Assembly (NCBI GenBank): GCA_003141195.1
Contig: PLLC01000018.1
Coordinates: forward strand, 1 to 35,849
Length of the DNA: 35,849 nt
DNA from: Syntrophaceae bacterium
GTDB lineage: Bacteria > Desulfobacterota > Syntrophia > Syntrophales > UBA5619
Reading direction: 5' to 3'
Positions 1-35,849 of the stretch are shown in pieces. Within the stretch, counting starts at the first letter, position 1. The number at the start of each line of letters is the position of its first letter. The notes below the pieces were generated by a model. The model was not told the DNA's origin, made no database searches, and saw only the letters and a list, made by a program, of their open reading frames with translations. A program made the translations under genes and the position numbers.

Positions 1-232
1 TGGCCTTCTCGGCGGCCTTCTTCGCGGCCACCTCGGCCTTCTTCGCGGCCTTCTTCTCGGCCACCGCGGCCTTCGTGTCTGCCTTCTTCTCAGCCACTGC
101 GGCCTTCGTGTCTGCCTTCTTCTCAGCCACTGCGGCGGGGGTTGCCGGGGTGGCGGGAGCCTGGGCGGCTGCGATTCCGGACACTGCGACCAGGAAAACC
201 AATGCGATTGCCCATACCATAAAACGTTTCAT
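1..232 (-). CDS. Ala/Lys-rich exported protein (3' end beyond window)
   Basis: Function unknown. The reading frame starts at an ATG at 232 behind a strong Shine-Dalgarno (GAGGAGGT, about 6 nt upstream) and stays open to the window edge, giving 77 visible residues. Residues 1-24 form a classic signal peptide (MKRF, a hydrophobic core, then AAAQ), so the product is probably periplasmic. The rest is low-complexity Ala/Lys/Glu sequence, including two exact copies of an 11-residue unit (AAVAEKKADTK) encoded by a perfect 33-bp tandem repeat at 71-136. Such Ala/Lys helices resemble histone-H1-like tails or cell-wall spacer regions, but the signal peptide argues against DNA binding. The C-terminus is not in the window. 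Confidence 0.75.
   Translation of the reverse strand, partial: MKRFMVWAIALVFLVAVSGIAAAQAPATPATPAAVAEKKADTKAAVAEKKADTKAAVAEKKAAKKAEVAAKKAAEKA
71..136. repeat. Perfect 2 x 33-bp tandem repeat
   Basis: Two identical 33-bp units (71-103 and 104-136) lie in frame in the Ala/Lys-rich exported protein and encode AAVAEKKADTK twice. A degenerate third unit continues toward position 60. Identity at synonymous sites suggests a recent slippage duplication. Confidence 0.85.
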
Positions 233-344
233 CTTACTACCTCCTCTTTTCATTTTTTTGTCAGTCCCCTTCCGATTCGCCGACAGCCGGCGATCTCGGG
301 AATCTGCTCAGAATTACCTTCATCATGAGATGAAGGGGTAAAGC

Positions 345-737
345 TTATTTTGTGACCGGCGGCGCCGGAGGGGCGACCGGCTTCATCTCCTTTGGAAAAT
401 CCTTCTTGACGGCCTTCCGGACCGCTGTCTTCTGTGCCAGCGCCACCCGTGTCAGGATGTTCCGGCCATCCCTTTCAAGGTAGCTGACCTTGATCTGATC
501 GCCCGCCGCGATATTGGGAAAGGGCTTCTCCAGGATAAATTCCGTGATCTCCGCTTTCCCCTTCAACGTACGTTCGATTTTCAGAATCGTGTCGGAAATT
601 TCCAGCACCTTTCCGGCGGCGCTCATCTCCGGAATCCGGGGGGGAAGGGGTGGGGCGGACGTGGGCTTCTCCGCGGCAAATGCCAGCGTGAATCCGATAA
701 AGATGAGAACAGCCGCCAATGTCAGAAAACGTTTCAT
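345..737 (-). CDS. Small exported protein, likely small beta domain
   Basis: Unknown function. A longer frame exists upstream, but the ATG at 737 is preferred because it follows a GAAGG ribosome site and begins a clear signal peptide (MKRFLTLAAVLIFIGF, then AFAA). The 130-residue product has a Pro-rich linker (about residues 24-35), then a compact stretch about 36-100 with alternating hydrophobics (GKVLEI, TILKIER, GDQIKVSYLE). This pattern is common in small periplasmic OB-like or DUF5666-like beta domains. The tail is basic and ends in a Pro-rich segment. It shares the MKRF leader start and orientation with the neighbour at 1-232, but the mature parts look unrelated. Confidence 0.7.
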   Translation of the reverse strand: MKRFLTLAAVLIFIGFTLAFAAEKPTSAPPLPPRIPEMSAAGKVLEISDTILKIERTLKGKAEITEFILEKPFPNIAAGDQIKVSYLERDGRNILTRVALAQKTAVRKAVKKDFPKEMKPVAPPAPPVTK

Positions 738-1245
738 CCAACAACCCTTCCTTCGTCCCGGTCTTTCCGGACACCGCCTTACAAGCAATGTACGTGCCAA
801 CAGAGAAGAACCGGAAAGCTATGGAAGAAACTGCTGGGATATCAGCTAAGATCACCTTTGGGCGGACCTGGTATTTCCGTGCCCTCCGGAGGGAGAATTG
901 TTGAAATTTTCCCCAATGGCTGGGGAATTCTTCATCAGTTGCCTCTGGGATGATGGGGAAAGAACGCCTTCCCCTCCGCCCGGCAGGGGGGGATGACGGC
1001 GAAAGAGGGCACTACAAAAGATTATTACACCGGCAACTAAATATAGCAATGCATGATCGACCTTTGCAGGAAAGACATGCATTGCGCAGATTTAATGGTC
1101 ATGTTTAATTGTCGGAGTAATACTCTAAATAGCCATTTATTGTCAAACTTTTTGGGGTCCACTTTAAAAAAGGCTATTCCAAGCCGCGCCTGATGAAGAG
1201 CGGTTTGGGATCAATTATTTCAAATGCAAATCTATAAAAAATTCA
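738..1245. other. Gene-free stretch with small inverted repeats
   Basis: I see no convincing gene. The only open frame (minus, 852-1082) has low-complexity content and no ribosome site. The stretch holds a 7-bp hairpin (TTCCCCA/TGGGGAA, 906-924) and a perfect 10-bp inverted repeat at 1046-1085. Base composition falls toward AT after about 1010. Confidence 0.5.
1046..1085. repeat. Perfect 10-bp inverted repeat (GCAATGCATG)
   Basis: GCAATGCATG at 1046-1055 is mirrored exactly by CATGCATTGC at 1076-1085, with 20 nt between the arms. There is no T-tract, so a terminator is unlikely. A dyad operator or a recombination site is possible, but nothing nearby identifies it. Confidence 0.6.
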
Positions 1246-1434
1246 TCCACCGTGCTTATTGCTTTGTAGGTGGCACCAATAACCGGCACATTTCATTTTT
1301 TCTCCGATCACTTCTGTGCAGTACGGGTTGAAATCTGCTACACGAGCGCCTTTCCCCAAAATCTCGACTCCATGAAAAAGAGAGAAATGTTCCCCGAAAG
1401 CAAAATAATGTGATTTACTGCTTGTCGGTCTGGG
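1243..1434 (-). pseudogene. Orphan protein-like fragment without a start codon
   Basis: Between an in-frame TGA (1435-1437) and a TGA at 1243-1245 lies an uninterrupted 63-codon minus-strand frame with protein-like composition. It has three spaced cysteines and reads HYFAFGEHFSLFHG, then EILGKGARVADFNPYC, then GYWCHL. It has no usable start: its only ATG is near the 3' end and no ribosome site is visible. It is probably the residue of a gene disrupted when the adjacent toxin-antitoxin/Fic island was acquired. The family is not recognised and it could be chance. Confidence 0.3.
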
Positions 1435-1471
1435 TCATGACACCGGATCTATCCGCGGTTTCTGTTTTTTC

Positions 1472-2212
1472 CTAGCCCTCCAAAAGCCTCAGATATTCCT
1501 TTGCCGATTCGTAGCAGACCCCGGTGATAAACCTGATGAACGGCCCATCGTCGCCCTTGTGGGTCTTGTTCAGGGCGTCCAGGTAGTCCCGGCGCAAAAC
1601 CGGGGGAATGATCGCCAAGGGATAGCCAGCTTGCAGCAAGGCAAGATTCATCAGCAACCGCGCCGCCCGTCCGTTGCCGTCGATGAAGGGGTGAATGGTT
1701 ACAAGCTCCTTGTGGATGATCGCGGCAAATTCAACCGGGTGACGCTTTGTACTGGCTTCCGACAACCCGGCAATGAACGACTCCATCAAAACCGGTATCC
1801 TCTCCGGCGCCGGCGGGATGAAATTCGTCCCGGTGATGATGACCCGGCGCTTTCGATACTTCCCCGCCTGCTTCGCATCGATCCGGTAGTAAAACAGCCG
1901 GTGCAACTCCTTGATGTTCGCCTCTGTGATGTCTTGGCTCTTTGCCAACCGGAAAAGCAGGTCATACGCTTCCGAATGGCCCAGGACTTCCAGGTGATCC
2001 CGGACGGGCTTTCCCCCGATGGTCAGTCCGTCCTCAATGACGATCTTCGTTTCCGTCTCGGTCAACGAGTTTCCCTCAAGGGCGTTGCTCGAATAGGTCA
2101 TGCCGATCCGGAAATACTCCCGGACTTGTTTGAGCATGTGCGCGTCAAGCGGTCTGCGGGCGTCAATTTTATCCCTAAGGACGTCAATCTTCTTCAAAAC
2201 GGGTGTTATCAT
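1472..2212 (-). CDS. Fic family protein (predicted AMP-transferase, class II-like)
   Basis: Fic proteins transfer AMP, or another nucleotide moiety, from a nucleotide to a hydroxyl side chain of a target protein. This 246-residue protein carries the full active-site signature at residues 174-182 (HPFIDGNGR), with the catalytic His174. Near the N-terminus it has the autoinhibitory motif S/T-x-x-x-E-G/N (S42-N-A-L-E46-G47). An inhibitory helix ahead of the Fic core is the class II arrangement, so activity is probably self-restrained rather than controlled by a separate antitoxin. ATG at 2212 has AAGGA 6 nt upstream. It lies 48 nt downstream of the yafQ-like toxin gene on the same strand, so the three genes may form one transcript. 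The target is unknown. Confidence 0.9.
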   Translation of the reverse strand: MITPVLKKIDVLRDKIDARRPLDAHMLKQVREYFRIGMTYSSNALEGNSLTETETKIVIEDGLTIGGKPVRDHLEVLGHSEAYDLLFRLAKSQDITEANIKELHRLFYYRIDAKQAGKYRKRRVIITGTNFIPPAPERIPVLMESFIAGLSEASTKRHPVEFAAIIHKELVTIHPFIDGNGRAARLLMNLALLQAGYPLAIIPPVLRRDYLDALNKTHKGDDGPFIRFITGVCYESAKEYLRLLEG

Positions 2213-2260
2213 GTCTTTTCCTTGGCACCTCCGTCATCGGCCTATTTGTGAGGAAATGCG

Positions 2261-2530
2261 TTACCTGAATAAATCGGTATGGGTTCCGGTGCGTTCAAAG
2301 ATGATCGCGCTTTCCTCTATCCGGTAAATCAACAGCCAGTCCGGTTCAATGTGACATTCGCGACGATCTTTGAAATTGCCGATCAAGACATGATCTCGGA
2401 ATTTGCGATCAAGGGGCCTTTCTTCAATCAGATTTCGGATGACCGCCTTGATATTTTCAGGGTCACGGCCACGCTTTGTCATCAACTTCAAGTCTTTGGC
2501 AAAGCGGTTTGTATAAATGGGCATTTTCAT
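2261..2530 (-). CDS. yafQ: YafQ-family mRNA interferase toxin
   Basis: RelE-superfamily endoribonuclease that would cleave translated mRNA on the ribosome. The 89-residue protein keeps the known E. coli YafQ active-site set with a constant offset of three: H47, H60, D64, W65, R80, H84 and F88 match H50, H63, D67, W68, R83, H87 and F91. The toxin therefore looks intact and active. Its ATG (2528-2530) shares one base with the antitoxin stop (TGATG), the usual translational coupling for this family. A second in-frame ATG two codons later is an alternative start. The Fic gene follows 48 nt downstream. Confidence 0.92.
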   Translation of the reverse strand: MKMPIYTNRFAKDLKLMTKRGRDPENIKAVIRNLIEERPLDRKFRDHVLIGNFKDRRECHIEPDWLLIYRIEESAIIFERTGTHTDLFR

Positions 2531-2790
2531 CAGACGCCCAATCTCTTGAACATATCGTCGGCGTCCTTACATTCCACAAGCCCCTTGCCCTCTTCGCTGT
2601 CCTGAAACACCTTCAAGGTTTCTTCATTCGGTATTTCCACGGGAAAGGGTAGGCCACGCCGTAACTTAACTTGCCGGAAAAAGATATTGATCGCTTCCGA
2701 TGTGGACAAGCCAAGGGTCTTCAAAATGCCTTCCACTTCCTCTTTAAGTTCCGCTTCCGTTCGGGAGTTGATTTGCGCAGTCCTTGCCAT
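2530..2790 (-). CDS. dinJ: DinJ/RelB-family antitoxin
   Basis: Antitoxin partner of the downstream toxin. The 86-residue protein starts MARTAQINSRTEAELK and continues with GLSTSEAINIFFRQV, the typical N-terminal ribbon-helix-helix DNA-binding fold of the RelB/DinJ family. Its acidic C-terminus (EEGKGLVECKDADDMF) would wrap the toxin. ATG at 2790 follows GAGGT by 8 nt. Family members repress their own promoter, and a plausible promoter lies just upstream (2820-2846). The pair is complete, so the module is probably functional. Confidence 0.9.
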   Translation of the reverse strand: MARTAQINSRTEAELKEEVEGILKTLGLSTSEAINIFFRQVKLRRGLPFPVEIPNEETLKVFQDSEEGKGLVECKDADDMFKRLGV

Positions 2791-2819
2791 TTTGCTTACC
2801 TCGATTCATTTTTCCTTAC

Positions 2820-2846
2820 TGTATAGCAAATGGGTTACATCGTCAA
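2820..2846 (-). promoter_or_regulatory. Putative promoter of the dinJ-yafQ-fic unit
   Basis: Read on the minus strand: a -35 TTGACG (2841-2846), a 15-nt spacer and an extended -10 TGCTATACA. The short spacer weakens the match but the TG extension compensates. It lies about 30 bp upstream of the antitoxin start. Autorepression by DinJ here is expected from the family, not shown. Confidence 0.45.
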
Positions 2847-2916
2847 GGTTCAATCCTTATGCCGTTGCCGTCTCTGATTCCTGTTCCTTCCCTTGCGCCG
2901 CCTGTTCGATGCCTGT

Positions 2917-3288
2917 TCAGCCGAAGGCCAATTCGAAGGCGTTCCGGATGAGCTCGATCTTGTGACCCGAGGAAAGCAGTTTCACCGCCACGACATCGAA
3001 CCTTGCCAAGCGATGGCGCAGGGATCTTTCCTGAAGATAATGCATGGCGATCCGGGATATCTTCTTCTGCTTCTCACGGCCGACGGCCAGTTGCGGGTCG
3101 CCGTACGCCTCGGAGCGCCGGCTCTTGACCTCAACGAAGACCAGCGTATCCCCCTCCTCGGCCACGATATCGATCTCGCCGAAAATACACCGGTAATTGC
3201 GTTCAACGATCCGGTACCCGGCTTCCGCGAGGTAAGCCGCCGCCAGTTCTTCGCCCCTTTTTCCCGTGCGCATTCGCATGAGCGACAT
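2917..3288 (-). CDS. yraN: YraN family protein (UPF0102, nuclease-like fold)
   Basis: Small conserved protein of uncertain role with a Holliday-junction-resolvase-like or restriction-endonuclease-like fold. The 123-residue sequence shows the conserved core GEIDIVA (37-43) and FVEVKSR (51-57), the D...E-x-K arrangement of PD-(D/E)XK nucleases. ATG at 3288 follows AAGGG by 6 nt; later ATG codons are possible alternatives. It is the last gene of the ribosome-maturation block, directly after rnhB, a common position for yraN. Confidence 0.9.
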   Translation of the reverse strand: MSLMRMRTGKRGEELAAAYLAEAGYRIVERNYRCIFGEIDIVAEEGDTLVFVEVKSRRSEAYGDPQLAVGREKQKKISRIAMHYLQERSLRHRLARFDVVAVKLLSSGHKIELIRNAFELAFG

Positions 3289-3317
3289 GGTTGCCCTTTT
3301 TGAAAGAGGATTGACCG

Positions 3318-3941
3318 TCAGAGTTGAAGTTTTTTATTGACCGGAAGACCGTCGATCCCGGCGACCCGGAAAGAGCGGCGATGAATCTTGGAACGGCCGA
3401 ATTTCAGGATCGCCTCGCGATGCTCCCGCGTTCCGTATCCCTTGTTGCGGAGAAAATTGTACTGTGGAAACTGGCGGTGGTACATCTCCATCAGCCGGTC
3501 CCGCGACACCTTTGCCACGATGGACGCCGACGCTATGGAGAGGCTCCGGGAATCGCCGCGAATGATGGTTTCCTGCTGTATGGCGAGATCAATGCGGTTC
3601 AGACCGTCGATCAGGAGATAATCGGGAGACGGGGAAAGTTCGAGAACCGCGTCCTTCATGGCAGCGAGCGTCGCTTGCAGGATATTCACGGCGTCGATCA
3701 CGGGCGCCTCGACGACGCCGATGCCGATGGAGACCGCATCCCGTTGGATGATCCCGTAGAGCCTTTCCCTCTGTCGGGGAGAGAGCTTCTTGGAATCGGT
3801 GATCTCGGGATGTTCATATCCGGGCGGCAGAATCACGGCGGCGGCAACGACGGGTCCCGCCAGCGGGCCGCGACCCGCCTCGTCGATCCCGGCGATGATC
3901 CGATAACCGCATCCGCGGGCTTTGCTTTCAAAGACGTTCAT
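3318..3941 (-). CDS. rnhB: Ribonuclease HII
   Basis: Cleaves RNA in RNA-DNA hybrids and starts the removal of single ribonucleotides from DNA. At 207 residues it is normal length. The four metal-binding acids D20, E21, D112 and D130 are present with the same spacing as D16, E17, D108 and D126 of E. coli RNase HII. The N-terminal GIDEAGRGPLAGPVV motif and DSKKLS (49-54) are intact. ATG at 3941 is the first codon of a good frame with a GGGCGG-type site upstream. It lies between rplS and yraN in the co-directional block. Confidence 0.96.
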   Translation of the reverse strand: MNVFESKARGCGYRIIAGIDEAGRGPLAGPVVAAAVILPPGYEHPEITDSKKLSPRQRERLYGIIQRDAVSIGIGVVEAPVIDAVNILQATLAAMKDAVLELSPSPDYLLIDGLNRIDLAIQQETIIRGDSRSLSIASASIVAKVSRDRLMEMYHRQFPQYNFLRNKGYGTREHREAILKFGRSKIHRRSFRVAGIDGLPVNKKLQL

Positions 3942-4004
3942 CCACCGGACCGCCCTCGCCCGCCGCCCTCGTGCCTGCAGCAGACATCTTCACCGGAAGG
4001 TATT

Positions 4005-4352
4005 CTACATTTTTCCGGCTTCTTTGATCCTGGCCTGCTTCCCTCTTAGGCTCCGCAGGTAATACAACCGGGAACGTCTGACCTTGCCCCGGGTGACCAC
4101 CTCGATCCGGTCAATGGAAGGGGAATGGAGCGGGAAGGTCCTCTCGACCCCGACCCCGTAAGAGATCTTCCGAACGGTGAAGCTGGACCGGACGTCCCCC
4201 CTTCTCCGGCGGATCACGACCCCTTCAAAGGCCTGAATCCGCTGCTTCTGGCCTTCCACGATCCGGACGAACACCTTGATGGTATCCCCCGTATTAAAGT
4301 CGGGGATATCCCCCCGCATCTGTTCTTTTTCCAGCATTTCCATGACATTCAT
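4005..4352 (-). CDS. rplS: 50S ribosomal protein L19
   Basis: Large-subunit protein at the 30S-50S interface. The 115-residue product has the family layout: an N-terminal basic helix, then [25 protein letters not shown], the [18 protein letters not shown] strand pair and the C-terminal basic [15 protein letters not shown] lies 8 nt ahead of the ATG at 4352. It follows trmD by about 60 nt, the near-universal bacterial order. Confidence 0.97.
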
Positions 4353-4414
4353 AAACCTGAACTCCTTTTCAACCCGTACGGTATATTTTTTTCAAACCAT
4401 TTTCATTGATATTT

Positions 4415-5143
4415 CTATTCAAACCCTTCAGCCAGCCATCTTTTTTCTTCCGCCGTCAGAACCCTCTCCTGGATCAGATCGGGTCTTTTTTTCCGCGTCC
4501 TCAAGAGGGCCTCTCTGCGCCGCCATGCCTCGATCTCCCGGTGATTCCCGGAGAGAAGCACCTCGGGGACCCCCCATCCCCGATACTCGGCGGGCCGCGT
4601 GTAATGGGGATATTCCAGAAACCCCATGGAGAACGAATCCGACGAAGCGGATTCGCAATTTCCGAGCACCCCCGGCACGAGCCGGGAAACGGCGTCCACA
4701 ATCACCATGGCCGACAGCTCGCCCCCCGTCAGCACGTAATCGCCGATGGAGATCTCACGGTTGACCAGATGCGTTCGGACCCGCTCGTCCACCCCTTCGT
4801 AATGACCGCAGATCAGGATGAGCTGCGGATGTCCCGCCAGTTCTTCCGCCATTTTCTGGCAGAAACGCTCGCCCTGGGGGGTCATCAGGACGACCGGTAC
4901 ATTCTCTTCGATTACGGGAACCGACAGCAGGGTCCGGTCGATCGGCTCGACCTTCATGACCATCCCTCCCCCTCCGCCATAGGGGGCATCGTCGGTCATG
5001 TGATGTTTGTCCTCCGCATGGCTGCGGATGTCGTGCAGGTGAATTGCAATCAGTCCGCGATCCACGGCCTTTTTCAGGAGGCTGCAACCGAAGGGAGATG
5101 CGAACATCTCCGGGAAAACGGTCAGAATATCGAACCGGATCAT
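4415..5143 (-). CDS. trmD: tRNA (guanine-37-N1)-methyltransferase
   Basis: SAM-dependent enzyme that makes m1G37 in tRNAs and prevents +1 frameshifting. The frame is open further upstream into a repeat element, but family alignment fixes the start at the ATG at 5143 ([14 protein letters not shown]), giving 242 residues. The trefoil-knot SAM site is visible ([13 protein letters not shown], then [13 protein letters not shown]), as is the C-terminal [10 protein letters not shown] and [10 protein letters not shown]. The ribosome site is weak (GAGAT). The normally tight rimM-trmD junction is opened here by a palindromic element at 5184-5305. Confidence 0.96.
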
Positions 5144-5183
5144 GACGATCTCGTAAAAAGTCCCAGAAGCCTTGAATCTGAGG

Positions 5184-5305
5184 CGGCTTCGTAAAAAGCT
5201 CCGCAGGCAAGGCGCGCGAACCCTGAGGAGTGAGGCGTACTTTGGCGTACGCTGCAACGACGAAGGGCGAAGCGCAACGCGGCATCCGGACTTTTTACGT
5301 AGCCG
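5184..5305. repeat. Palindromic MITE-like element between rimM and trmD
   Basis: A 122-bp element with near-perfect 19-20 nt terminal inverted repeats: CGGCTTCGTAAAAAGCTCCG at 5184-5203 and CGGACTTTTTACGTAGCCG at 5287-5305. It has an internal perfect hairpin GCGTAC/GTACGC near its centre (about 5236-5253). A further TCGTAAAAAGTCC end motif lies at 5151-5163, and the same TCGTAAAAAGTC motif recurs at about 25624-25635. No protein is encoded. It resembles non-autonomous repeats spread by a transposase in trans. Confidence 0.75.
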
Positions 5306-5316
5306 TTAATCATGAT

Positions 5317-5841
5317 TCAACAAAGCCCCTTCAGCAGCCTTACCACCATCACACCACGATCCGTATCGATCTTTTTGACCACATCGCCGATGGCGGGCAG
5401 CAGGATTTCCCGCCCCCCTTCCCGGCAGACATAGACATCGTTGCCCCCCGTCGGGAACACGGCTTCGATCCGGCCCAGGATCTGATCTTCCTCGGTAAGG
5501 ACCTGAAGCCCGATGATTTCACGCCAGTAATACTCCCCTTCCGGGAGTTTCTGCATTTTTTCGGATGGCATCCAGACAGAAGATCCCCGAAGCCTTGCCG
5601 CAGCATCCCTGTGCTCGATTCCACCGAGTTGCAGAATGAAAAAATCCTTCCCGGCCTGCACGGCAACGAGTGGAAACAAAACGGCCTCCGAAACGCTGCG
5701 GCCGACAAACAGCCCGGAAAGGTCGTGCAGCACCTCGGGCGATTCAAGATACGACAGAACCTTTATACGGCCTGCAAGGCCGTGAGAACGGACAATCCTG
5801 CCTATTTCAAGGAGCTCTATGGGGGAATCATTCGATGATTT
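5317..5841 (-). CDS. rimM: Ribosome maturation factor RimM
   Basis: Binds S19 and the 30S head and helps late 16S processing. The core starts at [21 protein letters not shown], the family N-terminal barrel; the C-terminal PRC-barrel half contains [19 protein letters not shown] and ILLPAI. The start is uncertain: there is no ATG. A TTG at 5841 gives 174 residues, the usual size, with a 14-nt overlap with khpA; a GTG at 5880 would add 13 residues and deepen the overlap. I chose TTG by family length. It ends 12 nt before the palindromic element that separates it from trmD. Confidence 0.92.
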
Positions 5842-6061
5842 CAAGAACGGACCGCTTGCGAATCTTTGTAGACGCCGCACTCAGGATAGTCCTCATCGCC
5901 TTGGCCGTTCTACCCTGCTTGCCGATAACTTTTCCAAGATCTTCCTTAGCGACCCTCAGTTCCAAAACGGAAGTCTGTTCCCCGACGACTTCAGAGACCA
6001 CGACCATATCGGGGTTGTCCACGAGAGCTTGAGCCATGTATTTGATCAACTCTTTCATCAT
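5828..6061 (-). CDS. khpA: KH-domain RNA-binding protein KhpA
   Basis: Small single-KH RNA-binding protein, typical of the rpsP-rimM interval. A GTG frame opens at 6073, but GGAGG lies inside those first codons and positions the ATG at 6061 (or the next ATG), giving about 77 residues. The KH signature [15 protein letters not shown] (GxxG loop) is clear. It lies between rpsP (27 nt upstream) and rimM, which it overlaps. Confidence 0.93.
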
Positions 6062-6087
6062 CACAACCTCCACAGTCCCTCAAAAAG

Positions 6088-6333
6088 CTAAACCCTGATT
6101 CCTTTCTTTTCCAGCAACTGAGATACCGTCAACGTCGGTTTTGCACCCTTCGCAAGCCACTGCCGGACGCGCTCCTCTTTCAGGATCACCGATGCGGGGT
6201 TTTGGTTCGGATCATAATTACCCAATATTTCCAAGAACTTTCCATCTCTGGGGGACTCGGAATCGGCCACCACCACCCGGTAGCTGGGTTTGCCTTTTGC
6301 ACCTATCCTTGTCAATCTCATTTTTACCGCCAT
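6088..6333 (-). CDS. rpsP: 30S ribosomal protein S16
   Basis: Small-subunit assembly protein. The 81 residues match the family throughout: MAVKMRLTRIGAKGKPSYRV, then VVADSESPRDGKFLEILG, YDPNQNP and the RVRQWLAKGAKPTLTV helix. The start at 6333 gives the canonical MAVK N-terminus. Its Shine-Dalgarno is oddly placed: AGAGG abuts the ATG and a better GGGAGGTG lies about 15 nt away. It lies between ffh and khpA. Confidence 0.97.
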   Translation of the reverse strand: MAVKMRLTRIGAKGKPSYRVVVADSESPRDGKFLEILGNYDPNQNPASVILKEERVRQWLAKGAKPTLTVSQLLEKKGIRV

Positions 6334-6403
6334 CCTCTGTATCGATCACCTCCCGAAAATGAATTTTTTTATAGAAGTGAAACATAACATATCTTTTTCT
6401 GCA

Positions 6404-7735
6404 TTAAAAGGGGAAATTACCCCTGCGCAGGGATTTTATCCCCCCTTGGGTCATCCGCTTCATCATTTTTCGCATCTCCGCGTAATTCTTCAGCAGGCGG
6501 TTGACGTCCTGAACCGTCGTCCCGCTGCCCCGAGCGATCCGCTTGCGGCGGCTGCCGTCAATGAGCAGATGGTTCCGCCTCTCCCTGCGGGTCATGGAAT
6601 CGATGATTGCCCCGATCCGGACCAGCTCCCCCTCATCCGGCGTCATCTCTTTGAGGGCCTTGATCTTTTTCATCCCCGGGATCATGCCGAGGATCTCCTG
6701 AAGCGGACCCATCTTCCGGATCTGGGTCAACTGGCTTCGGAAGTCTTCCAGCGTGAATTCATTCTTCCGGATCTTCTGTTCCAGCGCCTGAGCCTCGTGC
6801 TCATCCACCGCCTCCCGGGCCTTTTCCACAAGGGTCAGGACATCGCCCATCCCCAGGATCCGGGAGGCCATGCGTTCGGGATGGAAGACCTCCAGGGCCT
6901 CGATCTTCTCGCCGACGCCGACGAACATGATCGGCTTGCCGATCACGGCTTTGAGCGACAGGGCCGCCCCGCCGCGGGCATCTCCATCCATCTTCGTCAT
7001 GATCACGCCGTCGATCCCGAGGAGTTCATCGAAGCGGCCCGCCACATTTACCGCATCCTGGCCCGTCATGGCGTCCGCCACGAAGAGGATCTCCGCGGGA
7101 TGGATCGCCGCCTTGATCCTCTTGAGCTCATCCATCAGCTCCGCATCGATGGCGAGCCTCCCCGCCGTATCGACGATGATGACTTCATAACCGTTTCGCC
7201 TGGCCTCTTCCACGGCCTGCACGCAGATTTGAACCGGGTCCCGGAGACCGGCTGCATCGAAGATTCCAGCCCCGATCTGCCTGCCGAGAACCTTCAACTG
7301 TTCCATGGCGGCGGGCCGGTAAACGTCCGCGGAAACCAGATAAACCTTTTTGCCCAGGACGGCCACGAGGCGCGCCAGTTTGACCGCGGTCGTCGTTTTT
7401 CCGCATCCCTGAAGACCGGCCAGCATGATCGGCGCCGGGATGCGGCTGCCGAATTTCAACTGGCTGCTCACGCCGCCCATCAGTTCGACCAGTCGGTCAT
7501 GGACGATCTTGACCACCTGCTGTCCGGGGGTGATGCTCTCCAGGACCTCCTGTCCGACGGCCCGCTTCCGGATATCCTCGATGAAATCCCGGACGACACG
7601 GAAATTCACGTCGGCCTCGAGCAGGGCCATGCGGATCTCCTTCAGCGCCGACTGAATATTCTCCTCGTCCAGACGCCCCCGCCCCTTCAGTTTCCGGAAG
7701 ATGCCGTCCAGTTTGTCGGTAAGATTCTCAAACAT
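6404..7735 (-). CDS. ffh: Signal recognition particle GTPase Ffh (SRP54)
   Basis: Binds 4.5S RNA and signal sequences and delivers ribosomes to FtsY at the membrane. The 443-residue protein has an N-domain helix bundle (1-90), the P-loop GLQGCGKTTTAVKL (107-120), the DTAGR and TKMDGDARGGAALS G-domain motifs, and a Met-rich M domain (FTLEDFRSQLTQIRKMGPLQ onward) ending in a glycine- and basic-rich tail. The ribosome site is weak. ffh leads the rpsP-khpA-rimM-trmD-rplS block, a common arrangement. The SRP RNA gene is not in the window. Confidence 0.97.
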   Translation of the reverse strand: MFENLTDKLDGIFRKLKGRGRLDEENIQSALKEIRMALLEADVNFRVVRDFIEDIRKRAVGQEVLESITPGQQVVKIVHDRLVELMGGVSSQLKFGSRIPAPIMLAGLQGCGKTTTAVKLARLVAVLGKKVYLVSADVYRPAAMEQLKVLGRQIGAGIFDAAGLRDPVQICVQAVEEARRNGYEVIIVDTAGRLAIDAELMDELKRIKAAIHPAEILFVADAMTGQDAVNVAGRFDELLGIDGVIMTKMDGDARGGAALSLKAVIGKPIMFVGVGEKIEALEVFHPERMASRILGMGDVLTLVEKAREAVDEHEAQALEQKIRKNEFTLEDFRSQLTQIRKMGPLQEILGMIPGMKKIKALKEMTPDEGELVRIGAIIDSMTRRERRNHLLIDGSRRKRIARGSGTTVQDVNRLLKNYAEMRKMMKRMTQGGIKSLRRGNFPF

Positions 7736-7858
7736 TTTTCACTTTCATAACGGACCCGTCCCAAATTGATTTTCCCATCTCGTTCAAGGGGAGAGCCGGG
7801 TTGGAGATGGGTGAAAAAGGAAAGAGGAGTCCTGGACTTATTACGGCTGCGACCATTC

Positions 7859-8665
7859 TCAATTCCCGCCATTCTTTCCGGAGGAGCGGATCACGCACTT
7901 CACACCGCGGATTTTTCCGGCAATCTGATCGGCTGCCGCCTTCGCCTTTTCCCGGTTTTCAAACCCACCGACGATCACGCGAAACCATCTTCCTTTGCCG
8001 GGGAGGTCCTTCATCACCACCCGGGACGCAAAGCCCAGGGGGCTCAATTTCCCCATCGTCTGTTCCGCTTTCCTGTTATCCTGGTAAGCGGCCACCTGAA
8101 TCTCAAAACGCCCTTTCCCCGCGGTTCCATTCCCCTCGGCGGCCATTCCGGCCGGAATGGCCGCCGGAATCTTGGATCCAGAATCCGCGGCCGGCTTCCT
8201 TTCCGGCAAAGGATTCGGTTTCTTCCCGTCCCCGCCGGCAGATCCCGCCGACGGCTCCGGCAACGCGGGTTTCCCCGTCGGAACGGGAATAGGCGCGGAT
8301 GTTTCCGGGGGCTGATCCTTCGCCGCGTCGACCGTTTTGCCGGCCGGCGCCCCCCCTTTTTTTCCGCCCAGGGTCTCATAAAACGTCAAACCGAAACTTT
8401 CTTCCCCGCCGGCCGGCACATCCCGTTTTCCCGCTTCCGTAGAAGGAGCTGCCTTATCCGTCTGCGGGGCGGAGGCAAACAGGCGGTCCCGGATCAGCTC
8501 CGCCACGCCGGGAGAAAACCTCTCCGGGTAGGCCTCCATGTGTTTGCCGACAACGATCCCCAAAAAGAACATGGAAAAGAGCAACAGGGACATCCCGCCG
8601 ACAAACAGAATCAGCCCCAGTTTGCCCAGCCTGAGTTCGAACATGTGCCTGTTTTTCGCTGCCAT
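7859..8665 (-). CDS. SPOR-domain membrane protein
   Basis: SPOR domains bind denuded peptidoglycan at division sites. The 268-residue protein has a short cytoplasmic N-terminus, one transmembrane helix (about 14-38, LGLILFVGGMSLLLFSMFFLG), a long Pro/Ala/Gly-rich periplasmic linker (about 70-185) and a C-terminal SPOR domain (about 186-262: FEIQVAAYQDNRKAEQ, then GRWFRVIVGGFENREKA). This is the FtsN/DedD-like topology. It starts 19 nt after argS and precedes ffh by about 120 nt on the same strand. A direct link to division is inferred from the domain only. Confidence 0.88.
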   Translation of the reverse strand: MAAKNRHMFELRLGKLGLILFVGGMSLLLFSMFFLGIVVGKHMEAYPERFSPGVAELIRDRLFASAPQTDKAAPSTEAGKRDVPAGGEESFGLTFYETLGGKKGGAPAGKTVDAAKDQPPETSAPIPVPTGKPALPEPSAGSAGGDGKKPNPLPERKPAADSGSKIPAAIPAGMAAEGNGTAGKGRFEIQVAAYQDNRKAEQTMGKLSPLGFASRVVMKDLPGKGRWFRVIVGGFENREKAKAAADQIAGKIRGVKCVIRSSGKNGGN

Positions 8666-8684
8666 GGTTTTACGAAAGCCGCCG

Positions 8685-10349
8685 TTACATCTTCTCCGGG
8701 GTGGAGACCCCCAGCATCTTCAGGGCATTCTTCAGGACCGTGAGGACGGAACTGACCAGGAACAACCTTGCCCCCGTGAGGGCGCCGTCATCGGACAACA
8801 CCTTATTCTTGTTGTAATAACTGTGAAAAATGGCCGCGAGATCATTCAGGTAGAAGGTCAGCCGATGGGGCTCCAGGGTCCGCGCCGCCCCTTTCACCAC
8901 CTCGGGGAAACGGGTAATCGTCTTGATGAGATCGATCTCTTCCGGCAGCCTCAGAAGGCCGGCATCCACCTGCCCGGTTGTCGGCGCCGCAACCCCCCGT
9001 TCGGCCGCGATCCGGAGGATGCTGCAGATCCGGGCGTGGGCGTACTGGACATAATAGACGGGGTTTTCGTTCGACTGCCTCTTGGCCAGTTCCAGATCGA
9101 AATCGAGGTGGCTGTCGGAACGTCGCATGAGGAAGTTGTAGCGGGCCGCATCCTTCCCCACCTCATCGACGACCTCGTGCAGGGTGACGAACTCTCCTGA
9201 TCTTGTGGACATCGCCACGGGCTTCCCGTCCCGGAGGAGGTTGACGAGCTGCACCAGGATCACCTTCAGGGCGTCCCTCTCATATCCGAGCGCCTGCACC
9301 GCGGCGGACATCCGGGGGATGTACCCGTGGTGATCGGCCCCCCAGATGTCGATGACCATTTCGAAACCCCTCAGAAACTTTTTCCGGTGGTAGGCGATGT
9401 CGGCGGCGAAATAGGTCGGCTCCCCGTTCTGACGGACGACCACCCGGTCCTTCTCGTCCCCGAAGGCGGTGGTCCGGAACCAGAGGGCCTTCCCCTCCCG
9501 ATAGATGAAGTCCTTCTCCTGAAGCGTCCGGAGGAGCTTCCCCACGCCATCGTCCCGGTAAAGCTCCCGCTCGCTGAAGTAGAGGTCGAAAACGACGCCG
9601 AAGAGCCGAAGATCCTCCTTGATTCCCTCGAGAATGGCGCTGGCGGCGTAATCGGTGAAAAGCGGGATGATCTCATCCGGCTTTTCATGGAGGTGTCGGT
9701 CCCCGTCCCTCTTCAGCAGTTCCGCGGCCAACTCCCGGATGTAATCCCCCCGATAGCAGCCTTCGGGAAACTCCACCGTTTCACCCAGGAGTTCCCGGTA
9801 GCGCAGGAGAACCGATTTCCCCAGGTTGTTCATCTGGTTTCCCGCATCATTGATGTAATACTCCCGGAAAACCTGATAGCCGACGGCCGCAAGGATATTT
9901 GCCATGACATCGCCCACGACCGCCCCCCGCGCATGGCCGATATGGAGCGGCCCCGTGGGGTTGGCGCTGACAAACTCCACCTGGACCCGCCGGCCCTGTC
10001 CCAGATTTGACGATCCATAGCGATCCCCCTGCCGCTCGACGGTCTCGAGGAGAGTGGTCAATTCCCCCTCCCGGATAAAAAAGTTCAAAAAGCCGGGACC
10101 GGCGATCTCCACCTTCTCCAGCACCCCATCCCGATCCTCGATCCCTTCCGAAAGGATCTTGGCGATCTCACGGGGATTCTTTTTCACCTGCGAGGCGAGG
10201 ATCATGGCGATGTTGGAGGCGTAATCGCCGTGGCCGGGATCCTTCGTCAGCTCCACTTCGATCCGGGGGGGCGCCACCGGAGGTAAAAGCCGCGCGTCCA
10301 TGCCCGACTGAATCGATTTTTCGAGCAGATTTACCAATACCTGTTTCAT
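8685..10349 (-). CDS. argS: Arginyl-tRNA synthetase
   Basis: Class I synthetase that charges tRNA-Arg. A TTG frame opens at 10394, but family alignment and AGGA 10 nt upstream support the ATG at 10349, giving 554 residues. It shows the N-terminal Add1 domain (about 1-100), the HIGH motif in [13 protein letters not shown] (HIGH at about 136-139), the KMSKS-equivalent [10 protein letters not shown], and the DALR anticodon-binding domain in the last 120 residues, including [12 protein letters not shown] before it. An intrinsic terminator lies directly upstream, so it should start a new transcript. Confidence 0.97.
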
Positions 10350-10371
10350 GCCGGACCATTCCTCATATATG

Positions 10372-10395
10372 AAAAAAGTTGGCCGCAAGGCCAAC
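10372..10395 (-). terminator. Intrinsic terminator upstream of argS
   Basis: On the minus strand a perfect 7-bp stem GTTGGCC/GGCCAAC with a TTGC tetraloop is followed directly by six T residues. It would end transcription from the small cysteine-rich gene at 10543-10716 and insulate argS. Confidence 0.85.
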
Positions 10396-10542
10396 CCGTT
10401 GCCTTATGCAAAACGCCGCAAACCGCACCGCCGGAGACCGGCGTCTCCTTCTTGCAGCTCCGCCGGACAGCCGACGGCCTTTCCCTGCATTTCGCCTGAC
10501 AATGGATGATGCTACACTTTGCGAAGGGAGGTCACGCCGGAA

Positions 10543-10716
10543 TTACTTCTCCCGGCATGCCTTTTCCGCCGCGTCGATATCCCTCTCCTTGATGGAAAGG
10601 TCGCGCGAATAATCCGGGCAGCGCACGCAACCCGACGCATCGGTCACGATACTGAACCTCTTCTGGCAATTCTCACGCCACGCACAAATCGAGCAGTACC
10701 TCTTCTCCGTCCCCAT
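10543..10716 (-). CDS. Small cysteine-rich protein, probable metal binder
   Basis: Unrecognised family. The 57-residue product from the ATG at 10716 (AGGA and GGGGGT upstream) has four or five cysteines in a zinc-knuckle-like layout: CSIC near residues 8-11, a Cys after WREN, and CVRC about 14 residues later, followed by PDYSRDLSIKERD. This could bind zinc or an Fe-S cluster. A TTG frame extends upstream to 10794 but runs through the promoter region, so I reject that start. The gene sits between pilY1 and argS with its own promoter (10766-10794) and terminator (10372-10395), so it may be independent of the pilus genes. Confidence 0.7.
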   Translation of the reverse strand: MGTEKRYCSICAWRENCQKRFSIVTDASGCVRCPDYSRDLSIKERDIDAAEKACREK

Positions 10717-10765
10717 GATCCTGTGACCCCCATGAACAGGCGTTTCCCGTTGCAGTTCGGACGTT

Positions 10766-10794
10766 AGCCTATCTTGATCAGGATTTGAAGTCAA
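10766..10794 (-). promoter_or_regulatory. Promoter of the small cysteine-rich gene
   Basis: On the minus strand TTGACT (10789-10794) and TAGGCT (10766-10771) are separated by exactly 17 nt, a good sigma-70-like pair. It lies about 50 nt upstream of the ATG at 10716 and downstream of the pilY1 stop. Confidence 0.55.
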
Positions 10795-10865
10795 GAAAAT
10801 TGACGAGTCATCCCTCCGCGAGAGATATGGCCGTTCAGAAACCGTCCCGTGCCAGGGATATCCTA

Positions 10866-13844
10866 TTATTCCACCCTTCTGTCTTTCCAGAAGAGCATAT
10901 TGGTTCGATTCGCCAAACCGGGCGGATTGATGTTCGCCCGCTGGGTTTGGGCGCCGATGAGGCCGCTGCCGCTCGTCGTGACGTACAGATCGGGGGTCGT
11001 TCCACCGCCCGGACCGCCCGGTTTCAGCGAAATGATCGGGGCGGATGGGATCCCCGTTCCGACATCTATGCTGCGGGGCGGGGGAGTGGTGTTCCCCGGG
11101 ATGACGAGCGCCCCGGCGCCCGTCGTGTAATTGAGACCGTAGGTCTTCGCCGTCCCCCCCTGATAACAGGGGTTCGTGCTGCTGGACGGCGTAAACGTGG
11201 TCGCGTAGAGGACCCCGCCGAAGACCGTCTGATCTGCAAGGACCTTCTCGCCCGCGGCCAGGCTGATGTACCAGCCGAATTTGGAGGTGTCGGTGAAGCC
11301 CGCGGCACTCGAAATATCCTGCATATTTCCGGTGGTGCGGGGGGTGGTGGCCGTTCGATCCTCGTCCTTCAATGCGAATATCGTCCCACTCGCGGTAGCA
11401 TTCGTTGGATCCAGCTTATCCCCGGTGCCCCAGTAGACCCAGATTTTGTTATCCATGTCCATGGCCACGCTCGCCGACTGGTATATCGGGCGGCCACTGC
11501 TTGCCTGGAAAAGACGCGCGCCCGTCCACAAGGCGGAGGTGCTGCTGCAGGAATTTCCGTCCTTGCTGAGGCAGAACGTGAAACGCCACATGTTACCGCC
11601 GAGATCGCCCAGATAGACCGTATCGATGAATCCGTCATTGTCGGTATCGACGATCGAGGGTGGGGCCGGCATGGGGTAGTCCAGATTCGCATTGTCCGCC
11701 TTGGTATAACTCCACAGGACATTCCCCGTGGCAAGATCGATCACGAAGAATCCCTTGCCGCTGTTCGCGGCGCCTGGCGCAGAAACCCCGCCGCCGATGA
11801 AAGCGACCCATTTCTCGTTCCCTCCGTCCAGAACGCGGCCGATCATCGGCCTGCTCCAGGGTGCGCCCATGTAAGGCGCCCGGGCGGAGGATAATCCAAG
11901 CCGCCACTTGAAGGTCGGGGTCAGACTGCTGGTCACATCGAGGCAGTAATAACCACAGTAATATTGATATGTAGAAGTATACGACTGGTTAAAGCCGGAA
12001 TCGCACGAGGAGGAAGAACTCCAGAGATTCGTCCCGGCGCCCCGGCCTTCCCCGAAGAGCAGGAGCGTTTTCCAATCGGAGGCGGCTTTCGATGTCCCGG
12101 TACCCGCCGTCGAGGGCACCCATGCGTCGGCCACCGTCACCGGACCGTCTAAGTAGTATTGGTGCGTGAGCGATGACGGTTCGGCGGCATGAGCGATCAG
12201 CTGCAGGCGCGACAGCTCGTTCGGCGGGATGAAACTCCAGGCCTCGGAACCGTCGCTGGTTTTGAAGGCGTGCAGTTGTCCGTCATTCGCGCCCACGAGG
12301 ATGACCCGCTGACCGTTACTGGAAGTGCGGGGGTGACCTGTCCGGTGCTGGGCAAAGGCATTCGGGGAGGTCGGGGTGGCGCTCGTGTCCCTGACATCGT
12401 CAAAGTACGCAGAGGGGGTCCCCTCCGTGATCGGTGCCGAACGAGAGATATCCCCCAACTTCCAGTTTTCCTGGTTGTACGCGCTTTCGCCTCGGAAATA
12501 GCCGACCACCGCGCTTCGTACGGCATTCGTCGCGACGGCGAGATTCGCATTGGTCAGGTTCGTCGTCGTGAAGTCGACTAGTGCCCCCGCCTTGTAAGTT
12601 TTGATATTCCGACTGGCCGCCGCTGTCGTCTTCAGGACATCGCCCGCATCCCACAGTTCGCTCCCCACGGTGCCGTCGGTGTTGACACTGTACTTTTTCA
12701 GGTGTCCGAGCCAGAAAGGATCGCCCGTGATCGGCTGGAAGGAGCCCTCATAGATGAAGTTCTCATCCACAGTCCGGCTGGACTGGATCGACGACTGCGA
12801 CAAGGAGTAGGTGGCTTCGCGGATGATGTTGATGGCCGCCTTGAGCTGGGTGGAGAGCTGATCCCCGTCGGAGGCGATAAAGGCATATCCGGAAAGAGCG
12901 GTGTTGCCCGGATCGCTCGCCGTGGCGAAACAGGGGTTCGTGCTGGTGCTGCCTGTGCAGTTTGCAGTCGTCGCAGATGTCCCACAAGCGGTCACTGCGG
13001 ATGGATCATACCCGGTCGTGCTGCCCACGTTTTCAGTCAGAGGGTTGTCCGTTCCGCCGAAGTAGGCCATCCAGTTCAGGGTCTTTTCCAGATCATCGGG
13101 CATGGCCGCCCCGAAACCGATCACGAAGAGCCGGTACCCGGCATCGGCCAGTGCCTTGGCTTTGGCGACGACCTCCCGGCGCCTTTTGTACATGCCGGAC
13201 TGAGTTTCGGTACCATCGCCGCTGCAAGCGTAGGTGTCCGCCCCGTCCGTTAAGAGGATGACGAACTTCTGACGGCAGGAGGCAGCGGTGTCGAGCGCCT
13301 TGTGGGCGTCAAGGTACAGTTTCGCCTCGCCGTTCACGCAGGCAGATGAGGTGCAGGTGCTGGAAATGGTGCAGCTCGTGTTGTTGTTGCAGAAGATATT
13401 GCTGTATTTCGTGCCGATCGCCTTCGAGAGTTTGTTGGCCCCGCTCAAATAATCCCCGGCTTGGTCGTCGCCGTTGTAAAACCTCATGTAGCCGATCCGG
13501 ACGCCGAGACTCGTTTCGTCCGTGCTGTCGATGGTCAAGTCTCCGTTGTCGTCGAGGATATCGAAGATCGCCCGCTTGGCGATGTCGAGCTTGCTGCACT
13601 TGGTCGTATGGCCCGTACCCGAGCTGGTGTAAAAGGTCCCGCTGCAGGAGGCATTGCCCCAAATTTTAGAAGTGTCGGTATCGCCCGTCGGGTTGAAATC
13701 CATGCTGCCGCTCAGGTCCAGAACAATCATCGCGTCCGGGGCCACTGAGGTGGTGAAAAGGGCCGTCTCATCCGCCCGGGATGTTCCGCCCCAAAAACAG
13801 AGGCCGACCAGGAGCATGGTTATGATGCGGATTTTCGCGGACAT
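10866..13844 (-). CDS. pilY1: Type IV pilus tip adhesin/biogenesis protein PilY1
   Basis: PilY1 sits at the pilus tip and mediates adhesion, surface sensing and control of retraction. The 992-residue product has a signal peptide (about 1-24), a von Willebrand A domain starting about 36 with the MIDAS motif D43-L-S-G-S47, and a C-terminal beta-propeller. The propeller contains the calcium site characteristic of PilY1, DTDNDGFIDTVYLGDLGG near residues 730-747. Repeated Cys pairs in the vWA part suggest disulfides. ATG at 13844 follows GGAGAGG. It is the last gene of fimT-pilV-pilW-pilX-pilY1 and starts 10 nt after pilX. Confidence 0.95.
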   Translation of the reverse strand: MSAKIRIITMLLVGLCFWGGTSRADETALFTTSVAPDAMIVLDLSGSMDFNPTGDTDTSKIWGNASCSGTFYTSSGTGHTTKCSKLDIAKRAIFDILDDNGDLTIDSTDETSLGVRIGYMRFYNGDDQAGDYLSGANKLSKAIGTKYSNIFCNNNTSCTISSTCTSSACVNGEAKLYLDAHKALDTAASCRQKFVILLTDGADTYACSGDGTETQSGMYKRRREVVAKAKALADAGYRLFVIGFGAAMPDDLEKTLNWMAYFGGTDNPLTENVGSTTGYDPSAVTACGTSATTANCTGSTSTNPCFATASDPGNTALSGYAFIASDGDQLSTQLKAAINIIREATYSLSQSSIQSSRTVDENFIYEGSFQPITGDPFWLGHLKKYSVNTDGTVGSELWDAGDVLKTTAAASRNIKTYKAGALVDFTTTNLTNANLAVATNAVRSAVVGYFRGESAYNQENWKLGDISRSAPITEGTPSAYFDDVRDTSATPTSPNAFAQHRTGHPRTSSNGQRVILVGANDGQLHAFKTSDGSEAWSFIPPNELSRLQLIAHAAEPSSLTHQYYLDGPVTVADAWVPSTAGTGTSKAASDWKTLLLFGEGRGAGTNLWSSSSSCDSGFNQSYTSTYQYYCGYYCLDVTSSLTPTFKWRLGLSSARAPYMGAPWSRPMIGRVLDGGNEKWVAFIGGGVSAPGAANSGKGFFVIDLATGNVLWSYTKADNANLDYPMPAPPSIVDTDNDGFIDTVYLGDLGGNMWRFTFCLSKDGNSCSSTSALWTGARLFQASSGRPIYQSASVAMDMDNKIWVYWGTGDKLDPTNATASGTIFALKDEDRTATTPRTTGNMQDISSAAGFTDTSKFGWYISLAAGEKVLADQTVFGGVLYATTFTPSSSTNPCYQGGTAKTYGLNYTTGAGALVIPGNTTPPPRSIDVGTGIPSAPIISLKPGGPGGGTTPDLYVTTSGSGLIGAQTQRANINPPGLANRTNMLFWKDRRVE

Positions 13845-13854
13845 GATGCCTCTC

Positions 13855-14337
13855 CTATCTCGACATGGTGGTGATCTCGATGGGGCCGTAGCCCATTCCC
13901 ACGTCGATCGTTACCGAGCTGTTGTAGTTCGTATTGACACCCGTCACGCTGCCCTCATAGCGCCGCTGTCCCCACTGCTGACCGCCGCCGATCGAGTAGC
14001 CCCTCAAGGGAAGCGCATCCGGACCCGAAGTGGGCCGGCCGACGGAACCGATCGTGTAGCGCGAGTTCGGATCCGCCGCGGCGTTCACCTGCGCGTTGGT
14101 CACCTGGGCGCCGGTCATATTTGCCGGATCAAAGTTCTGCATGAGGCGGTGGACACCCGCCTCCGCAGCGATGGCAGCCTTCTTGTCGCCCACGTTCTTG
14201 GAGCTGACCTTCAGATCGCCGGTCGACAACTGAATAATCAGCATAACGAGAGCGAAAAGGATTGCGCAAGCCATGAGCGCGGTTACAAGGGCAAAGCCCT
14301 CCTCAGAGGATGGTCTTTTTCTATTGGCTAATCGCAT
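13855..14337 (-). CDS. pilX: PilX-like minor pilin
   Basis: Minor pilin predicted to sit in the tip complex with PilY1. A longer frame exists, but ATG at 14337 follows GAGGAACC and gives a proper class III leader: MRLANRKRPSSEEG before FALVTALMACAILFALVML. The mature position +5 is Thr rather than the usual Glu, a feature of PilX and of the T2SS tip pseudopilin GspK. The 160-residue product then has a pilin-like helix (about 20-55) and a small C-terminal domain. It overlaps the end of pilW by 17 nt. Confidence 0.9.
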   Translation of the reverse strand: MRLANRKRPSSEEGFALVTALMACAILFALVMLIIQLSTGDLKVSSKNVGDKKAAIAAEAGVHRLMQNFDPANMTGAQVTNAQVNAAADPNSRYTIGSVGRPTSGPDALPLRGYSIGGGQQWGQRRYEGSVTGVNTNYNSSVTIDVGMGYGPIEITTMSR

Positions 14338-15043
14338 GGTTCCTCGGTATGACGCTCGTCGAATAGATGAGCCGTCTTCTCTGATTCGAATTGGGATCCT
14401 TAAATTCCGTTTCCACGGCCAGGGTGATGTCGATCCGGCGGACATTGGGAATGCCTGCCGGAAGACCGGCGCTAACTATCTCTGTTCCCGTACCGTCATA
14501 ATACCGGAAGACGGGAAGGCCCAACGTATCGTTAATGACCAGGACGGTCCGGGGACGGCCGCTGGCGGCTGTATCGCCCAGGAAGGGCTGACCGCTCCCG
14601 CAATTCGTCGCACGGGTGATGTATTGGTTGACCGTATCGTAGTTGTAACGAATAGTTTCATTTGGGTCACCGAGGGCCCCGTTACTCGGACTACCGGACG
14701 GGCCGCTAATATCCATTTCCACGGCAATGGAATTGGCCGTCGCCTCCTGGATGCCGTGATAAGTCTGATTAACCCCGACTGTGCTGCCGCAAGTACCCGT
14801 GCCGCCGGGAGGGTTGACCCAAAGATTGTCGGCTGATGTGGGGTTATAGGAAGCCATGCCGATCTCCATGGCCATGAGATTCAGGGTCGGTTTGATGTCC
14901 TGCTGGGCCGTCACTTTGCTTTCAATGGCGAACGAATGGCGCTGCGCGGCATTGACGGCCATGTAGACGGCGCCCATGAGAACCACCGTAACGCCCATGG
15001 CAATAATCAATTCGACCAGCGTGAATCCTTTCATCTCTTTCAT
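14321..15043 (-). CDS. pilW: PilW-like minor pilin
   Basis: Prepilin of the PilW type. The ATG at 15043 makes an ATGA overlap with the pilV stop, so I prefer it over the longer upstream frame; it gives 240 residues starting MKEMKG before FTLVELIIAMGVTVVLMGAVY. Gly at -1 and Glu at +5 are both present. The C-terminal half is Thr/Ser/Gly-rich beta sequence with a few Cys residues, ending TSVIPRNHAISQ. It should be processed by PilD (24318-25094). Confidence 0.9.
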   Translation of the reverse strand: MKEMKGFTLVELIIAMGVTVVLMGAVYMAVNAAQRHSFAIESKVTAQQDIKPTLNLMAMEIGMASYNPTSADNLWVNPPGGTGTCGSTVGVNQTYHGIQEATANSIAVEMDISGPSGSPSNGALGDPNETIRYNYDTVNQYITRATNCGSGQPFLGDTAASGRPRTVLVINDTLGLPVFRYYDGTGTEIVSAGLPAGIPNVRRIDITLAVETEFKDPNSNQRRRLIYSTSVIPRNHAISQ

Positions 15044-15486
15044 TGGTTTGCACACCCCGCTGGAAAACGAAAACCTTCCTGCCTCGTCACCATGAGGCTC
15101 TCGGTAATGCTGCCCGTTGGATTGAGCGGCGGCCAACTCACCCGGACGGTGACCAGCCAGGCAGGCGGTATGCTCGCGATCGTGGTGGTGACCTTAAACT
15201 GTACGTCGCCCGGTTGAGGCGTCGGCTGGCCGCTGGCGAAGACTGTGGTCTCCGTCGGACCTCCTGTTGTCACGCTCCTGCAGGGGTTCATAATCCAGGC
15301 TTCCTGCGTCATCAACTGTTCATACAAAATCCCTGACGCCCGGCCCAAATAATCCGATTTGGCCACCGTCTTCCATCCCGGAGATATGAGAGCAAGAGTG
15401 CCCAGTATGGCAACAATGGTCAGAAACATGGCGATGACCACCTCCACCAGGGTAAAACCCCGCTTATCGCATGGTAAACGAGACAT
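15040..15486 (-). CDS. pilV: PilV-like minor pilin
   Basis: Prepilin with leader MSRLPCDKRG and mature N-terminus FTLVEVVIAMFLTIVAILG, with Gly -1 and Glu +5. The 148-residue product has a PilV-like globular part containing WKTVAKSDYLGRASG and a Cys pair (CRSVTTGG and the C-terminal AGCANQ) that could form the usual D-loop disulfide. It overlaps fimT by 23 nt and pilW by 4 nt, so translation is tightly coupled. Confidence 0.88.
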   Translation of the reverse strand: MSRLPCDKRGFTLVEVVIAMFLTIVAILGTLALISPGWKTVAKSDYLGRASGILYEQLMTQEAWIMNPCRSVTTGGPTETTVFASGQPTPQPGDVQFKVTTTIASIPPAWLVTVRVSWPPLNPTGSITESLMVTRQEGFRFPAGCANQ

Positions 15487-15922
15487 AGGCCCTGCCTGTA
15501 ATATTGATAGTGATGGTCGCCGTCGAATTTTTGCTGTTTGTCAGGACTATCGTTCCTGTTGATGTTAAGGTGCCGCGGGGAAGAAAACTAACCTGGTCTG
15601 AGTTAAAATTGGTATTGGAGATGGTCAAACCCGATCCAAAGCTCGTAAGATTCTTAGCTTGTGTTTGCGTCGGCGCGCCACAGGAGGAGGTATTGATGCT
15701 ATAATTTGGCGAACCGTCCGTAAATTGCATGCAGTATTGAACCCCTTCAGAGACTGCCCGTTGTTTACAGGCCGATATATCCGTAACAACATCTCTGGCT
15801 GCCGTCCTCAAATTGACATTGTCCTGGTAGCCCCGCCAGCCAAACAGGGCAACGGCGCTCAGGATGCCGATGATAGCGATGACTATCATCAATTCTATGA
15901 GTGTAAAGCCCTTTCTCAACAT
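15464..15922 (-). CDS. fimT: FimT/GspH-like minor pilin
   Basis: First intact gene of the minor-pilin operon. The leader MLRKG precedes FTLIELMIVIAIIGILSAVAL, a textbook prepilin helix. The 152-residue product has the GspH/FimT layout: DVVTDISACKQRAVSEG helix, a Cys pair (CMQF, SSCG), then beta strands ending RGTLTSTGTIVLTN and ITINITGRAYVSF. The ATG at 15922 overlaps the TAA of a frameshifted DsbC-like gene upstream (TAATG), so the two were probably once one operon. Confidence 0.9.
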   Translation of the reverse strand: MLRKGFTLIELMIVIAIIGILSAVALFGWRGYQDNVNLRTAARDVVTDISACKQRAVSEGVQYCMQFTDGSPNYSINTSSCGAPTQTQAKNLTSFGSGLTISNTNFNSDQVSFLPRGTLTSTGTIVLTNSKNSTATITINITGRAYVSFTMR

Positions 15923-16320
15923 TATCGCTTCCCATCAACCAAATCAATCAATTCGTTTCCGGCATCGCCCCCGATACGGACTCCGACCATCAGGGAAAAT
16001 AATGGCCGGAGTCCCCGTGATACCGAACGACTCCGCCAATTTTATGGTCTCATCAACTACCGTTGTATTACATTCCGATTTTTCCATCTCTTTGCCTTCG
16101 TAACAATCTTCGAGCAATATCATCGACTTGTCACAGATAATACTTACCGCTTCCAGTAGGCATCTTTATGAGGTTCGTACAACCTATTCATTCCTGCGGG
16201 TTCGATCAGGGCAAATCCGATTTTCCCGAATTTTTTAAAAACTCAAAGAGAAACCCACTCTTGGCCCCATGATAGGAGCAAGACAAGTCTGTTGTCAATA
16301 GAAACCTCGTTCCCTGCGTG
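15922..16320 (-). pseudogene. Frameshifted DsbC-like thioredoxin-fold gene
   Basis: Joining three minus-strand frames restores a continuous thiol-disulfide isomerase-like sequence. About 16206-16320 gives RFLLTTDLSCSYHGAK and FLFEFLKNSGK. About 16144-16240 gives IGFALIEPAGMNRLYEP and HKDAYWK. About 15947-16153 gives AVSIICDKSMILLEDCYEGK, then TIKLAESFGITGTPAIIFPDG. A fourth frame gives IGGDAGNELIDLVDGKR and a TAA at 15922-15924. GTPAIIFPDG is the cis-proline loop of DsbC-type proteins. The expected CxxC is degraded to CSYH. At least three frameshifts make a dead gene likely, though assembly errors cannot be excluded. The restored product could have served disulfide formation in the Cys-rich pilus proteins downstream. 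Confidence 0.65.
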
Positions 16321-16375
16321 AACTGCTTCACACCTTCCGTGTGATTCTCTTCACATTTTCGCAGCAACGAGGGAG

Positions 16376-16546
16376 GAGATGGGAGCTGTTTTTCTCCGGC
16401 AAGGGCGAGGATGTCAGATAAGATATTCGTGTCGACTACGCAGCCGCTCAAGGCCGTTCCCATTCCCTGGTCCATTCGTCACGCATGGCGCGGACATCCG
16501 CATCAGATCCAAGAAAATAAATCTGTCCCCTTTTTCTTTCATACAT
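16376..16546 (-). pseudogene. vapBC-like toxin-antitoxin remnant
   Basis: A 32-codon frame (16448-16546) ends SDADVRAMRDEWTREWERP, like the tail of a VapB-type antitoxin. Its TGA overlaps a TTG (TTGA) that opens SGCVVDTNILSDILALAGE, the N-terminal strand of a PIN-domain (VapC) toxin with its first catalytic Asp. The PIN sequence stops after about 20 residues and runs into the DsbC-like remnant. The antitoxin's N-terminus is replaced by a repeat end carrying GGGGACAGATTT. The similarity is short, so confidence is limited. Confidence 0.4.
16519..16535. repeat. Half copy of the GGGGACAGATTT repeat
   Basis: AAATCTGTCCCCTTTTT matches one arm of the palindromes at 26480-26510 and 27728-27766. The opposite arm is absent. 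It lies at the truncated 5' end of the vapB-like remnant. Confidence 0.7.
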
Positions 16547-16620
16547 AGATTTGCCGAAATGAAGATCTTCCCGCCGGGCCTTGCCATCTGGGGACTGTGC
16601 ATGCGATAAACGCAATGCAA

Positions 16621-16917
16621 CGCTTATTATGTTTCGAGGCCGACGGGTTGACCCAAACTCAATCTTCTGCAGAGGTCGTCGAAGATGAGGTGTGAAGCTA
16701 ATCTTATCAGACCTTGGTACAGCAAATGGATGTCTGGTCGCGTGATCGATTAACGCGGACCAAAAAGAGAGAAGAAAAAGGTCGAGTTAAGGCAAATTGT
16801 ATTAAAAAGCCGCCGGGGAGTCCGTCAATCCTGGAGGTCAGGGGAAATCTCCGTTTTCCCCTTGACATTACTTATCATGGATGTCCCCGGAATTCCGCCC
16901 AGATTGTTAGAATGAGA
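16621..16917. other. Gene-free stretch
   Basis: I see no gene here: the open frames are short, lack ribosome sites and show no recognisable motif. It separates the remnant region from the terminator of the giant prepilin gene. Confidence 0.5.
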
Positions 16918-16948
16918 AATGCCCCGTGGAAAGATACCACGGGGCATT
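16918..16948 (-). terminator. Terminator of the giant prepilin operon
   Basis: A perfect 12-bp stem AATGCCCCGTGG/CCACGGGGCATT with a 7-nt loop lies 15 nt beyond the stop of the giant prepilin gene. Read on the minus strand it is followed by TCTCATTCT, a weak T-tract, so termination may be incomplete or factor-assisted. Confidence 0.65.
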
Positions 16949-16962
16949 GTGTGTTTACTGTA

Positions 16963-19900
16963 TTAATAACTAATAACCACGATACCTGAACCGCCTGCAG
17001 AACCATAGGTACCAGCTGCTGCTGCATTACCTCCACCACCATTACCAGTATTAGCCGCACCAGTGACGCCAGAACCAAAGTTTCCACCAACAGCATATGT
17101 TATAGAGGTTCCACTAATTGAAGAGGCTCTTCCAGGGCCTTCTGTACCTCCAGAAGCAGCTCCACCTGCACCTCCTCCACCACCAGAGAGATATGTAGCA
17201 GTTCCAGCAGCACCATTAAACCCATAACCAGTTAAAGGACTTGTACTTCCCTGAGTTGCTGAACCACCAGCACCAGAATATTGCCCCCCTCCTCCACCAC
17301 CACTTCCACCGTTTTGACCAGTTTTATTAGGAGTGCCGTTATATCTTGCTCCACCACCGCCACCACCGTTCGCAGTATATGTTGTTGTTCCCGAGAAAAC
17401 TGAGTTTCCTCCATTGTTTCCACGAGTATTCGGTAAGACACCGGCTCCTCCGGCTCCAACCGTTACAGTATAAGAACGAGCAGTTAAGGACAAGGTTCCT
17501 TGTAACAACCCTCCACCACCACCTCCTCCTCCGTATGCAATGGCAGTCAATCCGCCTCCGCCTCCGCCACCACCCGCAACAATGAGAACCTGAGCCGAAG
17601 ATACGGCAGCAGCACATGATAATGTACCGGAAGAAGTGAACGTATGAATCGTTTTACCTCCAGAATAAATTGGATTTCCACCGGAACCACATGTAGGCAC
17701 AGCAGTGTTCTCAGTCACCCTGCTCGCCGCATTATAGTTGGTGCCGCCGGCCTGGTCGTATTGAACCACGCAGGTTCCTGTGACGGCATTCATCGTAAAA
17801 GTGGCCCCGTTGTTCGTGCAGACGCTCATACTGCCGCTACTGTATGCAACTGGCAGATTGGAACTCGCCGTGGCGGCCACCGTGAACGACGAGTTATACG
17901 CAGCACCCGCAGGCGCGTGTGTGGTTACCGTAATCGTCTGGCTGCCATTGTTAATCACGAAGGAACCGCTGGCCGAACCCTGGTAGTTGGTATTGTTGAT
18001 CGTCGCCGTCACCGGGTAGGTGCCCGCGTTTGTCTGCGGAGCGCCGGTCCAGACGATGGTGAGACCAGCCGGATTCGTGGTCGCGGTCGGTGTAAGTGCG
18101 CTGCCTGTGTAAGTCTGGGTCATGCTGCCGAGAGTTACGGTGGCTGTGGTCTTGTTAATCACGAAGGAGCCGCTGGCCGAACCCTGGTAGTTGGTGTCAT
18201 TGACCGTCGCTGTCACCGTGTAGGTGCCCGCGTTGGTCTGCGGAGCGTTGGTCCAGACGATGGTGAGACCGGCCGGAGTCGTGGTCGCGGTCGGTGTAAG
18301 TGCGCTGCCTGTGTAGGTCTGGGTCATGTTGCTGAGGGTGACCGTGGCTGTGCCCTTGCCGACTGTCAATGTGAACGCCTTGGTTATCTTCTGCTCTGCT
18401 GAGCAACTGCCGGTTGCCTGCACAGTAAAAGGAGCAGACGTTACAGTGGCTGTCGGTGTGCCGCTGATGACGCCGGTTGCCGGATCGAGGTTTAAACCTG
18501 CCGGCAGCGTACCAACGGTAACCGCCCATGTATAAGTAGTGCCAACGCTGCCGCCGCTCGCGGCTAATGTTGTCGAGTACGCTGTCCCTACGGTCCCCGC
18601 TGGTAATGAAGATGCGGTGTCGATGGCAATCGCAAGACAAGACTCCCAGCGGAGTTGCGCAGTGGCGCCGCCGCCATTCTCGTAGTACTCCATTACCACC
18701 GTGTGAGAGCCGGCCGTGAGGGTTTGTGTGGCCCGGTATTCGGTTGCTGCATGATCACTCCACGCAACTGGACCACCGGGGACAACGGGGAGGAGGCTGA
18801 GACTGGCACCATCGACCGAGACGCGGACGCCATCATCAGCGGTAGCGATGAAGGTGTACACGCCTGCCGGGAGGGTGAACGCGCCTGTCCACCTTGCTGA
18901 GAATTGGTCAACGGGGATGCTGCTGTCAGGGCTGCCACCTCCCCAGTCGAAGTCCAGGGGGTATGCGTCGCAGCGCATGAGTGCAGGCGACCCCGTGAGA
19001 TTCATGTTGGCGAAGTACTCACCCAGGAACTGTCCTGGACAGCCCTGCTCCCAGCGGAGTCGAGCAACGGCACCGCCGCCATTCTCGTAGTACTCCATGA
19101 CCACGGTGTGAGAGCCGGCCGTGAGGGTTTTCATGGCCGTATATGTGGTTTCTCCCTGCTCCTTCCATTGATTGATGATGAGGTCGCCATCGACCCAGAC
19201 GCGGACGCCATCATCAGCGGCAGCGATGAAGTTGTAGGTCCCGGCCGAAAACGTGAACTGGCCTGTCCACCTTGCTGAGAATTGGTCAGCGGGGATGCTG
19301 GGGTCAGGACTGCCGATTCCCCAGTTGAAGTTCAGGGGCGATGCGTCGCAGCGCGTGAGCGCAGGTGACCCAGCGAGAGTCATGTTGTTGAAGTAATCAC
19401 CCACGAACTGTCCTGCTGAACAGGCAACACCCGACTGGGTGACCAGGAAAGACTGTCCGGCTACGTTTATATTGCCGGTCCTCGTTGCGCCAGTATTATT
19501 GGCGGCCACGGTATAGTTGACCGTTCCATTGCCTTGACCATATTGTCCTCCTGTAATCGTGATCCAGTTGGCAGTGCTTGAGACCGAGGCCTCCCAGTAA
19601 CAGGTCGATGATGTTGCGACGGCAAAGCTTCCTGAACCGCCTGCCGCTGGATGCGTTAGGGAAGCAGCGGGGGTGAGGGTATAACTACATGGAGAGGTTG
19701 CCTCCTGCTGCGGGAAAAAGACTTTTAAATTTGCAAGGTTTATGTTCTGACCCCCGCGGGTAGCCGTGCCCGACGACTCTGTGAAACCAAAGAAGATCTT
19801 ACTGAAATCACTGTGATCCTGCGCTGAAAGGCTAACTGTCCTGCTAACGGTTATCGTCGCAATCCCAGTGGGCAACGGCACAGTAACGTCCTGAAATTCG

Positions 19901-21375
19901 CTCTGCGTGAGACCGGAAAGAGTACTCGACCGCACGATCCAGGCCGTGATCTGATAATTATATGTGCCGGTTGTGGCTGTATCCGGCGTCGGACGCACAA
20001 TTTCCATCCTGACGCTGTATTTATTCCCGTCTTCCATCCAGTTGACTGCCGTGTCTTCATGGTAACCCCCACTGACTCCAGGGACTCCAGGAACCGAGTT
20101 CATGGGATCCCCGCCCGGTGTACCTTCACCTGCACCGTGCTTGTTGTCGTCATAGCTGTTAGAAACGCCTGTACAGCTTGTACCGGCGGCAGTTCTGGCG
20201 CCCCAGAAGATAAGCGCCGCATGATTCTTATTGGAGTAATCGTTTCTGCTGCCGGCCGAACAGATATTGGTAGGCTGTAGGAGATAACATGCCTTCACTG
20301 TTCCGACAATCGGGTCGCCAAATGCCGTTCCGTTGCTCGTTATGGTGGTGTTATCGCAAACTACAGGACTGGTTAAATTAGACTTGGTAAAATAGTGGCC
20401 GCCCGCACCATACCTCACGGTCGCTGTACCGCCGTTGAAGGTGCAGGTTCCGCCCTCCACCGCGCACGATTGCGATTGGTATGTAGAAGATCCTTCCTGA
20501 TTGGGATAGGTGTCGAACTCCAGGGCCATTTTCGGAGGTTTCAGGCCGAGCTGGTCAGCGGTATTCCCCGGGCCGGCATACCCCAGTAGTTCACCCTCGG
20601 AGGTAGTCCCCATCCCGCCGGTACGGTCCTTTGTATTATTGATGGCGCTCATAACCGCGAAGGTAAGCCCATCGGCATAGTCCGTGCTCGTGGTAGAGTT
20701 ATCTGGGAGTAAAAATGTAAATTCGAAATACGCGCGGAGGCCCAAACCAAAACTGCACGAACCGCCATTGCAGGAACCATTGGTGCTGGTCCCCTTATAC
20801 CAGATGGAGCCATAGCTGTTAGGAGCAGTTCCGTCAGTACCAGTCCCCTTGCCCATATCTACGGTATTATCAGCGGGTTTATTGATATCACTATCAGGAC
20901 CAGGGTTTATCACGATGACAGGATGGGCTGGATCATTTGTGTTTGGTTGCCAATTGTTCGGGGCGAAAGGTATAGTAGGGCCACTCCAGGCCGTTACAAT
21001 GTTAAAGTCACTAGCGAGCTGCCTGAAGGCCGCCAGGAAAGTACCCTGGTTAACTTTACCTACGGATTTGTACTGTTTTTTGCCTCCGGAGATGGGAGTA
21101 CTCGTGATCGTGAAGCATTGACCGCCCGACATACAATAGGTGGTGCCCTGTGGGGAAAAGCCCTCTGGGGGAGATGCAATATTGGCACTATTGAAGGCGG
21201 CATACCGCATACCGGCCTTTGCGAGTTGATAAGCATTATAGTCTCTGCCTGCCAGAAGCTCGCCGAAAGTGGAGGACGTTGTAATGGTATAGATGCCTGC
21301 GCCGAGCGCGGCCATCATGACCATGGCTATGATAAGGGTAATCAGAGCAAACCCCTTTTGTTTTTTAAATCGCAT
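16963..21375 (-). CDS. Giant modular prepilin: lectin, BACON, PA14, Ig/MBG, Gly-rich
   Basis: A 1470-residue protein with a prepilin N-terminus (MRFKKQKG before FALITLIIAMVMM; Thr at +5 instead of Glu, as in tip pilins) at the end of a prepilin operon. Rough domain order: prepilin helix 1-55; legume-lectin/concanavalin-like domain about 125-555 (YFEFTFLLPD, DYADGLTFAVMSA, KMALEFDTYPN); BACON-like domain 563-648; two PA14 domains 654-776 and 781-911 (each with FSARWTG, ADDGVRV, HTVVMEYYENGGG); putative Ig (He_PIG) about 915-1005 (GLNLDPATGVISGTP); two nearly identical MBG-like repeats 1008-1143; another Ig-like stretch 1145-1220; glycine-rich domain about 1235-1470 ending GGSGIVVISY. Start: GGAGG 5 nt before the ATG. 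It is probably a surface adhesin carried on a pilus or pseudopilus tip. The prepilin-plus-lectin architecture recalls MshP and MshQ fused; I did not see the MshQ C-terminal domain. The ligand is unknown. Confidence 0.88.
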   Translation of the reverse strand: MRFKKQKGFALITLIIAMVMMAALGAGIYTITTSSTFGELLAGRDYNAYQLAKAGMRYAAFNSANIASPPEGFSPQGTTYCMSGGQCFTITSTPISGGKKQYKSVGKVNQGTFLAAFRQLASDFNIVTAWSGPTIPFAPNNWQPNTNDPAHPVIVINPGPDSDINKPADNTVDMGKGTGTDGTAPNSYGSIWYKGTSTNGSCNGGSCSFGLGLRAYFEFTFLLPDNSTTSTDYADGLTFAVMSAINNTKDRTGGMGTTSEGELLGYAGPGNTADQLGLKPPKMALEFDTYPNQEGSSTYQSQSCAVEGGTCTFNGGTATVRYGAGGHYFTKSNLTSPVVCDNTTITSNGTAFGDPIVGTVKACYLLQPTNICSAGSRNDYSNKNHAALIFWGARTAAGTSCTGVSNSYDDNKHGAGEGTPGGDPMNSVPGVPGVSGGYHEDTAVNWMEDGNKYSVRMEIVRPTPDTATTGTYNYQITAWIVRSSTLSGLTQSEFQDVTVPLPTGIATITVSRTVSLSAQDHSDFSKIFFGFTESSGTATRGGQNINLANLKVFFPQQEATSPCSYTLTPAASLTHPAAGGSGSFAVATSSTCYWEASVSSTANWITITGGQYGQGNGTVNYTVAANNTGATRTGNINVAGQSFLVTQSGVACSAGQFVGDYFNNMTLAGSPALTRCDASPLNFNWGIGSPDPSIPADQFSARWTGQFTFSAGTYNFIAAADDGVRVWVDGDLIINQWKEQGETTYTAMKTLTAGSHTVVMEYYENGGGAVARLRWEQGCPGQFLGEYFANMNLTGSPALMRCDAYPLDFDWGGGSPDSSIPVDQFSARWTGAFTLPAGVYTFIATADDGVRVSVDGASLSLLPVVPGGPVAWSDHAATEYRATQTLTAGSHTVVMEYYENGGGATAQLRWESCLAIAIDTASSLPAGTVGTAYSTTLAASGGSVGTTYTWAVTVGTLPAGLNLDPATGVISGTPTATVTSAPFTVQATGSCSAEQKITKAFTLTVGKGTATVTLSNMTQTYTGSALTPTATTTPAGLTIVWTNAPQTNAGTYTVTATVNDTNYQGSASGSFVINKTTATVTLGSMTQTYTGSALTPTATTNPAGLTIVWTGAPQTNAGTYPVTATINNTNYQGSASGSFVINNGSQTITVTTHAPAGAAYNSSFTVAATASSNLPVAYSSGSMSVCTNNGATFTMNAVTGTCVVQYDQAGGTNYNAASRVTENTAVPTCGSGGNPIYSGGKTIHTFTSSGTLSCAAAVSSAQVLIVAGGGGGGGGLTAIAYGGGGGGGGLLQGTLSLTARSYTVTVGAGGAGVLPNTRGNNGGNSVFSGTTTYTANGGGGGGARYNGTPNKTGQNGGSGGGGGGQYSGAGGSATQGSTSPLTGYGFNGAAGTATYLSGGGGGAGGAASGGTEGPGRASSISGTSITYAVGGNFGSGVTGAANTGNGGGGNAAAAGTYGSAGGSGIVVISY
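17953..18360. repeat. Two tandem 204-bp repeats (MBG-like modules)
   Basis: Units at 17953-18156 and 18157-18360, exactly 204 bp each, are nearly identical at the DNA level and encode two 68-residue MBG-like modules (ATVTL, MTQTYTGSALTPTATT, GLTIVWT, APQTNAGTY). Few substitutions separate them, including at synonymous sites, so the duplication is recent or kept uniform by gene conversion. Confidence 0.85.
18643..19416. repeat. Diverged tandem duplication encoding two PA14 domains
   Basis: The blocks 19048-19416 and 18643-19035 encode two PA14 domains in tandem. Similarity is strongest where both encode TAGSHTVVMEYYENGGGA (near 18660-18715 and 19075-19130). The second copy carries a short insertion in its middle, so this duplication is older than that of the MBG-like modules. 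Confidence 0.8.
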
Positions 21376-21386
21376 ATATCCCTCCG

Positions 21387-21917
21387 TTAGTAGGATTCCT
21401 GTATGAAGACGGTGTTGTTATTAAAGCTTATTGGTGTGTTATTCGCACCGCTGATCGTGAGGTTGATGTCAACCCGTCGTATATTCGCCGGTGTCGCTGT
21501 TGAAGTGCCCGCGGCATAAAAGTAAGTCAGGGTAAACGCCGTGACATGGTCAATCAGGGTGGTTGCCGTTCCACTATCAACTGCAATCGTAATATTTGCA
21601 TTTGAATATGTGATGATATTGGTAACTGGAGCAGTTCCTTGAAGCCTTGTGTAAATGATCGAGTCTGTACCGGCTGTTGTAATGGCCGTTGCGGCGCCAA
21701 GTTCCTTGACAATGCGGGCTATGGCTATCTGGGCTTTCTGAACAGTTTCCGCATTTTGTTTGGCAAAGACATAGCCCTCCGCGATCTTAACCAGCCCCAT
21801 CCCCGCAATAGCGGCCATAATGCCGATCAGCACCAGAGAGACAATCACTTCGATCAGAGTGAAAGCCTTTTCATTCGACATGCGTCTGTGCATTTTACGA
21901 AGCATTTTCTTCACCAT
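21387..21917 (-). CDS. Prepilin-like protein with Ala at -1
   Basis: A 176-residue prepilin. The leader MVKKMLRKMHRRMSNEKA precedes FTLIEVIVSLVLIGIMAAIAG, with Glu at +5. Position -1 is Ala rather than the near-invariant Gly; prepilin peptidases can accept this but usually cut it less well. The C-terminal part is Thr/Ala-rich beta sequence (ANIRRVDINLTISG) without cysteines. ATG at 21917 overlaps the stop of the upstream prepilin (ATGGTGA); a downstream ATG (MSNEKA) would give a shorter leader. It is followed 12 nt later by the giant prepilin gene. Layout is broadly like MshO or PulG-type minor pilins. Confidence 0.85.
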   Translation of the reverse strand: MVKKMLRKMHRRMSNEKAFTLIEVIVSLVLIGIMAAIAGMGLVKIAEGYVFAKQNAETVQKAQIAIARIVKELGAATAITTAGTDSIIYTRLQGTAPVTNIITYSNANITIAVDSGTATTLIDHVTAFTLTYFYAAGTSTATPANIRRVDINLTISGANNTPISFNNNTVFIQESY

Positions 21918-22795
21918 AACACAAACAAGGTCGTCAGTGTCTCATCGGTCCGGTTGGGAACAGTCGTTGGGAGCCCGATGGTGACCTTGAGATATTTTCC
22001 ATAATCCTGGTCGATCGTTGAGCCGGTGAGGTCCACTTCCGTTGCCGGGCTGACGCTCGTATTGAATTTGATGAACCTGTTCTGGATGACGTGATAGCTG
22101 ACACTGGCCGTATCATTAGGAAGGGTTTGGGTAATGTCCCGTCCTTCCGCGCCGATGAGGGTCTGCAGGATCACTGTCGGTACCGTGCTGCTGCTCCATC
22201 GCCATGTGACCGTACCATCGATTGGGGTCACTGTGCTGCCAATGGTTGTCGCTGATGCCCAGATCGGTGTTGAGCCGCCGCTTGTCCCCCCACCAGTGGT
22301 TACATACTGGTTACTTCCATTTACAACAATGCTGTTTGCGCTATAAATCTTGCCTGATTGCCACGCCTGATCGACCAGCGGCGCCAGCGTCGGCGCCGCG
22401 CCGTTCTGTGTCCATGTTAAGGAGCCGTCGGGAACCGTGCCTGCTGCCGGCCAGGTTGGTTCCGGGCAGGGGGAGGGGGAGCTGCAGCTTGTCCCGCCTC
22501 CAGTAATGTACTTAAACCCGTTTCTGTTCAACGTCGTGGGAACAATGATGGTGCCTGCGGCGTACGTCGTGTTCGGCTTCCAGCGGGAATACTGACCGTA
22601 TTGGGCCGAGATTTTTTCCAGGATCTCATTTAAGCTTGCCACCGCATTCAGCCGGAAAATGGGAATAGAGCTCTGGGTAATCGATGTCCCGAAATAGGAG
22701 GTCATCATGGCTGCGACAACCGCGACAATTACAATGGTAATAATCACTTCAATCAGGGTGAACCCGGATTCTGAATCATTTTCCCGTGGCTTCAT
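21911..22795 (-). CDS. Prepilin carrying two tail-fibre-type beta modules
   Basis: A 294-residue prepilin (leader MKPRENDSESG, then FTLIEVIITIVIVAVVAAMM, Gly -1 and Glu +5). After the helix it holds two copies of a Trp/Gly-rich module: about residues 71-132 (WKPNTTYAAGTIIVP, then EPTWPAAGTVPDGSLTW) and 144-201 (WQSGKIYSANSIVV, then TPIWASATTIG and IDGTVTWRW). The pattern Trp, Tyr, Gly, Val then PTWP and DGTVTW is one I know from phage tail fibres and carbohydrate-binding proteins; that link is from memory. The last 90 residues return to minor-pilin-like sequence ending TTLFVLW. It shares a 7-nt overlap with the next prepilin gene. Confidence 0.82.
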   Translation of the reverse strand: MKPRENDSESGFTLIEVIITIVIVAVVAAMMTSYFGTSITQSSIPIFRLNAVASLNEILEKISAQYGQYSRWKPNTTYAAGTIIVPTTLNRNGFKYITGGGTSCSSPSPCPEPTWPAAGTVPDGSLTWTQNGAAPTLAPLVDQAWQSGKIYSANSIVVNGSNQYVTTGGGTSGGSTPIWASATTIGSTVTPIDGTVTWRWSSSTVPTVILQTLIGAEGRDITQTLPNDTASVSYHVIQNRFIKFNTSVSPATEVDLTGSTIDQDYGKYLKVTIGLPTTVPNRTDETLTTLFVLW

Positions 22796-22799
22796 GGTT

Positions 22800-23258
22800 T
22801 TATATATCCTGTATATATCCTGTAATATTGTTAACCTTAAAGGCTTTAGTAACTCCGCCCTGACTCAGGGTAATCGTGATATCCGCTCCCGGGTTACCCC
22901 AGGAATCAAAAGCGACCGTTGGGGTTGTTGTACTCGTTACACCGGACGGAAAGGTGTGCGTGCTGGAATTTTCAGAAGGGAGATTGATGGACACAGCAGT
23001 CCCGCCGCTGACGGGTACGTTTGTAATGGTATAGGAGGTACTGCTTGTAAAAACGATGCCCCATGAGGTCGACGTATCATCACTCAAAGCCTTCAATTGC
23101 GCATATCTCAGATGCGATTTTAAGATATCCGTCTGCGGGATCAACTCATTCTGGTTTGACCCGACACGGCTGGCGGCAACGGCCGCGAAGATGCCGAGAA
23201 TGATCAGCACGGCAATCACCTCGATCAGGGTGAATCCCTTGTTGTCAGATGTTTTCAT
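22800..23258 (-). CDS. GspH/FimT-like prepilin
   Basis: Prepilin of about 152 residues with leader MKTSDNKG and mature start FTLIEVIAVLIILGIFAAVAA (Gly -1, Glu +5). The helix is followed by LKSHLRYAQLKALSDD and strands ending AFDSWGNPGADITITL, a GspH/FimT/MshC-like pattern. The ATG at 23258 lies 2 nt past the upstream stop (TGATATG), which favours reinitiation; an ATG at 23273 is an alternative that overlaps the upstream gene and adds five residues. The next prepilin begins 4 nt after its stop. Confidence 0.82.
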   Translation of the reverse strand: MKTSDNKGFTLIEVIAVLIILGIFAAVAASRVGSNQNELIPQTDILKSHLRYAQLKALSDDTSTSWGIVFTSSTSYTITNVPVSGGTAVSINLPSENSSTHTFPSGVTSTTTPTVAFDSWGNPGADITITLSQGGVTKAFKVNNITGYIQDI

Positions 23259-23259
23259 A

Positions 23260-23892
23260 TCAAACAGGCTCATGTTTTTTACCAAGGCATACGGACCCGT
23301 TGTTGCTCCTGACTTTTTCGATACCGCAGGAGAGAGCGAGGAAAATACCCGCGGCAACGCTGATGCCGACCATTGCGGCAACGAAGGGAATCAGAACGAG
23401 GCTTAATTCCATTAACAAAAGCGCCCCGCTGATCACCACCGCTTCGATGTAGAGAAGGCTGGCAAATCTCGCCCCTTTTACACCGGCTTGCGAATTTTTT
23501 TTCAACAGAAATCCCCAGAAACCCAGCCATCCGGCCAGACATAAAGAGAGCCCCGGCTGCAGCAGAAGGAGCGGCGGAAAGAGCGCACCCGCGTCGCTGT
23601 TTTTAAAACCGCTGTTTTTAAAACCAATGAACAGAACGACGGCGAGGGCCAGGTGGGCGAAGGCGACCAGCATAAAGTATAAAGACACCTCGTCTCTGCT
23701 GATCCCTGTGTGCAGAGCCCTGATCGGGTCCAGCGTGAAGTCGCGGGGTGCGGCAATGAAATGCCATAAACGCACAAAAGCCCCTTCCTGCGGCTGCATA
23801 ATAGCGGCCATCACCCGGGGCGCAAAATCGTCCGGGGGCTCGATGGCGGGTGTTGACTTTATGAGGTCTATGATGTCCTGCTGATGTTCCAT
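23260..23892 (-). CDS. Four-helix membrane protein heading the prepilin operon
   Basis: Family not recognised. The 210-residue product has a cytoplasmic N-terminus of about 70 residues beginning MEHQQDIIDLIKSTPAIEPPDD and then FAPRVMAAIM, a pattern I associate with short N-terminal segments of anti-sigma-like or assembly proteins. Four hydrophobic segments follow (about 74-96, 104-126, 145-165, 168-192). It reads directly into the prepilin genes. A role as inner-membrane platform partner or regulator of the cluster is inference from position. ATG at 23892 has only a weak AAGAAAG ribosome site. Confidence 0.75.
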   Translation of the reverse strand: MEHQQDIIDLIKSTPAIEPPDDFAPRVMAAIMQPQEGAFVRLWHFIAAPRDFTLDPIRALHTGISRDEVSLYFMLVAFAHLALAVVLFIGFKNSGFKNSDAGALFPPLLLLQPGLSLCLAGWLGFWGFLLKKNSQAGVKGARFASLLYIEAVVISGALLLMELSLVLIPFVAAMVGISVAAGIFLALSCGIEKVRSNNGSVCLGKKHEPV

Positions 23893-24093
23893 AGATTCTT
23901 TCTTGCCCGGTGATGATTTTATTTCTTACACTATATACAGCCCGAGGTGGAAAAAAGTCACAATTATTTTTGACAAATTTTTTCCGCCTCCGTTTACCAA
24001 CTGCAGCTTCAAACCGCCCTCCATCTTTCACCACCGCAAAAAATCCAGTCCGAGATTCTTATTTGGAGCTTGGTGTCGACCTCTTAACAATTT
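23893..24093. promoter_or_regulatory. Probable control region of the giant-prepilin operon
   Basis: The region upstream of the operon contains an AT-rich dyad: GGAAAAAA...GTCA at 23949-23960 mirrored by TGAC...TTTTTTCC at 23971-23985. On the minus strand TTGTGA (23958-23963) is a possible -35 and TGTATA or TATATA the -10, but spacing is 18-20 nt and the match is weak. No sigma-54 site was seen. Confidence 0.35.
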
Positions 24094-24224
24094 GAGAGCT
24101 TTGAATTACTCCTGAAATTCGGCAAATCGTCATTCCTGCGAAAGCAGGAATCCAGTCATTTCAAGACCTTCTGGATTCCCGCCTACGCGGGAATGACAAA
24201 GTGGGGGTATTTTTCAAAGCTCTC
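24094..24224. repeat. 131-bp palindromic repeat element, copy 1
   Basis: Perfect 12-bp terminal inverted repeats GAGAGCTTTGAA (24094-24105) and TTCAAAGCTCTC (24213-24224) enclose two internal hairpins. The first (24128-24155) contains ATTCCTGCGAAAGCAGGAAT, the second (24171-24197) contains ATTCCCGCCTACGCGGGAAT. The two hairpins are themselves inverted copies. No coding content. A related copy lies at about 25623-25737. Confidence 0.85.
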
Positions 24225-24317
24225 GTAGTACAGGAGGCTATACGTAACAACCGGATGAACCATACTTTCCCTACGAACCTCTTTCCCCCTCTCAGAGGGA
24301 GAGGAAGGACCTGTTTT

Positions 24318-25094
24318 TCAAATCCGCAGAGAGAGGAAAAGCGCTATCAGATCACCCCCGAAGAAGAGGTAGACGACGGCCGCCAGACAGAGAAAAGGAC
24401 CAAACGGCACCGCATACTTCATGTCCTTACCCTGGAACAGGATGAGCGCAAGCCCAACGACGGCCCCGAGAAGCGAGCTGCCGAGGAGGATGAAGAGAAG
24501 CGATTTCCAGCCCAGAAACGCCCCCAGCATGGCGAGCAGGTTGACGTCCCCGCCGCCCATTCCCTCTCTCCCCGTCAGCGCCTCGTAGTAAACGGCCACA
24601 AAATAGAGGCTGCCGGCGCCGATCATGATCCCGAGAAAGGCGTCGATGACCGTAAGCCCCATGAACAGGACGGCCAGCACCGCGAAGACCGGAATCCCGG
24701 TCAACGTGAGGACGTGCGGGATGATCTGGTGATCAAGGTCGATGAAACTGATGACGATGAGGGTGCAGACGAAGACGAAAACGGCGGGAAAGGCGGCCGT
24801 CAGGCCGAAACGCCGGAAGAGGAGCCAGGCGAAGACCGCCGTCATGAGCTCGATCAGGGGATAGCGGAAGGAGATCTTCCCTCGGCAGTCCCGGCATCTT
24901 CCCCCGAGGAGGATAAAACTGATCAAGGGGATGTTATCGTAGAAGCGGATCGGATGGCCGCATTGCGGGCAGCGGGAGGGCGGGGAGACGATCGAGAGGC
25001 CCTCCGGGGTGCGGCCGATGCAGACGTTGAGGAAACTCCCCACGGCGGCGCCCGCCAGGGTAAAGATGACCGCCAGCCACAACGTCGAAAACAT
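24318..25094 (-). CDS. pilD: Type IV prepilin peptidase/methyltransferase
   Basis: Inner-membrane aspartyl protease that removes prepilin leaders and N-methylates the new N-terminus. The 258-residue protein has the N-terminal GSFLNVCIGRTPEG motif, the zinc-type cysteines C42, C45, C67 and C70, and the two catalytic Asp regions (FIDLDHQIIP about 117-126 and GMGGGDVNLLA about 176-186), with about seven to eight transmembrane helices. All expected active-site features are intact. GGAGG lies about 10 nt before the ATG at 25094. It is 32 nt downstream of the rfbC-like gene and presumably serves both prepilin operons nearby. Confidence 0.96.
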   Translation of the reverse strand: MFSTLWLAVIFTLAGAAVGSFLNVCIGRTPEGLSIVSPPSRCPQCGHPIRFYDNIPLISFILLGGRCRDCRGKISFRYPLIELMTAVFAWLLFRRFGLTAAFPAVFVFVCTLIVISFIDLDHQIIPHVLTLTGIPVFAVLAVLFMGLTVIDAFLGIMIGAGSLYFVAVYYEALTGREGMGGGDVNLLAMLGAFLGWKSLLFILLGSSLLGAVVGLALILFQGKDMKYAVPFGPFLCLAAVVYLFFGGDLIALFLSLRI

Positions 25095-25126
25095 GCCGCT
25101 TCACCCTCCGGCCGGGCCGCCGGCCC

Positions 25127-25582
25127 TCAGCCGTCCTTTCGCCCCCAGTCGTAGGGGATATCATTTTCATGGGGATGAATCCGGAATTCATCCGGTTCCC
25201 GATAGCTGTAAGGTTCGGTCGGGGTGTTGACGACGATGGCCTCTTCCGCAGAAATGCACTTAAAGCCGTGATGGACGAAGGGGGGGATATGGACGAGGAT
25301 TGGGTTGTACGCCCCCGCAAAGAATTCATTGACCTCGCCGCGGGTCGGGGAGCCCTCCCGGCCGTCATACAGGACGATCTTCATCATCCCCCGGACGACC
25401 GCCATGTTGTCGGACTGCCGTTTGTGGTAGTGCCACCCCTTGACCACCCCCGGATAGGCGGTCGTCATATAGACCTGGCCAAAACCCTGGAACATTTCGT
25501 CGTCGGCGCGCAGCATCTCCATCAACCGGCCCCGCTCGTCGGAAATAATCTTCAGTTTCTTGATCATCACCCCGTCGATCAT
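25127..25582 (-). CDS. RmlC/FdtA-like sugar nucleotide epimerase or isomerase
   Basis: Cupin-fold protein of 151 residues related to dTDP-4-keto-6-deoxyglucose 3,5-epimerase (RmlC) or the 3,4-ketoisomerases. Visible features: ISDERGRLMEML at the start, YPGVVKGWHYHKRQSDNM (the HxH site), VLYDGREGSPTRGE and IPPFVHHGFKC. It is shorter than RmlC (about 180 residues), so the exact reaction cannot be assigned. It follows rfbA, and the two would act on dTDP-sugars for a surface polysaccharide or a pilin glycan. Start ATG 25582 behind GGGGGAAAACG. Confidence 0.8.
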   Translation of the reverse strand: MIDGVMIKKLKIISDERGRLMEMLRADDEMFQGFGQVYMTTAYPGVVKGWHYHKRQSDNMAVVRGMMKIVLYDGREGSPTRGEVNEFFAGAYNPILVHIPPFVHHGFKCISAEEAIVVNTPTEPYSYREPDEFRIHPHENDIPYDWGRKDG

Positions 25583-25622
25583 CGTTTTCCCCCGGTTTTT
25601 CTTAAGGCGAAAGTTTGACGAA

Positions 25623-25737
25623 CTCGTAAAAAGTCGTCATACCCGCGAAAGCGGGTATCCAGGAACATGGTAACATCTTTAAAAGACTGGATTCCCGCTT
25701 CCGCGGGAATGACAAACAGGTCCGTGTTTCAAAGCTT
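25623..25737. repeat. Palindromic repeat element, copy 2, at the rfbA 3' end
   Basis: Contains TACCCGCGAAAGCGGGTA (in 25635-25662) and, inverted, ATTCCCGCTTCCGCGGGAAT (in 25687-25713), with the same TTTCAAAGCT end (25727-25736) as the element at 24094-24224. Its other end carries TCGTAAAAAGTC, shared with the element at 5184-5305. The right end overlaps the rfbA stop codon, so the last few residues of that protein derive from the repeat. Confidence 0.8.
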
Positions 25738-26457
25738 GTTCGCCCCGGTTTTGGCCACCATGCCGCCGGCATACTGGAGGGAATCGAAGGTCCCCGCGTC
25801 GGTCCACCACCCGTCCAGGATGTCCCAGGCGATCTTCCCCTCCCGGATGTAGAAATTGTTGACGTCGGTGATCTCCAATTCTCCCCGTTCCGAGGGCTTC
25901 AGCGTCTTGATGAAATCGAAGACCCGGTGGTCGTACATGTAGATCCCGATCACCGCATAGTTGGAGGCGGGCGCGAGCGGTTTCTCATCGATCCGGACGA
26001 TCTTCTCCCCCGCGAAGACCGGCACGCCGAATCGCTGGGGATCGGCAACCTCCTTCAACAGGATGCGGGCTCCGTCCTTCTGCGCCCGGAACGATTCGAC
26101 CGCCCCGCGGATGTTTTTCTCGATGATGTTGTCGCCAAGGATGACGACGATCTTGTCGTTGTCGGCAAAGTATTCCGCGAGGCTGAGCGCGGCGGCGATC
26201 CCCCCCTCCCCTTCCTGGTAGGTATAGTTGATGTGCCGGAGGCCGAACTCCTTCCCGTTTCCCAAGAGGCGCAGAAAATCCCCGGCGCTGTTCCCGCCGG
26301 TGACGATGAGGATTTCGTCGATCCCGGCATCCACCAGGGTCCGGATGGGGTAGTAGATCATCGGTTGGTTGTAGATCGGCAAGAGATGTTTGTTGGTGAC
26401 CTTGGTCAGGGGATACATCCGCGTCCCCAGACCTCCCGCCAGGACGACACCCTTCAT
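25729..26457 (-). CDS. rfbA: Glucose-1-phosphate thymidylyltransferase
   Basis: Makes dTDP-glucose or a similar nucleotide sugar from the sugar-1-phosphate and dTTP. The 242-residue protein shows the nucleotide-binding loop LAGGLGTRMYPLTKVTNKH (6-24), the sugar site ILGDNIIE, and EKPLAPASNYAVIGIY and WWTDAGTFDSL later. It is of the short type (about 240 rather than 290 residues). AAAGGAG lies 6 nt upstream of ATG 26457. The C-terminus (KTGANKL) is set by the inserted repeat element. Confidence 0.92.
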   Translation of the reverse strand: MKGVVLAGGLGTRMYPLTKVTNKHLLPIYNQPMIYYPIRTLVDAGIDEILIVTGGNSAGDFLRLLGNGKEFGLRHINYTYQEGEGGIAAALSLAEYFADNDKIVVILGDNIIEKNIRGAVESFRAQKDGARILLKEVADPQRFGVPVFAGEKIVRIDEKPLAPASNYAVIGIYMYDHRVFDFIKTLKPSERGELEITDVNNFYIREGKIAWDILDGWWTDAGTFDSLQYAGGMVAKTGANKL

Positions 26458-26479
26458 GCGTTTCTCCTTTCGATTCTCC

Positions 26480-26510
26480 TAAGGGGACAGATTTGAAATC
26501 TGTCCCCTTA
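26480..26510. repeat. 31-bp palindrome, GGGGACAGATTT family
   Basis: Perfect 15-bp arms around one central base: TAAGGGGACAGATTT, then G, then AAATCTGTCCCCTTA. It lies between the divergent rfbA and ribD genes. The same core occurs at 27728-27766 and as a half copy at 16519-16535. I associate such repeats with REP-associated (RAYT/TnpA-REP) transposases; none is in the window. Confidence 0.85.
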
Positions 26511-26614
26511 AACGTGTCCATAGCACATTTTGAAAGGAGATCACAACGAAAAACCGTTTACATCCTCCATAGTCATGTTATAAAAGACTGATCGGAAACT
26601 GGGAGAAGCAGATC

Positions 26615-27748
26615 ATGGCAGCGGGAAAAAACCGTTCGACCGATGAGAGATTCATGCGACGGGCCCTCGCGCTGGCCCGGAAGGGGGAAGGAAGCGTCAG
26701 CCCGAATCCGCTGGTCGGCGCCGTCATCGTCCGGGATGGCCGGATCATCGCCGAAGGCTTCCACCACTGCTGCGGCGAGAACCACGCGGAGATCGACGCC
26801 ATCCGGAATGCAACGGAAGCGATCGCGGGGGCGACCTTCTACATCACCCTGGAGCCATGCAGCCATCACGGCCGGACTCCCCCCTGCGTCGAAGCCCTGA
26901 TCGCGCACCGGCCCGGACGCGTGGTCGTCGGCGCCGTCGATCCCAATCCGCTAGTCTCCGGGAGAGGCATCGAGGCCCTCCGACAGAGCGGCATCGAAAC
27001 GGAGGTCGGCGTCCTCGAGGAGGCCTGCCGGGAGAGCAACCGGGTCTTCTTCAAATACATCCGGACCGGCCTTCCCTATGTCACCCTGAAGTTCGCCCAG
27101 ACCCTCGACGGCCGGATTGCCGCCGCCTCGGGCCACTCGCACTGGATCAGCTCGCCCCCGTCCCTCCGTTTCGCCCACCGGTTGCGGGCGATCCACGACG
27201 CGATCCTCGTCGGCGCGGGCACCGTCCTTGCAGACAATCCGGAGCTCACCTGCCGCCTTGTCCGGGGCCGGGATCCCCTCCGGATCGTCGTCGATTCCCG
27301 CCTGCGTCTTTCGCCGGATGCAACCGTTTTTTCGGATGGAAAGCGGACGATCGCGGCCGCGACCCGCCGCGCCCCGGCGGAGAGGCGGCGGCTTCTGGAG
27401 AAGAAGGGAATCGAGGTCATGGAGATCGGTGAGGACCCGGCGGGACGAGTCGATCTGCGTGAACTCCTGACACTGCTTGGGAAACGGGAGATCTCTTCCC
27501 TCCTCGTCGAGGGGGGCGCAACCGTGGCCACATCGTTCTTGAAGGAAAATCTGGCCGACCGCCTGATCGTCATCCTCTCCCCGAAGATCGTAGGCGTTGG
27601 GATCAACGCCGTCGGCGACCTGGGCATCCGGCGGATGGACAACGCCCTGGGTTTTTCCTTCCAGCGGGTCACCCGCCGGGGCGCGGATCTCATCCTCGAT
27701 GCCCGGAAGCGCATCAGTGGGGACACGCATCAATGGGGACAGATTTAA
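26615..27748 (+). CDS. ribD: Bifunctional riboflavin biosynthesis protein RibD
   Basis: Deaminase plus reductase for the second and third steps of riboflavin synthesis. The 377-residue protein has the N-terminal zinc deaminase (about 8-150; H57-A-E59, then PCSHHGRTPPC with C82 and C91) and a C-terminal DHFR-like reductase (about 155-370; TLKFAQTLDGRIA, ILVGAGTVLADNP, LLVEGGATVATSFL). No FMN riboswitch was recognised upstream. The last residues (THQWGQI and stop) are encoded by the palindrome at 27728-27766, so the natural C-terminus was probably replaced by repeat insertion without harming the core domain. Confidence 0.95.
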   Translation: MAAGKNRSTDERFMRRALALARKGEGSVSPNPLVGAVIVRDGRIIAEGFHHCCGENHAEIDAIRNATEAIAGATFYITLEPCSHHGRTPPCVEALIAHRPGRVVVGAVDPNPLVSGRGIEALRQSGIETEVGVLEEACRESNRVFFKYIRTGLPYVTLKFAQTLDGRIAAASGHSHWISSPPSLRFAHRLRAIHDAILVGAGTVLADNPELTCRLVRGRDPLRIVVDSRLRLSPDATVFSDGKRTIAAATRRAPAERRRLLEKKGIEVMEIGEDPAGRVDLRELLTLLGKREISSLLVEGGATVATSFLKENLADRLIVILSPKIVGVGINAVGDLGIRRMDNALGFSFQRVTRRGADLILDARKRISGDTHQWGQI

Positions 27749-29360
27749 AATCTGTCCCCATTGATGCCTTGATGCGCTCGGCCGCCCGGATCCCGTCGAG
27801 GGCGGAGCTGACGATTCCCCCGGCGTAACCGGCCCCCTCCCCGCAGGGAAAAAGCCCCGCCACGTTCACGCCCTGACCATCCTCGCCCCGGAGGATCCGG
27901 ACCGGCGAGGAGGTCCTCGTCTCCACGCCGATCAGATGGGCCTCCCCGGTGATGAACCCCGGCATCTTCCGTTCGAATTCCGCAAACCCCCGTTTCAGAG
28001 CCTCCACAACAAAGGGGGGAAGAACGTCCCTCAGGTCCGCCTCGCGGACGCCGGGGAGGAAACTGCACCTTCCGATAGGTGAATGATCCTTCCCCGCCAG
28101 AAAATCGGTCAGCCTCTGCACCGGGGCGCAATAGTCTCCGCCTCCCGCGCGAAAGGCCCTCTCCTCCCAGTGCCGGCGGAAGGCCAGACCCGCCAGCGGG
28201 CCTTCGCCTCCCAGATCCTCAACCCGGACGTTGACGACCACGGCGCTGTTTGCATACGGGCTGTCCCTGCGGAAACGGCTCATCCCGTTTGTGATCACAC
28301 CGCCCGCCTCCGCACTGCACCCGATCACCATGCCGCCGGGACACATGCAGAAGGAATAGACGGAGCGGTTCAGCGCCTTGATCTTCGCCGTGAGGAAATA
28401 ATCGGCGGGGGACAGGTCCGGATGGCCGGCCCACCGCCCGTACTGGATCCGGTTGATGCTCTCCTGGGGATGTTCGATACGGAGGCCGACGGCAAAGGCT
28501 TTGGGCCCCAGGGCGACCCCCCGCTCCGCCAGTTTCCGGTAGGTGTCGGCGGCGGACTGCCCGGTCGCGAGGATGAGACGGTCCGCCCGGATCTCTTCCG
28601 AATCGTTGACGATGATCCCGACCAGTTTCCGCTGACGGATCAGAAAATCCGTCACGTGCGCCCCGAAGCGGATCTCGCAGCCCATCCCGATCAGCCGGTG
28701 GCGGAGATTCACCACGATCTCCCGCAGGCGGTCCGTCCCGATGTGGGAGCGGGCGTCCGTTAGGATGTCCGCCGGCGCCCCCATGTCCGCGAGAACCCGT
28801 TTTACCCAGGCGGTGTAAGGATTTTTGACCCGCGTCGTCAGTTTGCCGTCGGAAAAGGTCCCCGCGCCGCCCTCCCCGAAATGGACGTGGCTCTCCGGGT
28901 TGAGGACTCCCGTTTCCCAGAAGGCGCGGACGTCGGAGAGACGCTCCGGAACCGCCTTCCCCCGTTCGAGCAGAAGAACGGGCATCCCGTTCGCGGCGAG
29001 CGTCAGGGCAGCGAAAAGCCCCGCCGGTCCGCAGCCGGCAACAACCGGCCTACGCCCCGGATTCAGAACGCCCCCTGATGGTCCCTGCGGTTTTTCCGGA
29101 ATGTCCGGCGCCTCCGTCACACTCACCCCCGACGCGTTCCGTCCCGGACTCGGTCTCCAGCCGACGCCGTCCACCAGCCGGACGGCCAGCAGAAAGACAA
29201 AGCGGGGCGGGCGGGAACGCCGCACATCGATCGACCGCCGGATCACCCGGAGATCGGTGATCGCACCCTCGGAAAGGCCGAGGAGGGCGGCAACACGGGC
29301 GGGGAGAAGGTCCTCCCGCTCGCCCAAGGCGAGAGTCAAACCGTTGATCTTCAATACCAT
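27714..29360 (-). CDS. FAD-dependent dehydrogenase (COG2509-like)
   Basis: Predicted flavoprotein oxidoreductase with unknown substrate. The 548-residue protein has a small N-terminal domain (1-100), the dinucleotide-binding motif VAGCGPAGLFAALTLAANG (about 107-125), HFGEGGAGTFSDGKLTT, a second flavin region LILATGQSAADTY, and a C-terminal FAD motif GLFPCGEGAGYAGGIVSSALDGIRAA. The final residues after KAS (MGTDFKSVP, then IDACPH) come from the palindromic repeat and read past the ribD stop, giving a 35-nt overlap of convergent genes. ATG 29360 follows AAGGG by about 10 nt. Confidence 0.9.
   Translation of the reverse strand: MVLKINGLTLALGEREDLLPARVAALLGLSEGAITDLRVIRRSIDVRRSRPPRFVFLLAVRLVDGVGWRPSPGRNASGVSVTEAPDIPEKPQGPSGGVLNPGRRPVVAGCGPAGLFAALTLAANGMPVLLLERGKAVPERLSDVRAFWETGVLNPESHVHFGEGGAGTFSDGKLTTRVKNPYTAWVKRVLADMGAPADILTDARSHIGTDRLREIVVNLRHRLIGMGCEIRFGAHVTDFLIRQRKLVGIIVNDSEEIRADRLILATGQSAADTYRKLAERGVALGPKAFAVGLRIEHPQESINRIQYGRWAGHPDLSPADYFLTAKIKALNRSVYSFCMCPGGMVIGCSAEAGGVITNGMSRFRRDSPYANSAVVVNVRVEDLGGEGPLAGLAFRRHWEERAFRAGGGDYCAPVQRLTDFLAGKDHSPIGRCSFLPGVREADLRDVLPPFVVEALKRGFAEFERKMPGFITGEAHLIGVETRTSSPVRILRGEDGQGVNVAGLFPCGEGAGYAGGIVSSALDGIRAAERIKASMGTDFKSVPIDACPH
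27728..27766. repeat. 39-bp palindrome shared by two convergent genes
   Basis: Perfect 19-bp arms around a central A (27747), with the core GGGGACAGATTT. It provides the stop and last codons of ribD on the plus strand and the C-terminal codons (MGTDFKSVP) of the FAD-dehydrogenase on the minus strand. It may also act as a bidirectional terminator stem, though it lacks T-tracts. Confidence 0.88.
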
Positions 29361-29463
29361 TGTTTTTTAACCCTTGAAAAATGCCAACCGTTGATATAGA
29401 TCACGCCCAAACGCGCGGAAAAGGCAGATGGAGTCTATCTGCCCTTCGCCGGAAGGGAAGTCC

Positions 29464-29967
29464 ATGCCCTGGTATGCCGTCCACACGCGAAGCCGTCATG
29501 AAGACCGTGCCTGTCTCGGTCTCCTGCAGAAATCCTTTCACGCCTTTCTACCGAAGTTGGAGGTCTGGAGCAAGCGGAAAGACCGGCGGAAGAAAATCAT
29601 GATCCCCATGTTTCCGGGGTATCTCTTCGTCGAGCTCGCCACGCTGGACAATGAGATCAAGGTCGATGTTCTCAAAACCTTCGGCGTTGTCCGCATCCTC
29701 GGGAAATCCATGGGTTCGGAACCCATTCCGGTCCCCGACGACAAAATCGACGCCATCCGGCGGATCGTCGATTCGAAGGTGGAGGTGCAGCAGTTCCAGT
29801 ATCCGAAAGTCGGAGAACCGGCCCGGATCATCAACGGCCCCTTCAAGGGGGTGGAAGGCCAGGTTCTTCGAACGGATTATGAAAAGGAGCTCTTCGTGAT
29901 CGAAATCGAACTCCTCCAGCGTTCCGTCGCGATCAAACTGGAAGGTTTTCAGATCACCCGGCTTTGA
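29464..29967 (+). CDS. NusG-like antitermination factor (RfaH/UpxY type)
   Basis: Specialised NusG paralogue that would bind RNA polymerase and promote elongation of particular long operons, often polysaccharide clusters. The 167-residue protein has the NGN domain (MPWYAVHTRSRHEDRACLGL, then PMFPGYLFVEL) and a C-terminal KOW motif (GEPARIINGPFKGVEGQVL). A longer frame begins at 29428, but GGAAGGGAAG directly precedes the ATG at 29464, which gives the canonical WYAVHTR start. It stands alone: the next gene is convergent, and the sugar-nucleotide genes are over 3 kb away on the other strand. Confidence 0.9.
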   Translation: MPWYAVHTRSRHEDRACLGLLQKSFHAFLPKLEVWSKRKDRRKKIMIPMFPGYLFVELATLDNEIKVDVLKTFGVVRILGKSMGSEPIPVPDDKIDAIRRIVDSKVEVQQFQYPKVGEPARIINGPFKGVEGQVLRTDYEKELFVIEIELLQRSVAIKLEGFQITRL

Positions 29968-29984
29968 CCCTATGGAAGACTCTC

Positions 29985-30905
29985 TTACATTGTAACGCCG
30001 TAATGATTCTGGAGAAAATCGACGTTTTCCCGGGCGTTGTCATACTTCACTTTCCCGTAGTGGTAATAGTCGAATTCGATGGAGGAGATGTTGAGCTGAA
30101 TCAGACTCCATAGAAACCAGTAGATATCCGGGTAGGGTTTGAAGAGATCGGTCATGTACTGATGATGGTCTGTATCGTTCCCTTCCCAATAGACGCTAAG
30201 AATCCTCCTTTCCACCTGCCTGGGGAGCAGGATTTCCTGGAACATGTCGGCCAGATCATAATAGGCGGGAGCCATACCACCGTACTCCCAGTCGATCAGG
30301 CACATGGGAGACTTGAATCGATCCCCGTCTTCGGTCAGAACAAAGTTATCCGCGAGAAGGTCGTTGTGGCAGGGTACGTACTGAGAAGGGAAGACGCCGG
30401 CCACCTCACTGATCTTTTCAAGGATTCTGATCGTTCCTAGGATATCGAACTCTGGATAGTGGGGATTGATTTCCTCCAGGGTCTTGTATAAACGCCTCAC
30501 CTCGATGAGGGGATTGAAGAGGGAGGGTAGCCTGATCCCGCTTTGGTGAACCGTTCGGATGGGAGAGATGATTCGTTCCCAGAGGTCCTCCTTCAGGAAA
30601 TCCTGGTTTTTCAGCACGTATCCCGGGATGAACTCGACCACGGTGACGCCCTGCTCGGGAAGGTACCTGATCAACCTGGGGGTGATTCCCAATGCGCCAA
30701 GCTGCCGAAGGTTCTCCATTTCCGCGTCGCGGTCGATGAAGAGCTCGGTCTTCTTGCCGTAAAACCTGAATACGCAGTCCATTCCATTGCCGGACGTGAC
30801 CCGGTATAGTTGATTCGTGATCCCACCCTTCAGCTCCCGGATGTCCAACTCCAGCCCGTTCCATTCAGGCATCAGCTTGACGCAATCGGCATAGTTGAAT
30901 TCCAT
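29985..30905 (-). CDS. Choline/ethanolamine kinase-like phosphotransferase
   Basis: Kinase of the APH/choline-kinase fold, predicted to phosphorylate choline, ethanolamine or a similar small alcohol. In the 306-residue form starting at ATG 30905 (GAGGG 8 nt upstream; a GTG at 30920 is less likely) the catalytic loop CHNDLLADNF lies at about 179-188 and the metal-binding IDWEYGGMAPAYYDLAD at about 204-220. The N-terminal GGITNQLYRV is the nucleotide loop. It might decorate a polysaccharide or lipid, like LicA, but the neighbourhood does not prove it. Convergent with the NusG-like gene, 17 nt apart. Confidence 0.85.
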   Translation of the reverse strand: MEFNYADCVKLMPEWNGLELDIRELKGGITNQLYRVTSGNGMDCVFRFYGKKTELFIDRDAEMENLRQLGALGITPRLIRYLPEQGVTVVEFIPGYVLKNQDFLKEDLWERIISPIRTVHQSGIRLPSLFNPLIEVRRLYKTLEEINPHYPEFDILGTIRILEKISEVAGVFPSQYVPCHNDLLADNFVLTEDGDRFKSPMCLIDWEYGGMAPAYYDLADMFQEILLPRQVERRILSVYWEGNDTDHHQYMTDLFKPYPDIYWFLWSLIQLNISSIEFDYYHYGKVKYDNARENVDFLQNHYGVTM

Positions 30906-31131
30906 GGACAATACCCTCACCTGAGGATTAGGACCCTCACCTGCCTATCACTCTTCTGCAAAATCGGCAACTCCCCGATGTTCGAATTTTTGATTTTCAA
31001 CTTGACTTTCTTCCGGATATGCGCAAGGAACGCTAATTATTCTTTCCAGTAATGGATGTGGGATGATGCGACCCGGGATCGCGGGCCATCAGAAGCACAC
31101 TTGGAAATTCATTGTACAGGAGACGGAAGAT

Positions 31132-31344
31132 TTGAAAGGACATATCATTATCGACAGGGAACTGTGCAAGGAATGCCATCTCTGCATCCATGCATGTAAA
31201 AAAGGTCTGATCATCCCCTCCCAGGAATACAATTCCCGGGGTTACCGCCCGGTCTGTTTCAAGGAAGAGAGGGGGGAATGCACGGGGTGCGCCCTGTGCG
31301 CGATCACCTGTCCGGATATCGCTATCGAGGTTTACCGTGAATAA
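31132..31344 (+). CDS. 2-oxoacid:ferredoxin oxidoreductase, delta (ferredoxin) subunit
   Basis: Two-cluster 4Fe-4S protein that passes electrons from the catalytic subunits to ferredoxin. It contains CKECHLCIHACKKG and CTGCALCAITCPD, each a CxxCxxCxxxC motif. An ATG frame starts at 31063, but AGGAG 9 nt ahead of a TTG at 31132 gives the family start MKGHIIIDRELC; I therefore propose a 70-residue product with a TTG start. It overlaps the alpha-subunit gene by 8 nt. Confidence 0.88.
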   Translation: MKGHIIIDRELCKECHLCIHACKKGLIIPSQEYNSRGYRPVCFKEERGECTGCALCAITCPDIAIEVYRE

Positions 31345-32416
31345 AGTACTGATGCAGGGAAACAAGATCATCGGGGAGGCCGCCATCCGGGCGGGATGCC
31401 TCTTTTACGCCGGCTATCCCATCACACCGCAGAACGAGCTCCCGGAATACATGGCGGAAAACCTGAGGAAGGTGGAGGGCGGCGTTTTCATCCAGTCGGA
31501 AAGCGAGATCGCGGCCATCCACATGGTGGCCGGGGCGAGCGCCGCCGGCGCCCGTTCCATGACCTCTTCGTCGAGTCCGGGGATTTCGCTCAAGCAGGAG
31601 GGGATCTCCTCCCTGGCGGCCTGCGAGCTCCCCGCAGTGATCGTCAACATGATGCGGGGCGGTCCGGGTCTGGGCAACATCTGCCCCGCCCAGGGCGATT
31701 ATTTCCAGGCCACACGGGGGGGCGGTCACGGGGATTATCGCGTCATCGTTCTCGGTCCCGATTCGGCACAGGAGTTGGCGGACCTGACGATGGACGCCTT
31801 TGACCTCGCCGACGAATACCGGACGCCGGTCATGATCCTGGCCGACGGCATGATGGGACAGATGATGGAGCCGGTGATCTTCAAGGAACCCAAACCGAGG
31901 GTCTATCCGGAAAGTTTCGCCATGACGGGCGCGGGAACGGGCAAGAGCAAAATCATCCGGGGGTTGATCCTTGATCCCCTGGAGATGGAGGAGCACAACT
32001 GGAAGCTGCACCGGAAGTACCAGGTGATCGCCCAGCGGGAAACGCGTCATGAACTCTACAAAACCGATGACGCGGAACTGATCCTTGTCGCCTACGGGAC
32101 GGGCGCACGGATCGCCAAGGGCGCCATCAAGCGTCTGCGCGAAGCGGGCCTGCGGGTCGGACTCTTCCGCCCGATCTCCCTCTGGCCCTTCCCGACGAAC
32201 GAACTTCGGGATCTCGCGAAACGGACCGAAAACTTCCTCGTCTTCGAGATGAGTACCGGTCAGATGGTGGAAGACGTGCGTCTCGCCCTCCAGGGGCGCG
32301 CCCGGATCGGTTTCCACGGGCGCCCCGGCGGCGTGGTGCCGACCCCCGTGGAACTGGCCAACGTCGTCATGCGCCAGTATGACCGCAAGGAAGGGATCAT
32401 CGATCCTGTTACTTAG
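31337..32416 (+). CDS. vorB: 2-oxoacid:ferredoxin oxidoreductase, alpha subunit (VorB-like)
   Basis: Catalytic subunit for oxidative decarboxylation of a 2-oxoacid to its acyl-CoA, probably a branched-chain oxoacid by resemblance to VorB. The 359 residues include the pyrimidine-domain signature GYPITPQNELPEYMA (about 29-43), QSESEIAAIHMVAGASAAGA, the active-site loop TSSSSPGISLKQEGI, and the CoA-side NMMRGGPGLGN region. The reaction is reversible and uses ferredoxin rather than NAD, as expected for a strict anaerobe. The exact substrate cannot be read from the sequence. Confidence 0.92.
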   Translation: MNKVLMQGNKIIGEAAIRAGCLFYAGYPITPQNELPEYMAENLRKVEGGVFIQSESEIAAIHMVAGASAAGARSMTSSSSPGISLKQEGISSLAACELPAVIVNMMRGGPGLGNICPAQGDYFQATRGGGHGDYRVIVLGPDSAQELADLTMDAFDLADEYRTPVMILADGMMGQMMEPVIFKEPKPRVYPESFAMTGAGTGKSKIIRGLILDPLEMEEHNWKLHRKYQVIAQRETRHELYKTDDAELILVAYGTGARIAKGAIKRLREAGLRVGLFRPISLWPFPTNELRDLAKRTENFLVFEMSTGQMVEDVRLALQGRARIGFHGRPGGVVPTPVELANVVMRQYDRKEGIIDPVT

Positions 32417-32474
32417 TCTTGCCGGTTCGCCATTCCGGGCAGACGGCAATAACTTGAAATAGCAAGGGATTTTA

Positions 32475-33263
32475 ATGATGAAGAAGGTTTTTGGCAGACC
32501 CCGAAGCATGAAGGGCAACATCTTTCACTACTGTGCGGGATGCGGTCACAGCATCGCCCACCGGTTGATCGCCGAGGTGATCGATGAGTTGGACATCCGC
32601 GGCATCACGATCGGCGTCCCGCCGGCGGGATGCGCCGTTCTCGCATACAACTATTTTGATGTCGACATGATCGAGGCGCAGCACGGCCGGGGACCGGCCA
32701 TGGCAACCGGGATCAAGCGGGTCCTGCCGGACCGCGTCGTCTTTTCCTACCAGGGAGACGGCGATCTCGCCGCGATCGGCATCGCGGAGAGTTTCCATGC
32801 GGCCAACCGGGGGGAGAACATCACCGTCATATTCATGAACAACGGCGTTTACGGCATGACCGGCGGCCAGATGGCCCCGACCTCCATTCTGGGTCAGAAG
32901 ACGACGACCTCGCCCACGGGGAGACAAAATATTCTGGACGGGTATCCGATCAAGGTCTGCGAGGTCTTCTCCCTGCTGCCCGGGACGGCCTACATCGAAC
33001 GGTGCACGGTCAACTCCCCGGCCAGCATCCTCAAGACCCGGAAAGCCATCCGCAAGGCCTTCCAGTATCAGATCGACGGCCGCGGCTTTTCCCTCATCGA
33101 GATCCTCTCCCCCTGTCCGACGAACTGGAAGATGACGCCGATCGATTCCTGTCGCTGGATCGACGAGGTGATGAGCAAACAGTTCCCTCTCGGCGTCATC
33201 AAGGATGTCCCGGCGGAAGTGAGTGACGAACGGAAGAAGGGGGACAAACACCATGATGGTTAA
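32475..33263 (+). CDS. 2-oxoacid:ferredoxin oxidoreductase, beta (TPP) subunit
   Basis: Thiamine-diphosphate-binding subunit of 262 residues. Key features: HYCAGCGHSIAHRLI near the N-terminus (the Cys pair contributes to a cluster in related enzymes), the TPP/Mg motif YQGDGDLAAIGIAESFHAAN with FMNNGVYGMTGGQM about 20 residues later, and QKTTTSPTGR. It is 58 nt after the alpha gene and overlaps the gamma gene by 11 nt. Its C-terminal tail (DERKKGDKHHDG) is charged and probably disordered. Confidence 0.93.
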   Translation: MMKKVFGRPRSMKGNIFHYCAGCGHSIAHRLIAEVIDELDIRGITIGVPPAGCAVLAYNYFDVDMIEAQHGRGPAMATGIKRVLPDRVVFSYQGDGDLAAIGIAESFHAANRGENITVIFMNNGVYGMTGGQMAPTSILGQKTTTSPTGRQNILDGYPIKVCEVFSLLPGTAYIERCTVNSPASILKTRKAIRKAFQYQIDGRGFSLIEILSPCPTNWKMTPIDSCRWIDEVMSKQFPLGVIKDVPAEVSDERKKGDKHHDG

Positions 33264-33798
33264 GACCATATTTGCCGGTTTCGGCGGGCAGGGGGTGCTC
33301 ATGATGGGCTATTCCCTGGCCCACGGCGCGATGAGCGCCGGTTATAACGTCACCTTTCTGCCTGCTTACGGCGCAGAAGTCCGGGGGGGAACAGCCAACT
33401 GCACCGTCGCCGTATCGGATGACGAGATTGCCTCGCCCATCGCCTCGGAACCGGACAACATCGTCGTTCTGAACACCCCTTCCCTGTACACATTTCAGAA
33501 TCGTGTGGCCTTCGGCGGCGCCCTTTTCCTGAATTCCTCGATTATCGCCGTCGAATCTTCGCGCCACGACGTCCGGATTTTCAAGATCCCCTCCTCGGAA
33601 ATGGCCGAAAAACTGGGAAATCCGCGAACGGCCAACACGGTGATGATGGGCGCTTTCCTGAAAATGACCGGCCTGGTGCCGCCCGATATCTACCTGAGCA
33701 GCATGGAGACGGTCATGGGGAGCAAAAAGAAATCGGTCATCGAGATCAACCACAAGGCCTTTGCGGCCGGGTATGAATTTCTGAAGATGGCAGAATAA
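33253..33798 (+). CDS. 2-oxoacid:ferredoxin oxidoreductase, gamma subunit
   Basis: Gamma subunit of 181 residues, with FAGFGGQGVLMMGYSLAHGA at the N-terminus and the family motif LPAYGAEVRGGTANCTVAVS. The ATG at 33253 (or the next codon) is chosen because the frame upstream lies inside the beta gene; GGGGGA lies about 10 nt ahead. This completes a D-A-B-C set of four subunits in one operon. Confidence 0.93.
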   Translation: MMVKTIFAGFGGQGVLMMGYSLAHGAMSAGYNVTFLPAYGAEVRGGTANCTVAVSDDEIASPIASEPDNIVVLNTPSLYTFQNRVAFGGALFLNSSIIAVESSRHDVRIFKIPSSEMAEKLGNPRTANTVMMGAFLKMTGLVPPDIYLSSMETVMGSKKKSVIEINHKAFAAGYEFLKMAE

Positions 33799-33835
33799 CG
33801 CGCAGAAGCGATCTTGTTGGAGGAGTCAATCGAAC

Positions 33836-34264
33836 ATGGCAGTCAAGCAAATCTCCGTCCTGCTGGGCAACGTCCCGGGAACCCTTTCCCGGCTGACGAA
33901 TATCCTCGACAAGGAAGACATCACAGCGAAGGCCCTGCTCGCCGCCAGCGCCGCGGAAAACAGCACGGTCCGGATGGTGGTCAACGACCCGGAGAGGGCG
34001 GCGGCGATCCTGGAGAGCTTCGGTTTCAATTACGAGGTCACCCCGGTCCTCGCCGCCGAGGTGCCGCTTCATCCCGGCGGGATCAATGCCATCCTGAACC
34101 CCCTCACCAAGGCGGAGATCAACATCCACTATCTCTATACGACGATCAACCGGATCGGCAAGGAAACGATCGTCATCCTCGGCGTGGACAAGATCGACGA
34201 GGCGAGGGAGGTCCTCCGGCGGAACTGGATCCACCTGATCGAGGATGAGATCTATTCCCTTTAG
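33836..34264 (+). CDS. Tandem ACT-domain amino-acid-binding protein
   Basis: Two ACT domains (about 4-70 and 72-140; [20 protein letters not shown] and [21 protein letters not shown]), no catalytic domain, 142 residues. Such proteins bind amino acids. They often accompany ferredoxin-dependent oxoacid oxidoreductases and phenylacetate-CoA-ligase-type enzymes, so this one may sense a branched-chain or aromatic amino acid. GGAGG lies about 12 nt before the ATG. It follows the gamma subunit by 37 nt on the same strand. Confidence 0.88.
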
Positions 34265-34310
34265 AGGGATAGAAACCGGCTTTATCAACAACTCCGAGGC
34301 TCCGGAAGAT

Positions 34311-34718
34311 ATGGGCATTTCTCTGGAGAAAGAGACGGCGCTCCGGGAACGGATGGAGCGCCTCGGCGTCCGGGAGGAAGATTTCCGCGAAACCTTCATC
34401 CGTTCCTCCGGTCCCGGAGGTCAGAAGGTCAATAAGACTTCCTCGTGCGTCTTTCTCGTCCATCTGCCGACGGGTCTCTCCGTAAAATGCCAGCAGGAAC
34501 GTTCCCAGACGCTGAACCGCTTTCTCGCCCGCCGCATTCTCCTCGACCGGATCGAGCGGCTCCGGACGGGGATCGTCAGCGCCGAGCAGATGCGGGTCGA
34601 AAAGATCCGACGGCAGAAAAGGCGGCGTTCCCGGCGGGCCCAGGAGAAGACCCTGGAGGCGAAGCACCTCCAGACGGAAAAGAAGTCCCTCCGCACCCGC
34701 GTCGGCCCGGAGGAGTAG
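34311..34718 (+). CDS. ArfB-like peptidyl-tRNA hydrolase (GGQ domain only)
   Basis: Release-factor-like protein that would free peptides from stalled ribosomes. The 135-residue form has the GGQ loop [17 protein letters not shown] (G36-G37-Q38), then [19 protein letters not shown], and a long basic C-terminal tail ([13 protein letters not shown]) as in ArfB, where the tail probes the empty mRNA channel. It lacks any codon-recognition domain. An ATG at 34245 would overlap the ACT gene and add residues unlike the family, so 34311 ([15 protein letters not shown]) is preferred. It may be the last gene of the oxidoreductase transcript. Confidence 0.85.
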
Positions 34719-35082
34719 CGATTTTCAAAGCCGCCCGGACATCCAGCGCCGCAGCTTCGGCGCGAACATCGTCACAGAGAAGCCAACCGGCCTCCTGTTT
34801 TTTTAGAGTTCATCCGATTTAGGCGTACTTGTCTAAAATGTCTTTCTTCCTGTACTACGCAATCCGGCAGTTTTTGTGGAGATCCACTATTTCGGGGGAA
34901 GATCAGACGGTAATCAATGATGAAAACAGAGGCAATTATCCACTTGACTTTCCATTCGCATAAGAGCATTCATTAGTCGTCGTTTCTCCCATACGCTCAG
35001 GAAGAAACCCATCAACCTAAAACCTTTTGCTTTCTGGTGAGCAAAGTGAGAAGGTGGGGTTACAAAAAATTGATCATGTGAA

Positions 35083-35121
35083 GCCTCTAAGGGAGTCCAA
35101 GGACTCTCTTGGAGGCTTTTT
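35083..35121 (+). terminator. Strong hairpin terminator
   Basis: GCCTCTAAGGGAGTCC pairs with GGACTCTCTTGGAGGC (about 13 pairs, two of them G-T, after leaving a 6-nt loop) and is followed by TTTTTGATTT on the plus strand. The nearest upstream plus-strand gene ends 365 nt away, so it may end the oxidoreductase operon or an unrecognised short RNA. Confidence 0.75.
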
Positions 35122-35309
35122 GATTTATCTCGGAATGAACCACGTTTGAGTTCCCACTGATCTCCATCTGACGTAGGCGCATCTTCAATGAATTGAAGAT
35201 AGCCAAAGCTCAATCTCACCCTTGCCCGGTCATTGTTATCCTAAAATCGAAACCCCTAACCTTCAGGATGTCACCATGAGAAGGAGTTATCTGAAGATGC
35301 CGATATTTT

Positions 35310-35341
35310 GCCTCCAAGAAGGGTAATGCCTTTTTGGGGGC
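35310..35341 (+). promoter_or_regulatory. 13-bp hairpin in the leader of the small-protein pair
   Basis: GCCTCCAAGAAGG (35310-35322) pairs with CCTTTTTGGGGGC (35329-35341) around a 6-nt loop, all 13 positions paired if two G-T pairs are allowed. There is no T-tract. It lies 68 nt upstream of the ATG at 35409, so it may be an mRNA leader structure. Confidence 0.5.
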
Positions 35342-35408
35342 GCATGTATCAGCTACCCGGAGCTAAAAGTTTGAACGTTTTTAAACCATCCAAAAAGGAG
35401 GCACCAAA

Positions 35409-35708
35409 ATGATTATTATCGCTACCACGTCGTGGCCACCAGAAAGTTCGCCGGAAGTCGGTAAACGCCTGTTGAAACTAACTCCGCTACCCCCATTTAT
35501 GACTCAAAAAGGACCATTCTTAATCAGTGAGATAGATACAGGCATTAAGGGCGTGTGCCTGTATGAATTTGACCAGACCAAAACAGCAGAGGCGATGGTA
35601 TATGTTGCCGACCGTTATGCGAAATATATAGGTGTGCCCGGTCTCACCTATAATGTCGCATTATGTTTTGAGGCGAAGGAGGCCATGAAGATGATTGGGA
35701 TGGGTTAA
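35409..35708 (+). CDS. Small conserved-looking protein of unknown function
   Basis: 99 residues with a textbook ribosome site (AAGGAGG, 8 nt upstream). The sequence MIIIATTSWPPESSPEVGKR, then PFLISEIDTGIKGVCLYEFD and ADRYAKYIGVPGLTYNV, suggests a single alpha-beta ferredoxin-like or dimeric-barrel domain. There is no signal peptide and no obvious catalytic residue set. I recall similar small proteins in anaerobic deltaproteobacteria but cannot name a function. The next gene follows after 70 nt with a similarly strong site. Confidence 0.8.
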   Translation: MIIIATTSWPPESSPEVGKRLLKLTPLPPFMTQKGPFLISEIDTGIKGVCLYEFDQTKTAEAMVYVADRYAKYIGVPGLTYNVALCFEAKEAMKMIGMG

Positions 35709-35778
35709 TGTGCCCAATCAAACGGATGATTGTTGCACTTCAACCGCCTGCAAGACTTAATTAAGAGGAGGAAAAGCT

Positions 35779-35849
35779 ATGGGGAAATATCTGTATCTTT
35801 GGGAAATTGACCGGACAAAAATACCTGTGGATCCAAAAGAGCGTGGGGT
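35779..35849 (+). CDS. Start of a small protein gene (3' end beyond window)
   Basis: Only 23 codons are visible: MGKYLYLWEIDRTKIPVDPK and on to the window edge. The ATG follows GAGGAGG by 8 nt. Trp and Tyr placement and the xxYLYLWE strand are again consistent with a dimeric alpha-beta barrel protein. It probably forms an operon with the gene at 35409. Confidence 0.75.
   Translation, partial: MGKYLYLWEIDRTKIPVDPKERG

Follow-up and report, generated by a model that had tools for sequence, protein, structure and literature searches.

A 1470-residue prepilin lacking Glu5 and fused to an L-type lectin is a probable adhesin-bearing minor pilin of an MSHA-like pilus in a Syntrophaceae bacterium

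Type IV pili need some means of carrying their adhesins, and one gene in a 35,849-nucleotide contig of a Syntrophaceae bacterium (GenBank assembly GCA_003141195.1, PLLC01000018.1; hereafter the window) raises the question of whether a single chain can be both pilus subunit and adhesin. An earlier note had described a 1470-residue protein in which a prepilin leader and helix, with Thr in place of Glu at +5, run on into about nine further modules. We found one uninterrupted open reading frame on the minus strand, which the note had omitted, with an ATG start, GGAGG just 5′ of it and no internal stops (Table 1). The N-terminus reads MRFKKQKG/FALITLIIAMVMMAALG, with Thr at +5 as described, and Pfam matches together with the lectin evidence below bear out the modules.

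Table 1. Features of the giant prepilin gene and its surroundings, in window coordinates
Feature	Coordinates	Strand	Basis and remarks
Whole ORF	16963..21375	(-)	1470 aa; non-Glu5 (K-type) prepilin with lectin and accessory modules in one chain
Class III leader MRFKKQKG	21352..21375	(-)	Sequence; predicted cleavage after Gly8
Pilin module (residues 9-130)	20986..21351	(-)	58-residue helix and four antiparallel strands (AF2); Thr at +5
L-type (legume-like) lectin (about 132-558)	19702..20982	(-)	VIA-align Z 20.3 to 7elv; conserved site residues
BACON domain (580-650)	19426..19638	(-)	Pfam PF13004; strands in predicted model
PA14 copy 1 (658-775)	19051..19404	(-)	Pfam PF07691
PA14 copy 2 (about 782-912)	18640..19032	(-)	Pfam; 77% DNA identity to copy 1
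He_PIG Ig-like domain (918-1005)	18361..18624	(-)	Pfam PF05345
MBG copy 1 (1010-1076)	18148..18348	(-)	Pfam PF18887
MBG copy 2 (about 1083-1149)	17929..18129	(-)	Pfam; 91% DNA identity to copy 1
Probable further Ig-like spacer (about 1151-1235)	17671..17925	(-)	Suggested by sequence pattern; no Pfam match
Glycine-rich C-terminal domain (1249-1470)	16966..17631	(-)	Pfam PF21722
12-bp G+C-rich hairpin, terminator-like	16918..16948	(-)	Just after stop; -23.1 kcal/mol, z -7.6
Glu5 prepilin directly upstream (J-like slot)	21387..21917	(-)	PF07963 E 4e-8
Glu5 prepilin (I-like slot)	21911..22795	(-)	PF07963 E 6e-8
Glu5 prepilin, GspH-like (H slot)	22800..23273	(-)	PF07963 E 6e-8, GspH E 5e-4
Prepilin peptidase (PilD/GspO type)	24318..25094	(-)	PF06750, PF01478
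Separate canonical minor-pilin cluster: FimT/GspH-, PilV-, PilW-, PilX-like genes and PilY1	10866..15922	(-)	Context only

The start of the protein has the make-up of a type IV pilin, with a class III leader, Gly at -1 and a hydrophobic helix, and the leader Gly8 was invariant across 22 homologues. The N_methyl Pfam model scored below its threshold (14.4 of 21.2 bits) because the prepilin lacks Glu5. The mature product would have about 1462 residues. An Rfam search of the whole window returned no matches, and sigma-70-like sites in it did not rise above chance expectation. A chance or misassembled fusion was considered and rejected, as the nearest homologue (locus L049, about 60% identity), from a separate genome, has the identical in-frame prepilin–lectin–BACON start.

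Modelling, which the earlier note had proposed as a check, predicted both a pilin fold and an L-type lectin sandwich. AlphaFold2, run with 28 sequences, placed the helix and four strands of the pilin module ahead of a beta-sandwich and the BACON domain (mean pLDDT 74; 78 for the pilin part alone), with low pLDDT at the junction between pilin part and lectin. When the pilin-module model was compared by VIA-align, the top ten rows were all minor pilins or pseudopilins (Z 6.0–8.6, with unrelated rows at 5.0 and less); these came mainly from I-type minor pilins, from the XcpGHIJK filament and from Streptococcus sanguinis PilA, each individually weak at Z below 9. By these weak scores the module is structurally closest to I-type subunits rather than to GspK. 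Foldseek alone found no significant match for the module (E above 0.1), and a pilin-module profile found no second copy in the genome.

The lectin was invisible to Pfam in the 1470-residue sequence itself, with weak PF18483 matches in homologues; a PDB search by a profile built from the full N-terminal alignment yielded nothing beyond a chance match, and a lectin-only profile matched legume lectin 2fmd (E 6e-4). Structural comparison was clearer: the lectin model aligned to Methanocaldococcus jannaschii 7elv with Z 20.3 and to legume lectins at about 19, and L-type lectins including these and YwfG 7yl4 fell within Z 18–20. The motif D235...E286-F-D288-T-Y-P-N292...D379...H385 was invariant or nearly so in 20 homologues of both the fused and the split kind, and from the motif pattern we take D235, E286, D288, N292, D379 and H385 to be the equivalents of ConA D208, E8, D10, N14, D19 and H24. 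The region therefore combines the two marks of an L-type lectin, a predicted legume-lectin beta-sandwich and ConA-type metal and sugar residues, and it carries an insertion of about 75 residues of its own (about 296–370) that is absent from aligned relatives. It is predicted to bind glycans in a Ca/Mn-dependent manner.

In the window the giant gene is the last of a four-prepilin cassette, following three Glu5 prepilins in H-, I- and J-like slots, of which I and J were assigned by gene order; this is the place of a K-type subunit. In the directly upstream prepilin (21387–21917) Ala takes the place of Gly at -1 (NEKA/FTLIEV). Sugar nucleotide genes (25127–26457; a nucleotidyl transferase and a dTDP-sugar isomerase-like gene) are found just upstream of the gene for the prepilin peptidase. 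A second set of minor-pilin genes, FimT-PilV-PilW-PilX-PilY1, begins about 1 kb downstream of the giant ORF and includes the sole PilY1 match in the genome (10866–13844); the PilY1 beta-propeller (PF05567) was not found in the 1470-residue protein. Elsewhere, contig 11 (L114) carries a PilM-like gene, two short genes, a secretin, AAA_22, a 561-aa gene, MshEN-T2SSE and, where T2SSF (MshG) would be expected, a 431-aa ORF, which is the MSHA biogenesis order mshI-J-K-L-M-N-E-G; PilM-like, secretin, AAA_22 and T2SSE were recognized by Pfam, and J, K, N and G by position only. This MSHA-type order lies on a contig separate from that of the cassette, and we infer that the cassette uses it.

The earlier note had suggested looking for the same architecture and neighbours in other genomes, and such relatives were found. 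Scanning contigs with the single protein gave no matches, and an alignment-based scan recovered homologues; the first 575 residues matched 39 of 100 related genomes, many in the prepilin part only. Named homologues come mostly from Syntrophaceae, Smithella, Solidesulfovibrio/Desulfovibrio and Desulfobacterales, with distant ones in Rhodocyclales; Solidesulfovibrio alcoholivorans DSM 5433 and S. aerotolerans DSM 16695 are cultivable species that carry the fused gene. Using a local-profile scan of all ORFs to tell the two states apart, we found a non-Glu5 prepilin and lectin fused in one ORF (roughly 440 to 1050 mature residues) in about 22 Desulfobacterota genomes besides the window, or 24 with Rhodocyclales. 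At seven other loci (L031, L052, L053, L060, L062, L063 and, with a truncated prepilin, L054) they are split, a non-Glu5 prepilin of about 320–350 aa being followed directly by a lectin protein with an ordinary Sec signal peptide. Homologues beginning with an ordinary signal peptide were what the earlier note had named as grounds for abandoning its reading, and the split lectins do literally begin so; each has its own adjacent prepilin, however, and for that reason they support the prepilin–lectin link rather than refute it. The split lectins bear BACON and Gly_rich_2 (L052), PA14 and several BACON domains (L060), or He_PIG and BACON (L031). For the secreted lectin of L055, no prepilin gene was found within 5 kb upstream. 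Three Glu5 prepilins, tightly spaced or overlapping, precede the non-Glu5 gene in most loci with enough flank, with fewer detected in some by a pattern that misses the window's own J-like gene (Ala at -1).

A maximum-likelihood tree of 38 lectin domains required five changes between fused and split states, at least two of them forced by well-supported branches; split L062, for example, is sister to fused L068 (98/90). The tree backbone is poorly resolved, so the direction of these changes is unsettled. A search of ten genomes from the same genus, several of them incomplete, did not find the lectin. This patchy distribution is in line with the fused lectin pilin being an accessory, exchangeable trait. 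The split locus L053 sits on a contig labelled Kiritimatiellae and is nested among Smithella-type sequences in the tree, by misbinning or transfer.

Several relatives depart from the simple layout. Seven encode tandem prepilins in one ORF of 1118–1286 aa (L041 6381–9764, L042 184–3540, L043 7469–11128, L045 10394–14230, L046 7766–11509, L047 7964–11602 and L048 8639–12499), in which a Glu5 prepilin, a CFVATA/CFI-box-like motif and a hydrophobic stretch ending in Lys/Arg are followed in frame by the leader and helix of a second prepilin, one without Glu5; these could be polyproteins cut by prepilin peptidase. In Desulfobacterales L075 (8837–12163), L078 (7887–11300) and L077 (8927–11524), and also in L076, L059 and L073, the match to the lectin profile falls into two pieces. 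A PQQ/BamB-type beta-propeller lies between the lectin halves in L075 and L078 and after the first half in L077, so that a propeller seems to be nested inside the prepilin-borne lectin in these Desulfobacterales. L072 (6122–8967) has a fused prepilin–lectin with an extra C-terminal LamG, and in L057 (7964–13128; Desulfovibrionaceae) three consecutive non-Glu5 prepilin genes, two with lectin, represent duplicated tip-type subunits.

Our hypothesis, held with a probability of roughly 0.7, is that an MSHA-like type IV pilus has this protein as its fourth minor pilin, of K type (PilX/GspK/MshP-like), and that the adhesin which the pilus presents is fused to it. Prepilin peptidase would remove the 8-residue leader, and the helix and small beta module would join the three upstream-encoded Glu5 minor pilins in a priming complex. 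Lacking Glu5, the lectin-bearing subunit would cap the fibre, so that the lectin and the PA14, BACON, Ig-like and glycine-rich parts would leave the cell first and could bind glycans on surfaces or other cells with the help of Ca/Mn. With the binding modules on the non-Glu5 subunit itself, that pilus would need no separate adhesin; the relatives would divide the same job between a small non-Glu5 prepilin and an adjacently encoded, Sec-secreted lectin, as with MshP and MshQ. Both leader processing and tip position are predictions from these features. Against an MSHA-like pilus stands the location of the assembly machinery on another contig, and the T2SS or the PilY1 cluster could be the partner of the cassette. 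The low scores of the pilin-module matches, the weak profile link to MshP, the patchy distribution of the lectin and the lone secreted lectin of L055 also speak against the hypothesis.

The protein might instead be a modular pilin placed along the shaft, or an optional subunit, its modules decorating the fibre for multivalent adhesion. Shaft placement is conceivable where a modular pilin has a flexible linker (PMC8179133), which the low pLDDT at the pilin–lectin junction would allow, but we consider it unlikely: no parsed lectin-fused homologue had Glu at position 5 of its prepilin, the gene holds a fixed fourth place in an H-I-J-K-like cassette, and modules totalling more than 1300 residues would leave little room on a shaft. 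It is similarly improbable that the leader merely anchors a member of a type II secretion pseudopilus or an inner-membrane glycan sensor or receptor facing the periplasm. The genome does have a T2SS, GspK also lacks Glu5, and the cassette adjoins no assembly genes in the window; that T2SS locus, however, already has a GspK-like gene of its own (PF21687), PA14, BACON and glycine-rich parts also occur in secreted MshQ and split lectins, and the cassettes of L057 and L058 have pilus machinery genes beside them, on the upstream side.

Downstream of the lectin, Pfam recognized two PA14 (3e-37), two MBG_3 (1e-33), Gly_rich_2 (1e-15), He_PIG (3e-12) and BACON (4e-7) domains. The close identity of the MBG copies and of the PA14 copies (Table 1), together with a GC3 of 0.22 in the glycine-rich part versus 0.55 for the whole gene (glycine codon choice may account for part of this low value), makes the tail look like a recently assembled mosaic; repeats as close as the MBG pair could have been collapsed or expanded in the assembly. 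That the protein captures polysaccharide for degradation on the fibre, in the manner of a cellulosome, rather than serving attachment is very improbable: modules of the BACON, PA14 and lectin kinds often occur in enzymes that degrade glycans and the PA14 part has an NCBIfam xylosidase match, but Pfam and NCBIfam found no catalytic domain in the ORF and no degradation gene was recognized next to it in the operon.

How far, then, does the fused, tip-type minor pilin resemble the MSHA pair? MshQ is the putative adhesin of the MSHA pilus, and both its role and the way in which MSHA pili carry their adhesin are open questions (PMC7096442, PMC9815625). DUF6701-bearing (MshQ-type) genes were present in 47 of 185 genomes from the class of a Rhodocyclales relative. 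In L100, L107, L108 and L109, Glu5 prepilins are followed by an Ala5 or Gly5 prepilin in the MshP position and then by MshQ, and L111 has a Thr5 prepilin upstream of MshQ. The MshQ proteins of these loci bear LamG (ConA-like), and one has the composition Gly_rich_2-PA14-LamG-DUF6701. As in MSHA, the giant gene places a non-Glu5 prepilin after three Glu5 minor prepilins and continues into ConA-like, PA14 and Gly_rich_2 modules, in a genome with MSHA-like machinery. Unlike MSHA, it holds both roles in one chain, without DUF6701 (PF20419) and with an L-type lectin unrelated by profile to the MshQ tested: the lectin profile matched none of 20 MshQ-bearing regions even at E 1, and DUF6701 was not found in six genomes carrying homologues. 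The prepilin profile matched MshP weakly (E 6e-7 to 8e-4), with some Glu5 prepilins scoring similarly. MshQ family members are separate Sec-signal proteins encoded after mshP, an arrangement absent from the fused window ORF and seen as the split form in relatives. The suggestion in the earlier note that the roles of MshP and MshQ are joined in one chain thus gains from gene order, split relatives and common modules, while kinship with MshQ itself is not supported. Given this agreement in position, order and modules, and the mismatch in DUF6701 and lectin sequence, the best reading of the sequences is that the giant protein may be equivalent in role to MshP plus MshQ, yet is not a member of the MshQ family.

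A wider proposal, on which we are evenly divided, is that these proteins form a lineage-wide family of Desulfobacterota tip minor pilins in which K subunit and adhesin have repeatedly been fused or split, some seemingly with a propeller nested in the lectin, and that by the logic of gene fusion MshP holds MshQ-type adhesins at the tip, which would answer how MSHA pili carry them. Because a prepilin and lectin encoded as neighbours have fused relatives, it can be predicted that the K subunit carries the adhesin at the tip. For specialists the fused and split relatives are the most useful part, turning carriage of MshQ-type adhesins into a simple interaction test. The protein also shows the modular-pilin strategy at work in the capping subunit and in very large bodies, cases apt to be overlooked when a survey depends on a Glu5-type motif. 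A likely device for binding glycans is thereby identified in syntrophic and sulfate-reducing bacteria.

Modular type IV pilins, which join a pilin module to an extra module unrelated to pilus biology as this protein does, are a known and widespread class (PMC8179133); the length of 1470 residues is real, but the earlier argument that size alone makes it unusual was overstated. A published survey of them was based on the IPR012902 motif, and the most extreme multi-domain case that it names is an 860-residue protein (PMC8179133). The protein resembles Streptococcus sanguinis PilC (lectin) and PilB (vWA) in its class III leader, small pilin module, grafted binding module and co-encoding with other minor pilins (PMC9934059, PMC8179133), and PilC, a lectin modular pilin, binds glycans (PMC9934059). 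In Streptococcus it is Glu5 minor pilins that carry the grafted adhesins (PMC8179133, PMC9934059), PilB and PilC being of about 50 kDa, whereas the window protein has Thr5 (the K slot), nine modules, an L-type lectin, some 1462 mature residues and a diderm host. Subunits without Glu5 cap the minor-pilin complex (PMC10191384, PMC7541494, PMC9934059), and the likeness to PilX and GspK seen by the earlier note holds, both being tip subunits in the literature (PMC7541494, PMC9934059). In the Myxococcus model PilX presents PilY1 (PMC7541494); here too a non-Glu5 minor pilin goes with a large adhesin, at a putative tip location, but PilY1, which has a beta-propeller, is made as a Sec protein of its own, and the window keeps its PilX/PilY1 cluster apart. 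With the legume lectins, 7elv and YwfG 7yl4 the protein shares the fold and the metal and sugar residues, and it differs from other L-type lectins in its insertion and in being mounted on a pilin. Against the background of modular pilins already described, the novelty lies in the non-Glu5 slot at the tip, in the size and in relatives of both the fused and the split kind.
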